DNA from: Planctomycetaceae bacterium
Lineage (GTDB): Bacteria > Planctomycetota > Phycisphaerae > UBA1845 > UTPLA1
Assembly: GCA_006969385.1 (NCBI GenBank)
Contig: CP030884.1
Span: 2,046,001-2,110,000 of the forward strand
Reading direction: 5' to 3'
Length of the DNA: 64,000 bases
In this document: one piece after another, positions 1-64,000 of the stretch
How positions within the stretch are numbered: position 1 is the stretch's first letter
Layout of the letters: the number at the start of each line of letters is the position of its first letter
Program-made: the position numbers and the translations under genes
The notes under the pieces: model-generated
Told to the model about the DNA's origin: nothing
The model's input: only the letters and a program-made list of their open reading frames with translations
Database searches by the model: none

Positions 1-643
1 GCGGTACCAACGATTCGATTTCATCGATAAAGATAACGGCCTTGGGTTCCTGCTTGGCCGCTTTGAAGAGCTTGGTGATGTTTTGTTCGGCTTCGCCCAC
101 CCATTTGCTCAGAATCTGCGCCGGCGAGATCACGAACATCGTCGCTTCGATCTCGTTGGTAATCGCCTTGGCGATCATCGTTTTGCCAGTGCCGGGTGGG
201 CCGTAAAGGAGCAATCCACCGCCGACGCTGATGCCGTATTGCTGGGCCAGCTCCGGATGGCGAAACGGATAGATCATCTTGAGCCGAATTTCGTGCTTTA
301 CATCGTCGAGACCGGCAATGTCGTCGAAGCTGATATCCGGCTTTTCGCGCACGATCCATTCGCGCGCGTCAGTCTTGTTCTCGTCACCCTCGCGCGCGGC
401 GCTGCGACGGTTGGTGCGTTTGTCTTCCTGCCGTTGGTCGCAGCTTTTGGCAAACTCGATCAACTCAGCCGCCATCGCCTTGCGCCGATCGCGCTGCTTG
501 GCGTTTTCGGTTTCGGCGGCAATCTTGATGATCGCATCGGCAGCCTGCATCAAAAAGGGCTTGGCCGAGGCATACTCGCCCTTTTTGTAATGGGCGAGGC
601 CTTTGTCTTTGAGGCGTTCGAAGGTGTTGTAGGATGGGGGCAT
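1..643 (-). CDS. MIT domain - Vps4-like AAA+ ATPase (partial, C-terminus off the left edge)
   Basis: The reading frame is open from an ATG at 643 to the window edge (214 codons). Residues 1-68 form a three-helix, TPR-like region with the pattern of an MIT domain (LKDKGLAHYKKGEYASAKPF, then a second helix and LIEFAKSC). A charged linker (70-100) leads to an AAA+ core: FDDIAGLDDVK (106-116), Walker A GPPGTGKT (148-155), pore loop SKWVGEAE (179-186) and Walker B VIFIDEIE (203-210). The KW pore loop is typical of Vps4 in the meiotic clade of AAA ATPases; katanin and spastin usually have KY. MIT-AAA proteins disassemble ESCRT-III filaments in eukaryotes and archaea. A protein resembling ESCRT-III is encoded on the same strand at 2243-2851, so filament remodelling is the inferred role. 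The sensor, arginine-finger and C-terminal parts are not visible. A generic AAA ATPase with a TPR-like head is the main alternative. Confidence 0.85.
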   Translation of the reverse strand, partial: MPPSYNTFERLKDKGLAHYKKGEYASAKPFLMQAADAIIKIAAETENAKQRDRRKAMAAELIEFAKSCDQRQEDKRTNRRSAAREGDENKTDAREWIVREKPDISFDDIAGLDDVKHEIRLKMIYPFRHPELAQQYGISVGGGLLLYGPPGTGKTMIAKAITNEIEATMFVISPAQILSKWVGEAEQNITKLFKAAKQEPKAVIFIDEIESLVP

Positions 644-691
644 GTTGGTGCTATCTCTCAATCCCGGTACTTCACGCAACGGGCATTCATT

Positions 692-1522
692 CTAAGCCGA
701 GTTATCGAATTCGGCTTCAATATTACCCCATCGCCCAAAACGCTTCACGAAATTCGCGTAGGCATCCGCCCCGTCCATACCGCCTCGTTCAGAATCGGAT
801 GCCGCGTAGGCGAGAAAATCATGTACAGCGTGTAATTGCTCCGGCTCAAGGGCGAGCAAGAAATCGTAGTACTCGCGGCTTAATGGCGATTCCGGTGAAC
901 CCACCCAGAGAATGAACCCATCTGGAATGAGCGAAGGCGGCCCCTTGTCAACACAATAGCGCAGGGCGAATGAAAGGTATGCCGGCAGATAATAGCGAAA
1001 GCCCTCGAAATCCATATACGTCAACGCGATATCCAGGCGCGCGACTATCTCATCGGGAATATCCTGCCAGCGTTTATCGGTGTCTTTTTCTATGGCCGCC
1101 TCTGTCGTTTCGGAATCTTCGTGACCGTCAATCGCTAATGCTTGGTGCAGGGTACGGCCGTTACCACGTTTCACATCGCCAAAAGCCGCTTCGATGCGCT
1201 TGAGCACCTTTTGACTGACTTCTCTGCATTGCTGGTTGATTGTTTTGAAGCCCGCAACGCGGCGGTCGTTCAGCGAGATCGGACGCACTTTGCTGGTGCA
1301 CTTCTCGTCGCAAGCGCCGTGCTGTTGAAATTGTTCTTGCCCAAATCTGAGCTCACCGAGGTAATACTCAAAGCCAAGATCGTCATCATTCCACCAATAC
1401 TTGTAATCGATCCAACCGCAGATCATGCACTGCTGATCCGTGCCGGGTGGTGGCGCGGCGAGCGTATAATAGCCGCAGCATTCGCATGGAAATTGTTGGG
1501 CCGTATTCTCGTTTGAGGGCAT
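692..1522 (-). CDS. CPCC-type zinc-binding domain fused to a DUF6714-like domain
   Basis: A 276-residue cytoplasmic protein. Residues about 10-45 contain FPCECCGYYTL and a second CMICGW pair, the layout of CPCC cysteine-rich zinc-binding domains. The C-terminal half, with ALTYMDFEGFRYYLPAYLSF and a conserved DGFILW stretch, resembles DUF6714, which occurs in small proteins often near toxin or immunity loci. No signal peptide or membrane segment is visible. It lies 48 bp upstream of the MIT-AAA gene on the same strand and could be co-transcribed with it. Family assignment is from motif recognition. The function is unknown; an immunity-like role is only a guess from the families' usual neighbours. 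Confidence 0.75.
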   Translation of the reverse strand: MPSNENTAQQFPCECCGYYTLAAPPPGTDQQCMICGWIDYKYWWNDDDLGFEYYLGELRFGQEQFQQHGACDEKCTSKVRPISLNDRRVAGFKTINQQCREVSQKVLKRIEAAFGDVKRGNGRTLHQALAIDGHEDSETTEAAIEKDTDKRWQDIPDEIVARLDIALTYMDFEGFRYYLPAYLSFALRYCVDKGPPSLIPDGFILWVGSPESPLSREYYDFLLALEPEQLHAVHDFLAYAASDSERGGMDGADAYANFVKRFGRWGNIEAEFDNSA

Positions 1523-1635
1523 CCTCTCTTTCCTTAATGCTCTGGCTTATTGCTGCGACGAATGCGAATCTGATTTGAATCAACGACGATCAGGCAGCCC
1601 TCGGTTTTCTCTAGCAACTCATGATGATGAAATAA

Positions 1636-1917
1636 CTATCGCACCATTTCAAGCACGATGGTGCGCGGAGCACGATGCGGAGCACGAAACACGACGATTC
1701 CGGCATATCGCTCCGGTGGGAATGTTCGAATATCGCCAAAGTCCAAGTCGCGGCTGAGAATACAAAGCTGGTTCGTGTGGGCATATGCGGCAATCGCAAG
1801 ATCGTCCACAGCGCCCATTCCGATATCGCGTACATCGGTCGCTTTAAAACCCGCTTCGCGGACCACCAAATCAGTACCACGTGGCAGGCTTGCGTCGATG
1901 AGAAAGTGCGAAGCCAT
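1636..1917 (-). CDS. DUF5615 PIN-like toxin of a toxin-antitoxin pair
   Basis: A 93-residue protein beginning MASHFLIDASLPRGT, with the conserved pattern of DUF5615 PIN-like proteins: an early Asp in FLIDASLP, VRDIGMGAVDDLAIAAYA, and LSRDLDFGDI in the middle. The acidic residues match those that build the PIN nuclease site, so RNA cleavage is the expected activity. The ATG at 1917 is preferred over a TTG at 1923 that would overlap the antitoxin stop. The protein ends soon after IVVFRAPHRAPR and is slightly short for the family, so the C-terminus may be trimmed. It is paired with the DUF433 gene just upstream. Confidence 0.8.
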   Translation of the reverse strand: MASHFLIDASLPRGTDLVVREAGFKATDVRDIGMGAVDDLAIAAYAHTNQLCILSRDLDFGDIRTFPPERYAGIVVFRAPHRAPRTIVLEMVR

Positions 1918-1919
1918 GC

Positions 1920-2141
1920 TCAAGCAGACAATGAATGGTAGGATTGCTTGCCAATTTCATCGGACGCGAAGGATAGGCAGGCGCGGATGTCCTCCATTGT
2001 AATTTCATAGTCTTTTTGAACCTGATCGAAACTGTCACCACCTGCTAAGGCGCTCAGGATCACGGTGACTGGCGTACGTGTACCTTTAACTATCGGTTTA
2101 CCTTGGCAAATTGCGGGGTCAATTACGATTCTCTCTGACAT
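1920..2141 (-). CDS. DUF433 antitoxin
   Basis: A 73-residue protein with the DUF433 signature ICQGKPIVKGTRTPV followed by a small helical domain (FDQVQKDYEITMEDIRACL). DUF433 proteins carry a degenerate winged-helix fold and are the usual partners of DUF5615 PIN-like toxins. The stop codon sits 2 bp before the ATG of the toxin, so the two are translated as a unit with the antitoxin first. The pair lies between the ESCRT-III-like and MIT-AAA genes, all on one strand. It is probably autoregulated, as usual for such pairs, but no operator was identified. Confidence 0.82.
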   Translation of the reverse strand: MSERIVIDPAICQGKPIVKGTRTPVTVILSALAGGDSFDQVQKDYEITMEDIRACLSFASDEIGKQSYHSLSA

Positions 2142-2242
2142 ATGCGTCTTCCTTCAAATAGCCGATGGCTTAAGCCCCGTCGCGTCGGGAACGACGCGGC
2201 TCTGCGGCGCGCGTTTGACTCACGTCGTTACCGCCGCGCCAC

Positions 2243-2851
2243 CTACTTCCCTTCCTTCTGCGCATCATCCTTCAACGAATTCAACTCGGCCCGCAGCGCG
2301 TCCAGCTCGTCCACATCCTTCGCGTGTTCGGCTTCGCTTTCCGCTTCGATCATCGCGTCGATTTCCTGGTCGGTGATGACTTCGGCGGGCGTGGTCATTA
2401 CGTCGCCCTCGGCGGCGCTTTCGATCGATTCGAGGAACATCGACGTGCGCTCTTCCATGCTTTGGCTTTGGGCCATCGCCTTTTCCCATTCGAGCTGGGT
2501 CTTGGCCAGGTCGGTCGCGCCGAACATGCGGCTGATCTCTTTGGCCATCGTGCCCATCGCCTCGGCGAAATCTGTCGACGCCTCGGCCTGCCGCTTGATG
2601 ATCAGCGCGTTCTTCACCGCCAACAGTTGCCGCTCCAGCATCTTCTTGACAGTCGCCGTTTTCTTGAGCGAGTTGCGGATGAACTGATACTGCGAGTCGT
2701 CGCCGATCTCCTTAGCGCGGCGGGCGTTGCGAATGAACTCGTCGGTGAACTTGTTCTGTTCGGCAATCGATTTCTCGATACGGCGAATGCCCTGGCGAAT
2801 TTTGATATCGCGTTCGATGCGGCGTTCTTCGGCGGATTTAAACAAGCTCAT
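2243..2851 (-). CDS. ESCRT-III-like (CHMP/Snf7-type) helical protein with a C-terminal MIM1-like motif
   Basis: A 202-residue, nearly all-helical protein without signal peptide or membrane segment. The N-terminal half is basic: helix 8-48, a GDD turn at 50-52, then a long helix to about 110. This is the hairpin of ESCRT-III subunits, with LKKTATVKKMLERQLLAVKN in the second arm. Residues 95-146 (FAEAMGTMAKEISRMF, then MEERTSMFLESIES) follow the CHMP1/2-like region in which regularly spaced Met residues precede a short helix. Residues 159-180 are acidic (ITDQEIDAMIEAESEAE). The tail DELDALRAELNSLK (181-194) resembles a MIM1 motif, with Leu183, 186, 190 and 193 and Lys194. In ESCRT systems MIM1 binds the MIT domain of Vps4, and an MIT-AAA gene lies downstream on the same strand. 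PspA/Vipp1, the known bacterial relatives, have a different helix layout. The assignment is by pattern, not by a profile search. Confidence 0.72.
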   Translation of the reverse strand: MSLFKSAEERRIERDIKIRQGIRRIEKSIAEQNKFTDEFIRNARRAKEIGDDSQYQFIRNSLKKTATVKKMLERQLLAVKNALIIKRQAEASTDFAEAMGTMAKEISRMFGATDLAKTQLEWEKAMAQSQSMEERTSMFLESIESAAEGDVMTTPAEVITDQEIDAMIEAESEAEHAKDVDELDALRAELNSLKDDAQKEGK

Positions 2852-3200
2852 GGGGCGGTCCAGTGCAAAGTGAAAAGTTCCAAGTGCAAAATGCAGATTG
2901 CAGTTGCCTCGTAAGGCTCATCTCCGAAATCGCTGAACGGCGCGTCAGACGCCTTCAATCGATCTGGCATCATCCGTAGGTCGGGTCATCGACCCGACGA
3001 ATCTCGCGTGATCCGATTCGTGCATGTGTCGTCAATCGCTCAGTCAAAACTCGGAATCGCTCGCGTCAATCATGCGACCTCTGTTTTGTCGGGTCGATGA
3101 CCCGACCTACGATTGAAATCGACGGCGATGCGAACCCGCTACCATCATACCGTCGGATTCGGCAATCCAAAAACGAATCGTGTATCGGCGATTGACCGGC
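2852..3200. other. Intergenic region between the ESCRT-III-like and PspC genes
   Basis: No convincing gene. It holds the 23-bp inverted repeat described separately and short imperfect AAAATGCAGATTGCAG-like runs near 2880-2905. Any promoter for the ESCRT-III-like gene should lie here, but no clear -35/-10 pair could be assigned. Confidence 0.5.
2976..3110. repeat. 23-bp perfect inverted repeat pair, REP-like
   Basis: Positions 2976-2998 and 3088-3110 are exact reverse complements. Each arm begins GTAGGTCGGGTC and is itself almost palindromic around ATCGAC, so each can fold alone (GTCGGGTC with GACCCGAC) or the two can pair with an 89-bp loop. The arms resemble, in style but not in sequence, the GTAGGGTGGGT elements near 44 kb. 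Such paired elements are typical of REP/BIME sequences mobilised by TnpA-REP proteins; none is encoded here. The pair may also work as a terminator-like structure between the PspC and ESCRT-III-like genes. Confidence 0.75.
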
Positions 3201-3392
3201 CTATTCCTCCGGAATCACTACCCAACAAATAATATAAACCAGCAGCCCCGGAAAACCCGTCGAGAGTATCGAGACCAGAACATAAAGGATACGCCCCAAC
3301 GTCGGGTCGATGCCCAAATAATCGGATAAGCCGGCCACCACACCGCCGAACATACGGTTGGTGCGCGACCGTCGAAGTACCTTTGTCGACAT
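3201..3392 (-). CDS. PspC-domain membrane protein
   Basis: A 63-residue protein that is essentially only a PspC domain: RRSRTNRMFGGVVAGLSDYL, then DPTLGRILYVLVSIL, one membrane segment and the terminal CWVVIPEE. Full PspC proteins of the phage-shock system are longer and sense membrane stress together with PspB and the ESCRT-III family member PspA. The ATG at 3392 is chosen because GGAGG lies seven bases before it. A TTG at 3398 would leave no room. It starts 3 bp after the zinc-ribbon gene stops and is surely co-transcribed with it. An ESCRT-III-like gene downstream makes a membrane-stress role plausible. Confidence 0.85.
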   Translation of the reverse strand: MSTKVLRRSRTNRMFGGVVAGLSDYLGIDPTLGRILYVLVSILSTGFPGLLVYIICWVVIPEE

Positions 3393-3394
3393 AT

Positions 3395-4444
3395 TCAATC
3401 CTCCGCTAACATTCGCCGCTCGTACGGCGGGTCGTCGTCTTGATCTTCCTCATCAAACTCATCGCTTTCGGCGGTGGCGCGATCATCGTCCGACTCCGCT
3501 TCCGCTTTGACCAATGGCGTATCGTCATTGCCTTCGCTATTTGGTTCTTGGTCGTTTTCGATTTTCTCGACGGCATCCTTCGGTTCCGGTGTCGCCTCTA
3601 ACGTCGCCTTGTCAACCACTTTGTCTTCAGGCTCTGCGACCGACTCCGATTCAACTGTGTTCTCCGCTTCGTCTTTCACAATCTCGTCGTCGCGTTCGAT
3701 CGCGATCGGCGCGTTAAGGCCGTCGTCGCTTACTACGTCCGCGCCTATCTCGACATCAACGGTTTCTTCGACGCTTTCGCCAGCCACATCCGCATCGATC
3801 TCGACCGGTCCAACCTTCTCATCATCGCGTTCCACCGCAACCGGCTCGTCGTCGGCATCGCGCGTTTCGTCGATCTCTACCAATGGTGGTGGTCGCAATA
3901 CATCCCCTTCGGGTGCCGGAACCAAACCATCCGGCGTGATCAACGGCGCGTCTTCGTACATCATGCCGCCGGGTTGCAGCACGTCGCTGCGCTGCGCCGT
4001 GCGATCGCGATCCATCGATCCGCCGTCGCCTGCCAACCGATGACCGCAGCGACCGCAGAAGTATGAGCCGGGGTTCGGCACGCCGTTGGCGCAGCGCGGG
4101 CACACGGGCGGGCAAATATTTTCGTACACGCGCTCGTCGTGCAGAAACGCCTGCAAGTCATAGCCGATCAACGGGCTATTCTGGTGGGCGCTGGGTTTGA
4201 TCACCACCTTGGTGCCGCGCCACTTCTTCTTCACTTCGATATCGATGTACGGCGTCGGCTCCTCCACCAACGACGACCAGAAGCCCTTGGGTTTGTTGGC
4301 ATCCTCGTTATTGAGCTGCGGCGCTTCGACCCGTACGTCTTCCAGATACCAAGGGCGCGACAAGCGATACGAACGCCGCGCCACAAACTGTGTGATGGCA
4401 TCATCGACGTCGTTTCGTTCACGGTAGATCATCACTTCGAGCAT
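3395..4444 (-). CDS. Zinc-ribbon protein with long acidic C-terminal tail
   Basis: About 349 residues from the ATG at 4444. The first 120 residues are an unrecognised globular domain (MLEVMIYRERNDVDDAITQF, later YIDIEVKKKWRGTKVVIKPS). A zinc ribbon follows with CPRC and, 14 residues on, CGRCGH. The remaining 190 residues are low complexity and strongly acidic (repeated VEIDAD, VERDDE and EPEDK stretches) and probably disordered. There is no signal peptide or membrane segment, so it is likely cytoplasmic and may bind membrane proteins or basic partners through its tail. A longer upstream in-frame start (4567) would add a residue run unlike the rest and is not favoured. It is coupled to the PspC gene. 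Function unknown. Confidence 0.75.
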   Translation of the reverse strand: MLEVMIYRERNDVDDAITQFVARRSYRLSRPWYLEDVRVEAPQLNNEDANKPKGFWSSLVEEPTPYIDIEVKKKWRGTKVVIKPSAHQNSPLIGYDLQAFLHDERVYENICPPVCPRCANGVPNPGSYFCGRCGHRLAGDGGSMDRDRTAQRSDVLQPGGMMYEDAPLITPDGLVPAPEGDVLRPPPLVEIDETRDADDEPVAVERDDEKVGPVEIDADVAGESVEETVDVEIGADVVSDDGLNAPIAIERDDEIVKDEAENTVESESVAEPEDKVVDKATLEATPEPKDAVEKIENDQEPNSEGNDDTPLVKAEAESDDDRATAESDEFDEEDQDDDPPYERRMLAED

Positions 4445-4606
4445 ATATTGGCATTGTAGCGGAAGATATTTGCCGCTGGCAGCGCGATAAAACCGGCTCA
4501 AATTTATAACTGACACGCCAATTGCAAGCTGCAAGCACCCACCCGACGAACGCCGACACCGGGCCACTGCCCGAGATCGACGGCTTGCGATACACTTCGC
4601 CCCATC

Positions 4607-5611
4607 ATGAGGGCGCGCAAACGTTTATTCATTGCCTTGCTGGTGCTACTCGGCGTCAATTTCGTCGGGGCCGTCGGCTATTACTTCCTCGAATATGATC
4701 GCATCAGTTTCGGCGACGCCCTCTTTATGACCGTCATCACCGTCTCGACGGTCGGCTATCAGATGGAATGGGATTTGAGCCCGATAGCCAAGCTTTGGAG
4801 CGTGGTCATCATTCTATTCGGCGTGTCGATCGTATCGCTGGCCATCGCATCGCTGCAGGCTATGATTGTCGGCGGTGAATTTCGCAGCGTGTTGGGACGG
4901 CAAAAGTTGAAAGACAAGATAGCCAAATTGAACGACCACTTCATCATCTGCGGCTTCGGGCGCATGGGCGAACACATCGCTATCAATCTGGTCGCCAAAG
5001 GCAAGACCGTCGTCGTGATCGAGCACGACCCGGAGCGAACGCAACTGGCGGCCGAGCGCGGTATCAACTACGTCTTAGGAAATGCCAGCGATGAAGAAAC
5101 GCTGGAGGAAGCGGGCATTCATCAGGCCGCCGCGCTGGTCAGCGCCCTGCGCGGTGACGCGGATAACGTGTTCACCACGCTCACGGCCCACGGCATGCGC
5201 GAAGATTTGCCGATCATCGCGCGCTGCGAAGATATCGATACCGAACGCAAACTGGTACGCGCGGGTGCCAGCCGCGTGATTTGCCCACAGTCGATCGGCG
5301 CGTCGCGTATCGTCAATCTGTTGGCGCGGCCGGCGGTGGCCAAACTGGTCGACATCACGATGGATGCGACGGAATGGGAGATGGAAGAAATCCTGGTGCC
5401 GGCGGGTTCGCCGTTGGCGGGTAAGAGCCTGCGCGAACTCGATCTGCGTGCCCGCGCCAACACCATGATCGTGGCCATTCACGAGGCCGGCGGCAACAGT
5501 GTCGTGAATCCGCCGCCGGATCGCGTGGTTAACGCGGACGATGTGTTGGTCGCCATCGGCCCGGCCGGGTCGGTGCGCGACTTGGCCAGCAAGGCAATGC
5601 GCGACGGCTGA
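4607..5611 (+). CDS. Two-TM potassium channel with RCK (TrkA-N/TrkA-C) domain
   Basis: A 334-residue integral membrane protein. The first membrane helix (LFIALLVLLGVNFVGAVGYY), a pore helix, the selectivity filter VSTVGYQ and a second helix make an Ion_trans_2 pore. Residues 110-230 form a Rossmann-type RCK/TrkA-N domain (FIICGFGRMGEHIAINL, then VVVIEHDPER). Residues 250-334 form a TrkA-C domain (EILVPAGSPLAGKSLRELDL). The layout matches MthK/Kch-like channels, which let K+ pass when ligand binds the RCK ring. It is transcribed divergently from the zinc-ribbon/PspC operon, across 162 bp that may hold both promoters. Confidence 0.9.
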   Translation: MRARKRLFIALLVLLGVNFVGAVGYYFLEYDRISFGDALFMTVITVSTVGYQMEWDLSPIAKLWSVVIILFGVSIVSLAIASLQAMIVGGEFRSVLGRQKLKDKIAKLNDHFIICGFGRMGEHIAINLVAKGKTVVVIEHDPERTQLAAERGINYVLGNASDEETLEEAGIHQAAALVSALRGDADNVFTTLTAHGMREDLPIIARCEDIDTERKLVRAGASRVICPQSIGASRIVNLLARPAVAKLVDITMDATEWEMEEILVPAGSPLAGKSLRELDLRARANTMIVAIHEAGGNSVVNPPPDRVVNADDVLVAIGPAGSVRDLASKAMRDG

Positions 5612-5639
5612 TGGTTGGCCGCTCGCTTTACCGTTTCGA

Positions 5640-6881
5640 ATGACTTTCCTCGAAGTTATCTATGCCGCGTGTTTGCTATGGGGCGCATGGGCCGCGCTCT
5701 TAGCGCTCAATGCCTGTCGCGCCGGTATGCGGTTTCATCGCTACGTTTGTGATGCACTCAGGCAATCAACGACAGACGCTGAGCACAGCGCCGCTGAGCG
5801 CCGCATCGCCGTCATCATGCCTTGCAAAGGTGTGGATGAAAAACTGCGATCCACGATTGACGCGTTCGAGCGGCAAACCGTGCGACCAGCGCGGGTCGTG
5901 TTCACGCTCGAATCCGAATCCGACCTCGCATATCAAACGCTTAAAGAATGGACGCAAAGTTGGGGCGACTTGCAATGCACCTTTGTGATCGCCGGGATCG
6001 CGACCGACCGTGGGCAGAAGATTCATAATCTGCTCGCCGCCGTGGATTCGTTAGACGACGAGATCGACACGTTGGTGTTCGTTGATTCCGATGCGGTGCC
6101 GGGGGACGACTGGCTCGCGCATTTGGTCGCGCCGTTGAGCGATCCCGAAGTCGGCGCGACCACGGGCTATCGTTGGTACACCGCCATCGGCGGCGTGGCG
6201 GCGGGGTTGCGCACCGCCTGGAACGCGGCAACGGTCACGACGCTGGCCGACGAGCGGCGCAACTTTGCCTGGGGCGGTTCGACGGCGCTGCGTCGGGCCG
6301 ACTTTGCAACGTTGGGCATACACGACGCGTGGCGACGGGCGCTGTCCGACGATTTGGTATTGACGCGTTGCCTGCGCGCGGCCGGTCGGCGCATCCGCTT
6401 CGTACCGCAGGCGCTGGTTGCCAGTACCGATCGAACCACGCTCGGCGGATTCCTCGAATTCGCCACGCGCCAAATGATCATCACACGCATCTGCGCCCCG
6501 CAAACCTGGCGGCGCGGTTTCTTTCTCGTGATGAACCTCACGTTCGGCGGTACGGCAGTGGCGGTGTTGACACTGGCTTACTTATTTGGCTGGTTCGGTA
6601 CGCAACCGGTCTTTATCGCCGCCGCGGCGCTCTGGGCGTTGTTGATGCTCGGCGCGGCGGGGGAGGCGATCTTTCGGCAACTCGCCCTGCGTCGTTTGTT
6701 GTCGGCACCCAACTGGTCCTGGCGCGACGCGGCCTGGGATATCGGCGGCACACTCAGCTTCGGCGGCTCGTTGCATTCGCATCTGTTTTTCAAGTCGATG
6801 TTCCGTCGTCGCATCTGGTGGCGCAACACGCTCTACGAAATGCCATCCGCCGACGAAACGCGCATCCTCGACCGACGGTAA
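5640..6881 (+). CDS. Family 2/21 glycosyltransferase, ceramide glucosyltransferase-like
   Basis: About 413 residues from the ATG at 5640. An N-terminal membrane helix is followed by a GT-A domain: IAVIMPCKGVDEKLRSTI, the DxD-type VFVDSDAVPGDDWL, WGGSTALRRADF, and LSDDLVLTRCLR with the late RQMIITR motif. These resemble the D, D, D and (Q/R)xxRW-like motifs of GT21 enzymes. Two or three membrane helices follow at the C-terminus. GT21-like enzymes transfer sugar to ceramide or other lipid acceptors at the membrane. The acceptor is unknown here. It follows the K+ channel by 28 bp on the same strand. An upstream in-frame start at 5541 would lie within the channel gene and is not favoured. Confidence 0.82.
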   Translation: MTFLEVIYAACLLWGAWAALLALNACRAGMRFHRYVCDALRQSTTDAEHSAAERRIAVIMPCKGVDEKLRSTIDAFERQTVRPARVVFTLESESDLAYQTLKEWTQSWGDLQCTFVIAGIATDRGQKIHNLLAAVDSLDDEIDTLVFVDSDAVPGDDWLAHLVAPLSDPEVGATTGYRWYTAIGGVAAGLRTAWNAATVTTLADERRNFAWGGSTALRRADFATLGIHDAWRRALSDDLVLTRCLRAAGRRIRFVPQALVASTDRTTLGGFLEFATRQMIITRICAPQTWRRGFFLVMNLTFGGTAVAVLTLAYLFGWFGTQPVFIAAAALWALLMLGAAGEAIFRQLALRRLLSAPNWSWRDAAWDIGGTLSFGGSLHSHLFFKSMFRRRIWWRNTLYEMPSADETRILDRR

Positions 6882-7024
6882 CGCTCCCGACGTCCCAAAT
6901 TGCTTCCCGCCGCCGCAGATTCGACCGTCCGCTTCCGTTAAACTATGGGTAGTGGTAAGCGGCTGCCGCAGCGGGGCCGCCTTCTGACGCAACCCGACCC
7001 GCCGACGGGCCCGCCCCGAGATTT

Positions 7025-8770
7025 ATGAGCGAACAGCCATCCATTGAAACGTTGTCGCGCGACCCCAGCCTGGTCGCCTGCATCATCCGGCCCGACGAGG
7101 TCTTTTCCTTCATGACGCGGCACGTCGTGCTGCCCAAGGATTCCGCCGCGCTGGTCACCAAAGATGACGGTCGCTGCGACGTTGTGACCGGCGGTGATCC
7201 GGTCCATGCCGACGGTACGTCGGAAATCGTCTTCGCGCGGTTGGCCGAGTTTGCCCTGCAATACAACTTCGCCGGCTTCCCATCCAAAGACAAATACAAA
7301 TTCGACGGCGCCACCGCCCTGACGGTTAGCCCCATCGGCGACCGTATTGAGCTGCAAGCGCTGCGCGGTTCGCTGCTTAGCAACGCGACGGCATTTCGCA
7401 AGAACGAGTTGCGCAGCCATTGCCAGGAGGCGGTGCAGATCGCGTTGAGCAATTTCATCAGCGAGCGCACGGCGGAAGAATTGGTGCGACCGGCCTGTTG
7501 GGATGAATTCGACGGCGTGTTGGCCGAGACGTTTAAGCGGATTGGCTTCGAGTCGGGTTTGGCCTTGGGGCCGAACCCGCGACTCACGCTCAAGTCGTCG
7601 CATTACGAAAGTTCGCAAGCCGAAGCCCGCGCGCGCGAGATTCGCGAACAGCGCCAGGCCGAGGAACAGCGCCGCAAGCAAGAGGCGCAAGCCGCGCGCG
7701 AGGCGCAGCTCGATTCCATCGGCAACATGATGGAACGCGTCAAGCAGATGTCCGACAGCGGTGGGGCGGTCGATGTCGGCGAGTTGGTGCGCGCCTTCGA
7801 TGCCGAGCAGCGCGGCACGCTCTACGAAGGACTGCTTGCCGGCGAGAAAGGCATGCAGCCGGTCGATAAGGTACTGGTCGTATCGGGCACGTCGCTGCTG
7901 TGGTTCGGCATGGATAACCCGCACGAGAATTATCGCAAGCAACGACTGACCGACGAAGCGACGGGGCCGTTGCGCTCGGTGCGTGTGATCGAAGATGGCC
8001 CGCGGCGCTTGGTATTGGTCGGCGCGCGCAACGGCGTGCACGTGATCGATGCCGATAGCGGCGACCATCTCACGACGTGTGTGGTGAAGGGCAAGAAAGA
8101 TGTAAAGGGCGGCTTTAACGCCACGGCCATGATCGGCACAGACATCTTCGCGTCGCATTCCGAACTCGGCCTGATGAAATGGGCCAACGACAATCCCAAG
8201 CGCGCGATCCCCTGTTTGACCGACCTGACCGAAGGCAGCCATGCGGTGCGCGACGTGCAATCGGAATTCGGTCGTCGCCTATGGTTGGCCATCGACCATC
8301 TCGTCGTCGCGTGGCAGCCGGAAGACGACCTATCGCAATCGGCCATCGAAGCGCCTGCCGAAATTTCGAGTTTATGCGTCGCCGATGGTTACGTGATCGC
8401 GGGGCTCAAGACGGGCATGATCCTGCGCTGGGTTGCGGGGGCGTCCGATGAATACGAAGTCTTGCGCGAGCGCGATCATCGCACGGTGCGGTCGGTGAAG
8501 TACCTCAGCGGCGGCGGCATACCGCGCGTGCTGGTGGGGGACGGTCGGCAGTTCCTCGATTTGATGGTGATCGGGGATGCCTACCACGGTCAGTATCGCG
8601 CGCTGCACGATTTGCGTTGGGGCTTCGCCAAGGGCGATCTGGTGGTGGGCGTGAATGACGGGCGCGACACGATGATCGTTTGGGATAAAAACAAACCGCA
8701 ACATCCGAAGTTCCACGTGCCGGTGCGACGGATGTTGGGCAGGTCGATTCAGGATGTGGCGCTGCTGTGA
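7025..8770 (+). CDS. Large protein with SPFH-like head, coiled coil and beta-propeller-like tail
   Basis: A 581-residue protein not confidently assigned to a family. Residues 1-195 show alternating strands and helices, with NELRSHCQEAVQIALSNFI and FKRIGFESGLAL before a helical stretch, which is how the end of a band-7/SPFH-like domain looks. Residues 200-240 are a charged coiled coil (EARAREIREQRQAEEQRRKQ). After a helical linker, residues 290-581 are strand-rich with repeated units (LVLVGARNGVHVIDADSG, VADGYVIAGLKTGMILRW, LVVGVNDGRDTMIVWD), as in WD40-like beta propellers. There is no signal peptide or clear membrane helix. The domain order suggests a cytoplasmic or membrane-surface scaffold. 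It stands alone on the plus strand. Confidence 0.75.
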   Translation: MSEQPSIETLSRDPSLVACIIRPDEVFSFMTRHVVLPKDSAALVTKDDGRCDVVTGGDPVHADGTSEIVFARLAEFALQYNFAGFPSKDKYKFDGATALTVSPIGDRIELQALRGSLLSNATAFRKNELRSHCQEAVQIALSNFISERTAEELVRPACWDEFDGVLAETFKRIGFESGLALGPNPRLTLKSSHYESSQAEARAREIREQRQAEEQRRKQEAQAAREAQLDSIGNMMERVKQMSDSGGAVDVGELVRAFDAEQRGTLYEGLLAGEKGMQPVDKVLVVSGTSLLWFGMDNPHENYRKQRLTDEATGPLRSVRVIEDGPRRLVLVGARNGVHVIDADSGDHLTTCVVKGKKDVKGGFNATAMIGTDIFASHSELGLMKWANDNPKRAIPCLTDLTEGSHAVRDVQSEFGRRLWLAIDHLVVAWQPEDDLSQSAIEAPAEISSLCVADGYVIAGLKTGMILRWVAGASDEYEVLRERDHRTVRSVKYLSGGGIPRVLVGDGRQFLDLMVIGDAYHGQYRALHDLRWGFAKGDLVVGVNDGRDTMIVWDKNKPQHPKFHVPVRRMLGRSIQDVALL

Positions 8771-8814
8771 GCTTGCCTCGTGGCTAGCCAGATCGACGCT
8801 GTTATTGAGTGCCG

Positions 8815-9978
8815 CTAATCGTTCGGCTCGACACTATCCGGCAGGCCCAATCCATCCAGCATATCCGCTTCTTCCCAGCGGATAATGCCATCGAAATAGT
8901 CATAAAAATTGGCATCAAAGGCGAGCCCGGCGTCCGGCGTAAACGTGACTTTAACGTGCTTCATGTCGGTACCGCGGGCTCCGATCAATCCTAGAGCGTC
9001 GCAAGCGTCGTGCGGTATGAATAGTATCAACGGCGTCGGGTCGATTGCATTAGGTGCCAGTGGTTCGATTAGCAATTCGCCGGCAAGTTTGAGGCGTTTA
9101 ATTGAAGTGGGGATTCGGCCATGAGACATATCGTAAAGTTCCAGAAATACGGGGTTCGATTTGATCTCCTCGCGGCGATATTCGTCGAAGCGTCCTGGAA
9201 AAAGTTCTTTTAGTGGCATATCCGCTTTCTCATAGGTGATCGTTGAACTAACCGGGACGCTGGCAATGACGCCGGACATCGACCAACCCCACGTTGATGG
9301 TTGCAACGGACTACCCGATGCGAATGGAAAGTTGGCAACGTCCAGGTGCTGCCGAAGCACGATGGTATGCCTGCCTACTCCTAACTTATTGAGTTCCGGC
9401 AAAACCTCTTCAGCGACGTCGAGTTGTCGGTCGGCACTGACTGCCGATTGATTGTCGATTAGCAACTCCTCTTTTAGAACTTTGCCGTACTGGCTATAAC
9501 GAAGAAGGCTTTCCCTCATGCCGGATGGGCAGTTAAAGCTACGATGCTGTAGTCGCGCATCCGCATTTGCCGGCCATGGGCTTCGAATATTCATGTCACT
9601 CGGACGAATGCGAAGTTGTAATAGCTTCGCTAGTTGGTTGCCGACCAGAATGCCGTCAACATACCGGCGGTCTAATTCAAATCGAACATGATCCCCGGCA
9701 TTGCCAGCCTCTAATTCAATCAAATAATTCGTGGACACATACCGCACCCAGCGATCCGGTTGAATCTCGTGATACACGCCGTATCCAAGGCCGCCGACGA
9801 GTGCGAGGACGACTAGGTGCTTGATGCGGCGCAGTACACGACGCATACGAACCCCGCGGGAGGAACGTTGAAGATTTGCTTCCTCGACAAACTCACCACA
9901 TTCCGGACAAAGCCCCGCGTCGATGGGGTAATCGCAATGCGGGCAATAGCCGGCGGGCTCATGCTCGGGTGTCGTCAT
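8815..9978 (-). CDS. Membrane-anchored zinc-ribbon protein of unknown function
   Basis: A 387-residue protein. The N-terminus carries a zinc ribbon (YCPHCDYPIDAGLCPECGEF, residues 11-30), a motif common at the start of planctomycete membrane proteins. A basic stretch (RGVRMRRVLRRIKH) and one membrane helix (LVVLALVGGLGYGVYH, about 52-67) follow. The remaining 310 residues are an extracytoplasmic mixed alpha/beta domain with no recognised motif. The ATG at 9978 is the natural start because the ribbon begins right after it. It converges with the propeller protein, 44 bp apart. Confidence 0.75.
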   Translation of the reverse strand: MTTPEHEPAGYCPHCDYPIDAGLCPECGEFVEEANLQRSSRGVRMRRVLRRIKHLVVLALVGGLGYGVYHEIQPDRWVRYVSTNYLIELEAGNAGDHVRFELDRRYVDGILVGNQLAKLLQLRIRPSDMNIRSPWPANADARLQHRSFNCPSGMRESLLRYSQYGKVLKEELLIDNQSAVSADRQLDVAEEVLPELNKLGVGRHTIVLRQHLDVANFPFASGSPLQPSTWGWSMSGVIASVPVSSTITYEKADMPLKELFPGRFDEYRREEIKSNPVFLELYDMSHGRIPTSIKRLKLAGELLIEPLAPNAIDPTPLILFIPHDACDALGLIGARGTDMKHVKVTFTPDAGLAFDANFYDYFDGIIRWEEADMLDGLGLPDSVEPND

Positions 9979-10129
9979 CGCTTTCGGCCTCCTCAGCGAC
10001 TGGAATTACACCACGGATTGATACCGTGAGCCACGAATGCGACAAATTATACTGCCCATAAACTGTCCTCCGCAGCGACGGCGGAGATCGCCTGCGCGTT
10101 CGCCCGGCTTGAAACTTATTCGCATTATT

Positions 10130-10564
10130 CTATCTTGACTTTCGCGGCGTACGCTTGCTAGTATTTTTCACGATCTTGGTTTTCTTGGCGGACTTCTTCT
10201 TGGCGGCTACTTTCTTAGCGCTCGCTTTTCCGCCGCCGCGCGTGAGTTGGTAGCTCTCCTTCAGCCACTTGGACCAAATTTTCTTTGGCAACGGCCTCTC
10301 GCCGGTGAAGCGCGCCGAAACCCAATCGAGTTTGCCGACTTCAAACGCGTCGGGTTGTGCTGCCGCCAACTCTTGTGCTTGCGGAATCGACGCGTTCAAT
10401 TTGAACATCGCCTTGTACCGGCCACCTTGCGGGCCGACGAATATAAACGCTTTGTTGTTAATCTTATATGACGTCTGATTGCAGGCAGTGCCGACCGTGA
10501 CGTCGGGCAGCTTGGCCGCGGCGGCTTGTAAGGCTGCGATTGGATTTTTCGAATTGGTGGTCAT
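10130..10564 (-). CDS. MmcQ/YjbR-like protein with lysine-rich C-terminal tail
   Basis: From the ATG at 10564 (CGGAG 9-13 bases upstream) the protein has 144 residues. Residues 1-105 match the MmcQ/YjbR-type fold: KLPDVTVGTACNQTSYKINN, FIFVGPQGGRYKAMFKL and the closing WLKESYQLTRG. These small proteins have a CyaY-like fold and no settled biochemical role, although some bind DNA. The last 36 residues are a Lys/Ala/Ser-rich tail (SAKKVAAKKKSAKKTK) like that of histone H1-like bacterial proteins, which suggests DNA or RNA binding. A longer frame runs upstream, but its residues look non-coding. Confidence 0.78.
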   Translation of the reverse strand: MTTNSKNPIAALQAAAAKLPDVTVGTACNQTSYKINNKAFIFVGPQGGRYKAMFKLNASIPQAQELAAAQPDAFEVGKLDWVSARFTGERPLPKKIWSKWLKESYQLTRGGGKASAKKVAAKKKSAKKTKIVKNTSKRTPRKSR

Positions 10565-10730
10565 ACTGGAACTCCGCAGAGCATCAATCAATCGGACTAA
10601 TCTATGCGCGATTGTAACAATAATGTAGCCGGAATTGACACAACGCTCGAATTCGAAGGCGTGATTTGCTACAATTGTCGCAGTTTGGATAATTGAACGT
10701 TTGTGGACGAACGAAAAGGGGATTTGAGCC

Positions 10731-11549
10731 ATGCCGTCTCGATCGCACAACCCTATCTGGCTTACATTGGTGAGTGCCGTCGCTTGCGTTGCGCAGCAAG
10801 CGCCGGCTGCCGACATTAACGTCGTTAATCACAGCTTTGAGGAAGTCAGCCGCGCGCTGGCGATCGGCGAGCAAACAAATGGGGCGGGTGGCGCCGGCGT
10901 TTCGGTGGGAACGCGGTTCCCATTTGGCAACGATGCGGTTGATTGGTCTAACCCCGTCGAAGTGCCCGGCTGGCGCACGCGGCTACCGCCCAACGGTTCG
11001 CCCAATATTGTGTATGCCGGTGTGCTCAATCCACCCGATCTCGGCCCCGGCCCTTTCATAACCGGCCAGGACGGCGAGAACGTAATTGCCATTCAAGTCG
11101 CACAAGTCGGGCAAACGCTCGATCATGTATTACAACCCAACACGCGCTACACGCTCGACTTTCGTGCCGGGATCGGTCTGTTCGATTCAGATTATTTCTT
11201 TGCCGTGTCCTTAATAGCGGTAGATGATTTATCGACCCTGCCGTTGGAAAATGAACCCGGTGTCGCACGCTTGACTCTCACGCAAAACCTCATTCCATCG
11301 CCGGACACATTCGGCACCATGTTGCCTTACACACTTGAATATACGACGTCCGAAGTCTTGCCGCCGAATCTGATCGGTCGGTACGTCGGCATTCATATGT
11401 ACGGCAGCGATGGCATTCCCCGAGTTGTGTATGACGATTTTCGATTGGATGCTACGCCAATTCCCGAGCCGGTGGCCATCGGGCTACTGATGTTTAGCAT
11501 CGTAATAGTTCGTCGCCGCGATCCTTCCGAGTCTAACCCGCACAAATAA
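10731..11549 (+). CDS. PEP-CTERM sorted secreted protein
   Basis: A 272-residue exported protein. The signal peptide is MPSRSHNPIWLTLVSAVACV with cleavage near AQQAPAA. The body is strand-rich: INVVNHSFEEVSR at the start resembles the opening of carbohydrate-binding-like PEP-CTERM proteins, with a later YTLDFRAGIGLFDSD stretch. The C-terminus has the exosortase signal: IPEPVAIGLL, a hydrophobic helix and RRRDPSES. Such proteins are cleaved at PEP and placed at the cell surface by exosortase. The exosortase is not in this window. The tail after RRR is longer than usual (13 residues). Confidence 0.85.
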   Translation: MPSRSHNPIWLTLVSAVACVAQQAPAADINVVNHSFEEVSRALAIGEQTNGAGGAGVSVGTRFPFGNDAVDWSNPVEVPGWRTRLPPNGSPNIVYAGVLNPPDLGPGPFITGQDGENVIAIQVAQVGQTLDHVLQPNTRYTLDFRAGIGLFDSDYFFAVSLIAVDDLSTLPLENEPGVARLTLTQNLIPSPDTFGTMLPYTLEYTTSEVLPPNLIGRYVGIHMYGSDGIPRVVYDDFRLDATPIPEPVAIGLLMFSIVIVRRRDPSESNPHK

Positions 11550-11589
11550 TTGCTGTTATTCAGAGCTGCGCACGTTCTGAATACGAAAA

Positions 11590-11633
11590 AAGGCGACGGG
11601 ACGACCGACCGGAGCAGCGACCTGTCGTCCCGT
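11590..11633 (-). terminator. Intrinsic terminator of the 11747-12433 gene
   Basis: A 10-bp perfect stem (11596-11605 with 11624-11633, ACGGGACGAC) is followed on the minus strand by CGCC and a run of six T (complement of 11586-11591). It lies about 110 bp beyond the stop of the minus-strand gene. On the plus strand no T run follows, so it does not obviously end the PEP-CTERM transcript. Confidence 0.75.
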
Positions 11634-11746
11634 GTGCGAGCCCCAAGGTTGTTAACGATTCAATCGCTACTCGTCTACTTAACGTGCTCGACTTAAATAC
11701 GTTCATCTAAGTCTTAGATTCCATCCCTGTTATATCGCCGCGGCGA

Positions 11747-12433
11747 TCAATTGTTCGCTGCGTTTATTAGCGCTTCGCGTTCAAGGGCCGGGTCACCAAA
11801 CACGACGTCCACCATTTCCGCGATACAGCTCTGGCAACCGGCGTCGGCACCGCAGGCGAAGCTCAGGAATTGCAGCGTTTCGGCGCGGCCCACACCGTCG
11901 TCGCGTGCGTTAAAGATGCCTTCGAGTAAGCCGGGCACCTGTTCCTGGTTCACGGCAAGGCAGGCGACGGCAACATTGAGCGGCAACTCGCTTGGGCCCA
12001 CCGGGCGCTCGGTGGTCGGCTCAGGTTGTGCTGTTACGCCTTCCCCGGGGAATGCGCGGGCGATCAAGGTGTCCACGCATTCCTTGCATTGCCGGTCGAT
12101 ACCGTTGTTGCAATCGAATTCGGCCTGCAACAGGTAAGACTTGGCCGCTTCGGCGCTGGCACCGTCGGTGCGTTGTTGCGATAACGCCGCCAATAAGTCA
12201 AACACATCTTCGCCGTCCACGAACGGGCATGCCACGATCACCTCAGCGGTAGTGGGTACAACGACCGGCGGTGCTTCGGCGATCGTTTCGTCGGGCGTCT
12301 CAATACTTGTTTGCTCCGGAATCCGTCGGTCCTGGGTGGCGAGCAAGTTTTCGAGTTGGCGGTCGAACGGCGAACCGGCACATTGGGCGGCGACGGTGAT
12401 CGGCAACATGGCGAGTAATAGCAAGGATTTCAT
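11747..12433 (-). CDS. Secreted cysteine-containing protein of unknown function
   Basis: A 228-residue protein with a clear signal peptide (MKSLLLLAMLPITVAAQC). The mature part has two similar segments, one around ACPFVDGEDVFDLLAALSQQ ending in FDCNNGIDRQCKECVDTLI, and one around ACLAVNQEQVPGLLEGIFNA ending in FACGADAGCQSCIAEMVDVV. Each holds the pattern C-x(n)-C-x(6,7)-C-x2-C, so this looks like an internal duplication of a helical, probably disulfide-bonded unit. A proline/threonine linker separates them. No family recognised. Confidence 0.7.
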   Translation of the reverse strand: MKSLLLLAMLPITVAAQCAGSPFDRQLENLLATQDRRIPEQTSIETPDETIAEAPPVVVPTTAEVIVACPFVDGEDVFDLLAALSQQRTDGASAEAAKSYLLQAEFDCNNGIDRQCKECVDTLIARAFPGEGVTAQPEPTTERPVGPSELPLNVAVACLAVNQEQVPGLLEGIFNARDDGVGRAETLQFLSFACGADAGCQSCIAEMVDVVFGDPALEREALINAANN

Positions 12434-12542
12434 CGGCGGGTCTCCTCGTCTTGCGACGATAGGGTGTGCGGTTGACGAGAGACCTATGTTGCGATGTCGC
12501 CGATGCTATTGCAGATGTTGAAATTTCTTTTCGATTGCATAA

Positions 12543-12562
12543 GGGCGAAGAATTTTTCGCCC
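12543..12562 (-). terminator. Hairpin downstream of the ArsR operon
   Basis: GGGCGAA (12543-12549) pairs with TTCGCCC (12556-12562). It lies about 80 bp past the last gene of the 14310-12641 operon. The following bases on the minus strand (TTATGCAAT) are only weakly T-rich, so termination is uncertain. Confidence 0.35.
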
Positions 12563-12640
12563 CCATGCAATATTGCCGGTCGCCGAAGACATGGAGCGAA
12601 GAAATAGTGTTTTTGTCGAAAAATATGAACGCGTATGTGT

Positions 12641-13261
12641 CTAGCGTTCGTCAATAGCCGTCGGCTGCGGCTTGACCATCCCCGCAATCACAACTCCCGC
12701 TAACAGTGGCGCGACGATGATGTCGATGGTATCGGCCACCGCGAATGTCATCGGATATCCCCACCACAGCCACGACTGCGCGTAGAACGCGAAGAACACA
12801 AACACGCCGAGCGCCGTCACAAACACCACGCGCTGGCCGAACTTGGGTAACCGCGGCGCGGCCAGCCAGGTCATCCATGTCGCGATTCCCGCCGCCACGA
12901 TGCACGCGGCCAATCCCAAGATGAAATTCATCGGCGGAAACGGATCGCGACCCGTCTCGTGATAGATCATCAACGATATCACGGGGCCGTCCTTCATGCG
13001 TTGTATAACTTCATCCATTTCCGCCTGCGTTGGTGGGCTGCCATCTTCATGATGCGGAAAGCCGGGGTAATGGTATGCGCCGGTATGCGGTAGATCGAGT
13101 TGCGCGATCGACGACTGTTCGCGCGGCAAGTCCGCGTCAGTCGATGACGTCGGAAAGTTGCTAAACGAGGCCGTGTGCATCGGTAGCGCCATCCACGAGA
13201 TCGCCGTCCAAAGAAACATAAGTAACCCACCGAGAATAGCTGCAAGAACATAACGCGTCAT
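12641..13261 (-). CDS. Four-TM integral membrane protein of the ArsR-SRPBCC operon
   Basis: A 206-residue protein with a first membrane helix (MTRYVLAAILGGLLMFLWTA), an approximately 80-residue extracytoplasmic loop rich in His, Pro and Asp (AYHYPGFPHHEDGSPP), and three further helices (FILGLAACIVAAGIATWM, VVFVTALGVFVFFAFYAQSW, IIVAPLLAGVVIAGMV). It starts 2 bp after the SRPBCC gene stops, as the third gene of an operon led by an ArsR regulator. The same trio recurs in other bacteria, where the membrane protein is uncharacterised. Metal binding by the His-rich loop is possible but unproven. Confidence 0.75.
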   Translation of the reverse strand: MTRYVLAAILGGLLMFLWTAISWMALPMHTASFSNFPTSSTDADLPREQSSIAQLDLPHTGAYHYPGFPHHEDGSPPTQAEMDEVIQRMKDGPVISLMIYHETGRDPFPPMNFILGLAACIVAAGIATWMTWLAAPRLPKFGQRVVFVTALGVFVFFAFYAQSWLWWGYPMTFAVADTIDIIVAPLLAGVVIAGMVKPQPTAIDER

Positions 13262-13263
13262 GA

Positions 13264-13788
13264 CTATTTCCTTTCAGGTTTCTTGCCGAGAATCGGCGCG
13301 AAGATTTTGACCAACACTTGCCAGAACCCGCCCTCAGCACATTCCTGGTCGAGCGGCGCGGCGGCGAGATTGCCGTTTTCATCCATGCATTCGAGTACGG
13401 CGGGTAACAATTCGTGATAGATTTTCTTCGACCCGCTCTTGAGAATCAGCCGCGTCAGGTTGGCCTTGAAACCGGCGAAGCCCGTTTGCATAAAGTGCAG
13501 CTCGGTGCCGGTCGCCGTCGGCGTCAACTCAAACGTCGCAACGGTATCAATCGGCCCGCCGCGCCACGAGAACGACAACCGCTTTCCTTCGATCAGTTCG
13601 AGCACCTTGCAACGCACGATACCGTCGAAGCCCGGCTGCGGGTCGGTGCGCAACGTAAACTCGTGCCCGATCTCGGGCTCGAAGTCGTTCTCCATTAACC
13701 AAGCCGCCATCGCCTCGGAGTTGGTCAAGGCGTACCAGACCTTCTGCGGTGGGTGCGGGTATTCTACTTTGATATCGATCGATCCCAT
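13264..13788 (-). CDS. SRPBCC/AHSA1-type domain protein
   Basis: A 174-residue protein whose first 145 residues follow the SRPBCC (START-like) pattern of the AHSA1 branch: VEYPHPPQKVWYALTNSEAM, WLMENDFEPEIGHEFTLR, GIVRCKVLELIEGKRLSFSW and TATGTELHFMQTGF. The fold makes a deep hydrophobic pocket for a small lipophilic ligand. The C-terminal 30 residues (FWQVLVKIFAPILGKKPERK) form an extra amphipathic helix that could touch the membrane. AHSA1-type genes directly behind an ArsR gene are a common bacterial pair. The ligand is unknown. Confidence 0.87.
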   Translation of the reverse strand: MGSIDIKVEYPHPPQKVWYALTNSEAMAAWLMENDFEPEIGHEFTLRTDPQPGFDGIVRCKVLELIEGKRLSFSWRGGPIDTVATFELTPTATGTELHFMQTGFAGFKANLTRLILKSGSKKIYHELLPAVLECMDENGNLAAAPLDQECAEGGFWQVLVKIFAPILGKKPERK

Positions 13789-13824
13789 GCTGATCGCCTT
13801 CCGTTGAGCGCGTCGCCGCGCGGG

Positions 13825-14310
13825 TTAGCTCTTTCGTTTGGGTTTCCGTTTCGCTTTGCGCCGGTGCGTGCGTGCTTTCGTCGCGGCCTTCTTCTTAATG
13901 GTCGCGCCGTCACCCTTTGCGGTAGCAGGCTTCCGTTTCGTTGCACGACGTTCATCGGTCGCCGCTATCGGTTTCGACGTAACCACCTCGTCCGGCAGTT
14001 GCTCGAGATAATCGCCGAGATCGGTGAACTTCTGCGTCCAGTAGCGTTCGTAATGCGCCGTCCAGTCGTGCACGGCCTTCAATGGGGCCGGTTCGAGGCG
14101 ATACAACCGTTGTCGCCCTGCGCGGCGTTCGGATACGAGCCCGGCTTCGCGCAAGACTTTGAGATGCTGCGAAATCGCCGGCTGCGTCATCCGGAACGAC
14201 GCTAACAGGTCGTTTACGGCCCGTTCGCCGGCCATTAACAGATCGAGAATCGCCCGCCGCGTGGGGTCGGCAATGGCACGAAAGACAGGCAAATCGGGTG
14301 CGACGATCAT
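13825..14310 (-). CDS. ArsR-family winged-helix repressor with basic tail
   Basis: A 161-residue protein. Residues 8-90 are an ArsR/SmtB-type winged helix: ADPTRRAILDLLMAGERAV, the recognition region RMTQPAISQHLKVLREAGL, and the wing SERRAGRQRLYRLEP. The metal-binding ELCVCD box of true ArsR is absent, as in the SdpR/AHSA1-linked branch. The last 45 residues are a Lys/Arg/Ala-rich tail (KKKAATKARTHRRKAKRKPK), unusual for the family and likely to add non-specific DNA affinity. It heads the three-gene operon 14310-12641. A palindrome at 14324-14341, just upstream of its start, is the probable autoregulatory operator. Confidence 0.9.
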   Translation of the reverse strand: MIVAPDLPVFRAIADPTRRAILDLLMAGERAVNDLLASFRMTQPAISQHLKVLREAGLVSERRAGRQRLYRLEPAPLKAVHDWTAHYERYWTQKFTDLGDYLEQLPDEVVTSKPIAATDERRATKRKPATAKGDGATIKKKAATKARTHRRKAKRKPKRKS

Positions 14311-14323
14311 GAGACGGATTATA

Positions 14324-14341
14324 TATAAGTGAATACTTATA
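14324..14341. promoter_or_regulatory. Palindromic operator of the ArsR operon
   Basis: TATAAGTGAATACTTATA is a perfect 7-4-7 inverted repeat located 14-31 bp upstream of the ArsR start. AT-rich palindromes of this form are bound by ArsR/SdpR-type repressors next to AHSA1 genes. Its position would cover the -10 region or transcription start. Confidence 0.75.
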
Positions 14342-14548
14342 GGTCAAGCGGTCGGATTTTTCGGGTGAATACTGTCGGCGCACGGTCCAAGAAGGTAAGG
14401 CCGGAATTAGCCTTACGGACGGCTTGTAGAAACGCGTCGTCGTTTTCGAATAGGCGAACGCCTATTCAAGCGTTCATAATGGAACCGTTCTTTCTCGTAG
14501 CGGAAGATACCAGCCTAATAGGGCAAGCACGAAAGCAGTTATACTCCG

Positions 14549-15157
14549 ATGGTAGTAACCCGTTTCAACTCATCGTCAGATGACATCGACCCGGCCGCCG
14601 GTGGAATCCTTGTGCTGTTTTCCTTTGCCCTGCTGTTCTTCGGTTCCGCCTACTTCGCCTACGGTGAACTCAAATACATCATCTGGGGCCGCACCGCCGA
14701 GGCAGCGATCTACGGTCGTCAACGTTACAAGTACCAAGATAAGGATCATCCAAAGGGGCCGGACATCATTCAGTGGGATATTTTCTATCAATGGGAAGAC
14801 GCCGACGACGGGCTCCGCCGCGATCGCATCGCCTTGGCACCCTTCGTCGAGCCGCCCGCCGACTACAAGGTACAGATCGATTACGTACCGGGCGAATTCA
14901 ATAGTCGCGCCGCCGGACAGCGGAGCTATGTTGCCATCGTGTTCGTGTTGATGTCGTTGACCGCCATCGTCACGTGGTTTGTCGTTGTTTGGGTCATCGG
15001 CATGCGTCACGCACGCCGCCGCGGGAAACCCAGTATGCCGAGCGATATCTTCAAACGCTGGCGCCGACCAACCAACGTCAATTACTGTCGTGGCGAACGC
15101 CGCCGCGCGCGGCCGACAATTAAGCGACCGGCGAAGAAGGACCTGTCGGGTTGGTAA
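14549..15157 (+). CDS. DUF3592-like membrane protein
   Basis: A 202-residue protein with two membrane helices (ILVLFSFALLFFGSAYFAYG, residues 20-40, and YVAIVFVLMSLTAIVTWFVVVW, about 128-150). They flank a strand-rich domain of about 85 residues (GRTAEAAIYG, then FYQWEDADDGLRRDRIAL and YKVQIDYVPGEFNSR). This matches the layout of DUF3592 proteins, whose role is unknown. The C-terminus is cytoplasmic and strongly basic (RGERRRARPTIKRPAKK). No good ribosome binding site is visible, so the start is uncertain. Confidence 0.65.
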   Translation: MVVTRFNSSSDDIDPAAGGILVLFSFALLFFGSAYFAYGELKYIIWGRTAEAAIYGRQRYKYQDKDHPKGPDIIQWDIFYQWEDADDGLRRDRIALAPFVEPPADYKVQIDYVPGEFNSRAAGQRSYVAIVFVLMSLTAIVTWFVVVWVIGMRHARRRGKPSMPSDIFKRWRRPTNVNYCRGERRRARPTIKRPAKKDLSGW

Positions 15158-15230
15158 GCGCGTGACCGGGCTACGGAAATAACGTAACCTCGGGAATGAC
15201 TAGTATCGGCCCGGCGCTTCACCAGACCGC

Positions 15231-16115
15231 TCACTTGCCTTCGTTCAGCAACCCTTCCCGCGCGCGTCGCAACTCCGCCCGTCGGGCCTCACTCACCGAG
15301 GGCGGCTGCAAGTCGAGCGACTCGATGCGCGCCGCGATGATATCCGCGACCACGGCGCGGGCATACCATTTGTCGTCGGCGGGAATGACGTACCACGGCG
15401 CCGCCTCCGTCGATGTGTGGCGAAAGACTTCGTGATAGGCATTTCGATACTGATCCCAAAAACCGCGTTCGCGCACGTCGGCCTCGTTAAACTTCCAGTT
15501 TTTATCCGGCTCGTCGATACGATCGAGAAAGCGCCGCTTCTGTTCGTCTTTGGATAAATGTAAATAAAACTTCAATACCATCGTGCCGCTGCGCACGAGT
15601 TGATCTTCAAACGCATTGATCGCGGCGAAGCGCGATTGCCAGAGTTTCTCGCCGCTGGGTTCCGCGGGCAGGCGTTGCCGTTCCAAAAATTCGGGATGCA
15701 CCCGCACGATCAAGACCTCTTCGTAATACGAACGATTGAACAGCGCGATCTCACCCTTGGGCGGCAGGAAGCGCGTCGGTCGCCAGAGAAAATGGTGCAA
15801 CACTTCCTCGTCGTTGGGGGCCTTGAACCCGTGCACGCTGACGCCCTGCGGGTTCACGCCCGACATCACATGGCGAATGGTGCCGTCCTTCCCGGCCGCA
15901 TCGAGCGCTTGCAGAATGATCAAGACTGCCCGGCTGCCATCGGCCCATAGCAAACGCTGCGCATCGGACAGCGCCTCGATATCCTGCGCCAACGCCCGCT
16001 TGGCTTCCGATTTCTTGAAATCGTCATCGGCCTCGGTCGAAATCTTGTCGAGATCAACATCGCCACCGGGTTGGATGAGGAACGACGCCTGGTCGAATTG
16101 ATGGGGTTTGGGCAT
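15231..16115 (-). CDS. Polyphosphate kinase 2 family protein
   Basis: A 294-residue cytoplasmic enzyme. Signature motifs of PPK2 are present in order: the Walker A-like LDAAGKDGTIRHVMSGVNPQ, GVSVHGFKAPNDEEVLHHFL, the WR lid residues, and IALFNRSYYEEVLIVRVHPE (Walker B region), then FEDQLVRSGTMVLKFYLHLS and WYVIPADDKWYAR. PPK2 enzymes transfer phosphate between polyphosphate and nucleotides, usually in the direction that makes NTPs or NDPs. Single-domain length is normal. Subclass cannot be fixed by eye. It is monocistronic. Confidence 0.93.
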   Translation of the reverse strand: MPKPHQFDQASFLIQPGGDVDLDKISTEADDDFKKSEAKRALAQDIEALSDAQRLLWADGSRAVLIILQALDAAGKDGTIRHVMSGVNPQGVSVHGFKAPNDEEVLHHFLWRPTRFLPPKGEIALFNRSYYEEVLIVRVHPEFLERQRLPAEPSGEKLWQSRFAAINAFEDQLVRSGTMVLKFYLHLSKDEQKRRFLDRIDEPDKNWKFNEADVRERGFWDQYRNAYHEVFRHTSTEAAPWYVIPADDKWYARAVVADIIAARIESLDLQPPSVSEARRAELRRAREGLLNEGK

Positions 16116-16569
16116 GAGCGGTATCTCCAGATTGCAATCCGATCATTGTAGCTGTCTTGGCTGAAATGGGGAGATTTGATTGAGAGAGCGAGATGACTAC
16201 TTCTCGCGTAAGGGCGAGTTTGTCGATTCGAGTATTGGTAACGGGTGCCACTGGCCCGCTTGCAGCCAGTGCGCTCGGGCGCAAAGAGGATGGCATTGTT
16301 TATTGAAGAGCTGGGCCGTATCGATGGTTCTAATCTGACAATTCAGAACTGAAACGTGGATGAAGAAGTGCGACGATCGTTGGCCGTTTACAATAGTAGG
16401 ATTTCGATACGGCCTAAATCGTTAATTAAACTTTCGACCCACCCCTATGCTCGATGCAATGGCGGACAAGCCGACCACTGGCACCCGGCGGGAGTAAACT
16501 CTGAAGCTATGGGCTGACTCAGTCGTCAGAATGATCACCGACAGGGTTCAGTCATCGCAGTCCGATCAC
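16116..16569. other. Intergenic region without recognised features
   Basis: About 450 bp between ppk2 (minus) and the next minus-strand gene. No gene, stable hairpin or repeat family was recognised. The ppk2 promoter should lie near 16116-16200. Confidence 0.5.
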
Positions 16570-17037
16570 TTACGGCATAACAGGCAGCGTCGCGCCGGCC
16601 GCCTTCAGCGCGCTGACCAACGCATCCCTTTCGATGCTATACCGATCGCGACCATCCCGAATATCGTATGTCGATTCCCCATGCCCCAGCACCAATTGAA
16701 TCTCGATGACCGGCCCGGTCTTTGGTGTCAGTCGCACATAACCCGACCATAAGCAACGACAATCGGCGATACCGGTGCCGCTATTGAGGGTACCGACGAT
16801 TTTCGCAATGACAGCCGGGTCGGACGTGGTCACGAATGTGGATTTCGAGCCGGTGATCGGAGTCCGATCGATCGTTTCAATCTCAATCGACACAATCGGC
16901 GAAACATCGCCATAGGATGGTGTATCCCAGAATTTCGGAAGCAGGCCGATTGAGAATGCAACGAATAAGGCTGCACTCAGAATCAGGCCGATCGCGACCG
17001 ATGCGATCTTGATTCCCCGCTTGAGTTTGTTCGTCAT
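16570..17037 (-). CDS. Single-pass membrane protein of unknown function
   Basis: A 155-residue protein: a basic N-terminus (MTNKLKRGIK), one membrane helix (IASVAIGLILSAALFVAFSI) and an approximately 120-residue outer domain with alternating strands (IVSIEIETIDRTPI, GTGIADCRCLWSGYVRLTPK, VIEIQLVLGHGESTYDIRDG). There are two close Cys residues in DCRCLW. No family was recognised. It stands alone, divergent from the metalloprotease-like gene. Confidence 0.65.
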   Translation of the reverse strand: MTNKLKRGIKIASVAIGLILSAALFVAFSIGLLPKFWDTPSYGDVSPIVSIEIETIDRTPITGSKSTFVTTSDPAVIAKIVGTLNSGTGIADCRCLWSGYVRLTPKTGPVIEIQLVLGHGESTYDIRDGRDRYSIERDALVSALKAAGATLPVMP

Positions 17038-17226
17038 GCGTCTTGGCCCTGAGTGTCTCGCTTTACTTATTGAATAACGTCATGTGCGGATACGAATTTC
17101 GCTTGCGTCACCAATATCCGTCGCTCCACATGGTGTGCCCCAATTTGAACTTTATCGATGAAAATCCGACCCATTCGCGATATGCTACGTCGTTTATCTA
17201 TCAACGCGAAAATCGGGAGCAATCAA

Positions 17227-18267
17227 ATGAAGACAAGCCCAATCCGTTGGCTGATCGTGCCGTGCTGCTTGGTATTATTGCAAGCGTCCATTGCCACGGC
17301 CGATGTCACATTCGTTTTCACGTATTTCGACGTCGACACCAGCACCGGCGTCGGCTTCGACGATCCAACGCTCGGCGCGGATCGCCGTGCCGCGCTCGAA
17401 GCCGTTGCCGCCGAAATCGGCGCGCGCATCGAGCAAGATGCGACAGTCGAGATTGGCGTCGCACCTTCGCAAACCGACGGCACCGGCCCCATCGGCATCG
17501 GCAGCGCCACGTTTCTCGATACCTCGCCCGGCATTCGCGATGGCGAAGTCTATCGGCGCATCGTCTTGGGCGAGGCAGACGTCGACGCCGGTCTCGATGG
17601 CGGCATCGTGTTTGACTTCGGTTATGACGTCGTGCTCTCCGGTCCGCCGGTCGCGGGCGTGGCTTGCTTCCGCGATGTCGCGCGGCACGAACTTACGCAC
17701 GTGCTCGGTTACGGCAGTTTCATCAAGGCAGATGGCAAGGGCTTCAACGAGACCGCGCCGGATATGTATACGCGATTCGATTCGATGCTGACGACCGACG
17801 CCGGGCCGGGGGCCGATGGCTTGCCGATCGTTGATGAGATGGGCAACTTGCTGCTCGACGATGCCACGTTTGCATCTGCGAACGGTACCGGCTTGGTGTT
17901 CGACGGCACCGAAGCCCGCGCGGCCAACAGCGGCGCGCCGATCAAACTGTTCGCCGCCGACCCGACGCATAGCGGCACCGACGACGACGTGATGTTCCCC
18001 TCGCCCGCCGTCGGCGAAGTGCGCGAAGACTGGACGGCGATGGATGTCGCGATATTGAAAGACCTTGGCTATCGAATTCGACCGGCATCGGAAGCGGGTG
18101 ATGGTGATGGAGATGGAGATGGAGATGGAGATGGCGACGGTGATGGTGATGGTGGTGGCATGTCAATGACCGACACGTGCGGTGCCTGCGGCGCGGGCAC
18201 GGGCGCGATGTTGATGATGTGTTTGGTGGGTATGCCGTTGCTGCGACGGCGCGGAGCGCGACGCTAA
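17227..18267 (+). CDS. Secreted metalloprotease-like protein with GD-repeat linker and Cys-containing C-terminal anchor
   Basis: From the ATG at 17227 (GGGAG upstream) the protein has 346 residues. The signal peptide is MKTSPIRWLIVPCCLVLLQA. The body contains HELTHVLGYGSF (about residue 157), an HExxHxxG zinc motif as in metzincin-like proteases, followed by a domain ending DVMFPSPAVGEVREDWTAMD; the M of this segment may be the Met-turn region. Nine Gly-Asp repeats (18097-18150) make a flexible linker. The tail reads CGACGAGTGAMLMMCLVGMP followed by LLRRRGARR, a Cys-pair, hydrophobic helix and Arg cluster that resembles MYXO-CTERM-like sorting signals rather than PEP-CTERM. The likely role is a surface-anchored protease. 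Confidence 0.8.
   Translation: MKTSPIRWLIVPCCLVLLQASIATADVTFVFTYFDVDTSTGVGFDDPTLGADRRAALEAVAAEIGARIEQDATVEIGVAPSQTDGTGPIGIGSATFLDTSPGIRDGEVYRRIVLGEADVDAGLDGGIVFDFGYDVVLSGPPVAGVACFRDVARHELTHVLGYGSFIKADGKGFNETAPDMYTRFDSMLTTDAGPGADGLPIVDEMGNLLLDDATFASANGTGLVFDGTEARAANSGAPIKLFAADPTHSGTDDDVMFPSPAVGEVREDWTAMDVAILKDLGYRIRPASEAGDGDGDGDGDGDGDGDGDGGGMSMTDTCGACGAGTGAMLMMCLVGMPLLRRRGARR
18097..18159 (+). repeat. Hexanucleotide GGNGAT tract encoding Gly-Asp repeats
   Basis: About ten copies of a six-base unit (GGTGAT, GGAGAT or GGCGAC) in frame in the metalloprotease-like gene. Copy-number change by slippage would alter linker length in steps of two residues without shifting the frame. Confidence 0.85.
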
Positions 18268-18284
18268 CGCGCGATGAAATCACG

Positions 18285-19292
18285 GTGCCACTGTTCTATG
18301 AATGCTCTGTAGAAACCCTTCAAGTCGTGACGGCGGGTCTGCCGTTATTTTTGTATGTCAACCAAACGCAGCATGACGCGGTCACCGAATGCGTTGGCCA
18401 GGATGGCCGTGAAGATGTCGAAACAGTCCTTGCCGGCTTACTCCGGTAAGTTCTCCCGTCGGGATTTCACGCAGCATCAGTTATTCTCGATGTTGGCGCT
18501 GAAGCTGTTTTTCAAGACCGACTATCGCGGTATCGTGGAGATTTTGCGAGATTCATCTGATTTACGGCGCATTCTGAAGATCGAACGAGTGCCGCATTAC
18601 ACGACATTGCAGAAGGCACACGCGCGCTTTTTAAAAAAGCAGCACTCGAAGAATTTCTCGTTGCCGTCGCCGATCTCGCTCGACGTGTAGACCTCATTCA
18701 AGAAAAGAATGACGCGTCCATTGATGCGACCGGTATGGAAAGTCATCATGTAAGTCGTCACTTCCTCGAACGCGCCGGCCGCATGACCTGTTACCGGCGA
18801 TATCCGAAGTGGACGATGGTCGCGCATCACGAATCGTATTTGTTATTCGGCATGCATTTGCGCTACGGACCGTGTCAGGATTCGCCCAGCTTCGTTCCCG
18901 CCGTCACGCAAGCCGCACGTCATCTACCGATCGATCGCTTGTTCGCCGACGGCGCGTACGATGTCGAAGCGCATCATCGGTACAGTCGCGAACAACTCGG
19001 GATTCGTTCGACGATTATTCCGATCAATCCGCGTCGCCCGCATCAACACGAGCCCAAGACAAAGTATCGCGCACAATTGCACCGCCGATTTCCGCGTAGG
19101 CTTTACGGCAGCCGCTGGCATGTGGAGGCGGCGATATCGCAACACAAGCGCAAACTCGGGTCGGCTCTGTCGGCCACCAGCGAACCGGGCCGCGAATCGG
19201 AATGCATCTTGCGACACATCGTCCACAATCTGATGATTCTCTTATTGTCAACAAGAAAGGGTTTCTACAGAGCATTCACAGAACAGTGGCAC
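18285..19292 (+). mobile_element. Insertion sequence of about 1.0 kb, DDE transposase (IS4/IS5-like)
   Basis: 34-bp terminal inverted repeats at 18285-18318 and 19259-19292 differ at one base (both contain GAATGCTCTGTAGAAACCC in the left-end orientation). Between them lies a DDE transposase in two overlapping frames. No target-site duplication was seen next to the repeats, so the exact ends may differ by a few bases or the duplication has decayed. The left end lies 18 bp after the metalloprotease-like gene stop. Confidence 0.85.
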
Positions 19293-19403
19293 GGGGTGGT
19301 TTTGTTTTGTTTCAACAGGGCCACCAGCCATGCCACCCGCCATGAAACCCGCCCTAGATATCACACTGCCTTCTTCGATAGGTATGATTTGAGCGTTCTT
19401 TGA
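18355..19403 (+). CDS. IS transposase, two frames joined by a likely programmed -1 frameshift
   Basis: The first frame (18355-18690) encodes FSRRDFTQHQLFSMLALKLF, TDYRGIVEILRDSSDLRRIL and HYTTLQKAHARFL, the helical N-terminal part of an IS4/IS5-type transposase. The second frame continues from AALEEFLVAVADLARRVDLI through SIDATGMESHH (first catalytic Asp), IDRLFADGAYD (second Asp) and RWHVEAAISQHKRKLG (Glu). The two overlap at A AAA AAG (18633-18639), and a -1 slip joins them without losing residues. The catalytic residues are therefore intact if frameshifting occurs. Oddly, the second frame has no stop inside the element and runs through the right inverted repeat to 19403. Confidence 0.82.
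18633..18639 (+). promoter_or_regulatory. A AAA AAG slippery heptamer for -1 frameshifting
   Basis: AAAAAAG lies with codon phase A_AAA_AAG in the first transposase frame. This is among the most efficient bacterial -1 slip sites and is used by IS1, IS3-family elements and dnaX. The next codon after the slip, GCA, opens the continuing transposase frame. Confidence 0.75.
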
Positions 19404-20182
19404 AAAGCGTTTAGCAAAGGTGCGGCTGGAACGGCGGCGATCACTTTTTTGGACGGAACCCATGAACTTTGAATCCCAACCAGCTTGGGCTCAAGGTCAC
19501 CGGCACCGTTCTTAACGAGTGCGATCCACGGTCCCCCACTCATTCCGACAATATCTGAGATCTCGTATGGTTTTTCTAAGTGCGCTTTCGCCCAAAGCCG
19601 AGGCGCATTTAGCTTAGTGACATCTTCTGGAGAATCTGATAAAGGTTCGATGAATATGATTACAAGGCTTGATTTAATCGAGTGACGCATAAACTCCGAG
19701 AATCGTGAGGTACCGTAATCAGTCAAGGAAAGCGGGCAACCGACTAAATAGAAGCCAAGAATATTCGGCTTCTCTGAATTAGCTATGAGGTCATCTATTT
19801 TAAATGCTTTTATCCCATTAATCTTCAGGGCCGCCGTTTGAAGAGAGTCAAGCTTAATAAACCCAGCATCCCAGCCTTCGTGTCCATCGAATGCTACGAA
19901 TTGATCAAGCGATACAGGTACTCCTTCCTCGCGATGCTTCCTATTTCCGAAGCCGTCCGAAAGGCGACAGATTTCGATCTTTTGGTTCTTTAGATATTCT
20001 ATTCCCTCAAGGCAATGACCTGATGTGAACCAAAACCAATGGTCTTCGAGTTCTACGAAAAAACCAGAGTATTGTTCGAATCTTGCGTCTTTGCCGAAGT
20101 ATTTCGAATCAAATGGCTCGACGGTTAAGACACTAAGTGCGGCCGTGTAATCTGAGACTAGATTCCTTACTTTCTCATCCAT
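19361..20182 (-). CDS. Trypsin-like serine protease-fold protein
   Basis: A 273-residue protein with a probable chymotrypsin-like triad: His in FTSGHCLEGIEYL (about 55), Asp in GWDAGFIKLDSLQ (about 107), and Ser in DIVGMSGGPWIALVK (about 221). There is no signal peptide, so it is probably cytoplasmic. The base composition is clearly more AT-rich than its neighbours (many AAA, AAT and TTT codons) and it lies next to an insertion sequence, both signs of recent acquisition. Proteins of this type occur in accessory islands and sometimes in defence loci, but nothing here identifies a partner. Substrate unknown. Confidence 0.72.
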   Translation of the reverse strand: MDEKVRNLVSDYTAALSVLTVEPFDSKYFGKDARFEQYSGFFVELEDHWFWFTSGHCLEGIEYLKNQKIEICRLSDGFGNRKHREEGVPVSLDQFVAFDGHEGWDAGFIKLDSLQTAALKINGIKAFKIDDLIANSEKPNILGFYLVGCPLSLTDYGTSRFSEFMRHSIKSSLVIIFIEPLSDSPEDVTKLNAPRLWAKAHLEKPYEISDIVGMSGGPWIALVKNGAGDLEPKLVGIQSSWVPSKKVIAAVPAAPLLNAFQRTLKSYLSKKAV

Positions 20183-20199
20183 GGTTAAACCTCCGTGTA

Positions 20200-20232
20200 A
20201 ATAAGAATCCCCCGACCATCCATGGCCGGGGG
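20200..20232 (-). terminator. Likely dnaK terminator
   Basis: CCCCCGACCATC (20209-20220) pairs with CATGGCCGGGGG apart from one mismatch. On the minus strand it is followed by ATTCTTATTT. It lies 20 bp past the dnaK stop. Confidence 0.7.
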
Positions 20233-20252
20233 CGTTAATCTCAAACTCTCAA

Positions 20253-22187
20253 TTACTCCTTCACCTCAAACTCCGCATCGATCACATCATCATCCTTCTT
20301 CGCCGAATCATCCGGCGGGCTGGTCACCGGTTCGCCCGGGCCGGCACCGGCTCCTGCTGCCGCCGCGTCGGGGCCGCCGGCTTGTTTGGCGGCTTCTTCG
20401 TAGATGATTTTGCCGAGCGTTTGGCTGGCCATGGCCACGTTTTCGATCGCTTTCTTGATCGAGTCCGCGTCGTCGCCCTTCATCACATCTTTCAAGTTAC
20501 TCAGGGCGTTTTCGACCTTGCTGCGCTCGTCGGCCGGCACCTTCTCGCCGTGTTCCTTGAGCGTTTTCTCGGTTTGATAGACCGTCTGATCGGCTTGGTT
20601 CTTGACGTCGACCATCTCGCGCCGCTTCTCGTCTTCGGCGGCGTGGGCTTCGGCGTCCTTCTTCATGCGTTCGACTTCTTCCTCGGTCAAACCGCTGGAA
20701 CCTTCGATCTTAATGTTGTGTTCCTTACCCGTGCCCTTGTCTTTGGCGGACACGCTCAGGATACCGTTGGCATCGATGTCGAACGTCACTTCGATCTGCG
20801 GCATGCCGCGCGGAGCGGGCGGAATGCCCTGCAAGTTAAACTTACCGAGCGTACGGTTGTCCGCCGCCATCGGTCGTTCGCCTTGCAGCACGACGATGGT
20901 GACTTCCGGCTGATTGTCGGCCGCCGTCGAGTAGACTTCCGTCTTGCTGGTCGGAATCGTCGTGTTGCGCGGAATCATGACCGTGCAAACGCCGCCTTGC
21001 GTTTCCACACCCAGCGAGAGCGGCGTGACGTCGAGCACGAGAATGTCCTTAACGTCACCGCCGATGATGCCCGCTTGCAACGCGGCACCCACGCCGACGG
21101 CTTCATCCGGGTTGACGGTCTTGTTGGGCTCTTTGCCGAAGATTTCCTTGCAAAGCTTCTGCACGGCGGGGATGCGCGTGGAGCCGCCCACAAGTAGACA
21201 TTCGTCGATATCCTTCGCCGTTAGCTTGGCGTCTTGCAACGCCATCAACACCGGTTGGCGACAGCGCTGCACGAGGTTTTCAGTAAGCTGCTCGAACTTG
21301 GTGCGCGTGATCGTCATGTTGAGGTGCTTCGGTCCGCTGGCGTCCGCCGTGATAAACGGCAGGCTGACCGTTGATTCCATGCTGCTCGACAGTTCGCACT
21401 TGGCCTTTTCGCACGCCTCTTTCAAGCGCTGATGGGCCATGGCGTCTTTGCGCAGGTCGATGCCGTTTTCCTTGCGGAACTCTTCGGCAACGTAGTTGAT
21501 AAGTTCCTCATCAAAATCGTCACCACCTAGGTGCGTGTCGCCCTTGATGGCCAGCGTTTCGAATACGCCATCGCCGACGTCGAGAATGCTGATATCAAAC
21601 GTACCACCACCCAAGTCAAAGACGGCGATCTTGCCGCCTTTCTTTTGGTCCATGCCGTAAGCGAGCGCCGCGGCCGTCGGTTCGGGCAGTACGCGCTTCA
21701 CATCGAAACCGGCGATGATGCCCGCTTCTTTGGTGGCCTTCTTTTGCGAGTCGTTGAAATACGCCGGCACCGTGATGACGGCGGCTTCGACCTTTTCGCC
21801 GAGGTAATCTTCCGCCGTCTTCTTGAGATCCTGCAGAATCATCGCGGAGATTTCCGGCGGCGTGTATTCCTTATCGCGAATTTTGATCTTCACGAGTTCG
21901 TCGGCGCCGCCCGTGACTTCATAGGGAACCAGCTTTTCTTCGTCGCTGACTTCCTTATGGCGGCGACCCATGAAGCGCTTCACGCTGTACACGGTGTTCT
22001 TGGGGTTGGTGACTTGCTGGTGTCGCGCGACCTGACCGACGAGGCGTTCGCCCTTTTCGGTAAAGCCGACGACCGAGGGCGTGGTGCGTGCGCCCATGCT
22101 GTTGGTGAGGACCTTAGGGTCGCCACCTTCCATAACGGCGACGACGGAGTTGGTCGTGCCGAGGTCGATTCCGATGATTTTGCCCAT
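20253..22187 (-). CDS. dnaK: Chaperone protein DnaK (Hsp70)
   Basis: 644 residues from the ATG at 22187 (AGGAG at 22194-22198). The nucleotide-binding domain has [50 protein letters not shown] and [20 protein letters not shown]. The linker [16 protein letters not shown] leads to the substrate-binding domain, and the protein ends in the typical [13 protein letters not shown]. It folds nascent and stress-damaged proteins with DnaJ and GrpE, neither of which is encoded nearby. A longer frame upstream is not protein-like. No CIRCE element was found upstream. Confidence 0.98.
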
Positions 22188-23060
22188 GATTGGCTCCTGG
22201 CTGTTTGTTGTTTTGGGTTCAATCGAGGGCTGACGGCGGCGGGTCACCAAAGGCGACCCGCGGCGATCAGCCCGCACGACAGGCTTTAATACAAGTGGGG
22301 TGCCACTCGCCATGAAAAGTGTGGGGTTTGGATGTAAATATCTGCTAAATAATGTGTTACGATGAATAGATGGGTGGTGCGAGGCCTGTGAAACGCCTGC
22401 CGTCTGCCAGTCTGGCATGACGCCGTGGCGGGCGGACAGGAGGTGTTTATTAGTGACCCGAAGGGAAAAGCGAGCGAGATGTTTTGCCCCTGCGGATTTG
22501 GCGCACGCACTCGCAACGTGGTCAACCGGGAGGGCCAAGACCGTCGGGTGTGGCGTCAAACAGTTTTGGGAAAGTCCTTCGATAAGGGTACCAGAGGACT
22601 CATTCAGAAACGGGGGCGTGGTGCAGGATCAAGAACGGTCGGGAGGTTGCTCGTATCAGTTACGGGCGGCGAATTCTTCGCCCCGGTAGGGGCCGACCGA
22701 AAATAGCCCCGGATGAAGCGCAGCTCGCGCCAGCGAGCGGAGCGCCATCCGGGGTTAGTGGCTTGAAAAATCCTCTTAAGCCCCGGAGGGGCGGCGGAAA
22801 TCTCCCTGCATCGCTGCCGCGATGCAAATGAAAAAGAGCGGCGAGGTGTCCACGGACGGCGCGGCAGTGCCGCTTCGTCCGTGGCTATTTTCCCGTGGCC
22901 CTCCGGGCCTGTTTGATGCAGAGTTGGGGAGGCGTAAGCGATGAAGTTCAATTGATGGTCGCATGATTATTGAGAAAGCATAAATAGATTGCATGCGACA
23001 ATCATTACATTGAATTGGACTTGATAACGCGTTTCGCGCGACGGAAACTTATTTAAACGA
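22188..23060. other. Intergenic region upstream of dnaK
   Basis: About 870 bp. The part next to dnaK must hold its promoter and leader; no sigma-32-like or CIRCE motif was recognised. From 22676 the region holds the palindrome cluster described separately. No convincing gene. Confidence 0.5.
22676..22915. repeat. Cluster of short palindromes with GAAAATAGCC spacers (copy 1)
   Basis: Consecutive hairpins: GCCCCGGTAGGGGC (22680-22693), then CGACCGAAAATAGCC, then a long arm AGCCCCGGATG paired with CATCCGGGG (22706-22754), GCCCCGGAGGGGC (22780-22792), GCATCGC with GCGATGC, CCACGGACG with CGTCCGTGG, a reverse-oriented CTATTTTCCC and GGCCCTCCGGGCC. The same design recurs at 28738-29072 with different arm sequences. 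This suggests a structured RNA or REP-type element family. No coding potential. Confidence 0.65.
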
Positions 23061-23492
23061 TTACATCTGCGCGGAAATTAGCTTTCGAATTTCGCTTCCG
23101 CCCGCTGAAAGAAACGCCTTCTTGTATTCCATCGATTGCATATCCGGGCAAGCTAACACGGCGTCGAGAAAATCCGAAGGCGGCAAGAATCGATGAGCTG
23201 CAATGTAGTGGGTTACTAAAGTCGGGCAGACAAACATGGTCGAACCGTGTGGAATCCAAATATCAATGCTTTTTCCAAACGGCCCATCAAATTGGCAAAC
23301 ACCGCATTGATGCATTCCAGCAGATGCGACGCCGATCGGATTCAAATCAAAATCAATAAGCACTTTCAGTGCTTCGTATGCAGCGGTTGGTGTTGCACCC
23401 ATTGAAAAAGTGCCACCGCGATACAAATAGCCGACTGGGTGAACATTTGGCCCGAGGTTGCGCAAGAATTCGTCGTAACGTATCTCCGTCAT
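23061..23492 (-). CDS. Hypothetical protein, possibly DUF7919-like
   Basis: 143 residues from the ATG at 23492. It contains VHPVGYLYRGGTFSMG near the start, a central GMHQCGVCQFDGPFGKSIDI with two Cys, and TLVTHYIAAHRFLPPSDFLDAV near the end. The pattern of a Trp/Tyr-rich start, a CxxC core and a HYxxAHxxxPPxxF end recalls small uncharacterised actinobacterial proteins (DUF7919-like), but this is by memory and uncertain. Cytoplasmic. It follows cysNC by 32 bp on the same strand. Confidence 0.6.
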   Translation of the reverse strand: MTEIRYDEFLRNLGPNVHPVGYLYRGGTFSMGATPTAAYEALKVLIDFDLNPIGVASAGMHQCGVCQFDGPFGKSIDIWIPHGSTMFVCPTLVTHYIAAHRFLPPSDFLDAVLACPDMQSMEYKKAFLSAGGSEIRKLISAQM

Positions 23493-23524
23493 TACCGAAT
23501 CTCGCCCGCCAACGCAGTGTCTTC

Positions 23525-25465
23525 CTACGCCGTCACCACGCCACGCTCCGCCAAATACTCCATCACCCTGTCCACGCAACGCTCGACCGGCCACTGATCC
23601 GTCGGCAATACCAAATCCGGCGCGGCGGGGGGTTCGTAGTTGAACGACACGCCGGGGATGTTCGCGAGCTCGCCTTGATCTACCGCGTCATAAATGCCGT
23701 CGGTATCACGTGCGCGGCAAACTTCCAGCGGCGCGCTGAGATGCACTACATGAAAACGATCGGTACCGACCACATCGCGCGCTTTCACGCGCGCCGCTTC
23801 CGACGGTGCGACGAACGCACAAATGGCGATCACTCCCGCGTCATTCACGAGCTTGGCGATCTCGGCACCGCGGCGCAGGTTTTCAGAGCGTGCTTCGCGA
23901 CTAAAACCCAAATCACGACTGATGCCGAGCCGCAGCGTTTGACCATCCAACACCAACGACTGCTTACCCATATCGAACAAGCGGCGCTCGAGCGCGCGGG
24001 CCAACGTCGTCTTCCCCGCGCCGGTCAAACCCGTCAGTAAGAGCGTTGCGGGCAATTGATCGAGTCGTTCGGCGCGTTCGGCTGCCGTGATGGTGCTGGG
24101 CGTTGCGTGCAGCTTGTCGCTGGCGACTTCGGTATCCCAATGGTCGGCGCGATCGGCGTCGGTCGTGGTATCCAGAATCATACCCGCGCCCACAGTCACG
24201 TTGGTCACGCGATCGATGATGATAAAACCGCCGGTGGCGCGATTGCGTTTATAGGGGTCGAATGTGATCGGCTGGTTGAGCTTTAATTCGCATCGACCGA
24301 TCTCGTTGAGTTCGAGTTTCTCGGCGGCATTGCGATGCAGTGAATTGATATCGATGCGATAGCGAATATTGCTGACGACGGCGTTCACTTCGCGCGAAGT
24401 ATGTTTAATGATGAACGGTCGATCTGCCTGTAGCGGCGCGCTGGTCATCCAGACGACCATGGCGTCAAATTGATCGGCCACGCGCGGCACATTGTTCGGA
24501 TGCACGATCATATCGCCGCGGCTGGCGTCGATTTCATCGGTGAGCGTGAGCGTGACGGCCTGGGGCGCGAACGCTTCCTCTTTTTCACCTTCGTACGTCA
24601 CAATCCGCGCCACGCGACTACGCGCGCGCGAGGGCAACACCATGATCTCGTCGCCGGGGCGCACCACACCGCTCGCGACAGTGCCCGCATATCCACGAAA
24701 GTCTAAATTCGGCCGATTGACGTATTGCACCGGATAGCGAAAGTCGATCAAGTTACGGTCGGAAGCGATATGCACGTTCTCCAGCGTGTGCATCATCGTC
24801 GCACCGCGGTACCACGGCATGTTCGCGCTGGGGTCCACAACGTTATCGCCGTTGAGCGCCGACATGGGGATGTAACGCACGTCGGTGGTTTCGAGCTTCT
24901 TGGATAGCTCGGCGTAATCGCCCTTGATCTTGTCGAAAACGGCTTCGTCGTAATCGACCAAATCCATTTTGTTGATCGCAACCACGACGTGCCGAATACC
25001 CAACAGCGATGCGATAAAGCTATGGCGACGCGTTTGTGTGACGATACCGTGGCGGGCGTCGATGAGGATGATGGCCAGGTCGCAGGTGGATGCACCGGTT
25101 GCCATGTTGCGGGTGTATTGTTCGTGTCCGGGAGTATCGGCGATGATGAACTTGCGCTTGGCCGTTGAAAAATAGCGATAGGCGACGTCGATGGTGATGC
25201 CTTGTTCGCGCTCGGCTTTTAATCCGTCGGTGAGCAATGCCGGGTCGAAGTCGGTGCCCGTCGTGCCGTGCCGTACCGAGTCTTTGCGCACGGCGGCGAG
25301 CTGATCTTCGTAGATCATCTTCGAGTCATACAGCAAACGCCCGATGAGCGTGCTCTTGCCATCGTCGACGCTGCCACATGTAAGAAAGCGCAACAACTCT
25401 TTGCGTTCGTGCTGCGCCAAATAGGCGTCGATATCCGTCGCGATCAGGTCGGAGGCGTGTGACAT
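23525..25465 (-). CDS. cysNC: Bifunctional sulfate adenylyltransferase subunit 1 / adenylylsulfate kinase
   Basis: 646 residues. Residues 1-450 are CysN, the GTPase subunit of ATP sulfurylase: [20 protein letters not shown] (P-loop), [19 protein letters not shown] (G3) and [13 protein letters not shown] (G4), then two beta-barrel domains. Residues 460-646 are APS kinase (CysC) with [38 protein letters not shown] and FVAPSEAAR. Together they turn sulfate into APS and then PAPS. It follows cysD by 3 bp, forming a cysD-cysNC operon. Fusion of the two activities is common outside enterobacteria. The downstream reduction genes are not in view. Confidence 0.96.
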
Positions 25466-25468
25466 GGC

Positions 25469-26380
25469 TTAGAAATAGCCCTCGCGCTTCTTTTCTTCCA
25501 TCGAACCCGATTGATCGAAGTCGATCACACGACCCTGTCGTTCCGATGTCGTTGCCAAGAGCATCTCTTGAATAATTTCGGGCAGCGTGGTCGCTTTCGA
25601 CTCGACTGCACCCGTCAACGGATAACACCCGAGCGTGCGGAATCGCACCATCTTCATTTCGGGTTGTTCGCCGTCTTCGAGCGGCATGCGGTCGTCATCG
25701 AGCATGATCATGGTGCCGTCGCGATAGACGATGGGGCGCTTGGCCGCGAAGTACAACGGTACGATCGGAATCTTTTCGAGATGGATATATTGCCAAACAT
25801 CTAATTCCGTCCAATTCGAGAGCGGAAAGACGCGAATGCTCTCGCCCTTGTGTACACGACCGTTGTAGAGATTCCAGAGTTCGGGTCGTTGGTTCTTCGG
25901 GTCCCAACGATGGTTGCGATCGCGGAAGGAATAGACGCGCTCTTTGGCACGCGATTTTTCCTCGTCGCGACGGGCACCGCCAAAAGCGGCGTCGAATCCG
26001 TATTTGGTGAGCGCTTGCAGCAAGGCCTGCGTTTTCATGATGTCGGTATGCACCTTGCTACCGTGCGAAAACGGATTCACGTTCTGTTCGACGCCCTCTT
26101 GATTGGTGTGGACCAGTACCTCCAGCCCCAGTTCCTTGCGGGCATATTCTTCGCGATACTGAATCATCTCGCGAAACTTCCAGGTCGTATCGACATGCAA
26201 AAGCGGGAAGGGCGGTTTGCCGGGATAAAATGCTTTCAGTGCCAATTGCAGCATCACGGCGGAGTCTTTGCCGACGCTGTATAGCATGACCGGATTATCG
26301 AAGCTGGCGGCCACTTCGCGGATGATGTGGATGCTTTCCGCTTCGAGTTGTTTAAGATGCGTCAGTTGATAGCTGGACAT
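25469..26380 (-). CDS. cysD: Sulfate adenylyltransferase subunit 2
   Basis: 303 residues, the usual CysD length. It has the PP-loop [20 protein letters not shown], then [40 protein letters not shown] and [20 protein letters not shown]. It adenylylates sulfate with ATP, driven by GTP hydrolysis in CysN. It is the first gene of the cysD-cysNC operon. It is divergent from aroB over 141 bp that must hold both promoters. Confidence 0.96.
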
Positions 26381-26521
26381 GTGCGATCACCGCGTCGTTT
26401 TGAATGATTGCGCGTGTAAAACAGCATAAGGATCAACTTGCCAGAATAGAGACTTTGTTTCGATTTCACAACCGACGCCAACCACGTTCGGGGTAAAGCA
26501 TACGGACCGAAAGTTATCGCT

Positions 26522-27595
26522 ATGAGTGACACTCAAATTGTGCCCGTCGAATTGGGTGAAGATCGTTACGAGATTTGCATCGGGAGCGGTTTATTAAACC
26601 AGCTCGGCACACGTCTCAAACTGCTACTGGCTCCGGAGCGCGTGACCGTGATCACCGATCAAAATGTCTCGCGCTTGTACGCGCGACGTGTGGTGGATTC
26701 GCTGGAAGCCGCCGGCATCGGGTGCAAAACGCTGACGATCCCACCCGGCGAAGCGAGCAAGTCGTGGGAGATGGCCAAGAGACTGTACGACGGATTGGCC
26801 GAACGGCGACATACCCGGACCCATCCGATCATCGCGCTGGGTGGCGGCGTCGTCGGAGATTTGGCCGGCTTTGTCGCCGCGACTTGGATGCGCGGCGTGC
26901 CCGTGGTGCAATGCCCTACGAGCTTGGAGGCCGCCATCGATGCCGCCGTCGGCGGCAAAACGGCGATCAATCACGAAGCAGGAAAAAACCTGATCGGTGC
27001 CTTTCACCAGCCGCGGGCCGTCATCTGCGATGTCGATTGCCTGCAAACCCTCGATGCCCGGCATTTTCGGGCGGCCCTCGCTGAGTCAATCAAGCATGCG
27101 GTCATCCGCGATCCTGCGTTCTTGGATTGGCAGGAGGCGCATTTGGATGGCGTGCTGGCCTTGGAGCAGGGCACGGTAACGTCATTAATAGCAAGAAATT
27201 GCGAGATTAAGGCGTCTGTCGTTGCTGACGACGAGCGCGAGGTTCTCACCGGTCCGCCCCGGCGGGCGGCGCTGAATTTTGGCCACACATTTGGCCACGC
27301 GTTTGAGACGTTGCCGGGAATCGGCTTGCTCCACGGCGAAGCGGTTGCGTTAGGGATGGTGGCGGAGCTCGACTTGGCTGTTCGTCACCTGAAGTTTCCA
27401 GAAGCCGACCGAGACCGCATCGAGTCGTTGCTGCGTCGGCTGCAACCTACTGTCAAATATGATCTTGCGGCTGCGTCCGACGCCGTGTTCGAGAAAATAC
27501 GGCTAGACAAGAAGGTAATCAGCGGTGTTCGCTTTGCCATCCCGGATCGAATCGGGCAGACCGTTTGGTTCGAGCCTGCCCCGCGGATTCGCTGA
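26522..27595 (+). CDS. aroB: 3-dehydroquinate synthase
   Basis: 357 residues, normal family length. Conserved stretches include IALGGGVVGDLAGFVAATWM (NAD binding), CPTSLEAAIDAAVGGKTAIN, LAESIKHAVIRD and the zinc-site region FGHTFGHAFE followed by LHGEAVALGMVAE. It converts DAHP to 3-dehydroquinate in the shikimate pathway. The usual PTSLLAQVDSSVGGK segment reads PTSLEAAIDAAVGGK, a mild deviation. Monocistronic. Confidence 0.95.
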   Translation: MSDTQIVPVELGEDRYEICIGSGLLNQLGTRLKLLLAPERVTVITDQNVSRLYARRVVDSLEAAGIGCKTLTIPPGEASKSWEMAKRLYDGLAERRHTRTHPIIALGGGVVGDLAGFVAATWMRGVPVVQCPTSLEAAIDAAVGGKTAINHEAGKNLIGAFHQPRAVICDVDCLQTLDARHFRAALAESIKHAVIRDPAFLDWQEAHLDGVLALEQGTVTSLIARNCEIKASVVADDEREVLTGPPRRAALNFGHTFGHAFETLPGIGLLHGEAVALGMVAELDLAVRHLKFPEADRDRIESLLRRLQPTVKYDLAAASDAVFEKIRLDKKVISGVRFAIPDRIGQTVWFEPAPRIR

Positions 27596-27849
27596 AAGCG
27601 GCCATGAATCGAGTTATCGGGTTCTGTGAGGAGCGACCTGCCAATTAGGGCCTGAAATCCTACTTATGTGCCGTTTCGGTCGCGGGGCGAGGGTATTCCA
27701 GCCCGGACAGGTCGTGAATGAAAATCGTGGCTCCCGTCTTCGAAACATTGATATTCAACAGCCATTTCGGTTACCATCATAAGGTGAGTGCGGAAAGAAA
27801 TGCGCTTATTCTGCGTCGCGGGGGTGACGTGGATCATGATAAAGAAGCG

Positions 27850-28569
27850 ATGGAAAGAATGCGTAATAAATACATTTGTCGAATATTCGTGCTTTCGTTG
27901 GTGGCGTTGATTGCGTCATCGACGGCGCGTGCCGACTCGGTTTCGTATGGTGATTTCTTCGGCACGAACGTTTCGTTCCTGAATGTTCGTGAAGGTTCTT
28001 CGACCGATCCGGTGCCGCTGTATGGCGCGCCGTTGGTTGTGAACAATCGCCTGCTGTTTAACCCGCTTACGTTTACGTCGTTTGCGAACGACGGCGATGC
28101 CGATGTGACGTCGGGAACATTGAGCGTCGTGATCTCCGCCGGCCAAGCCGCGTTTCTGGAAGTCATTCGCATTGTTGAAACAGGCGACTTTACGATGCTC
28201 GGTTCCGGTACCGATGCGACGTCGGCCACCATCAACGGTCTGGCAGTCGCAACCGATCTCGATCCTGGTATCGGCGATACGATGACGGCACCGTTGGCGG
28301 TTACGCCGAATGCACCGTATTACTTGCCGAGCGATGGTGACTTCGGCGAATTCGAAGCCGTCACTGAGATCGACCTGACAGGTCTGGGTATCCGCACGGT
28401 TATTTTGAACCTGAACAACAATTTGCAAACGACGTCCGAAGAAGGCACGTCGTCGTTTATTCAGAAGAAGACGGTCGAAATCGAAGTCGAAGACATCCCG
28501 ATTCCCGAGCCTACGACCGCAATGTTGTTAGCCGTGGCCGCCGTCGGCATCGTTCGCCGTCGCCGCTAA
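27850..28569 (+). CDS. PEP-CTERM secreted protein (paralogue A)
   Basis: About 239 residues from the ATG at 27850; an alternative ATG at 27859 and a longer frame from 27718 exist. The signal peptide is KYICRIFVLSLVALIASSTA. The mature protein opens SVSYGDFFGTNVSFLNVREG and contains PLTFTSFANDGDADVTSG and TSSFIQKKTVEIEVEDIPI, then the exosortase signal IPEPTTAMLLAVAAVGIV with RRRR at the end. It is clearly paralogous to the protein at 29348-30052, which shares YGDF, LTFTSFAN, TSSFIQ and the same C-terminus. Expected at the cell surface after exosortase cleavage. Confidence 0.87.
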   Translation: MERMRNKYICRIFVLSLVALIASSTARADSVSYGDFFGTNVSFLNVREGSSTDPVPLYGAPLVVNNRLLFNPLTFTSFANDGDADVTSGTLSVVISAGQAAFLEVIRIVETGDFTMLGSGTDATSATINGLAVATDLDPGIGDTMTAPLAVTPNAPYYLPSDGDFGEFEAVTEIDLTGLGIRTVILNLNNNLQTTSEEGTSSFIQKKTVEIEVEDIPIPEPTTAMLLAVAAVGIVRRRR

Positions 28570-28602
28570 GGCCAAGTAGCCCAATCATCTGATCATTTTC
28601 AG

Positions 28603-28640
28603 TGCCGCCATCGAGAGCGATGGCGGCATTGTTCGTTTTT
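28603..28640 (+). terminator. Intrinsic terminator of paralogue A
   Basis: An 11-bp perfect stem (TGCCGCCATCG, 28603-28613, with 28618-28628), a four-base loop and TTGTTCGTTTTT. Confidence 0.85.
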
Positions 28641-29347
28641 ACTGTGGCGCTTTTTTGGTCGTAGTTTTATTCGTTAACGACGATACCGGATATGCTCGCC
28701 CGATCGGCATGCGCGACATCCCGAAAGTAGAATTGATATTTCGATCCCGGTAGGGATCGATGGAAAATAGCCCACCGTTTTCAAAGGTGGTTGTGAGGTT
28801 GCTCCAGCGCGTCTCTCGTCCTGTAGGGACGAAGGGAAAACTGCGTGGCATTCCTACTACCCCTCCGGGATGCAAGGCAATACGGACACATTGTCCCCAA
28901 ATCATGGGCGACGAGGACTCAAATTGCCTCTCATCCCGTTGGGAGTTAAGAAAATGCGCAAAGTCAATCCCATCGTCCTTACAGGACGAAACATTGGCAG
29001 GCCGGCCAGCACAACCAGCGTTGAAACACTGGGCTATTGTTCTTCGGTCCCTCCGGGACAGGAGTAGCGATCCTTTCTCTAGCCATCAAATGGCTCCAAG
29101 TTCAATTTTGGCCTTTGTGTACTAATGGATTGCAATCACGCCCTATATCTATTCAATTCGAGAACCCCAGATCATCGCCCGAAAACAACGCGGTCCGTTT
29201 TTCTACGCGTATCTAATTTCAACGTCGTCAGCTTGAATCTGTTCCCGTCTGCCCGCCTACAATAGACATGCGAATCGGGGGATTCGTTCGCGCCGCCATC
29301 ACGGCGCGAGAAAGCCACGACAACAAATTCAAGAAGGATGACGCGAT
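28641..29347. other. Intergenic region between the two PEP-CTERM paralogues
   Basis: About 700 bp. Most of it (28738-29072) is the second palindrome cluster. The last 250 bp should hold the promoter of paralogue B. No gene was recognised. Confidence 0.5.
28738..29072. repeat. Cluster of short palindromes with GAAAATAG spacers (copy 2)
   Basis: Starts CGATCCCGGTAGGGATCG (28742-28759), then ATGGAAAATAGCCCACC, a weaker hairpin, TCGTCCTGTAGGGACGA (28816-28832) with AGGGAAAACTG, a CATTCC/GGGATG pair, ATCCCGTTGGGAG, TCGTCCTTACAGGACGA and GTCCCTCCGGGAC. The unit order matches the cluster at 22676-22915: a short CCC-loop-GGG hairpin, then GAAAATAGCC, then another hairpin. Arms differ but remain paired. 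Confidence 0.65.
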
Positions 29348-30052
29348 ATGAATAAGGTGCGCGCAGCACTGGCCGCGTTGACGGTTGCCGTTACGTTCGC
29401 AACCACTGCCCACGCGATGCCGATCATTTATGGTGACTTCGTCGGTGCACCCGGCCAAGGCAGCTTTCTGGACGTAACGGAAGATTCGCCGACGGATATG
29501 ACGCCGTTGTTCGAACCACCCACGTTACTGCCCGACTCGTTGTTCTTCTCGCCGCTCACGTTTACGTCGTTTGCCAACAACGGCAACGCCGACACGACGA
29601 CGGGCATCCTTACGATGATCGTCTCGGCCGCGCCGGGGCTTACCATTAGCGAGTTGGTGATCAACCTCACCGCCGATACGACGTTGCTCGGTACCGGCAG
29701 CATGAGCACGTTCTCGTCGATTGCCACGGCTGTCGAAATCGAAGACCTCAACCCCGGTCTCGGTGGCATTCAAAACTTCAACCTGAACTACACGCCGACC
29801 GACATGTTCTCGCTCCCCGGCGATGGCTTTGTGGAAGTCGAAGGCAACCTCGTCATCGATTTGACTGGATTCGCGGTTCAATCGTTGGCGCTCACGATCG
29901 AGCATACGCTTGCAACCGGCAGCCAGAGCGGCACGACCAGCTTCATTCAAGCCAAGTCGCTGGATATCGACGTGACGACGATTCCGATTCCGGAACCCGC
30001 CACTGCTTTGGTGTTGTTAACCGGCGCGGTGATGTTACGTCGTCGCCGTTAA
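29348..30052 (+). CDS. PEP-CTERM secreted protein (paralogue B)
   Basis: 234 residues with a good ribosome binding site (AAGAAGGATGACGCG before the ATG). The signal peptide is MNKVRAALAALTVAVTFATT with cleavage near AHA. The body begins MPIIYGDFVGAPGQGSFLDV and carries PLTFTSFANNGNADTTTGIL and TTSFIQAKSLDIDVTTIPI. The end is IPEPATALVLLTGAVMLRRR. It is a paralogue of 27850-28569, so the pair arose by tandem duplication with the repeat cluster between them. Surface protein of unknown function. Confidence 0.9.
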   Translation: MNKVRAALAALTVAVTFATTAHAMPIIYGDFVGAPGQGSFLDVTEDSPTDMTPLFEPPTLLPDSLFFSPLTFTSFANNGNADTTTGILTMIVSAAPGLTISELVINLTADTTLLGTGSMSTFSSIATAVEIEDLNPGLGGIQNFNLNYTPTDMFSLPGDGFVEVEGNLVIDLTGFAVQSLALTIEHTLATGSQSGTTSFIQAKSLDIDVTTIPIPEPATALVLLTGAVMLRRRR

Positions 30053-30087
30053 GTCCGACGCATCGGTACAAACTATCAAATAGACAA

Positions 30088-30127
30088 AAGCCTCACGATC
30101 CGTAATGGGTGGTGAGGCTTCTTTATT
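30088..30127 (+). terminator. Intrinsic terminator of paralogue B
   Basis: AAGCCTCAC (30088-30096) pairs with GTGAGGCTT (30112-30120), followed by CTTTATT. It lies 36 bp after the stop. On the minus strand TTTTGTC follows, so it may also end the convergent cpaE transcript. Confidence 0.85.
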
Positions 30128-30190
30128 AACTTTTTCGCACCGCGCTAATGGCACGCGACACGCGACACGCGAGGACATCTCCAACCGCGA

Positions 30191-31318
30191 TTACTTCTTC
30201 AAGCCCAAGCTGGACATCCAACCGCTCGAACTCGTCTTCGCCTTTTCGCCGAACATGGCATCCGCCAACTCGCCGATGGCCACTCGCACCGGGTTGCTGT
30301 CGGTAACGGGTTCGCCCAGATCGCTGGCTTGTCCGATCGATTTGTAATGATTGGGAATCAGCGCGAGCGGCGACTTCCGAACGCGCTTGGTGAGTTCGTT
30401 GACCGTGACTTGGTGCACGCGCTTGTTATACCGATTCAAGACAAACTCGATGCGGCTCTCTTCGATACCGTAATCGACCAGCCCTTCGCCCAACCGAGCC
30501 GCGTTGAAGACGCCGTTCACCGTTTGCTGCGTTACGATCAGAAGTTTATCGCAGTTCTCAATCGCACAGCCGGTGAGTTGATCGAGTCGGCGCGGTAAAT
30601 CGAGCACGACGTACGGGAACATGGCGCGCATGGTCTCTAAGACTGCCTGCAAAGAGTCGGCATCGATTTTGTGCGTATCTTTGATATTACGCGGTCGCGG
30701 CAGCACAAACACGCCCGACGGCAATTCGATCATCACGTCTTCCAGCGATTGCCGTTCGATCTGCTCGAATTGCAAAAGGTCTTCGATCGTATACTTCGGG
30801 TTCAAGTCCCACGCTTTGGCAACGCCGCCGAACTCGAAGTCCATATCCATCAGGCCGACGTGATCGGCACGTTCGGCAAGCGCCATCGCCAGATAGCACG
30901 CGACCGTCGTGGTGCCGGCCCCGCCCGTCGAACCGATGAGGGCGACCGTCCGCGATCCGCGGTTCGGGTTTGATTCGTCGCTTTGGAATGCTGCGGAGAG
31001 CGCCGTCTTAAGATCGCCGGGTTCTAACGGCTTGGTGGCGAGCTGACTGCAGCCGGCGCGCTGCGCGGCAATGGCCTTGTTGACGTCGTTGGTTCCGATG
31101 ACGCCGATGACGATCAAGTTGGGTCGTTGCTCGAGCGCTTCGACGACCGCATTAACGGCGTCGCGCTCGTCGAGGTCGATGACGAGCGCATCGAAATGCA
31201 CGGAGCCGACCGCGGTGCGCAGGTCGTCGCGCGTGTTGGTTTGCCCGGCCAGATCGTAGCTCTCAAGCCCTTGGGCCGCGTACGCATCGATGTTGTGAAG
31301 GCAAAGTTTCTTTTTCAT
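30191..31318 (-). CDS. cpaE: CpaE/TadZ-type ParA-like ATPase of Tad pilus assembly
   Basis: 375 residues from the ATG at 31318. The first 120 residues form a response-regulator-like domain without an obvious phospho-acceptor set (LHNIDAYAAQGLESYDLAGQ, VIGVIGTNDVNK). Residues 125-360 are a MinD/ParA-type ATPase: the deviant Walker A GSTGGAGTTTVACYLAMAL, MDMDFEFGGVAKAWDLNPKY, and VLDLPRRLDQLTGCA. This order is that of CpaE/TadZ, which positions the Tad pilus machine at the cell pole or surface. The rest of the Tad cluster (cpaF, tadB, tadC) is not here. It is divergent from the secretin gene. Confidence 0.87.
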   Translation of the reverse strand: MKKKLCLHNIDAYAAQGLESYDLAGQTNTRDDLRTAVGSVHFDALVIDLDERDAVNAVVEALEQRPNLIVIGVIGTNDVNKAIAAQRAGCSQLATKPLEPGDLKTALSAAFQSDESNPNRGSRTVALIGSTGGAGTTTVACYLAMALAERADHVGLMDMDFEFGGVAKAWDLNPKYTIEDLLQFEQIERQSLEDVMIELPSGVFVLPRPRNIKDTHKIDADSLQAVLETMRAMFPYVVLDLPRRLDQLTGCAIENCDKLLIVTQQTVNGVFNAARLGEGLVDYGIEESRIEFVLNRYNKRVHQVTVNELTKRVRKSPLALIPNHYKSIGQASDLGEPVTDSNPVRVAIGELADAMFGEKAKTSSSGWMSSLGLKK

Positions 31319-31643
31319 GCTGCCGGCAACCTCCGCTGGTGGAAACGCCCCGCGTGGCTCGCCCACACAGAACCCCTTCACGTATCGAGCGTTGGCTGCG
31401 GCGGCTTTGGCTTCATGTCGCAATCGGCAGGACTTGCCGACCGCCACCCGAGTTGTCCGATAAGCCGAACGGAGAGATCTGGCTGATCCCGCTATTTTTC
31501 CGGGCCTAACTTATGGACCGGTAAATCGCCTCCGATATATCGCGTGTCCGAGAACCGATGACGGGCAGCGCGCGGGCGCTGTAGCGTCGTTTCGACTCGC
31601 GTCGTGCCGATCGATTCGGCACCCAAGACGAGAGGCCCAGCTT
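31319..31643. other. Divergent intergenic region between cpaE and the cpaC-like gene
   Basis: 325 bp that must carry both promoters. No recognisable operator, hairpin or small gene was seen. Confidence 0.45.
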
Positions 31644-33464
31644 ATGAGTCTGACCACGATCATGATGAGCCTGGCGGTTGCCGTCGGGCTGCAAAGCGAC
31701 CAACCCGTGCACGACAGCGCCAAGGCCCATAGCGTCATGGTGCGCGCCAACGCGCCGACGTCGGTGGCAACGGCGGAATCCGACGAACGCCGCGGCGGCT
31801 TTCGTCATCGCGACGACTTTGAGGACTTCACGCTCGACCCGGTCGGTGAAGGCGACGGCGAACGACAGCCGGAACCGACGTCCATTCGCGATGCCATTTG
31901 CAGCGCGAAGGTGAGCCCGACCGTTGAACCGCCTGTTGAGGAAGTGGTTGCTGACGATCTCGAGGACGACGCGTCGGAGACGGTCGCGGTGGTCGCGCCG
32001 ACGCAGAACGTGGTGCCGCCGACGACCAAGTCGTCGTGGCCGGGTGAAATCATCGAAGTCATTGCGGGCACGTCGGTCACGCTCGAACTCGATCGACCGA
32101 TCGATGCCGCCGAAGTCACCGACGCGGGCATTGCCGACCTGATCGTCGCAACGCCGGCGCGGTTGCTGCTCGTCGGCAAGGCCATTGGTGAAACGCAACT
32201 GCGGCTGCGAACCGGCCGCGATATCAGCGTGCATCAGATCAATGTCGAACCTAACACGGCCACTTTACAGAAGATCATCCTCGCTACGGCGCCGACGTCT
32301 GACGTACGCATCGATACCATCCGCGGCCAGCTCGTGTTGATGGGCCGCGTGTCGGATGCCCAGGACGTCACCAAAATCGAACAACTCGCTCGCGCGTATC
32401 AGGGTGGCGAGGTCATCAATCATCTGTCGGTCGCCGGTGTGCAGCAGACGATGATTCGCGTGGTCGTTGCCGAAGTGAACCGCGATGCCAGTCGCCAACT
32501 GGGTGTGAACTGGGGCTTCGGCGGTTCGGATTTGTCGCGCGACTTCTTCTTTGCAAACAACGTCAATCAAATCAACCCGACGGTCTTCGGCAGCAACGGC
32601 TTGGCCGATGTCACGACCGGGCAATTGACCTACGCAGTGAACCCTACGGCTTTGGGGCCCAACTCGAATTTCACGCTCGGCTTCCCACGGGCTGAATTGC
32701 AATGGTTCCTCAACGCGCTGCGCGAAAACAGCCTCGGTCGCACGCTGGCCGAGCCCAATCTGGTTGCCATCAGCGGTCAAACGGCGACGTTCCTGGCCGG
32801 TGGTGAAGTACCGATCCCGGTGACGCAGGGCGGTGCCGTCGCGGGTGCGATCACGCTCGAGTATCGCGAGTTTGGTATTCGCCTGTCGTTTACGCCAACG
32901 GTTCTGGGCGGCCAAGTGATGCGCTTGCATGTGATGTCGGAAGTTAGCGACGCCGTCCCCGCCGGTCAGTTGCAGGGCGTGCCGTCGTTCAGCTTTGAAA
33001 CGCGACGCGTTGAAACCACGATCGAATGCGGCAACGGTCAAACCTTTGCTATTGCCGGTCTGCTCGACGATTCGATTCGAGCGGTCTCGTCGAAGATTCC
33101 GGGGCTCGGCGATATACCGGTCTTGGGCACGTTGTTTAGCAGTGTCGACTACCAGCGCTCGCGCACCGAACTCGTCATACTCGTAACGCCCGAGTTGGTC
33201 TCGCCGATGGATCCGCAAATGGTGCCGCCGGTACCGGGTGCGGATATTCACGAGCCGACCGACGAAGAACTGTTCTTCCTGCAAAAACTCGAAGGGTCGA
33301 AGCCGAAGACTAACAAGGCTAAGTCGGCTGCGGCACCCGAACCTGAACTCGAATCCACGGAAGAATCGGTATTGGCCGGCAACGGCGCGACGCACGACCC
33401 GTGGCAGATGACGTTGGTGGAAAACAACTACGACGGCACGGCCGTCAGCGTTGGAGATAAATGA
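31644..33464 (+). CDS. cpaC: CpaC/RcpA-type secretin of the Tad pilus
   Basis: 606 residues. After a signal-like start (LTTIMMSLAVAVGL) and a disordered acidic stretch to about 130, residues 135-210 form the pilus-secretin N-domain (GEIIEVIAGTSVTLELDRPI, LLLVGKAIGETQLRLRTG). A BON-like domain follows (215-250, IDTIRGQLVLMGRVSDAQDV). The secretin core runs from VVVAEVNRDASRQLGVNWGF to IPGLGDIPVLGTLFSSVDYQ and TELVILVTPELVSPM. It forms the outer-membrane pore of the Tad system. The acidic insert and the 80-residue C-terminal extension are larger than usual. The stop overlaps the start of the kinase-like gene (ATGA), so the two are coupled. Confidence 0.92.
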   Translation: MSLTTIMMSLAVAVGLQSDQPVHDSAKAHSVMVRANAPTSVATAESDERRGGFRHRDDFEDFTLDPVGEGDGERQPEPTSIRDAICSAKVSPTVEPPVEEVVADDLEDDASETVAVVAPTQNVVPPTTKSSWPGEIIEVIAGTSVTLELDRPIDAAEVTDAGIADLIVATPARLLLVGKAIGETQLRLRTGRDISVHQINVEPNTATLQKIILATAPTSDVRIDTIRGQLVLMGRVSDAQDVTKIEQLARAYQGGEVINHLSVAGVQQTMIRVVVAEVNRDASRQLGVNWGFGGSDLSRDFFFANNVNQINPTVFGSNGLADVTTGQLTYAVNPTALGPNSNFTLGFPRAELQWFLNALRENSLGRTLAEPNLVAISGQTATFLAGGEVPIPVTQGGAVAGAITLEYREFGIRLSFTPTVLGGQVMRLHVMSEVSDAVPAGQLQGVPSFSFETRRVETTIECGNGQTFAIAGLLDDSIRAVSSKIPGLGDIPVLGTLFSSVDYQRSRTELVILVTPELVSPMDPQMVPPVPGADIHEPTDEELFFLQKLEGSKPKTNKAKSAAAPEPELESTEESVLAGNGATHDPWQMTLVENNYDGTAVSVGDK

Positions 33465-35734
33465 TGAAGCCCGATCGCGATCAAGATGCGAATTTCGCAG
33501 ACGACCTGATGGATCACGCCGAAACGACCGGTTTCGATGGTGATGGCGGCGCTGCGTCAAAGAACGAAGCGGCGGTCAGCACCAAACAGCGTCAGGACAA
33601 AGCCGCGCCTATCGAAGCCGAGCAGGAATCGCTCGACGAACAAACCAAGATCGAACGCGTGGTGCAGAACTACCGCGTGTTGCGCACGATAAGCGAAACG
33701 GCAACGAGCGTTGTCTATAAGGCGGAACACAAGCGCACCAAGCGGCGCGTGTCGATCAAGGTGATCTACGCGACGCAGAACACCAATAGCGAAACGATCA
33801 ATCGCGCCCGCGTCGAGATCGAACGGGCGGTGCACTTGCGCCATCCGGGCATTGCCGAACTGATCGAAGCCGGCACGACCGACGAAGGCCATTGCTATTT
33901 CATTAGTGATTTCGTAAAAGGCGTCACGCTCGACGAATACGTCAGCATTCACAAGCTTTCCACGATGGATCGGCTCAAGCTGTTCGGTCGCATTTGCGAT
34001 GCGCTGCAATACGCGCATCAGCGCTGCTTGTTGCATCGCGACTTGCGGCCCAGCAACATCCTGATCGACGGTAAGTGCAATCCGCGCATCGTCGGCTTTG
34101 CGGTCGCCGCCGTGACCGAAGTCGATATCGGCGTGAGTCAAGACCTCATCAAGAAGCGCCAGTTCGGCGAATTCCTGGCGTATAAGGCCCCCGAGCAAAT
34201 CTCCGGTCGCCGTCACGATGTCGATGTGCGCACCGATCTGTATTCGATGGGCGTGATCGCGTACGAACTGTTGACGCAGCGCCTTCCGTATCACGTGAAG
34301 TCGGCCAATCCGCGCGAATACGCGGATGTCATCAACCGCGAGATGCCCGCTAAGCCCAGCAGCGTGAACAACGGTCTGCGCGGCGACTTGGAAGCGATCT
34401 TATTGAAGATGCTGGCGAAGGATCCGGCGGAACGTTATCAGAATATTGCCGATACGCTGCTCGATCTTGAAAATTACTTCGAGCAGCGACCGATCAGCGC
34501 GCGCCCGCTCGGTGCGTTCTACGAGTTTCGTAAACTGGCCGCGCGCTATAAGTCGCGCAGCATCTCGGTCGCGGCGTTGGCGTTGGCGATGGTGTTGTTC
34601 GGCCTGCACATTCACCGTACGACGCGGGCGTCCGAGCGCAACAAATTGTTGACGCAGATTCAGGCGCTGGAAGCAACGACCGCAAATCAGAAGATGCAGC
34701 GCGATACGGCGATGATGGAGATGCAGATCGCGCAAGAGAAGATGTCGGCCGCGCAGGCGGCTCAGAAGTCGAGCGACCAGCAAGCGCAAACCGCCCTCGC
34801 CCAACTGGGCACGTGGCGGGATAAGGCCAGCGTCGCAACCGCCGACGCTCAGCGCGCCGAGCGCGACGCCGAACGCGCCGAGACGGTTGCCAGCTTCTTC
34901 CCCGATTTGTTCCAATCGAACATCGCGGGCGAAATCGTCGGTCAAACCGCATCGCTCCTATTGCTCGACGAAGCGGCCAGTTTGGCGGCGGGCTATTTCG
35001 ACGGCGATCCGCAATTGCAGTCGTCCGTATTCCTCAACATCGCCCGAGCCTATCAGAACATGAACGCCGACGAGAAGGCGACCGCCTTGGCGAAGTCCGC
35101 TTTGCAAAAGGCGCGCGATGAACTCGGCGAACGCCACGAAGTCACCGTCGAAGCGCTCAACCGCGTAACGGCCGGCCTGTTCGCACAGCGCAACGTGGTC
35201 GAGGCCGAACCGTACGCACGGCAATTGGTAACGGCATCCGAAACGCTCTTCGGCACCGAGCACGTCAAAACGCTGACGGCGGTGCACAACTTGGGCATGA
35301 TCTACTTCTTGCAAGACAACTTCGCCGACGCAGGCGATATGTTCCAACGAGCGCTCGATGGTCGTCGCGCCACGCTCGGCGCGCCAGACCCGCGCACGGT
35401 CGCGTCGATGCACTTCCTCGGTCGCGTGCGCTTCGCGCAAGGGCGGCTCGCCGATGCGGAGAAGCTGTGGCGCGAAGAGATCGCGATTCAATCGGAGGAT
35501 GCGTCGGCACCGCGCTGGAAGCTCGCCGATGTTCGCGGTCGCTTGGGGCAGTGTTTGACCAACCTTGGTAAGTTTGAAGAAGCCGAAGGATTATTGCTCG
35601 ATAGCCACGCCGATCTGCGCGATCGATTCGGCGACGACCATAAGTTGGTCAAAGAAGCGAAGCAGCGCGTGATTGACCTCTATAAGGCAACGGGCCGCGA
35701 AGATTTGGCCGAACGGTTTACGAAGGGTTCGTAG
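33461..35734 (+). CDS. Degenerate Ser/Thr protein kinase (probable pseudokinase) with TM helix and TPR tail
   Basis: 757 residues. A 65-residue acidic leader precedes a Hanks-type kinase fold: SIKVI (Lys100), HRDLRPSN (192-199) and KAPEQ (242-246) are kept. However, the Gly-rich loop reads ISETATSVVYKA with no glycines, and the DFG triad reads VGFA (211-214), so the Mg-binding Asp is missing. Catalysis is therefore doubtful. A membrane helix (ISVAALALAMVLFGLHI, about 370-387) separates it from a coiled coil and a large TPR domain (520-757, repeated ALxxxRATLGxxDPRT-type units). GGAG in the end of the secretin gene serves the ATG at 33461 or 33464. Coupled to the secretin, it probably scaffolds or regulates the pilus machine. 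Confidence 0.88.
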   Translation: MMKPDRDQDANFADDLMDHAETTGFDGDGGAASKNEAAVSTKQRQDKAAPIEAEQESLDEQTKIERVVQNYRVLRTISETATSVVYKAEHKRTKRRVSIKVIYATQNTNSETINRARVEIERAVHLRHPGIAELIEAGTTDEGHCYFISDFVKGVTLDEYVSIHKLSTMDRLKLFGRICDALQYAHQRCLLHRDLRPSNILIDGKCNPRIVGFAVAAVTEVDIGVSQDLIKKRQFGEFLAYKAPEQISGRRHDVDVRTDLYSMGVIAYELLTQRLPYHVKSANPREYADVINREMPAKPSSVNNGLRGDLEAILLKMLAKDPAERYQNIADTLLDLENYFEQRPISARPLGAFYEFRKLAARYKSRSISVAALALAMVLFGLHIHRTTRASERNKLLTQIQALEATTANQKMQRDTAMMEMQIAQEKMSAAQAAQKSSDQQAQTALAQLGTWRDKASVATADAQRAERDAERAETVASFFPDLFQSNIAGEIVGQTASLLLLDEAASLAAGYFDGDPQLQSSVFLNIARAYQNMNADEKATALAKSALQKARDELGERHEVTVEALNRVTAGLFAQRNVVEAEPYARQLVTASETLFGTEHVKTLTAVHNLGMIYFLQDNFADAGDMFQRALDGRRATLGAPDPRTVASMHFLGRVRFAQGRLADAEKLWREEIAIQSEDASAPRWKLADVRGRLGQCLTNLGKFEEAEGLLLDSHADLRDRFGDDHKLVKEAKQRVIDLYKATGREDLAERFTKGS

Positions 35735-35877
35735 CCGCTGGAGAGAAAACACGGCGTCCACAGAGCATTTGTAAACGAGGTTGAATAAACCAAGTTTTGC
35801 AGATCGCTGCAAGTAAATCAGGGCTGCATATTCAGGACATGAAAAAGGGGCGTGGCAACCCGAAACGACCATCACAC

Positions 35878-35906
35878 TTAGCCCTCGGCCATTGGCCGGG
35901 GGCTAA
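35878..35906. terminator. Hairpin between convergent genes
   Basis: TTAGCCC-CGGCC pairs with GGCCG-GGGCTAA with one mismatch and loop ATT. It lies between the kinase-like gene and the convergent radical SAM gene. No strong T run follows on either strand, so function as a terminator is likely but weakly supported. Confidence 0.5.
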
Positions 35907-35979
35907 TCTCGTCTTACGAAGAAGCTTTATTTCGAATCGTATCAATCACCGCCTAGTAGAGGCGTTGAAGCGCCGCGCC

Positions 35980-37506
35980 TTACCCACCCAAAACCGGTAG
36001 CGACATATCGCTTTCCACCAAATTGTGCTTGGGTGGATCGTTGGGTGTTGAAGCATCATCCTCCGGGCTCCAGGTCGAATTGAGATGCATCTTGAAGGCG
36101 CTGCGCACCTTGGCGTAGCGCTCGGTTTTGCGCGGTGCAAAGCCGAACCGCTCGGCGTCGTGCGGTGCCTGAATCTTGGCCATGCGCTTCCAGCCGTGGT
36201 TCATACCGAAGACAAAGCCCGCCGTGCTCAGCGACTTGGTGCGCCAGAACGTGCGAAACGCGCGGGCAATCACCCACGGTTGCTTGGCGGCGGCGTAGCG
36301 CAATTCATAGATGGCTTCATCCAGATCGCGCGGCGTCATCTTCGCCGGCGTATAGACCGTTTCGGTAAAGGTATAACGCTCCCAATCGGACGGATACTGC
36401 TCGGCAAAGAGCTTACCCGTTTGTTTGAAGCGATCGTACATCTTGGTGCCGGGCAGCGGCGTAAGGTTGGTGATCTGCACCATGTCGATGCCAAGTTTGA
36501 CCGACGCGACGGCGGTATCGGCAACGGCGTCGGCGGTGTCCTCATCCGAACCGATAATAAACCCGCCGAATACGGAAATGCCCGACTTATGAAAGCCGGT
36601 GACGAGCTTTTGATAATCGTCGAGGTTCTTGCGATTGATGCCTTTGTGATACTGCTTGAGCGTTTCGGCATTGAACGACTCGAAGCCGACCAGCATACCA
36701 CGGCAACCGGCCTTGTAGGCGAGGTCCATGCCTTCCTTATCGCCGCCCATATTGAGCGTGGTTTGGCTGAACCAAAGGCGTTTCTTGCCGTGCTTGATGA
36801 TGGCGCGAAGTAATTCCTTGGCCCATTCGGCATGCGCTTCGCCGACGCCGAAGAAATTATCGTCCACGACAAAGATAAATTTCTTCGGCGTGCGGTTCCA
36901 TTCGTCCACGATGTCTTCAATGCGACGCCGTCGAATCGGCGCGCCGTTGAATTTCGTCACCGAGCAGTATTCGCAACCGACGGGGCAACCGCGCGAGGTT
37001 TGAATCGCCGACACGCTGTACTTACCGTTCAGTGGTTCCATGCCTTGCTTGGCGCGGCCGAGGCCCGTGGCTTCAAGATCGCTTAATGAACCGGAGTAGC
37101 GCGCTTGCAGCTTACCGGCGGCGGCATCTTCGACGATGCCGGGCCAAATCTCATCGCATTCGCCAATGGCGATCGAATCCACGTATTGACCCGCTTCATC
37201 GGGGCAGGCCGAGGCATGTGGCCCACCCATGATGGTGCGAATGTTGTTGCGACGGCAATAGTCCGCGATCTCATAGGCGCGTGTCGAACCGCTGGTATAG
37301 GCGGTGAGTCCGACGAGATCGTATTGCTTCTTAGCGAGCAGTTTTTCGGTTTCGTGGGTGCCGAAGCATTCGTCGATGATGTCGACTTCGTGACCTTCCG
37401 GCACGAGGCCGGCGAGCACCTGCAGGCCAAGCTGCGGGATATAGCTACCCACCGTGTGGTAGCCTTGGGTGCGACGGGTGATCGGGTTAACAAGTGCGAT
37501 GCGCAT
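35980..37506 (-). CDS. B12-binding domain radical SAM protein
   Basis: 508 residues. Residues 1-140 are a cobalamin-binding-type Rossmann domain (MRIALVNPITRRTQGYHTVG, GLVPEGHEVDIIDECFGTHE, RTIMGGPHASACPDEAGQYV) without the DxHxxG motif typical of base-off B12 binding. The radical SAM core has SRGCPVGCEYCSVTKFNG, the CxxxCxxC cluster at about 175-182, then the TIM barrel (FVVDDNFFGVGEAHAEWAKE, GCRGMLVGFESFNAETLKQY, GGFIIGSDEDTADAVADTA). The layout is that of BchE/HpnJ-like class B enzymes, which methylate or rearrange unactivated carbons in lipids and cofactors. Substrate cannot be read from sequence. Monocistronic; upstream lies a repeat region. Confidence 0.9.
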   Translation of the reverse strand: MRIALVNPITRRTQGYHTVGSYIPQLGLQVLAGLVPEGHEVDIIDECFGTHETEKLLAKKQYDLVGLTAYTSGSTRAYEIADYCRRNNIRTIMGGPHASACPDEAGQYVDSIAIGECDEIWPGIVEDAAAGKLQARYSGSLSDLEATGLGRAKQGMEPLNGKYSVSAIQTSRGCPVGCEYCSVTKFNGAPIRRRRIEDIVDEWNRTPKKFIFVVDDNFFGVGEAHAEWAKELLRAIIKHGKKRLWFSQTTLNMGGDKEGMDLAYKAGCRGMLVGFESFNAETLKQYHKGINRKNLDDYQKLVTGFHKSGISVFGGFIIGSDEDTADAVADTAVASVKLGIDMVQITNLTPLPGTKMYDRFKQTGKLFAEQYPSDWERYTFTETVYTPAKMTPRDLDEAIYELRYAAAKQPWVIARAFRTFWRTKSLSTAGFVFGMNHGWKRMAKIQAPHDAERFGFAPRKTERYAKVRSAFKMHLNSTWSPEDDASTPNDPPKHNLVESDMSLPVLGG

Positions 37507-38189
37507 ACAGGAGAACCTTCGGGTTCGGGTGAGTTAAGTCGTGCTCGCGGAACGCTGCCGACGATCGGGCGCGTTCGCGACCATTCATCCTTGCTCGCGC
37601 GTGCAGGTTGGGCAGCCCCAACAACGCGGGCGGTCGTTCCCTCGACCGCAATTGGACGGGATTGTAACAGGCAATTTCGGGCGTGGATACGAAAAATCGA
37701 CCATCCGGCAGGTTTTGCGCGTGCCGTCCTGACGTACGGTGCCGAGTGCGGTGTTTCGGGAGTCGGGAGACGGGAGTTGGGTGTCGATTGTCGAGTGTGA
37801 GGTGTCGCGTGTCGGGTGCCCCATCCATTGCGCTAGCAATGGTTGGGGAATCACGGATGTGGGACGACCAATCGCGGTCGCGTGCGCGAAGGAGTATTGG
37901 ATCATCGATTCCCCACCCTTCGCTGGCGCGAAGGATAGGGCACCCGAACTCGGCAATCGCAGGGTGCCCCATCCTTTCCGCAGGAATGGTTGGGAAATCC
38001 GCGGCGAAGCTAAGTTTATCCGTCTCGAAAGGGTATCCCGTTTGATCCATCATCTGCGGCTCGACAAAAGCCCCTACCTGATTAGACGCGCAAGTTCTAA
38101 GCCGCTAATCTACGATAAATAACAGGCACCGAACCGGGACCGTCTCGCAACCTTGGGGCCCGGCAACCCAGTGATGGAGATATGCAACT
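37507..38189. other. Intergenic repeat region
   Basis: About 680 bp without a convincing gene. It holds three REP-like palindromes (37814-37999) and short runs resembling GTGTCGAGTGTGAGGTGTCG at 37760-37810. A frame on the minus strand spans the repeats but is built from them and is not protein-like. From about 38100 a leader with pairing CCGGG and CCCGG segments precedes the small gene at 38190. Confidence 0.5.
37814..37999. repeat. Three copies of a 38-39 bp palindromic REP-like element
   Basis: Copies at 37814-37852 (plus), 37907-37945 (minus orientation) and 37962-37999 (plus). Each begins GGGTGCCCCATCC or a variant and ends TGGGGAATC or TGGGAAATC, with a hairpin such as CATTGC-GCTA-GCAATG in the centre. 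Loop-proximal bases differ between copies while the arms stay paired. Confidence 0.75.
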
Positions 38190-38324
38190 GTGGAAACGCT
38201 CGGCGACATCCTCGAATCCTTGGCGAACGGTCTGATCGATTTTATTTTCAGCGTGCTGCTGAACTCGTTTAATGCCATCCTGCTGCCGCTGCTCGAATCG
38301 ATATTCGGCGTTGCGTCGAGCTAG
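38190..38324 (+). CDS. Possible 44-residue amphipathic/hydrophobic peptide
   Basis: GTG start at 38190 with GGAG at 38176-38179. It reads VETLGDILESLANGLIDFIF, then SVLLNSFNAILLPLLESIFG, ending VASS. The regular Leu/Ile spacing gives a strongly amphipathic to membrane-active helix pair. Its length, ribosome binding site and composition support a real small gene, but no homologue is known to me. It could be a membrane peptide or type I toxin-like product. Confidence 0.4.
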   Translation: METLGDILESLANGLIDFIFSVLLNSFNAILLPLLESIFGVASS

Positions 38325-38489
38325 TTCGGACGACTACACCTCTGCCAGAACAAGCGTAATCGGCTCCCAATACTTCGATTTTGACCACTTACAGGGTCTG
38401 AAACTGTACCATATCGCTATTGGAAGCGACCGAAATCCGTTAAAATACCCCGCAACGGGAGTCTTGCTGATTCACGCGGAGGTGAATAG

Positions 38490-40745
38490 ATGCACGGAAA
38501 GCCCATTGGACTTATTTGTCTATTTTGTCTACTCATCGGTGCCTTAACCACACGGCAGCTCGTGGCACAGGATTGCAACAATAATGGTGTGCCCGATGTC
38601 CAGGACATCGATCCTGCCGACCCCGACGGTAACGGCGAAGTCAGCCTCGACGATAACAACGACAATATTCCGGATGAATGTCAATTCAAAACGGTTGTCG
38701 AGCGCGTCGTGCCTTGCGGTTCGATCTATATCCCTCAGGATTTCGTTGCTAATAATACGCTAACCAGCGTTTTTGTCTTTAATCGAAATTTGGAACTCGT
38801 CGGTGAAATCTACGAAAACCAGATTCGTTATGGCGGCGGCACGATTTCGCCGACATTGGACGGGCGCCTGTTGGTAAGCGACTGGACTGGCGACCGTATT
38901 CAAATACTCGATCCTAATGGCATCGCGTCACCACAGTTAATTAATACTGGAGGTCTTAATGGCGCTCATGGTGCAGTCGTTAACGAAGAAGGGCAGTTTA
39001 TCGTAAACAGCTATTTGTCTGATAGCATCAAATTGTACGCACCTAATGGGGACTATTTGCAAAATATCGGCGCGAACATCGAAGATCCACAATGTCTGGC
39101 AATCGATCGAGCGGGCAATCTGTTTGTTGGGAATCGTAACAACGGTAATGGTTTCATCGCGATGTTCGATGAGAATCTCAATCACGTGCAAAATTTCGGC
39201 CAAGGGCTCTTTAATCCCCATCCAACAGATATGGCATTTGGCCTCAACGGAATCCTCTATGTGGCGGCGCCCGATCAAGTCCTGAAGTTTGCTCCCGGGG
39301 GGATTTTCATCGGCAGTATCGTACACCCAGGGATGCAGCCGCATGGACTAGCGTTTGACGAAACGGGTACGCTCTGGGTAACCGAAACGTCGGGAACCAA
39401 TATCTTCCGTTTTGATTCAAATGAGGTCTTCATTGACGAAAATACCTTAGATTTCGCGTCCGCAGGCGGTACTGGTAACGTCATTCATGGCCTCATGTTT
39501 CGCTCCGGTTCTGCAGACGATTGCAATAACAATCAAATCGGTGATTCGTGTGAAATCGCCGATGGCTTGGTTGACGATTGCAATGACAACGGCATTCCCG
39601 ATTCCTGTGATGTAGCGGCGGTAGATTGCAACGGCAACGGCATCCCCGATGAATGCGATGAAGATTGCAACCTCGACGGGGTCGCCGATGACTGTCAACT
39701 TACTGGCAATGATTGCAACGCCAACAACGTACCGGATGATTGCGAACTGGATTGCAACGGGAATGGGATTCCCGACGATTGCGATATCGCTAATTGTGCG
39801 ATGGGCGATACATCGTGCTCCGATTGTGATGGCAACGGCGCTCTCGATGTTTGCGAGCTGAGTCCGGTTAACCTTGGCTCGATTCGATTTGATGGCTTGA
39901 ACGACTATGTACGCATCCCGCGGCAGGCGCTCTTAGAACCGGATGCTATCACGGTTGAGCTTTGGGCACGGCTCGATGGTATTCAGAGTCGAAATACCAA
40001 GCTGGTTCGAAAAACACTTAACAACCTACCGGGGTACTCAATCGCCGCAGATTTTAATAACGCGAGACGCATGCGATTCGATTGCGACTCGTCTGTAGTT
40101 GATACGCAAACGCATGACGCTTACGTGGGTTCGTGGCATCATTTCGCTGGAACCTATGAAGACGGCACGGCGAGATTCTTCGTCGACGGGGAGTTAGTAT
40201 CGACGAGTATCGCCGCGTCCGGGCCGCTTTCACACTCCGCATCCGATCTCTACATTGCCGCTGGCTTGCCCAGTTCCGATACCAGCGAATATTTCAAGGG
40301 TGAGTTAGACGAAGTTCGCATTTGGAATAGGGCGAGAACTCCGGAAGAAATCGCCGCCGATTATCAACGCGTGATCAACCCGAATGCCGATGGTTTGATT
40401 GGTTCGTGGCGTTTTGAAACCGGTAGCGGCCAACAGGTAGTTGACGATTCCCCGAACGCGCTGAATGGTACTTTCGGATTCGGTACGTTCAATGAAGGCG
40501 CGGACCCACAATGGGCGACCATTGCAGCCCCGACCATCGTTAATGACTGTAACAACAACGGTCGTCTTGATTCCTGTGATGTTGCCGGTGACGCGAATGG
40601 CGATGACATTCTGGACCTCGCCGACCTCAGCAGCTTTGTTGATGCTGTCTTGGCGGGTTCGGGCTGCGCGTTTCACGACGTTAATGTTGATGGATCGATT
40701 GATGGTCGCGACGTACCGCTATTCACGGCTTTACTGCTGCAATAG
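38490..40745 (+). CDS. Large secreted protein: propeller, DCNxNGxPDxCD repeats, LamG domain, dockerin-like end
   Basis: 751 residues with a signal peptide (MHGKPIGLICLFCLLIGALT). Residues 60-340 are NHL-type propeller repeats (NGDYLQNIGANIEDPQCLAI, GLFNPHPTDMAFGLNGILYV, PHGLAFDETGTLWVTETSG). About nine copies of a Ca-binding-like Cys motif follow, of the form DCNGNGIPDECDE, near residues 25 and 350-460 and once at about 690. Residues 460-690 form a LamG/concanavalin-like domain (VNLGSIRFDGLNDYVRIPRQ, SWHHFAGTYEDGTARFFVDG, GELDEVRIWNRARTPEEIAA). The end (DANGDDILDLADLSSFVDAV) is dockerin-like. It is probably a cell-surface or extracellular adhesive or carbohydrate-binding protein. Such architecture is characteristic of Phycisphaerae. 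Confidence 0.88.
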   Translation: MHGKPIGLICLFCLLIGALTTRQLVAQDCNNNGVPDVQDIDPADPDGNGEVSLDDNNDNIPDECQFKTVVERVVPCGSIYIPQDFVANNTLTSVFVFNRNLELVGEIYENQIRYGGGTISPTLDGRLLVSDWTGDRIQILDPNGIASPQLINTGGLNGAHGAVVNEEGQFIVNSYLSDSIKLYAPNGDYLQNIGANIEDPQCLAIDRAGNLFVGNRNNGNGFIAMFDENLNHVQNFGQGLFNPHPTDMAFGLNGILYVAAPDQVLKFAPGGIFIGSIVHPGMQPHGLAFDETGTLWVTETSGTNIFRFDSNEVFIDENTLDFASAGGTGNVIHGLMFRSGSADDCNNNQIGDSCEIADGLVDDCNDNGIPDSCDVAAVDCNGNGIPDECDEDCNLDGVADDCQLTGNDCNANNVPDDCELDCNGNGIPDDCDIANCAMGDTSCSDCDGNGALDVCELSPVNLGSIRFDGLNDYVRIPRQALLEPDAITVELWARLDGIQSRNTKLVRKTLNNLPGYSIAADFNNARRMRFDCDSSVVDTQTHDAYVGSWHHFAGTYEDGTARFFVDGELVSTSIAASGPLSHSASDLYIAAGLPSSDTSEYFKGELDEVRIWNRARTPEEIAADYQRVINPNADGLIGSWRFETGSGQQVVDDSPNALNGTFGFGTFNEGADPQWATIAAPTIVNDCNNNGRLDSCDVAGDANGDDILDLADLSSFVDAVLAGSGCAFHDVNVDGSIDGRDVPLFTALLLQ

Positions 40746-40828
40746 CAACGACTGTATTTCTCCTGCCAAGGTACTTCGACCGGCAACGACGTGAGAATTT
40801 GTAGCCCTTCCGCCAAGATAATCAGTCG

Positions 40829-41194
40829 TCATTCATCCCGATGCACCGTTTCCATGCTGAACGCCGGTAGGCAGACGGCGATATATTCGGCACCGCCGTC
40901 TTCCGGCGTGCTGTAGCGAATCCACTCACCCGCGCGCGTGATGACGGCTTGGCCGGCGCGCACGTCGATGGCGTCACCGGCTTTGTGTTCAACGCGCAGC
41001 ATGCCGTTGAGCACGATGGTGTATTCATCGAATTCCGGCGTTTGACCGGGCTCGGCCCAACCGGCGGGGCTGCGCATGTGGGCGATGCTGACGGCGCTGT
41101 CGTTGCTGTTGACGCGACCGATGTATTCGTCGATGAGCTTAGGCGGCGAACCGGCGGCCTCGACGCGAGTGGGTCGGGGGATGTGGGTGGGCAT
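40829..41194 (-). CDS. Cupin-domain protein
   Basis: 121 residues from the ATG at 41194 (AAGGAA upstream). It is a single cupin: EFDEYTIVLNGMLRVEHKAG and IDVRAGQAVITRAGEWIRYS. The usual metal ligands of cupin motif 1 (H-x-H) are not obvious, so the metal site may be altered. Function unknown; single-domain cupins bind small ligands or act as isomerases and oxygenases. Monocistronic. Confidence 0.8.
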   Translation of the reverse strand: MPTHIPRPTRVEAAGSPPKLIDEYIGRVNSNDSAVSIAHMRSPAGWAEPGQTPEFDEYTIVLNGMLRVEHKAGDAIDVRAGQAVITRAGEWIRYSTPEDGGAEYIAVCLPAFSMETVHRDE

Positions 41195-41292
41195 GATGGA
41201 ATTCCTTAGACAGTATTGACGATAAGGCAACGCATCAGAACTTAGTATATCATTTGTCTGATTGATGAGTTACTGGGTATAGGGATGGTCCT

Positions 41293-41937
41293 GTGTATAT
41301 TGACTTTTATCGCCAGCTATTTGCTAGTGTCGGAAAAAATTTAAACCATGAGGACGGGATTCCAGATTCGGAAATCGATAATCAGGCTGTACGACTTGGA
41401 GTACACGTACCTGCATCAGTGCGCGCATTTTATCGAGTCGCAGGCCGTGAAACTCAATTCAATCAAGAGCATGATCGGTTGCTACTGCCAAATCAGTGGT
41501 ATCTCGATCACGGCAGGTTGATCTTCTATGAAGAAAATCAGTGCGTCGTAAATTACGGTTTTAAGGTGATTGATGCGAATCAAGACGACCCAATCGCCTA
41601 CGCCGCCAATCCCGACGATGAAGAATTTTGGGTTGCTGGCGGACCCATCACCAAATACCTAAGCCTTCAGACCTATTGGCAGGCCGTTTTTGGTGGCGCT
41701 ATCGGTTACGTTGGATGGTGTCACGTTTGTACAAACAGCCCAGATATATCCGACCGGTTGTCCGCTTGGGAAGATGTAGGAGAGCTTAGCGGAATCCGAT
41801 GTTACCTAAAGCCCGGTCGGATTATTTGGTTTGGAAAAGACGGCGATGGCTTTGTTGTTTTTGGCGGCGTCGTAAATGCGGACGATAAAGACATCCTTGC
41901 TCAGGATTTAGGGCTTGAATGGGATGAAGAAAGTTGA
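41293..41937 (+). CDS. SUKH/SMI1-KNR4-like protein
   Basis: 214 residues from a GTG start. The order IDNQAVRLGVHVPASVRAFY, then LLPNQWYLDHGRLIFYEENQ and VNYGFKVIDANQDDPIAYAA fits the SUKH/SMI1-KNR4 fold, whose members serve as immunity proteins against polymorphic toxins and as general interaction modules. The composition is more AT-rich than that of neighbouring genes. No toxin gene is adjacent. Whether this is an active immunity protein cannot be told. Confidence 0.7.
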   Translation: MYIDFYRQLFASVGKNLNHEDGIPDSEIDNQAVRLGVHVPASVRAFYRVAGRETQFNQEHDRLLLPNQWYLDHGRLIFYEENQCVVNYGFKVIDANQDDPIAYAANPDDEEFWVAGGPITKYLSLQTYWQAVFGGAIGYVGWCHVCTNSPDISDRLSAWEDVGELSGIRCYLKPGRIIWFGKDGDGFVVFGGVVNADDKDILAQDLGLEWDEES

Positions 41938-42071
41938 GAAATGAGTTTGTATGTTGCGATCCAATTGATTGGTCGCGTTTTCAATGCCGCAAGTTGGCTC
42001 TCAATTCACAAATTGAACCCGCCCCCGCTCGCGAGTAAAATTCGGTAATCGAAAGACTCACGGAGGAGCCC

Positions 42072-42911
42072 ATGCAAGTCTATCACGATCTGGTGCGTCG
42101 CGTGTTGGAAGAGGGCGAGCACAAGCCCAGTCGGACCGGCGTCGATACCATCAGTTTGTTTGGCTGTTTTTATTCCGTCGATCTGGCCGACGGCTTTCCG
42201 CTGCTGACGACCAAGCGCGTGAACTTTGACGCCGTCTTGCGCGAGTTGCTGTGGTATCTCTCCGGCGAAAATCACATTCGCAACCTGCGGCAATACACCA
42301 AGATTTGGGACGATTGGGCCGATGAAGACGGCAACCTTGAAACCGCCTACGGTTACTACTGGCGGCATTTCCCCAGCGCCCAGCGCGATGAGAACGGCGA
42401 ATGGCGCGTACGCGAAGTCGATCAGATTCAATACGTGATCGACACGATTAAACGCGAACCGACGAGTCGTCGCTTGGTGGTAACGGCATGGGAACCCGGC
42501 AATGCGACGACGAGCCGATTGCCACCGTGCCATTACAGTTATGCCTTCCACGTATCGAATGGACGCTTGAATTGTCACCTTACGCAGCGCTCGGGCGATA
42601 TCGCGCTCGGCATCCCGTTCAACATGGCGGCTTATGCGTGTCTCACGATGATGATTGCACAAGAGTGCGACCTGTTGCCGGGCAAGTTTGCGCATACGAT
42701 TGTTGATGCCCACGTGTATGCGGCGCAGGCGGGCTCAAAGATGGAAGCTTACGACCATGTCGCCGGCCTGCGCGAACAACTCAAGCGCGAGCCGCTACCG
42801 TTGCCGACGCTGAAGATCGCGAAGAAGCCGTTTAACGAATTGCGGTTTGAAGATTTTGAGCTGCAGAATTATCAGTGTCACGAGCCGATCAGGTTTAAGG
42901 TGGCGGTTTAG
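42072..42911 (+). CDS. thyA: Thymidylate synthase
   Basis: 279 residues. It carries the folate-dependent ThyA motifs: SRTGVDTISLFG, GFPLLTTKRVNFDAVLRELLW, WRHFP, the catalytic Cys in LPPCHYSYAFHV, LTQRSGDIALGIPFNMAAYA and the dUMP-binding HVYAA. It makes dTMP from dUMP with methylene-tetrahydrofolate, leaving dihydrofolate, which the DHFR gene 397 bp downstream recycles. AGGAGCC upstream of the ATG is a good ribosome binding site. Confidence 0.97.
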   Translation: MQVYHDLVRRVLEEGEHKPSRTGVDTISLFGCFYSVDLADGFPLLTTKRVNFDAVLRELLWYLSGENHIRNLRQYTKIWDDWADEDGNLETAYGYYWRHFPSAQRDENGEWRVREVDQIQYVIDTIKREPTSRRLVVTAWEPGNATTSRLPPCHYSYAFHVSNGRLNCHLTQRSGDIALGIPFNMAAYACLTMMIAQECDLLPGKFAHTIVDAHVYAAQAGSKMEAYDHVAGLREQLKREPLPLPTLKIAKKPFNELRFEDFELQNYQCHEPIRFKVAV

Positions 42912-43307
42912 GGAATAAGCGAAGGGCGAATGGCGAATGGCAAAAGGCGAAGTTAGAAGTGCAAAGTCAGAAATGCAAAATGCGAAATATCAAATCTCAA
43001 ATTTCAAATCTCGAATTTGAAATTTGGAATAAGTGGGTTTCGCTGGTTGCGTAATTTTCTGACATTGCAAGGCTTCGGAGCCGCTTCGGATTTCCCATTC
43101 ACGCGTTTCGAAGGCGGCCAAAAGGGGGCTGAAACGGTTGGGGGGTGTTGAGACTGGTGTCGGATCAATAACAGAGGTGCACTGATGGAATCTTGGTCCT
43201 CATCTTCAATCACCAAATCACACAATCGCCAATTCACCAAACGCAACAGTAAGTAAACCGCGCGGCCACAGCTTACACGGCGGCTCAAGGCTAACTCGAT
43301 TTACCTC
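42912..43307. other. Intergenic region between thyA and folA
   Basis: 396 bp with no gene. An 11-bp stem (AAATTTCAAAT, 42999-43009, with 43015-43025) forms a hairpin that may end the thyA transcript. Nearby are imperfect runs of CAAATCTCAAATTTC type, apparently a decayed short tandem repeat. Confidence 0.5.
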
Positions 43308-43880
43308 ATGAAACTCTCCATCATCACCGCCATGAATCAGGATCGCGTCATCGGCAAGGGCGGTCAGTTGCCGTGGCATTTGCCGGAAGACTTGAAATTT
43401 TTCAAACGCCAAACGGCGGGCACGGCCGTCATCATGGGGCGCAAGACGTATGAATCGATGGGGCGACCTTTGCCGCGTCGACGCAACCTGATCATCACGC
43501 GGCAAAAGGATTATCAACCTACCATGCCGTCGCGACCACCGCCCGACGATCCCGCGTTGGAAGTGCTATTCGCCGCCGACGATGCCGATGCGCGGCGCAG
43601 TGACGATCAAACCTGCGTCGATGCGTTCAACGATTTGCAATCGGCCATCGATTGTTGTCGTCGCCGTAACGAGCCGCGCGCCTTTGTTATTGGAGGCGCT
43701 CAGATCTATCAGCAAGCGCTCGAACAAGATGTCGTCGACGAAATGCTGATCACGCACATCGATCAACCCAACATCGACGGTGATGCTTACTTTCCCAACT
43801 TCGATGAATCGAAATGGCGCGACGACGGGCCGGTCGATGACAGTTTTTCACTTGCCCGGCGTTACGTTCGCGTTCGTTGA
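43308..43880 (+). CDS. folA: Dihydrofolate reductase
   Basis: 190 residues, longer than the usual 160. Conserved parts are SIITAMNQDRVIGKGGQLPW, HLPEDLKFFKR, VIMGRKTYESMGRPLPRR, AFVIGGAQIYQQAL and DGDAYFPNF. An insertion of about 30 residues rich in Asp, Pro and Ala (TMPSRPPPDDPALEVLFAAD) follows LIITRQ. It reduces dihydrofolate to tetrahydrofolate and closes the thymidylate cycle with thyA just upstream. Confidence 0.95.
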   Translation: MKLSIITAMNQDRVIGKGGQLPWHLPEDLKFFKRQTAGTAVIMGRKTYESMGRPLPRRRNLIITRQKDYQPTMPSRPPPDDPALEVLFAADDADARRSDDQTCVDAFNDLQSAIDCCRRRNEPRAFVIGGAQIYQQALEQDVVDEMLITHIDQPNIDGDAYFPNFDESKWRDDGPVDDSFSLARRYVRVR

Positions 43881-43933
43881 AGTCGAGAAGAACAGGTGCG
43901 CCAATTATGTCGCATGCATACGCACTGGCGAGA

Positions 43934-43959
43934 GTAGGGTGGGTTGTACTCAACCCACC
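43934..43959. repeat. GTAGGGTGGGT-type palindromic repeat
   Basis: GTAGGGTGGGTTG-TACT-CAACCCACC: a 9-bp stem. It is of the same family as the two copies at 44550-44622 and a degenerate one at 45895-45920. Confidence 0.7.
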
Positions 43960-43993
43960 GAAGCACTCAATGCAGGTATAGATTTCGAAGCGC

Positions 43994-44527
43994 CTAACTC
44001 GTCGTCGCCGCTTCTTCAATCGGCGAACCATCCATATTCTCGTCACCGCTGGGTCCATAAGCCGTCGGCACGCGGCAGCCCATCAGTCGTAGGTAGACAC
44101 CCAGTTGGCCGCGATGATGGTAGATATGGTTCATTAGAATGTTGCGTATCACGCCGATGCGTGGCATCTCGAAAACCACTTCGTCGCCGCGCACGGCGCG
44201 CCAGGGTTGCATCATCTGTTCGTCGGTAATGGTCGGCAGCTTTTCGTTGACGAATTGCACGCTGGCGTCTTGTGCTGCCAGAATCTCTTGCGTGTTACTC
44301 GGTAGCGTGTCTTGCGGCTTCATGTTGTTGGAGTCAAACGTGTCGGCAAGCGCCATTTCCATGATACCTTTTTGCGAGGCGGCGATATGCAGGCCGAGCT
44401 TACCTGCCGACATCGATTTTTCGTGCGGTTGCCAATTGAGTTTGTCGTTAGGGATGCGCTCCAAAAAGCGGCGCGTGGTCTTGGCTTCGCGGTTGAATTC
44501 GTCGAGAAACATCTGTGAAAGGTTCAT
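43994..44527 (-). CDS. DinB-like protein
   Basis: 177 residues from the ATG at 44527 with AAGGAAA upstream. It is a four-helix DinB/YfiT-type protein: FLDEFNREAKTTRRFLERIP at the start, AGKLGLHIAASQKGIMEMAL with a first ligand His, and ILMNHIYHHRGQLGVYLRLM carrying the HxxHHxxQ-type metal ligands. DinB-like proteins bind a metal and act in thiol-dependent or stress-related chemistry, mostly unknown. It is flanked by REP-like palindromes on both sides. Confidence 0.85.
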   Translation of the reverse strand: MNLSQMFLDEFNREAKTTRRFLERIPNDKLNWQPHEKSMSAGKLGLHIAASQKGIMEMALADTFDSNNMKPQDTLPSNTQEILAAQDASVQFVNEKLPTITDEQMMQPWRAVRGDEVVFEMPRIGVIRNILMNHIYHHRGQLGVYLRLMGCRVPTAYGPSGDENMDGSPIEEAATTS

Positions 44528-44549
44528 TGGTGGTTTCCTTTTTTCAGTT

Positions 44550-44622
44550 GTAGGGTGGGTAGTACTCAACCCACCATCGGTTATCGCGTGTGTTTCGGTG
44601 GGTCGAGTAGGACCCACCCTAC
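44550..44622. repeat. Inverted pair of GTAGGGTGGGT-type palindromes
   Basis: 44550-44575 and 44597-44622 lie in opposite orientation with 21 bp between them. Each contains GGTGGGT near ACCCACC, and the outer bases GTAGGG and CCCTAC also pair. They form a BIME-like unit between the DinB-like gene and the TetR gene. Confidence 0.75.
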
Positions 44623-44674
44623 ATGTATTTCAATCATCGCGTCGTCGTTGTGATCGATCCTCTTTCCCTGACGT

Positions 44675-45310
44675 TCATGATTCCGTTGCCTTCTCCGCAT
44701 CCGTCGCGCCAATCTGTTGCAAGATGTATTGGCTGACGTGCGACACGTTGCTTTCGATCACGCTTACGTCGCGCGAGGCTTTGAAAAGAATCAGCGCGCC
44801 TTGGATTGTGCCGATCCAAAGCCGCGCGAGGGCGGTAGTGTCGACAGTTGTCTGTTTTTCATTGGCGGCCGCGGCGAGCAATGTTTGAAAGCGCTCATGC
44901 GCCTTGGTGAAACACTGATTCGAGCGCTCGCGCAGGGCCGGGTGGCTTTCGGAGATCTCTTGCACCGTGGTGCCGGGCAGGCACGAGGCAAAGGTTTTCG
45001 GGTCGGCCAAAAACGCGATGCTGCGTCGCATGTACGTCGCCAAAATGGTGACGGCGTCGGCACCGTCGCCGGCGGTCGCCGTGTGACCGGCATCCCAGCC
45101 GGCCATCCGTTCGTCCCACTTGTCCATACATGCCTCGGCGAGGGCCTCCTTGCTGGCAAAATGGTGAAAAAACGCCCCCTTGCTCACGCCCGCCGCCGCA
45201 CAGATCGCGTCCACGGGGGTGGCGACGTAACCGTGACGGCGGAAGAGGTCGACACCGGCGAAAATGAGCTTTTCGGGGGCGGGAACGGGTTTTTCGGCGG
45301 TCTTGGGCAT
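44675..45310 (-). CDS. TetR/AcrR-family transcriptional regulator
   Basis: 211 residues. The N-terminal HTH is typical: EKLIFAGVDLFRRHGYVATP, VDAICAAAGVSKGAFFHHFA and SKEALAEAC. The C-terminal ligand domain resembles the TetR_C group with GTTVQEISESHPALRERSNQ and LARLWIGTIQGALILFKASR. It probably represses itself: a palindrome lies 15-30 bp upstream of its start. No obvious target gene is divergent to it; the ligand is unknown. Confidence 0.93.
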   Translation of the reverse strand: MPKTAEKPVPAPEKLIFAGVDLFRRHGYVATPVDAICAAAGVSKGAFFHHFASKEALAEACMDKWDERMAGWDAGHTATAGDGADAVTILATYMRRSIAFLADPKTFASCLPGTTVQEISESHPALRERSNQCFTKAHERFQTLLAAAANEKQTTVDTTALARLWIGTIQGALILFKASRDVSVIESNVSHVSQYILQQIGATDAEKATES

Positions 45311-45324
45311 GACTTGTAGGATAG

Positions 45325-45340
45325 TACCGACTGGTTGGTA
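45325..45340. promoter_or_regulatory. Palindromic operator near the TetR start
   Basis: TACCGACTGGTTGGTA is an inverted repeat with one mismatched pair. It has the ACCGAC-n-GTCGGT look of known TetR/AcrR operators and lies 15-30 bp upstream of the TetR ATG, a normal autoregulatory position. Confidence 0.65.
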
Positions 45341-45469
45341 TGTTTGTCAGGGGGGGCTGAGGGAGATCGAAGGTTTTTAAAAAACATTCACAGAACTGTG
45401 GCAGGTGATGGTTGCAGAATGAAATTCGGTGGCCCGTTTACGATTACCGTCACTCATTGCGAGTCCCAA

Positions 45470-45820
45470 TTACTCATGCCCGCTTTCCTCATTAGTGTCT
45501 TTGTCGTCCCGCCAAATTGATGCGTTACAGTTCATACATCGCGCGGAAAACGAATTGAACCGAACCAATCCATCCGCCGGCCGTTTTGTGAAACAACGCT
45601 TATTGCACTTCGGGCATCGTGAGCTTGCGTACAAAACAACGAACAGCATGTACGAACCGAATAACGCTACGCCGAGTACCTCTAGGGTGCCGACGCTCAG
45701 TGGTCGTACCTCGTTCGGCAACCCCCCGAGAGGTGAGATGAGGATGAGCAAGGCAACCGAACAAATCGCACAATGCGCTCGGCGTCGAATTGTCTTGAAG
45801 CCGCGAGCCATACATGTCAT
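45470..45820 (-). CDS. Two-TM protein with zinc ribbon
   Basis: 116 residues: two membrane helices (AICSVALLILISPLGGL and LEVLGVALFGSYMLFVVLYA) and a cytoplasmic zinc ribbon (RCPKCNKRCF with ARCMNCNASIW). FNSFSARCMNC resembles the ends of small planctomycete zinc-ribbon membrane proteins. No function known. It is AT-richer than the core genes around it. Confidence 0.6.
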   Translation of the reverse strand: MTCMARGFKTIRRRAHCAICSVALLILISPLGGLPNEVRPLSVGTLEVLGVALFGSYMLFVVLYASSRCPKCNKRCFTKRPADGLVRFNSFSARCMNCNASIWRDDKDTNEESGHE

Positions 45821-45894
45821 TATCGCGGCGTCAACACGTGCTTAGCCATTCCAATCCGTCGCAAATAATGGAACGGCGTGGGATCGCGTGTCTT

Positions 45895-45920
45895 GGTGGG
45901 CCGAGTACGACCAACTCTAC
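45895..45920. repeat. Degenerate GTAGGGTGGGT-type palindrome
   Basis: GGTGGGCCGAGTACGACCAACTCTAC matches the minus-orientation element 44597-44622 with several changes. Decayed copy. Confidence 0.55.
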
Positions 45921-45928
45921 TGCTTCTA

Positions 45929-46480
45929 TTAGGTGGTTCGGACCTCGTGAAAATAAAGTCCCGTGCCTGCGTGAGCAGTAACGCAGTCGACAAACCGCTG
46001 ACTGCAAATTGCTGTGCCTCGGAAACCTTTCGCCATAAATAAATCTTGGTCTCGTATCGCCGACGAATCCAATGTGAGTACGGTGAATCGATGGAGAAAT
46101 CCTGTGTTCACCGACGGATCGGACTCCTGCCAGTTTATGCAATCGATTTCTTTGAGTACCTGAATAATGGAATAGCCTCTCACGCGCCTAGCTGACTCGG
46201 TAACCTGAATCGGCGCATGAAAAGTCTTGATGTTCATCTTGATTAGACGCTCTAGGTGAGAGAACAATCGATCGGAAACAACGTACCAACCGAGATGGTT
46301 ATTCGGGAAATCATTCAGTGGCAGGTCCTTTTCCCTCACAAACAGCCGAACATACTCTGGGAGCTCGCGAACTTCTTTGGGTTTCTTTATTAGAGCGTAA
46401 TTGAAATCTCGGATTTCGTAGTAATCTAGGTTTCCGCGTTTGGGCAAATCAAAGTCGTGCCGTACTTCGTAATATTTCAT
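45929..46480 (-). CDS. Imm11 (DUF1629)-like immunity protein
   Basis: 183 residues. Features that fit the Imm11 family are GWYVVSDRLFSHLERLIKMN in the middle, GYSIIQVLKEIDCINWQESD, and the end AICSQRFVDCVTAHAGTGLY followed by FHEV. The family protects against toxins of polymorphic secretion systems and is often found orphaned. The gene has lower G+C than its neighbours and no toxin gene next to it. Cytoplasmic. Confidence 0.72.
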   Translation of the reverse strand: MKYYEVRHDFDLPKRGNLDYYEIRDFNYALIKKPKEVRELPEYVRLFVREKDLPLNDFPNNHLGWYVVSDRLFSHLERLIKMNIKTFHAPIQVTESARRVRGYSIIQVLKEIDCINWQESDPSVNTGFLHRFTVLTLDSSAIRDQDLFMAKGFRGTAICSQRFVDCVTAHAGTGLYFHEVRTT

Positions 46481-46556
46481 TGCAGACCATCGTCAATCCG
46501 TATCTACGGTACTCGTGTTTATTCGGCGAGATTGTTGTATTGTGCGTTGGCTAAAA

Positions 46557-46592
46557 CCCTCACCCCGGCCCTCTCCCTGCGAGGGAGAGGGA
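46557..46592. repeat. CCCTCACCCCGGCCCTCTCCC-type dispersed repeat (copy 1)
   Basis: A 36-bp element with a CTCTCCCT-GCG-AGGGAGAG stem. The same element with one substitution is at 58793-58828. It is a widely seen bacterial dispersed hairpin of REP type. Confidence 0.75.
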
Positions 46593-46628
46593 GAATAGGT
46601 CACTCACTTTTCAAATCTGATTGAGGTG

Positions 46629-46877
46629 CTACGACGGCCCAACCTCCACCCTCCCATCAAAATACCCTTCAAACCTCGGCCAAATAAAATCCGCAACTTT
46701 CCGACCCTGCACCAATCCCGCGTCGTTGTCCGTGCGAATGTGGTAGCCGCCCCAGAGGCGGAACATGGCGGCCATTTGGGCGGTGGCGCTGAAGGTGGGC
46801 ATCGAGAGGGTGACGGCACAGCTTTCGTGATCGTGCAGTCGCTGGTCGGGTTTGCCGTTGACCATCTGCATTACCAT
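46629..46877 (-). pseudogene. C-terminal remnant of a vanadium haloperoxidase/PAP2-like protein
   Basis: The frame reads VTLSMPTFSATAQMAAMFRL and WGGYHIRTDNDAGLVQGRKV, then ADFIWPRF. This matches the last conserved helices of vanadium-dependent haloperoxidases and related PAP2-type phosphatases, where a PSGH-x-TFSAA stretch and a WGG-H-R-D active-site helix occur. The PSGHS part is replaced and the N-terminal 300-400 residues are absent, as the exporter genes begin directly upstream. It is a decayed or truncated gene. Confidence 0.55.
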
Positions 46878-46977
46878 GCATTGAAAGCCTGGACCTCTTA
46901 CCGATCGGTAATGCGGCCGATGTAACCATCGCTGACGAATTCAAAAGCGCCTTTGCTGCGGCTGCCAGAAAGTTGAA

Positions 46978-48303
46978 TCAATCCTCCCTGACCTTCATGC
47001 CGTCCCGCAACTCGCGCGATGGTGCGATGACGACGCGATCGTTCTCGTTGACACCTTCTTGCACCTCGGCTTCGTGATCGTTCATGATGCCGAGCGTGAG
47101 AATTTGTTCCTGTACCGTGTTGGCGCGAATGACGAAGGTGTGCCATTGCCCGTCGGCATCGCGAAACAAGGCCGAGCGCGGAATGATAACGGCATCTTCG
47201 ACAGCGGCGTGAATGATCTTGACGTCGACGCGATATTCGGCACCCAAAGATTGGGGCCGATCATCAAAGGCGATGACGACGGGCACGCGCTGTTGTTCCA
47301 CGCCCAACGAGCTGACTTTTTTAAAGCCCTCGGGAAAGATACGCATGACGCGGCCGCGCGTGCTGCCGCCGGGTAGGCCGGTGCCGCTGATCTCAACCGG
47401 GTTGCCGACCGAGAGCGCCAACGCGCGCTCGGTAAGGACTTCGGCGACGACTTCGAGTTCTTCCAAGCGACCGAGCGTGAGCAGCGGCGTGCCCGCGTTG
47501 AGATATTGGCGGCGCGTTTGCTGGCGCGAGAGTACGACACCATCGATGGGGCTGGTCATGGTCGCGCGCTGCAGGTTGCGCCGTTGTAAGTCCAACTCGA
47601 CCCGCGCTTCATCGAGTTCGCGTTCGAGTTGTTGCTGTTCGAACGACTTGCGGTCTTTGTAGTCGCGAATGAACTTGGGCCCGATGTAGCTGACGGCAGC
47701 CAGCGTTTTGAGGGCCGCTAATTCTAACTGATCGCCGCGATATTCCGCCGTGGCCCGGCGCGCTTCGGTCTCGGCCTGACGGTATTCGCGTTTGGATGCC
47801 GCGTCGCGCTCGATCAGTCCACGCAAACGCGTGGCTTCGGATTGGGCAAACTCGGCGATGGCCTGGGAGGCTTCGATCTTGGCTTCGGCAGCGCGCACGG
47901 TTTCGTCAATGGCCTGCACCGTGGCCAAGGTTTCGACCATCATGTTGTCTTCGAGGCGATGATCGGATTCTTTGGCGAGCTTGGTTTCAAGAATGGCGAT
48001 GCGCTGTTGGGCTTGGCTGACGCGATCTTGTAAGTCGTTCAACTCCAGCCGGGCGACGGTTTGACCTTGCTTGACGGCGTCACCTTCGCGCAGGTCGATG
48101 CGTTCCAGCCAACCGGCAATCGGGTTGGAGATAAGGTACGTATGGGGCAGGCGGGTGATGGCACGCTCTTCGACGAACGCGCGGATTTCCCCTTTGCGGA
48201 TCGCCACGGTCTCGACCACAGCTTCGGGCTGCATCGATTGCCAACCGATTAATGCCACCACGAGCACAAGACCCGCGACGATCAAGATGCGTTTGGTATT
48301 CAC
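46978..48303 (-). CDS. HlyD/MacA-type periplasmic adaptor of an ABC exporter
   Basis: 441 residues. An N-terminal membrane anchor (ILIVAGLVLVVALIGW) is followed by the split biotinyl-lipoyl domain (PIAGWLERIDLREGDAVKQG, then MTSPIDGVVLSRQQTRRQYL) with a long helical hairpin (about 95-250) between, then the beta-barrel and membrane-proximal domain (VPVVIAFDDRPQSLGAEYRV, IIPRSALFRDADGQWHTFVI). It links an inner-membrane ABC transporter to an outer-membrane channel. Third gene of an ATPase-permease-adaptor operon, 6 bp after the permease. No outer-membrane factor is in view. Confidence 0.93.
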   Translation of the reverse strand: MNTKRILIVAGLVLVVALIGWQSMQPEAVVETVAIRKGEIRAFVEERAITRLPHTYLISNPIAGWLERIDLREGDAVKQGQTVARLELNDLQDRVSQAQQRIAILETKLAKESDHRLEDNMMVETLATVQAIDETVRAAEAKIEASQAIAEFAQSEATRLRGLIERDAASKREYRQAETEARRATAEYRGDQLELAALKTLAAVSYIGPKFIRDYKDRKSFEQQQLERELDEARVELDLQRRNLQRATMTSPIDGVVLSRQQTRRQYLNAGTPLLTLGRLEELEVVAEVLTERALALSVGNPVEISGTGLPGGSTRGRVMRIFPEGFKKVSSLGVEQQRVPVVIAFDDRPQSLGAEYRVDVKIIHAAVEDAVIIPRSALFRDADGQWHTFVIRANTVQEQILTLGIMNDHEAEVQEGVNENDRVVIAPSRELRDGMKVRED

Positions 48304-48309
48304 GTTGCG

Positions 48310-50688
48310 TTACTCCTTCACTTGCACTCCGGCGAGCCAGTCGAGCCGGCGAATTTTGTAATAGACGACCCACTGCGCGATTACGATAAAGCAGCAGGAA
48401 ATCAGCAGAGGCCAAGCCACGGCCGTCCAACGGAAGATGACCGGCATACGAAACAACTCGGTGTCGTAGGCCCGAGCCAATAAGAGCACGAGTCCGTAGC
48501 CCATGGGTACGGCGAGTATTAGCCCGAGGCCGAACAAGATGGCGTTTTGACGCAGATAGATACCAGCGATCTCGGTGGGTTGATAACCCAAGACGCGCAG
48601 TGTTGAGATTTCGCGCGTGCGATCGCCGATTTCGACGGTGGCGAGATTAATCAAACTGCCGCAACCGATAACGCCGGCGAAGAGAATCATGGTGCCCAAC
48701 GAAAAGCGCAGCGAGCGCACGAAGGTGCCTTCGATGCTTTGCTGCGCGTCGCGATTGAGGCTGAGCGCTTGGGCGTTGGGGAGTTGTTTGATCTGTTCGA
48801 AAAAGGCAGGGCGCTGGTGGTCGTCGATCAGCGCTTGGATGCCCGTCACGCTTGCTGGTTCGCCCACGACATCGCTGAGATAGGAAAGACTGGCGTAGCA
48901 ATCGAGGCCGATGAAGCTGTCGACGGTGCCCGCAACGTATGCCGAGCGCGGTTCGGGACGACCGCGGATGGGTTTGAGTTCGAGGGTGTCGCCGGGCTCG
49001 ACTTGTAAAAGCGATGCCAGCTTCTCGGAAAGCAACAGCCCTTCGGCAGGAATATTGATCGGCGTTAGGTCCTGATGCCGCGGCATGGTCAGCAAGTGAT
49101 CTTCGGTTAGGCCCACGATGGCTTGCCGGCGGCTGAAGCGACCGTGACGCAGGTCGCAGACAATGCCGAAGGTCGGTTCGGCGAATAAAACGGCGGGCAG
49201 CGCGCGGCCTTCTTGTAAGGCTTCGGTGTTGCGTGCGTCGCGCATGCCGATGGTGGCGTTGCCACGCATCGTGTGTTCGAATTGAAACGCCACCATATAT
49301 AGCGCGGCGTCGAAGAAGCTAAAGGTCATGATCATGATCGAGCCGGCCAGGGCGGTGGCGACGATACCGCTCAGCGTGCGACCTTTGTTACGAAAGACAT
49401 CGCGCAGGGCAAGGTGAGTCTTGAAATCGAGGCGACGCCATAGCCACTGCCAGCGTTCGAGCAAGATGGCTTTGCCCTTTTCGGGCGGCTTGGCGCGCAT
49501 CGACTCGGCGGGCTGCAATTTCAGTACCCGTCGTGCCCCGCGCAGGGCACCTAGTACGGCAAATGCGAGGCTGATCAGAATGCCGTGCAGCATCAGGTCG
49601 GGATAGGTGCGCATGAGATAGCGGGGGAAGTGATAGAAATCGCGATAGACATCGATCAGCGCGTGGCACAGGCCCAAGCCGACGAGGCAGCCGGCCAACC
49701 CGCCAAGCAGACCAACGAATAGGCCGAAGCGTACGTAGTGATTGAACAGCACCGCATTCGAATAGCCCACCGCCTTGAGCGTGCCGATGGTGATGCGTTG
49801 GCGTTCGACGAGGCGCCGCAGCAAGACGCTGAGCGCCATCGCCGCCACGGCTAAGAACACGACGGGCGTGACGCGGGCGCTAACGCGCAGGCCGTTGATC
49901 TCGTCGCTAAGAAAACGATGCGAAGCCTGTCGTTCGCGTTGGATGGCATCGAACACGCCGAAGGGCTCTAAGCGGCGCTCGATGTCATCGAGTAATGCGG
50001 TGCGCTGAGCCGCGGAGATGTCGGTGTAGCGCCCCACGATATTGTTGGCGGCATCCTGAAAGTCGAGCACATCCCGCGCGAAGCGTTCTTTGATATACAG
50101 CACGCCGAAGTGTTCGGGGTCTGGTATCAAATCGCCTGCGCCACGCACAAGATACACGTATTCGGGGCTGACGCAGGTGCCGGCGACCGTAAATGCCTCG
50201 CGGCGACGATTGAGAATCAGGTGAATCCGATCACCGGGATGCAAATCGTGTTGCCGGGCAAAGGCATCGCTGATGATGACCTCTTCATCGCGATCGGTGG
50301 AAAAGCCGCTACCGCGAATCAGGTAGAGATCGTTGAGGGTGGTATCATCGCGCCGTTCGGGGAATGAGATGAGGCGACCGTTAATGGGGCGCGTCTGCGC
50401 GGGTAAGTCGAGGATGACATCGAAAACGATACGCGCTTGCAAGGCGGCGATGCCGTCGCGTTCGGCCAGACGCTCAACCGTTGTGAGCGGCACCTTCTTC
50501 ACATCTATCCAAAAATCGGCAAAGCGATAGTCGCGGTAATAAGCGGCTTGGCTTGCTTCCAGAATGCGTTGGGCCGAGCCCATACCGACGTAGGAACCCG
50601 CTCCAAACGCGGCGATGACGACGACGGCGACCATCGCGCCGGCGTTTTGCCGCAGTTCGCGCCAGAGCTTGCGATTGAGCGGTGTCAC
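48310..50688 (-). CDS. ABC transporter permease with two FtsX-type domains
   Basis: 792 residues. An initial membrane helix (NAGAMVAVVVIAAFGAGSYV) leads into a large extracytoplasmic MacB-PCD-like domain. An FtsX bundle follows (PVVFLAVAAMALSVLLRRLV, ITIGTLKAVGYSNAVLFNHY), then a second outer domain and a second FtsX bundle (TMILFAGVIGCGSLINLATV, ISTLRVLGYQPTEIAGIYL). It is of the type VII ABC superfamily, which works by mechanotransmission rather than by moving substrate through the membrane. Its size matches two-FtsX permeases of tripartite exporters. It is co-transcribed with its ATPase upstream and adaptor downstream. Confidence 0.93.
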   Translation of the reverse strand: MTPLNRKLWRELRQNAGAMVAVVVIAAFGAGSYVGMGSAQRILEASQAAYYRDYRFADFWIDVKKVPLTTVERLAERDGIAALQARIVFDVILDLPAQTRPINGRLISFPERRDDTTLNDLYLIRGSGFSTDRDEEVIISDAFARQHDLHPGDRIHLILNRRREAFTVAGTCVSPEYVYLVRGAGDLIPDPEHFGVLYIKERFARDVLDFQDAANNIVGRYTDISAAQRTALLDDIERRLEPFGVFDAIQRERQASHRFLSDEINGLRVSARVTPVVFLAVAAMALSVLLRRLVERQRITIGTLKAVGYSNAVLFNHYVRFGLFVGLLGGLAGCLVGLGLCHALIDVYRDFYHFPRYLMRTYPDLMLHGILISLAFAVLGALRGARRVLKLQPAESMRAKPPEKGKAILLERWQWLWRRLDFKTHLALRDVFRNKGRTLSGIVATALAGSIMIMTFSFFDAALYMVAFQFEHTMRGNATIGMRDARNTEALQEGRALPAVLFAEPTFGIVCDLRHGRFSRRQAIVGLTEDHLLTMPRHQDLTPINIPAEGLLLSEKLASLLQVEPGDTLELKPIRGRPEPRSAYVAGTVDSFIGLDCYASLSYLSDVVGEPASVTGIQALIDDHQRPAFFEQIKQLPNAQALSLNRDAQQSIEGTFVRSLRFSLGTMILFAGVIGCGSLINLATVEIGDRTREISTLRVLGYQPTEIAGIYLRQNAILFGLGLILAVPMGYGLVLLLARAYDTELFRMPVIFRWTAVAWPLLISCCFIVIAQWVVYYKIRRLDWLAGVQVKE

Positions 50689-50703
50689 GGTGCCCCTCGC
50701 TTC

Positions 50704-51420
50704 CTACCAATCGATGTCGGCCGCCGCCGCCGGTGCTTCGTTGCGCACGACATCCACGATGCGACCGCTGGTGATCTGCACGCGGCGATCGGCCAGCGCC
50801 GCCAGCGCCGGGTTGTGCGTGATCAGGACGATGGTAAGCGCTTGCTCACGATTGAGCTGTTGCATGGTGCCCAGCACCACGCGTGCGGTTTGCAGATCGA
50901 GCGCGCCGGTGGGTTCGTCGGCCAGTAAGACGTCCGGGCGTTTGGCCAACGCGCGGGCGATGGAAACGCGTTGTTGTTCGCCGCCGGATAGTTGCGCGGG
51001 AAAGTGCGCGGCGCGCTCGGCCAAGCCCACGAGTTCCAACGCCGCCGCCGCATCGAGTGGTTCTTGAACAAGTTCGGTGGCAACCTGCACGTTTTCGAGC
51101 GCGGTTAAGGTGGGCACGAGGTTATAAAACTGGAACACGAAGCCAACCGACTCGCGACGATAGCGCGTCAGATCTTCGTCGCTGAGGGCGGTCAGGTCGC
51201 GCTCTTGAAACCAGACGTGTCCGGCCGTGGGGCGATCGAGCCCGCCGATGAGATTGAGCAACGTGCTTTTGCCCGACCCCGACGGCCCGAGGATAACGAC
51301 AAATTCGCCTTGTTCGACTTCGAGGTTGGCGTCGACCAGCGCCGGCACTTCGAGATCGCCCATTTGAAAGATGCGCGACGCGTTCTCGATGCGGATGGGG
51401 GCGGTGGTGGTCGTGATCAT
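50704..51420 (-). CDS. ABC transporter ATP-binding protein (MacB/LolD type)
   Basis: 238 residues from the ATG at 51420; an in-frame ATG at 51444 is possible. It has Walker A LGPSGSGKSTLLNLIGGLDR, Q-loop FVFQFYNLVPTLTALENV, signature LSGGEQQRVSIARAL, Walker B VLLADEPTGALD and the H-loop TIVLITHNPALAALADR. The ENV and DRPTAG features place it with LolD/MacB-type ATPases. It energises the FtsX permease encoded 15 bp downstream. Confidence 0.96.
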   Translation of the reverse strand: MITTTTAPIRIENASRIFQMGDLEVPALVDANLEVEQGEFVVILGPSGSGKSTLLNLIGGLDRPTAGHVWFQERDLTALSDEDLTRYRRESVGFVFQFYNLVPTLTALENVQVATELVQEPLDAAAALELVGLAERAAHFPAQLSGGEQQRVSIARALAKRPDVLLADEPTGALDLQTARVVLGTMQQLNREQALTIVLITHNPALAALADRRVQITSGRIVDVVRNEAPAAAADIDW

Positions 51421-51940
51421 GGTGTGTATCCCGATCAGTTGCATGCGGACGACTTATTGGTGCCGACATGCATGATGCGCGCGATGAATCAGCATGACAA
51501 GGGCCCGCCGAAGGGGATGCGAAGGTTCCGCACGAACTTCGGCGATCTACCGTTTTGCGCGGTATGGCATCCGTTGCTGGTCGAGACGAAGCAGTGTACT
51601 AGGGAGAGGGGCAACCTGAGTGTATGTTTGAACCAAATTCCGGAGATTGGATTTATGGGGGGGCTCGAAGTGACCTTCGCATACTGGATGGCAGGCCGCG
51701 CGGAAGGCTAAAAAGTGAAGTCCGGTGGAATTCTGACGCCGACTGGGCCGCTCGATGGTTTTGCGTGCCGTAAGCCGTTATTCTATTTGGTAGATCGAGT
51801 CATCGGCCGCTTCTGAATTTTTCGAATAGTGGTTGCGGTCTCCGTCCACAGGGTTACGAACCTCGGCAGTTGTGATGACTCGATACGTGCCAGCGATCTA
51901 ACAGCGAGTTTGGTTAAGGTGCGTGCAAGAGGGCCACATC
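51421..51940. other. Intergenic region with nothing recognised
   Basis: About 520 bp between the divergent exporter operon and the LVIVD-repeat gene. It must hold both promoters. No gene, repeat family or clear hairpin was recognised. Confidence 0.45.
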
Positions 51941-53952
51941 ATGCATAGAGTTATCTTCACTTTCGTCAGCGCGGTTTTCATTTCGCTACCAGTCGCGGCA
52001 GATACCTGCCCCATCGTTGCGGAAGGTTTCTACGGCGCAGCCCCTGTCGGGCTTGCGGTGGTGGACGATATCGCGTTTTTGGGTGTGGGCAACCGCCTGC
52101 GGATGGTCGATCTATCCGATCCGGCAGCACCTCAGTTTGATTCAGAGATTATTTTCGATACGACGCTCACTGGTGTGGCAGCCTTCGATGACTTGTTGTT
52201 GGTGGCGACGCGTTTGGATGTGCGCATATTGAACGCGGCAAATCCGCATGCCCCCATCGAACTGTCTCGTCTCGATATAACAGGGTTTCGAGAAACGGTT
52301 TTTGCCCTGCGTAACGATACGCTCTTTGTATTTGATGGTTACACGTTGACGGCGGTTGATATAGGGAATCCGTCAATGCCTGTCTTGCGCGGCGCGGTCG
52401 ATCGGGATACAACATTTTCCGGGGAACAGACCTACATCCAGTTGGTCGGCGATGTTGCGTACCTCTCGGGTTCCGTCATCGATATTTCGAATCCCGACCA
52501 GCTAACTCAGATCGGCAGAATTGGATTACAAAATGGCTTCAAGCCGGTGGGCGACTTTTTCGTATCGCTCGAGGGCAGGCATTTGAGTTTCTCGATCCGC
52601 TCACGATCTCGGTGTTGGGCGGGCAGAGCCTGAGCGGCTTTGGTGACTTGGCGGTCGTTGATGACTACGTTTATTTCGTCAGTTTGCAAGGCGGGCTGCG
52701 CGTGATCCAATTCACCGATCCTCAAAATCCGATTTTTCTTCGAGACGTTCAGGGGACCGCCGGCGCAGAGCAAGTCATATTGACCCAGGGCAAGCTCCTC
52801 ACGAGCAGCAACAATCGCTTCAATATTTTCGGCTTGGCGGATTTGGAGGAACCGGTCTTACAGGGAAGCACGCCCAATGAAAATAACGATTATCGAGCAG
52901 CGGCTTTAGCGGGCGACTTTGTTTTCGCGCTTGGGGATGACGACGAACTCAATCGGATGGCGCTGCAGCTATTTGAACTTAACCCTTTCGACGGACAGTT
53001 GATTTTTCTGCAGACCGTAGGTGCGCGTCCGTACGACAATTTCACCCTCGTCAATGATATGATTTATGGCTACGACCCATTGAACGGTATCGATGTGATT
53101 GATGTTTCCGATCCTCTCAATGCGGTCGTATTGAATACGATACCCGCATACTGGCAAGACGGTGTCTTGTTCGCTGTCGACGGTAACGATCTGGTCCTTG
53201 CCGGACAGGAAGCGATCGAGTTATTCGACATCTCAACGCCTGCCGCTCCCGTGTTGATCGCTTCGCAGGAGTTGTATCCCTTTATTCCCGGTTACTACGA
53301 AGTGACCGATGTGGAGATCGCTTACCCCTTTATTGTGCTGGCGGGTTTTAGCGACGGCGTTTTGGTGGTCGATTATTCGGATCCGGTGAATCTGAGTATC
53401 GTATTGGACTGCCAGTTGTGCTTTACCAACGATGGTGGCTTGGCCCTGAAGTATCCGTACATTTATCTTGGCACCGGCTTCACAGGCGGGATTAATCTTC
53501 AGGTAATCGATCTGTCTCATATTGATGGCCCGCAGGTCATTCAATCATTTGCGATTCCCGAGATTCGCCTACCACATCATTTACAAATTTTTGGTGATCA
53601 CCTATTCGCCGCGACCAACGGTGGGTTGCGCGGTCTGGATATCAGTGACCGGCTCGATCCGCAACTTGTTTATACGACGACAGATTACTTAGATCGATGG
53701 CGCTTCGCAGTTAGTGATCAAAGAATCGTTAAGACTTCTTATCTGAATGGGCTAGCCAGCCTGCGGGTAACGGATTGTGTTGATGGTGATCTGGACGGCG
53801 ATGGTGTCGTTGACATTGATGATATTGATGCATTCGTTGACGCCTTCTTTGGTGTGGTACCGACAGCAGCTACCATCATCGCGGACATGAACGGCGACGT
53901 AATGCTTGACGGGCGGGATATTTCCGGGTTTTTGTCGGCAATACTGAATTAA
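51941..53952 (+). pseudogene. LVIVD-repeat secreted protein with dockerin-like end, interrupted by a frameshift
   Basis: A signal peptide (MHRVIFTFVSAVFISLPVAA) opens a protein of LVIVD/propeller repeats such as GLAVVDDIAFLGVGNRLRMV DLSDP. The first frame fails at 52633 shortly after FVSLEG. The repeats go on in another frame with AFEFLDPLTISVLGGQSLSG from about 52580, so a single-base loss near 52574-52581 splits the gene. The second part runs to 53952 with GGLRVIQFTDPQNPIFLRDV and DISTPAAPVLIASQEL and ends in a dockerin-like DGDLDGDGVVDIDDIDAFVD. Either a real pseudogene or an assembly error; a continuation start at GTG 52612 is unlikely to give a secreted product. About 670 residues if intact. 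Confidence 0.82.
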
Positions 53953-53954
53953 AG

Positions 53955-54734
53955 CTATCGGGCATTCCACTTAACCAGCGTACGCCAGCCAGGCCCATTC
54001 CGCAGGTATGCCAGGGCCACTTCTTGTATTTCCTCGATCGACTGAGCTTCGTATTCGAGCCGATGATCTTTCGCATCGAGATGGACCAAGGTTATGCAAT
54101 CCCAATCGGGGTCGTTGGCGGAGGGCAGGGCTCCGAAGGCGGTTAAAGACTCGCGCGGTGGCTCCCAACGTTGTATGCAGAAGCCGCCCACTTCATTCCA
54201 ATCGAGGTCGCCGATGAGTTGCCTGACGTCGGCCGCCTTGGGGGCCACGGCGACGCACTCGTCATCGGAGAGGCCCAACTTCAATCTGAAGAGCCGCGTT
54301 TTGCGGTCAGTGCTGCCCGGTGGTTGGGGCGGTTGGTCGATCGCCTCAACGAGGTCGCGAAAGGCCGCTTCCGATCGTCGATCTTCGTCGGTATAGCCGT
54401 CGGGGTAATTCGGGTCGAAGGGCGGGCAATCGAAGCGCGCCATCAGTTCTTCTATCGCCGGCGCGTGATTGAACAGGGCGTCGCCACGAAAATCGAAGCG
54501 TAAATGATAATCATCCCACGATGGTTCGATCGAGCCGTTGGCGGTGGGAATCAGCGGGAATTTCTCGGTCGGCTTAAAGTCGGGATAGCGCGCGACGAGG
54601 GCCTGTAGAATTTTTTTTGAGGGAAGCTTCAGTAAACCGGCCACGCGCTCACCCGCCGAGAGCGACTCGTATATTTGTAGGTCCGTCAGTTTGCAGCGTT
54701 TGCCGCGCTTCCAATAGGTGATGTCATAGCTCAT
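53955..54734 (-). CDS. Hypothetical cytoplasmic protein
   Basis: 259 residues from the ATG at 54734. It begins MSYDITYWKRGKRCKLTDLQ, with an approximately 120-residue helical first half and a strand-rich second half (VGGFCIQRWEPPRESLTAFG, WDCITLVHLDAKDHRLEYEA, EIQEVALAYLRNGPGWRTLV). The SYDITYWK opening is seen in small uncharacterised proteins of planctomycetes and myxobacteria. No signal peptide. The function is unknown; neighbours include SUKH-like genes, so an immunity or accessory role is possible. Confidence 0.68.
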   Translation of the reverse strand: MSYDITYWKRGKRCKLTDLQIYESLSAGERVAGLLKLPSKKILQALVARYPDFKPTEKFPLIPTANGSIEPSWDDYHLRFDFRGDALFNHAPAIEELMARFDCPPFDPNYPDGYTDEDRRSEAAFRDLVEAIDQPPQPPGSTDRKTRLFRLKLGLSDDECVAVAPKAADVRQLIGDLDWNEVGGFCIQRWEPPRESLTAFGALPSANDPDWDCITLVHLDAKDHRLEYEAQSIEEIQEVALAYLRNGPGWRTLVKWNAR

Positions 54735-55007
54735 GAGCGTCGATCTCCTACGCGCGGGCACTGCCGGGTACGGTGTCGTATTTACGTCTCGGGATGCGCT
54801 ATTGGCAATATTTCAGCGTATGGTAACACCTACGGGTACACCGTCGCGACGCGTGCGTGAGAATTTGCCCGTCATCGATGTCGGCTGGTATATTTCGCTA
54901 CGCGAGGATATCGGGAGGGCAATGCTGAACTTGCGGCGGTGCCATTGCCGGCTCCATTAGTGGTTGCGGGTTCTATTCGGCTCATTGATAGGTTAAATTC
55001 TGAAGGT

Positions 55008-55697
55008 ATGTTCAAGCCCAAGTCCATTCTCGATCTGTTTTTTCTGCTGATTCTGTTTTTTGTCGGGCTGTGGTGGGGGCAGAAATTTAATCTGTTTCCG
55101 GGGCGGGCCGAACCGATACAAACGCTGCCGGTGGCCGAAGGGGTGACCGATCCGGTGCGTTTGGAAGCACATCGCCGCGTAACGGAACTATTGCAAGATG
55201 ATTTAGGCGGCGTGCCGATTCGGACTATCTGTTCGCGCCAAGAAGCCGCGCGTTACCCCGCCAATCTGGTGGTGCCACGGATTAGCTCGGCACCGATTTT
55301 ACACTTCAAAGATATTAAGATCGCAGCCGTGATCGAGCTGTATCGATACGTGCATGACGAGCAGCCGCTGGCGTACATGGATCTGTCCGATCCAAGATCA
55401 TCGTCCATTCGGTATCGCAAGACGACGGTCGGGCAGTTTGCCTGGTGTGCGATTCACCGCTTGTTGATACCGCCTGATGAATCGGAATGGTCGGAAGCCG
55501 ATAGTCAATGGATACCGTTTAATATCCTGTTCGCCGATGTGTTGGATTTGCCCGAAGCGAAATTTCAGCAACTGGTGAGCGACCGACTCGATCCGTGGTA
55601 TCAGAGGTGTATCGATGAAGAAGGGCTGGTGTTTCGTTGCGGCGTAGGTGAAGTGCCAGCGTTGGTGGAACATCCGCCGGAAGCCTTTGGTCGGTAG
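55008..55697 (+). CDS. Single-pass membrane protein of unknown function
   Basis: 229 residues from the ATG at 55008. Residues 7-25 are a membrane helix (ILDLFFLLILFFVGLWWGQK). The outer domain contains RICSRQEAARYPANLVVPRI-like and ILHFKDIKIAAVIELYRYVH segments without a known motif, and ends in HPPEAFGR. A start at 54939 would add an unlikely leader. It precedes the SUKH-like gene by 100 bp on the same strand. Confidence 0.62.
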   Translation: MFKPKSILDLFFLLILFFVGLWWGQKFNLFPGRAEPIQTLPVAEGVTDPVRLEAHRRVTELLQDDLGGVPIRTICSRQEAARYPANLVVPRISSAPILHFKDIKIAAVIELYRYVHDEQPLAYMDLSDPRSSSIRYRKTTVGQFAWCAIHRLLIPPDESEWSEADSQWIPFNILFADVLDLPEAKFQQLVSDRLDPWYQRCIDEEGLVFRCGVGEVPALVEHPPEAFGR

Positions 55698-55797
55698 TGT
55701 CTTTCGTTAGGTTTGAGGCTGGTAACGCAGTTTAGCTCAGATTCTCAGTCGGGCTAAACCCCTAGGGTTTTTCCGCTACTTTCCGTATTATTCCCGC

Positions 55798-56979
55798 ATG
55801 AACCATTGGAACCCGAAAAGTAGCCTCGATCTGGCTATCGATCAAATCTCTATCGCTTTCCCGAAGCCCCGGTCCATTGAGCCGGTCACACGTGCCGACT
55901 TTGCGGTGTTGGGAAAGGGCTTGGCTCAATCGATCCCAGCAGACCTGCAGCGGTTCTATTTTGAATGCTATTGGGACGACATGATTCCCGTTCTACCGAG
56001 TGCGGATGAAGAAGATTACGCTGCCCCTGTGTTATCAATTCATCCGCCATCCGAGCTTCGTCGATGGGGCGATCGGGATGAATTAACGGATCGCCGATTC
56101 TGGCCCGAACCGTGGAAGCCCTGCGCGTTTATCGCGTTTGCCAAAAACTGTTTTGGCGACGAGTTTTTGTATTGTCTGTCGGACGGCCCGCTCGGGGTCG
56201 GCACTGTTTTGATGACGGACCACGAGGCCGATGAGCAAATTCACGTTGTTGGTGAGTGTTTGGCCGATTGGTTATCGCGTTTGGCGGCGTATCGCGGTGT
56301 GGATTATGTGGTCGTGCCGGGTGATGTGACGTCGCTGGCTCCGACCGAGCGCGCGGCGTTCGAACAAGATCATCGTCGGCTAAATCCTGATAGCTCGTTC
56401 TTTCGTGCGAAGAAACCTAAGACACCTGTTGGTGGGGGTTCAGGTTCGGGCACCGAACCACCCAAGCCGATGACGCCGAATCAGGTAGCGCGGGCGCAGT
56501 TTAAAGCGCTGGATCGCGATACGCAGTACGTCGTGGCATTTTACTCGGTGCTGCTTGTCTTTTTTGGATCGAAACCATGCGATTTGAAGCGGAAGCTGGC
56601 ACCGCTAATTTCTGAGATGGTAAATTGTTATCTGAAGAATCAGCTGTTACCTCGAAGCAATGTTGAAAGCTGGGAGCGGATGACAGAGATGAGGGTGTTT
56701 GCACATATCGTGGCATCCGATGCGGATCGTTCGCTTGTTCAGATGTTGACGGGGGCAAAGTTCCTCGCAGAGAGTATGTGCGAACCGGATAAGACTGTTG
56801 GCTCTACACTTTTGCCCTTGGGAGCAATAGCCCAGCGCGAAGGCGTCGAATCGTATGTGATTTTGCAGCGACATATCGAGATCGTGGTTAACGAGATCAA
56901 ATCGGTTGGCGACGATGATTTAGGAAGGTCGGCACGGATCGCACTGCGTCGGTTGATTAAGCGGATCGATCCGCGTTAA
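55798..56979 (+). CDS. SUKH/SMI1-KNR4-like N-terminal domain with helical C-terminal domain
   Basis: 393 residues. Residues 30-165 look like a SUKH/SMI1-KNR4 domain: LAQSIPADLQRFYFECYWDD, FIAFAKNCFGDEFLYCLSDG and CLADWLSRLAAYR. A Pro/Gly/Ser linker (PVGGGSGSGTEPPKP, about 211-225) separates a second, all-helical domain with FKALDRDTQYVVAFYSVLLV and IEIVVNEIKSVGDDDLGRSA. That part is unrecognised. SUKH-type proteins are best known as immunity proteins, but this fusion could be a regulator or scaffold. No toxin gene is adjacent. Confidence 0.65.
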   Translation: MNHWNPKSSLDLAIDQISIAFPKPRSIEPVTRADFAVLGKGLAQSIPADLQRFYFECYWDDMIPVLPSADEEDYAAPVLSIHPPSELRRWGDRDELTDRRFWPEPWKPCAFIAFAKNCFGDEFLYCLSDGPLGVGTVLMTDHEADEQIHVVGECLADWLSRLAAYRGVDYVVVPGDVTSLAPTERAAFEQDHRRLNPDSSFFRAKKPKTPVGGGSGSGTEPPKPMTPNQVARAQFKALDRDTQYVVAFYSVLLVFFGSKPCDLKRKLAPLISEMVNCYLKNQLLPRSNVESWERMTEMRVFAHIVASDADRSLVQMLTGAKFLAESMCEPDKTVGSTLLPLGAIAQREGVESYVILQRHIEIVVNEIKSVGDDDLGRSARIALRRLIKRIDPR

Positions 56980-57188
56980 CAGTTAATGAGCTCTCCAAAC
57001 AAAAGCTCGGGTGAATTTCATTAACCGATTGGTTTGATCGCGCGTGAGAAACGCGCTTTTGATGCAACTTCATGCCGACGCGGGAAGCTTGTTTGGTTTA
57101 CGACCATCAACGCCATGCGTCGGCATAGCACCAATATTGGAATCCCCATCGAGACGAATCCCGCCCGTCATATTAAAATCTATCTGCG

Positions 57189-58559
57189 ATGTCCGAACCC
57201 ACCACCAAAGTCCTGATCGTCGAAGACGAAGCCTCCCACGGTGAAGCCGTGAAGGAAGGGCTGGAGCGCGCCGGGCATTTGTGCAGTTTGGTCGACGACG
57301 GGGCAGTGGCGATCGAGTCGATCCGCAAATGGCCGCCGCATGTGGTGGTTTCCGACTATCAACTGGGCGGCGATATCAACGGGTTGAACGTTATCGCGCG
57401 GGCCAAAGAGCTAAGCCCCTGGACCGAGGGGATACTTATTACGGCTCATGGTGATGAAGAGCTGGCCCGCGACGCGCTGAAGGATGTCGGCGCGTTCGAC
57501 TATATCAAGAAGCCGATCGATCTCGACGACTTACGCCGCAAGGTCGACAGCGCCGCGCGCAAGGCGATGATGGCGCGCGATAACCTCACGATGCGGGCCG
57601 AACTGGCGGCGGCGGATAACTTCGACGGCATCGTGGCCGCCAGTGGGGCGATGAAGAGCGTGCTCAACCGCGTGCGGCGGCTGGCGCGTACCAAGCTTAC
57701 AGTCCTGATCTATGGCGAGTCGGGCACGGGTAAAGATCTGATCGCGCGGTCGATTCACCGCAATTCCGATCGGCGCGATAAAGCCTGGGTGCCGGTCAAT
57801 TGCGCGGGGATATCCGAGTCGTTGATCGAATCGGAATTGTTTGGGCACGTGAAGGGTTCGTTTACCAACGCGCTGACCGATCGCAAAGGGCACTTCGAAA
57901 CGGCCGACGGCGGCACGATCTTTCTCGATGAAATCGGCGAATTGCCGTTGGCGATGCAAGCGAAACTACTGCGCGTGCTGGAAAGCGGTGAGATCATTCG
58001 CGTGGGTTCGAGTACGCCGATTCACGTGGACGTGCGCGTGGTGGCGGCGACCAATCGCAATTTGAAGGAAGCCGTCGAGAAAAAGACGTTTCGCGAAGAC
58101 TTGTTTTTCCGAGTGAATCAGGCGGAGATCAATCTGCTGCCGTTGCGCGATCGGCGCGAAGATATTCTGCCATTGATCGAGTATTTTTGGAAAGAAGCCA
58201 ACGCCGAACACGGTCGCAACGTCAGCAAGATCACGCCCGATGCCCTGCGCATGCTGCACAACTACGATTGGCCGGGCAATATTCGCGAACTGCGTAATGT
58301 GATCAATTTGCTGGTGGCGCTGTGTGAAGGTGATACGTTGGATACCTCGGACCTGGCCAGTCGCCCCGAGATCAATCGCAGTCGCGAGATCGTGCCGGTG
58401 GCCAAGCCGATGCTCAATGCCACGCTCGACGAGATTACCAAGATCGCCATCGAGCATGCGTTGCAACAGAACAACGGCAATCGCGAGCGCACGGCTAAGC
58501 AGTTGGGCATTCCGGTGCGCACGCTGTATCGCAAGTTGAAGGAGTATGATTTGAATTAG
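57189..58559 (+). CDS. NtrC-family sigma-54-dependent response regulator
   Basis: 456 residues. A receiver domain (1-120) has the acidic pair in LIVEDEASHG, the phospho-Asp in VVVSDYQLGGD, ITAHGD and KKPID. The AAA+ domain has Walker A GESGTGKDLIARSIHRNSDR, Walker B GGTIFLDEIGELPLAMQAKL and YDWPGNIRELRNVI. The sigma-54 contact loop reads GSFTNA instead of GAFTGA. A Fis-type HTH closes the protein (NRERTAKQLGIPVRTLYRKL). Phosphorylation would drive ATP-dependent opening of sigma-54 promoters. No partner histidine kinase is adjacent. The loop change could weaken sigma-54 activation. Confidence 0.95.
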   Translation: MSEPTTKVLIVEDEASHGEAVKEGLERAGHLCSLVDDGAVAIESIRKWPPHVVVSDYQLGGDINGLNVIARAKELSPWTEGILITAHGDEELARDALKDVGAFDYIKKPIDLDDLRRKVDSAARKAMMARDNLTMRAELAAADNFDGIVAASGAMKSVLNRVRRLARTKLTVLIYGESGTGKDLIARSIHRNSDRRDKAWVPVNCAGISESLIESELFGHVKGSFTNALTDRKGHFETADGGTIFLDEIGELPLAMQAKLLRVLESGEIIRVGSSTPIHVDVRVVAATNRNLKEAVEKKTFREDLFFRVNQAEINLLPLRDRREDILPLIEYFWKEANAEHGRNVSKITPDALRMLHNYDWPGNIRELRNVINLLVALCEGDTLDTSDLASRPEINRSREIVPVAKPMLNATLDEITKIAIEHALQQNNGNRERTAKQLGIPVRTLYRKLKEYDLN

Positions 58560-58571
58560 TGCGTTGGAAGA

Positions 58572-58642
58572 ACACCGGTTGCAAACCGGTGCCACAGCGC
58601 GCGGGAGAATGAGACATCGGTTACAAACCGGTGCCACAGCGC
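58572..58642. repeat. Two 29-bp direct repeats containing an ACCGGT hairpin
   Basis: 58572-58600 and 58614-58642 share ACACCGGTTGCAAACCGG and GTGCCACAGCGC with three substitutions; each holds a CCGGTTgcaAACCGG palindrome. They lie directly after the response regulator stop. Confidence 0.7.
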
Positions 58643-58792
58643 ACTGAGCCGCGCCCGTGAGGAAGCGGTGCGGGTCGAAGTGTTGCGGGATGGTGAATAC
58701 GCAGATTTGGTTTTTCGAGAGCAAAAGCACCAAGAGTAATCCTGTTCGGGTGTAATTTCTGGTGATAACGAGATGCCGCGGTTGATCGGAAA

Positions 58793-58828
58793 CCCTCACC
58801 CCAGCCCTCTCCCTGCGAGGGAGAGGGA
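58793..58828. repeat. CCCTCACCCCAGCCCTCTCCC-type dispersed repeat (copy 2)
   Basis: Same element as 46557-46592 with one base different. It includes CTCTCCCTGCGAGGGAGAG. Confidence 0.75.
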
Positions 58829-58881
58829 ATAAGGCACGAGAGGCAATATGTCGCCGCACGTATCGAGATGCAATAAGACAC

Positions 58882-59985
58882 ATGCCTAAATGGACCCAAG
58901 CCGATTATCAACACATGCAACGCGCGCTCGAATTAGCGCGTCGCGGTGAAGGGTACGTTGAGCCTAATCCGATGGTCGGCTGCCTGCTGGTGAAAGCCGG
59001 CCGCGTGGTTGGCGAAGGGTATCACCGTAAATTCGGCAAGCCACACGCGGAGGTCAACGCATTACGCGCTGCCGGGTCGAAGGCCAAAGGTGCGACATGT
59101 TATGTAACGCTCGAACCCTGCGCGCACTTCGGCAAAACCCCGCCATGTGCCGATGCGTTAATTGAAGCGGGCATCAAACGCGTGATGGTGGCGGCGCGCG
59201 ACCCCAACCCGCTCGTGGCCGGTCGCGGTATTAAGAAATTGCGCGCCGCCGGCGTGCATGTCGATCTCGGTCTTATGAAGAAAGAGGCCGAGCGACTTAT
59301 CGCGCCGTTTCGAAGCTTTCATATTGAGAAGCGGCCGTTCATTACGCTGAAGTGGGCCCAATCCATCGACGGCAAGATCGCGACGCACACGGGCGATTCC
59401 AAATGGATCACATCGCGCGCCGCGCGGCAACAGGCGCACAGACTGCGCGCACGCGTCGATGCCATTCTCGTCGGCAGCGGCACGGTGCTGGCCGACGATC
59501 CCGAGTTGACGGCGCGGCTCGCCAAACCCAAACGAATCGCCACGCGCGTGGTGCTCGACTCGCGGTTGCGAACCCCGCCAACGTCGAAGCTCGTCATGTC
59601 GGCGGCGGCATGGCCCGTGCTCATCGCGACAACGGACGCAGCGCCCGCGCGCAAGCGACGTTTGCTCGAACGGGCCGGCTGCGAGGTGCACGTGCTACCG
59701 AGCCGGCGCGGGAAGATATCGCTGCCGGCGTTGTTGGCGTTGCTGCACGAGCGCGGCTGTACGAATCTGATGGTCGAGGGCGGCAGCGCGGTGCTCAGCG
59801 CATTTTGGGACGCGGGGTTGGTGGATCGGGCCGAGATTTACGTCGCGCCGCGGCTGGTGGGCGGGAATCGGTCGCTTTCGGCCTTGTGCGGGCAGGGTGT
59901 GGCGAAAATCGCGGATATGCGACCGATCCGCAGGTCCGCAGTGCAATCGTGTGGCCCCGATCTGTGGTATACTCTGGAGTTCTAG
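58882..59985 (+). CDS. ribD: Bifunctional diaminohydroxyphosphoribosylaminopyrimidine deaminase / reductase
   Basis: 367 residues, normal for RibD. The N-terminal deaminase has PNPMVGCLLVKAGRVVGEGY, the zinc motif HAEVNAL and EPCAHFGKTPPCADALI. The C-terminal reductase has RPFITLKWAQSIDGKIATHT, SRAARQQAHRLRARVDAILV and NLMVEGGSAVLSAFWDAGLV. It carries out two early steps of riboflavin synthesis from the GTP-derived pyrimidine. Other rib genes are not nearby. ATG at 58882. Confidence 0.95.
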   Translation: MPKWTQADYQHMQRALELARRGEGYVEPNPMVGCLLVKAGRVVGEGYHRKFGKPHAEVNALRAAGSKAKGATCYVTLEPCAHFGKTPPCADALIEAGIKRVMVAARDPNPLVAGRGIKKLRAAGVHVDLGLMKKEAERLIAPFRSFHIEKRPFITLKWAQSIDGKIATHTGDSKWITSRAARQQAHRLRARVDAILVGSGTVLADDPELTARLAKPKRIATRVVLDSRLRTPPTSKLVMSAAAWPVLIATTDAAPARKRRLLERAGCEVHVLPSRRGKISLPALLALLHERGCTNLMVEGGSAVLSAFWDAGLVDRAEIYVAPRLVGGNRSLSALCGQGVAKIADMRPIRRSAVQSCGPDLWYTLEF

Positions 59986-60123
59986 GTTTTCAGCGACCGA
60001 TGTGTTGCCGGCTGGCAGCCACGTCGGCGTGCGCTGCGTCCTAATAAGAAAGTACCCGCATAACCTTGCGATCTCGACGGATCGGAAATGAAGCGAAACC
60101 GATCCGACTGGAGTGTTTCCTTT

Positions 60124-61368
60124 ATGAAGAACTTGATAACGATTTGCGCGTTGGTATGCGTTTGGGCGCTGCCCGTCGTGGCCGAAACCAAGCCTTCCGA
60201 CATGGGCAGCGCCGACGACCTGCTGCTACAGGCACGAAAGGCCGCTGCCAAGCTGCGGTCGGTCTCGTACACGGCCAGCCACTTGGGCGACGGGATATTG
60301 TCGAAGCGTTTGCCGATTACCGACGGCAACGTGAAGGCGGCGCTGGATGCGTCGCGACAGTTCACGCGCGTCAATATGGTTGGTACGCGCATGTATCCGC
60401 AGGCAAACTCGCCTACCGAGTTTGAATACGTGAACACGGGGCGTTGGATAACGCATATCGATCACGGTCGCCGCTCTTTCGATCGCGGCGCAACCAAGAC
60501 GGTTCAGCATCAGGAAGAAGACGCGCTGTTTCCTCCTTTTTTTCTAACGAACGACGCCTACGCAACGGAGATGAAAGCCGCCGAACGGAATTTGGTGGGC
60601 GAAGAGACGGTCGACGGCGTTGACTGTCATGTGGTTGAAGTGGCGTACGATTCGAAGGGCATGCGGCTGACGCGGTTCTTTATCGGCAAGAAAGACTTGT
60701 TGCTGCGCCGCATGATTCGGACGAGTCGTACCGCGCCGATGAACGCGGAAATATTTCTCGTACGCAATTTGAAGGTGAATCCGCAACTCGATGCCTCGCT
60801 GTTCGAGCCGCTCAGCGCGCCGACGGCGTATCGTAGTATGGTGCGGCCTTCCCTTACGCCGGCGCAGACGGCCAATCGCGGCGGCAACGGTTTGTTGGCC
60901 AAGGGCACGGAAGCGCCGGATTGGACTCTGCCCGATGCCGAGGGCAAAGACGTCAGCCTCAAGTCGTTGCGCGGCCAAGTCGTCGTGATCGACTTCTGGG
61001 CGTCGTGGTGTGGGCCGTGCAAAATGGCGATGCCGTATTTGCAACAGCTATCCGACGAGTTTAAGGACCGCGCAGTGAAGGTTTACAGCGTCAACTGTCG
61101 CGAGCGTGGGGGCGACGCCCGGGCGCGGCAGTATCTCAAGACCAAGGGTTTCACCTATCCGCAGCTATTCGAAGGCGATCAGGCGGCCAACGCGTATCTT
61201 GTGCGCGGCATTCCCACGATCTATGTCATCGGCACCGACGGCAAGATTTTGATGGCCGAACGGGGCTTTCGACCGCAGAAGATGTCGGAGATCGGCAAGG
61301 TCATTAACGAAGAACTCAATAAAAAGCAGGCGCGAATCAAATCGCCCGAGAAGACCCAAGAAGGCTGA
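60124..61368 (+). CDS. Secreted LolA-like plus TlpA-type thioredoxin protein (first of three)
   Basis: 414 residues from the ATG at 60124 (GGAG upstream). The signal peptide is MKNLITICALVCVWALPVVA. Residues 35-250 are a lipoprotein-carrier-like domain of LolA/DUF2092 type (LRSVSYTASHLGDGILSKRL, VDGVDCHVVEVAYDSKGMRL, YLVRNLKVNPQLDASLFE-like). Residues 265-414 are a TlpA/AhpC-type thioredoxin fold with WASWCGPCK at about 292-300 and GIPTIYVIG with the cis-Pro. This fusion recurs in planctomycetes. It should act as a disulfide or sulfenic acid reductase outside the inner membrane. Confidence 0.88.
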   Translation: MKNLITICALVCVWALPVVAETKPSDMGSADDLLLQARKAAAKLRSVSYTASHLGDGILSKRLPITDGNVKAALDASRQFTRVNMVGTRMYPQANSPTEFEYVNTGRWITHIDHGRRSFDRGATKTVQHQEEDALFPPFFLTNDAYATEMKAAERNLVGEETVDGVDCHVVEVAYDSKGMRLTRFFIGKKDLLLRRMIRTSRTAPMNAEIFLVRNLKVNPQLDASLFEPLSAPTAYRSMVRPSLTPAQTANRGGNGLLAKGTEAPDWTLPDAEGKDVSLKSLRGQVVVIDFWASWCGPCKMAMPYLQQLSDEFKDRAVKVYSVNCRERGGDARARQYLKTKGFTYPQLFEGDQAANAYLVRGIPTIYVIGTDGKILMAERGFRPQKMSEIGKVINEELNKKQARIKSPEKTQEG

Positions 61369-61614
61369 TTTTTGAGCTTTTCGGGCTTGAAAATCCGGAA
61401 TGGTGGGGCCAGCGCGCTGCTTCTATAATGCCCCTCAAGCTGAAAAAACGGCTCGGAGTGCTCGTTTGCGCTCGCTCAGAGCGCAAATGGCGCGAACTGC
61501 CGACCTCAAGAAGTCGTTAATCACTGAAATAGGGCACCCGCCCTTCGGAATAGCCCATTGCAGGGTTTCACCGATACCTACGTTCGTAAGACACCAAACC
61601 GCTAGGAGCGATTC

Positions 61615-62661
61615 GTGAAGAAAGCACTGTTACTTGCCGCATTGGTCGGATTTTTTGGCGCCAAACCCGCTTTGGCAAAACTCGAAGTAGGCAGCGACGC
61701 GCCGCAGTTGCACATCAAAGACTGGGTGCAAGGCGATCCGATCGACTTGAGCAAGGTAGACAAAGACGCGGTCGTGGTCGTGGAGTTTTGGGCCACGTGG
61801 TGTGGGCCGTGTTTGCGCGGCATTCCGCATCTTTCCGACATGCAGGATTTCTTCAAGGACAAAAGTGTCACGTTTGTGGGCGTGACCGACGAGGATAAGG
61901 CGCTGGTGACGCGCTTCCTCGAAGGCGGCTGGGATAAGAAGATGCGCTACACGGTGGCGTGCGACGATAAAGGCAAGACGAACAAGGCCTGGATGCAGGC
62001 GGCCGAGCAGCGCGGCATTCCCTGTGCGTTCGTCGTCAACGGCGGCAAGATCAAGTGGATCGGGCACCCGATGGAAGACGCCTTCGGCGACACGATCGCA
62101 AAGCTGGCCGGTGATGAAAAGGGCTGGGAAAAGTTCGCTGAAAAGCAAAAGGCCGAAGAGAAGCATAAAGAAGAAGTGCTCGCCAAGGTTCGCAACGCCG
62201 TCACCAATGAAGAATGGCAGAAGGCGTTCGACGCGATGGGCGAGTTGCTGAAGATCACGCCCGATGATTTCGCCGCCGAGTTCGGTCGCTATCACCTGCT
62301 ACAGGTCAAGATGGATAAGAAAAAGGAAGCGGCCACGTACGGTCGCGAACTGGTCAGTCGCACCGAAGACGCGACCAACCTCAACATGTTCTCGTGGCAG
62401 CTGATCAAGCACGAAGACTTCGCCGAGGCCCGCGATCTGGACCTATCACTGTTGGCCGTTAAGAAGGCGATGAAGCTGAGCGATGAAAAAGACCCGTCGA
62501 TCATCGACACGTATGCGTGGGTACTGGCGGAGCAGGGCGATTTCAAACGCGCGATCGAACTGGAAGAAAAGGCCGTGGAAATGGCCGAGGGCCGCATGAA
62601 AGCCGAACTGCAGGCGTCGCTCGAAGAAATGAAGAAGAAGCAGAAAGCTGCCGACGCCTAA
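61615..62661 (+). CDS. Secreted TlpA-type thioredoxin with TPR-like tail (second of three)
   Basis: 348 residues from a GTG at 61615 (TAGGAG nine bases before). The signal peptide is MKKALLLAALVGFFGAKPAL. Residues 25-160 are a thioredoxin fold with FWATWCGPCLRGIPHLSDMQ (Cys63 and Cys66) and the cis-Pro region GIPCAFVVNGGKI. Residues 180-348 are all-helical with a TPR-like pattern (YAWVLAEQGDFKRAIELEEK) ending in KKKQKAADA. Redox protein of the cell envelope. No LolA-like domain, unlike its neighbours. Confidence 0.88.
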   Translation: MKKALLLAALVGFFGAKPALAKLEVGSDAPQLHIKDWVQGDPIDLSKVDKDAVVVVEFWATWCGPCLRGIPHLSDMQDFFKDKSVTFVGVTDEDKALVTRFLEGGWDKKMRYTVACDDKGKTNKAWMQAAEQRGIPCAFVVNGGKIKWIGHPMEDAFGDTIAKLAGDEKGWEKFAEKQKAEEKHKEEVLAKVRNAVTNEEWQKAFDAMGELLKITPDDFAAEFGRYHLLQVKMDKKKEAATYGRELVSRTEDATNLNMFSWQLIKHEDFAEARDLDLSLLAVKKAMKLSDEKDPSIIDTYAWVLAEQGDFKRAIELEEKAVEMAEGRMKAELQASLEEMKKKQKAADA

Positions 62662-62698
62662 GCCGCCGGTTCCGCTAAGGTCGGTTCATCAAACTTTT

Positions 62699-62740
62699 CG
62701 CCGTGGATCGGGTGAGATCACCCGTTTCACGGCGTTTTTT
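62699..62740 (+). terminator. Strong intrinsic terminator
   Basis: CGCCGTG (62699-62705) pairs with CACGGCG (62728-62734), with an inner CGGGT/ACCCG pair, and is followed directly by TTTTTT. It lies 38 bp after the second thioredoxin gene and only 8-20 bp before the next start codon. Confidence 0.88.
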
Positions 62741-62747
62741 ATGGCGT

Positions 62748-64000
62748 ATGGATGCGAAAATGACTCAAAAAACGTTGCCTTGTTATCGGGCGATATTGTT
62801 CGCAGGCATGGGTGCTCTGGCTTTGGCTGCGGTGCCCACCGGGGTGCTTGCCGGTGACGACCCGCAGCCCGATTTAATCGAGCTGCTAGAAAAGGCCGAC
62901 GCCGCCACGCGGCAGGTGCGGGCGGTTTCATACGACGTCGAGCTGTTCGGAATTGGCTCCGCCGCCGGGCGGGTCACGCGAATCGACGGCCACGTCGACG
63001 CCCGCCAGGAACGGCGCGGGTTGATGGGGGCCTTTCATTTAGGGGAGGTAACCGGTTACGACGAGCCGCGCGGTGCGTTTCGGTTCAAGGGCGAGTACGA
63101 GACGGGCGGGTTTTCGCGTCGCTTCGATGTCGCCACCGATGGCGAGAAGCGCGTCCGGCTCGACTTCAGCCGCAACATCTACGCCGAAGGCGGCGAAGGT
63201 GCCGAAGAGTTGGTCAAACCGTTCCGTCCGTTATTTATGTTGGAATACTTTCATCCAACACCGTTCAGCGATGAGATCAACGGCAAGTCGCGCACCTATC
63301 TCGGTATCGAAAAGGTCGGTGAGACGGACTGTCACGTGATTGACGTCGTTTACGGACGCAAGGGCGTGGATACGCGTTGGTACTTCGGCGTGGAGGATTA
63401 TCTGCCGCGTCGCGTCGAGCGCAAGGTGATGATGGGCGAAACGGCGACGGGGGCGACGGTATTGCAACTGACCAACCTCGATATCGCGCCGGCGTTTGAT
63501 GATGAAACTTTTTTGCCGCCGGTGCCGGAAGGTTTCGAGCGCCGCGCGTTTGATGCGCTCAACAGCACGTTGATCGCAGTGGGAACCGAAGCGCCTGATT
63601 TCTCGCTCGAATCATCGAAGGGCCAAACCGTGCGGCTGTCCGCCCTGCGCGGTCGCGTGGTCGTTCTGGAGTTTTGGGCGAGTTGGTGTAAGCCGTGCAA
63701 GTTGGTGTTGCCGCACATGCAGGCGGTGCACGAGCGTTACGACCAACAACCCGTTGATGTGTTCGCAGTGAACTGTTTCGAGGATCGGGATCTCGAAGAC
63801 CCGGGTGCTGAATTAGCCAAGCATGGCGCGACGTATCCGTGTTTGCTAAAGGGTGAAGCGGTGGCGGGCCGGTATAACGTGCGCAGCCTGCCAGCGATTT
63901 ACGTAATCGGCCCGGATGGCACCGTGATCTACACGCGTTCGGGTTTTGAAAACGGTTTCGAGCGCGATATGAATGACGCCATTGAGACGGCGCTGCGCGG
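62748..64000 (+). CDS. Secreted LolA-like plus TlpA-type thioredoxin protein (third, cut by the right edge)
   Basis: Open from the ATG at 62748 (a second ATG at 62760) to the window end, 417 codons. The signal peptide is RAILFAGMGALALAAVPTGV. The LolA/DUF2092-like domain (about 45-265) has VRAVSYDVELFGIGSAAGRV and VGETDCHVIDVVYGRKGVDT. The thioredoxin domain has EFWASWCKPCKLVLPHMQAV (Cys314 and Cys317) and SLPAIYVIGPDG. The active site is CKPC, not CGPC as in the first two, which should change the redox potential. Close paralogue of the first gene. The C-terminus is nearly complete (ends near DAIETALRG). Confidence 0.87.
   Translation, partial: MDAKMTQKTLPCYRAILFAGMGALALAAVPTGVLAGDDPQPDLIELLEKADAATRQVRAVSYDVELFGIGSAAGRVTRIDGHVDARQERRGLMGAFHLGEVTGYDEPRGAFRFKGEYETGGFSRRFDVATDGEKRVRLDFSRNIYAEGGEGAEELVKPFRPLFMLEYFHPTPFSDEINGKSRTYLGIEKVGETDCHVIDVVYGRKGVDTRWYFGVEDYLPRRVERKVMMGETATGATVLQLTNLDIAPAFDDETFLPPVPEGFERRAFDALNSTLIAVGTEAPDFSLESSKGQTVRLSALRGRVVVLEFWASWCKPCKLVLPHMQAVHERYDQQPVDVFAVNCFEDRDLEDPGAELAKHGATYPCLLKGEAVAGRYNVRSLPAIYVIGPDGTVIYTRSGFENGFERDMNDAIETALR

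What the first reader, a model, noticed from the sequence alone, without database searches (positions are those of the whole stretch)
1..2851. Candidate bacterial ESCRT-III/Vps4 module
A 202-residue helical protein with the charge layout, hairpin and Met-rich segment of CHMP-type ESCRT-III lies on the same strand as an MIT-domain AAA+ ATPase with a Vps4-like KWVG pore loop. Known bacterial ESCRT-III relatives (PspA, Vipp1/IM30) do not use a Vps4/MIT partner; such pairs are known from eukaryotes and archaea. A true pair in a planctomycete would bear on their unusual internal membranes and on the history of the ESCRT machine.
Basis: partly seen in the sequence, partly recalled or inferred. Interest (0 to 1): 0.95.

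Follow-up and report, generated by a model that had tools for sequence, protein, structure and literature searches.

The report
Bacterial ESCRT-III/Vps4 gene cluster
This planctomycete and most sampled relatives of its order share a conserved gene cluster whose proteins resemble the ESCRT-III/Vps4 machine, which is predicted to bend or cut membranes here as it does in archaea and eukaryotes; a 2024 survey placed such systems only in those two domains.

Summary
The 202-aa protein (E3A) is found in 35 of 41 genomes of its order and the ATPase in 34 of the same 41; six lack both. E3A's predicted fold has the ESCRT-III helix layout; Foldseek's first 18 PDB rows are all ESCRT-III superfamily (best CHMP2A, E 3.7e-3). 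In a wider orthologue set Pfam Snf7 leads (22 of 33, best E 2.7e-6). The ATPase has one AAA domain, Vps4_C above Pfam's cut-off, an invariant KWVG pore loop and an N-terminus matching archaeal CdvC's MIT region (hhalign 89.5%, reversed control 1.0%). Left of the window lie two more ESCRT-III-like genes (one fused to a winged helix) and a Ser/Thr kinase; in relatives an SPFH/propeller gene follows the ATPase, and its homologue is at window 7025-8770. FtsZ was found in none of 96 genomes searched. Most likely a bacterial ESCRT-III/Vps4 membrane-remodelling machine; the cellular process is unproven. Weak points: the window's own E3A has no significant database hit, E3B and E3C are less certain, the ATPase's kinship is unresolved, and there is no experiment.

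The parts
2243..2851 (-). E3A: 202-aa ESCRT-III-like protein, best structural match CHMP2A; conserved N-terminal M-x-L-F-K-S and a conserved C-terminal helix after a variable linker
1..643 (-). N-terminal part of the Vps4-like ATPase (MIT-like domain, Walker A, KWVG pore loop, Walker B); the C-terminal part with Vps4_C lies left of the window (L002 9531-10643)
3201..3398 (-). PspC-domain small protein; a homologue lies within 2.5 kb upstream of E3A in 36 of 72 named loci that reach far enough
   Evidence: Pfam PspC E 6.6e-23
3395..4567 (-). Zinc-ribbon-like, acidic-tailed protein adjoining pspC; homologues beside E3A in 7 of 80 named loci, membership in the module uncertain
   Evidence: zinc-ribbon Pfam hits below cut-off
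7025..8770 (+). Homologue of the SPFH (Band 7) plus beta-propeller protein that in relatives follows the ATPase gene (gap under 500 bp in 48 of 50 loci holding both); here it sits apart, on the other strand
   Evidence: alignment A8: Band_7 in 8 of 24, best 2.3e-6, not the window's copy; profile to designed propeller Tako8 E 2.7e-18 and WD40 protein FBXW7 E 5.4e-7

Best explanation
[quoted passage not shown] Shown by sequence and prediction: E3A has the ESCRT-III helix layout and its wider family matches Snf7; E3B is predicted as an N-terminal domain plus winged helix plus ESCRT-III-like hairpin (an order that recalls CHMP7; recalled); E3C is related to E3B's C-terminal part; the ATPase has MIT-like, single-AAA and Vps4_C parts; E3A and the ATPase occur and vanish together; and the set is mostly co-linear with a Ser/Thr kinase and an SPFH/propeller protein. 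Inferred: E3B nucleates, E3C extends, and E3A caps the filament and offers its conserved C-terminal helix to the MIT-like domain; the ATPase ring threads E3A through its KWVG loops; the SPFH/propeller protein gives a membrane platform and the kinase gives control. I take the most likely job to be inner-membrane remodelling or scission at SPFH-marked sites, with division as the main rival.
For: Presence and absence: E3A 35 of 41, ATPase 34 of 41, both absent in the same six; the two stay together even on different contigs (G007 C5/C8, G019 C1/C2, G038 C39/C57). Synteny in named loci that reach far enough: E3C 65 of 67, E3B 58 of 60, kinase 54 of 56, ATPase 46 of 57, on E3A's strand. Fold and profile of E3A. 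E3C to E3B hhalign 93.6%, 96.2% on a wider set. Four ESCRT-III-like families score 18-75% against fungal Vps2, reversed Vps2 0.3-0.7%. ATPase: Vps4_C 24.4 bits over a 21.3 cut-off, in 27 of 29 homologues at E<=0.1; the CdvC model aligns from residue 20 to 366, other listed models from 86 or later; MIT region 89.5%. Phylum sample: E3A in 56 of 392 genomes, 34 of them with the ATPase at 300 bits or more, 5 genomes with the ATPase alone.
Confidence: 0.82

Rival explanations
1. The same machine, but its main job is cell division: ESCRT-III rings with the Vps4-like ATPase would do cytokinesis, as Cdv does in Sulfolobus, in bacteria that lack FtsZ.
For: FtsZ not found in 41 of 41 genomes of the order or in 55 of 55 other E3A genomes, control 13 of 14. 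PMC6952346 (passages read) says Phycisphaerae divide by a fission-like mode without FtsZ and asks which protein drives it. NCBIfam's CdvC model is first for the window's ATPase.
Against: Six order members lack both E3A and the ATPase and also FtsZ, and 336 of 392 phylum genomes have no E3A match, so it cannot be the general FtsZ substitute. SPFH, kinase and PspC neighbours fit membrane maintenance as well.
Confidence: 0.3
2. A PspA-like envelope-stress system in which the ESCRT-III-like proteins replace PspA and work with PspC.
For: PspC lies upstream of E3A in 36 of 72 loci. The own genome has no PspA_IM30 match over the cut-off; 34 of 41 genomes of the order have none at E<=1e-5.
Against: PspA co-occurs with E3A in 24 of 56 phylum genomes, more often than in the rest (77 of 336), and in 5 of 35 E3A-positive order members, so the two are not alternatives. 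PF04012 is not among the three families listed for the window's E3A at E<=10, nor in the first 25 listed. Half of the loci have no PspC.
Confidence: 0.2
3. Unrelated coiled-coil proteins beside an ordinary AAA unfoldase: the ESCRT-III likeness is a generic helical hairpin and the ATPase is a Cdc48-like chaperone that disassembles them.
For: E-values for the window protein are not significant; E3B's best VIA rows are unrelated coiled coils; the ATPase's AAA part scores close to Cdc48.
Against: Snf7 is the top family in the wider orthologue set, 22 of 33, the next 2; the first 18 Foldseek rows of E3A are ESCRT-III superfamily; Vps4_C in 27 of 29; MIT match with a clean reversed control.
Confidence: 0.13

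Closest known systems
Archaeal Cdv/ESCRT systems (CdvB/CdvC of Sulfolobus; the wider archaeal systems of Makarova 2024, PMC10936438, abstract and passages read)
   Same: ESCRT-III-like genes next to a single-AAA MIT ATPase; winged-helix partner; an ESCRT-III gene upstream of the ATPase
   Different: Host is a bacterium; the winged helix is N-terminal to the ESCRT-III-like part (that paper describes C-terminal fusion in many TACK archaea); kinase, PspC and SPFH/propeller neighbours; CdvA was not searched for
Eukaryotic ESCRT-III/Vps4 (CHMP2/Vps2, CHMP7, VPS4)
   Same: E3A's best structural match is CHMP2A; E3B's winged helix plus ESCRT-III order recalls CHMP7 (recalled); MIT-AAA-Vps4_C order
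   Different: Identity 14-17% to CHMP2A-CHMP3 chains in the fold match; ESCRT-0/I not searched for; ATPase kinship unresolved and no eukaryotic Vps4 in the tree
Bacterial PspA/Vipp1 (IM30)
   Same: ESCRT-III superfamily hairpin fold; PspC neighbour in half of the loci; SPFH partner known for some PspA loci (PMC10936438 passage)
   Different: E3A's wider family matches Snf7, and PF04012 is not listed for the window protein; a Vps4-like partner; PspA coexists in 24 of 56 E3A genomes
Bacterial Vps4-like and Snf7/AAA associations of Ravi et al. 2024 (PMC11237479, passages read)
   Same: They report Vps4-like ATPases in some bacteria and some bacterial PspA/Snf7 genes near AAA+ ATPases
   Different: In their bacterial Vps4 cases snf7 is displaced by an unrelated gene; 'planctomycet' does not occur in the main text; no cluster of three ESCRT-III-like genes with an MIT ATPase is in the passages that I read

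Membership tests
ESCRT-III (Snf7/CHMP/CdvB) for E3A | Helical hairpin alpha1-alpha2/3 followed by alpha4 and a C-terminal alpha5 | tested here: met
   AF2 helices 7-49, 52-110, 115-153, 161-200, pLDDT 73.9; Foldseek ranks 1-18 all ESCRT-III superfamily, best E 3.7e-3, none under 0.001
ESCRT-III (Snf7/CHMP/CdvB) for E3A | Sequence homology to the Snf7 family | tested here: met
   Wider set A7: 22 of 33 at E<=1, best 2.7e-6, next family 2. Order-level set: 7 of 58, best 0.0011. The window's own member is not significant (E 7.2; no family at E<=1)
ESCRT-III (Snf7/CHMP/CdvB) for E3A | Basic core, acidic C-terminal tail | tested here: met
   +9, -6, -11 along the protein
ESCRT-III (Snf7/CHMP/CdvB) for E3A | MIT-interacting motif in the tail | tested here: inconclusive
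   Conserved terminal helix; my loose MIM1-like pattern in 57 of 58 order members and 9 of 33 of the wider set; motif recalled
ESCRT-III (Snf7/CHMP/CdvB) for E3A | Filament formation and membrane remodelling | not testable with these tools
   needs protein
ESCRT-III for E3B and E3C | Hairpin fold and homology | tested here: inconclusive
   E3B model (of the L052 copy) hairpin 287-381 plus helices 388-412, 425-435; ESCRT-III rows present but below coiled coils; Snf7 6 of 59, best 0.011, behind two other families; E3C no Snf7 among the first 25 families, no model made, but homologous to E3B
Vps4-type ATPase | Single AAA domain with Vps4_C helix | tested here: met
   24.4 bits over 21.3 cut-off; 27 of 29 at E<=0.1
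Vps4-type ATPase | N-terminal MIT domain | tested here: met
   hhalign to the CdvC N-terminus 89.5%, E 2e-6, reversed 1.0%; CdvC model aligned from residue 20. Pfam MIT itself not hit
Vps4-type ATPase | KW-x-G pore loop | tested here: met
   K180 W181 V182 G183 invariant in 29 of 29
Vps4-type ATPase | Groups with known Vps4 in a tree | tested here: inconclusive
   own group; link to CdvC 81/7; no eukaryotic Vps4 or katanin included
CdvC equivalog (NCBIfam NF041006) | Score over the curated cut-off | tested here: not met
   232 bits against 650: not filed as a CdvC equivalog
PspA/IM30 | PF04012 match of E3A | tested here: not met
   not among the three families listed at E<=10

The most novel reading that the evidence does not exclude
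Planctomycetota own a complete ESCRT-III/Vps4 system, spread over many families of the phylum, in which a winged-helix nucleator, two further ESCRT-III types and one or two MIT ATPases work on SPFH/propeller platforms to do FtsZ-free membrane scission, cytokinesis included; the ESCRT machine is then not an archaeo-eukaryotic possession alone.
Probability: 0.3. Interest if true: 0.97.

Novelty: new variant of a known kind. Interest (0 to 1): 0.92.

Why it matters
[quoted passage not shown] A syntenic bacterial system in a phylum described as lacking FtsZ gives a testable candidate for two open questions: what remodels or divides membranes in these planctomycetes, and whether the ESCRT machine predates the bacteria/archaea split or crossed it.

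Tried and rejected
PspA replacement: rejected as a general rule, because PspA coexists with E3A in 24 of 56 phylum genomes. General FtsZ substitute: rejected, because FtsZ-less relatives without the module exist. Anammox link: I searched the hydrazine-synthase family PF18582 in 56 genomes to ask whether family f37 is anammox; 10 of 56 match, some with up to 24 copies, so the model told nothing. Archaeal contamination: rejected; the window genome is one 5.48-Mb contig, G004 and G015 are single contigs, and the cluster recurs in scores of genomes. Sequence search of the PDB with E3A, E3C and E3B profiles listed no ESCRT-III chain. hhalign with the order-only alignments failed for E3A, and a wider set did not link E3A to E3B or E3C either. 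The ATPase tree did not settle its origin. E3B's first 190 residues got no match that I could use; this excludes nothing.
Full report
Check of the finding. The 202-aa ORF at 2243-2851 (-) and the ATPase from 643 (-) off the left edge are as described. The window lies at 2046001-2110000 of a single-contig genome of 5,475,373 bases, and the missing part was fetched (L002): the ATPase is 371 aa from the ATG at window 643.

More of the machine lies left of the window. L002 holds, on the same strand, a Ser/Thr kinase with zinc ribbons (Pkinase E 1.7e-40), E3B (472 aa) and E3C (222 aa in the longest reading; the start conserved in relatives gives about 199). I opened larger loci of 20 of the 34 relatives that have E3A: kinase - E3B - E3C - E3A stand in this order on one strand in 20 of 20, followed by the ATPase in 17; the three others (L034, L042, L050 of G007, G019, G038) carry it on another contig. 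In 80 loci of named records tblastn found E3A 80, E3C 77, E3B 74, kinase 70, ATPase 57, a small hydrophobic protein (by eye) 55, PspC 39 (contig ends cut many). Counting only loci that reach far enough: E3C 65 of 67 within 4.5 kb, E3B 58 of 60 within 6 kb, kinase 54 of 56 within 7 kb, ATPase 46 of 57 within 4.5 kb, SPFH/propeller 39 of 53 within 6 kb, PspC 36 of 72 within 2.5 kb, on E3A's strand; in 50 loci that hold both, ATPase and SPFH/propeller genes lie within 500 bp in 48. In the window's genome and in its close kin G001 (same contig as L052) the two halves are exchanged, while G002 of the same genus (L053) has the common order. In the window genome the SPFH/propeller gene stands at 7025-8770 on the other strand.

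Distribution. E3A is in 35 of 41 genomes of the order at 65-100% identity, the ATPase at E<=1e-90 in 34 of the same 41: 34 both, six neither, one (G002, 85% complete, E3A near a contig end) E3A only. In a phylum sample E3A is in 56 of 392 genomes (15 of 217 of high quality); apart from the own genome none of these is of the same class. With the ATPase at 300 bits or more in 39 genomes (my count; the next score is 264.5): both 34, E3A only 22, ATPase only 5, neither 331 (Fisher p 8e-29, not corrected for kinship). Sixteen of the 22 belong to one family, and 7 of 7 of its loci that I opened carry another AAA protein before E3A; [quoted passage not shown] Some other families have both ATPases and split E3B into two genes.

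E3B and E3C. The E3B model, made for the L052 copy (pLDDT 84.6), has an alpha/beta part 1-190, a winged helix about 192-258, then hairpin 287-381 and helices 388-412, 425-435. Foldseek finds winged helices first, human ESCRT-II at ranks 12 and 43, Asgard ESCRT-IIIB at 23, CdvB2 at 36. VIA ranks coiled coils above ESCRT-III rows, so E3B's membership is inconclusive by fold alone. E3C, not modelled, matches E3B's C-terminal part (93.6%; 96.2%). Against fungal Vps2 profiles E3A, E3B, E3C and a fourth family (E3D, 7 sequences of other families) score 18, 47, 32 and 75%, reversed Vps2 0.3-0.7%; E3A itself scores 0.5-4% against E3B, E3C and E3D.

ATPase. Vps4_C passes Pfam's cut-off (24.4 over 21.3) and is found in 27 of 29 homologues. 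For the window's ATPase NCBIfam puts CdvC first at 232 bits, below its equivalog cut-off of 650 and close to CDC48 at 225; of three other ATPases of this type CDC48 is first in two and level in one. In the window's protein the CdvC alignment starts at residue 20, all other listed ones at 86 or later. The N-terminal domain matches the CdvC N-terminus at 89.5% (reversed 1.0%, other helical families at most 0.4%), while Pfam's MIT model is not among the hits and TPR models give weak ones. In a tree of 82 AAA domains 39 of 41 rows that I had labelled as this type, plus three from E3A-negative genomes, form one group (95/90); the other two fall with the second AAA type; the relation to archaeal CdvC is unresolved (81/7).

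SPFH/propeller protein. In an alignment of 24, Band_7 hits 8 (best 2.3e-6; not the window's copy), and the profile finds the designed propeller Tako8 at E 2.7e-18 and WD40 protein FBXW7 at 5.4e-7. SPFH links to ESCRT and PspA systems are described in PMC10936438 (passages).

Which process. FtsZ was found in 0 of 41 genomes of the order and 0 of 55 other E3A genomes, with 13 of 14 controls positive. PMC6952346 (passages) states that Phycisphaerae divide fission-like without FtsZ and asks for the driver. But six FtsZ-less order members lack the module. PspA has no match over the cut-off in the own genome yet coexists with E3A elsewhere (24 of 56). I therefore commit to membrane remodelling or scission as the shared activity, with division as a serious rival.

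What is in print. [quoted passage not shown] PMC11237479 (passages) reports bacterial Vps4-like genes without snf7 and some bacterial PspA/Snf7 genes near AAA+ ATPases. My ten searches of open PubMed Central papers listed no title or abstract on an ESCRT-III/Vps4 system in planctomycetes; bioRxiv and most subscription papers are not held.

Verdict. A real, conserved bacterial ESCRT-III/Vps4-like cluster with E3A and the ATPase inherited together, likely functional as such, not yet shown by experiment.

Noticed in passing
window 1636-2141 (-): Two small overlapping genes (95 and 73 aa) that look like a PIN-like toxin and DUF433-type antitoxin pair (names recalled, not tested), between E3A and the ATPase; in same-genus L052 these two genes are only 113 bp apart.
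   Followed up: no
window 692-1522 (-): DUF6714 plus Cys-rich CPCC protein directly upstream of the ATPase; tblastn found it in none of the other relatives' loci L003-L051 searched.
   Followed up: partly
L010 1327-1455 (-): A separate 43-residue stretch 72% identical to the ATPase's MIT-like region, between E3A and the full ATPase gene; perhaps a duplicated domain.
   Followed up: no
L152-L171, upstream of E3A: A second AAA ATPase (KYFG pore, MIT-like N-terminus) and a fourth ESCRT-III-like family (about 205 aa) in other planctomycete families.
   Followed up: partly
one search hits P0021, P0061, P0113, P0116: E3A homologues are named 'cysteinyl-tRNA synthetase' by one source, a likely misannotation; other named hits are hypothetical proteins.
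   Followed up: no
L084 (JANQQE010000024.1): Record titled Alphaproteobacteria agrees with planctomycete genome G023 in contig length and place; likely mislabelled.
   Followed up: no
G317, G354, G360: PF18582 (hydrazine synthase alpha domain) in 24, 7 and 23 copies per genome, so this Pfam model looks unsafe as an anammox marker in planctomycetes.
   Followed up: no
window 4607-5611 (+): Looks like a potassium channel with a TrkA-type NAD domain (recalled, not tested).
   Followed up: no
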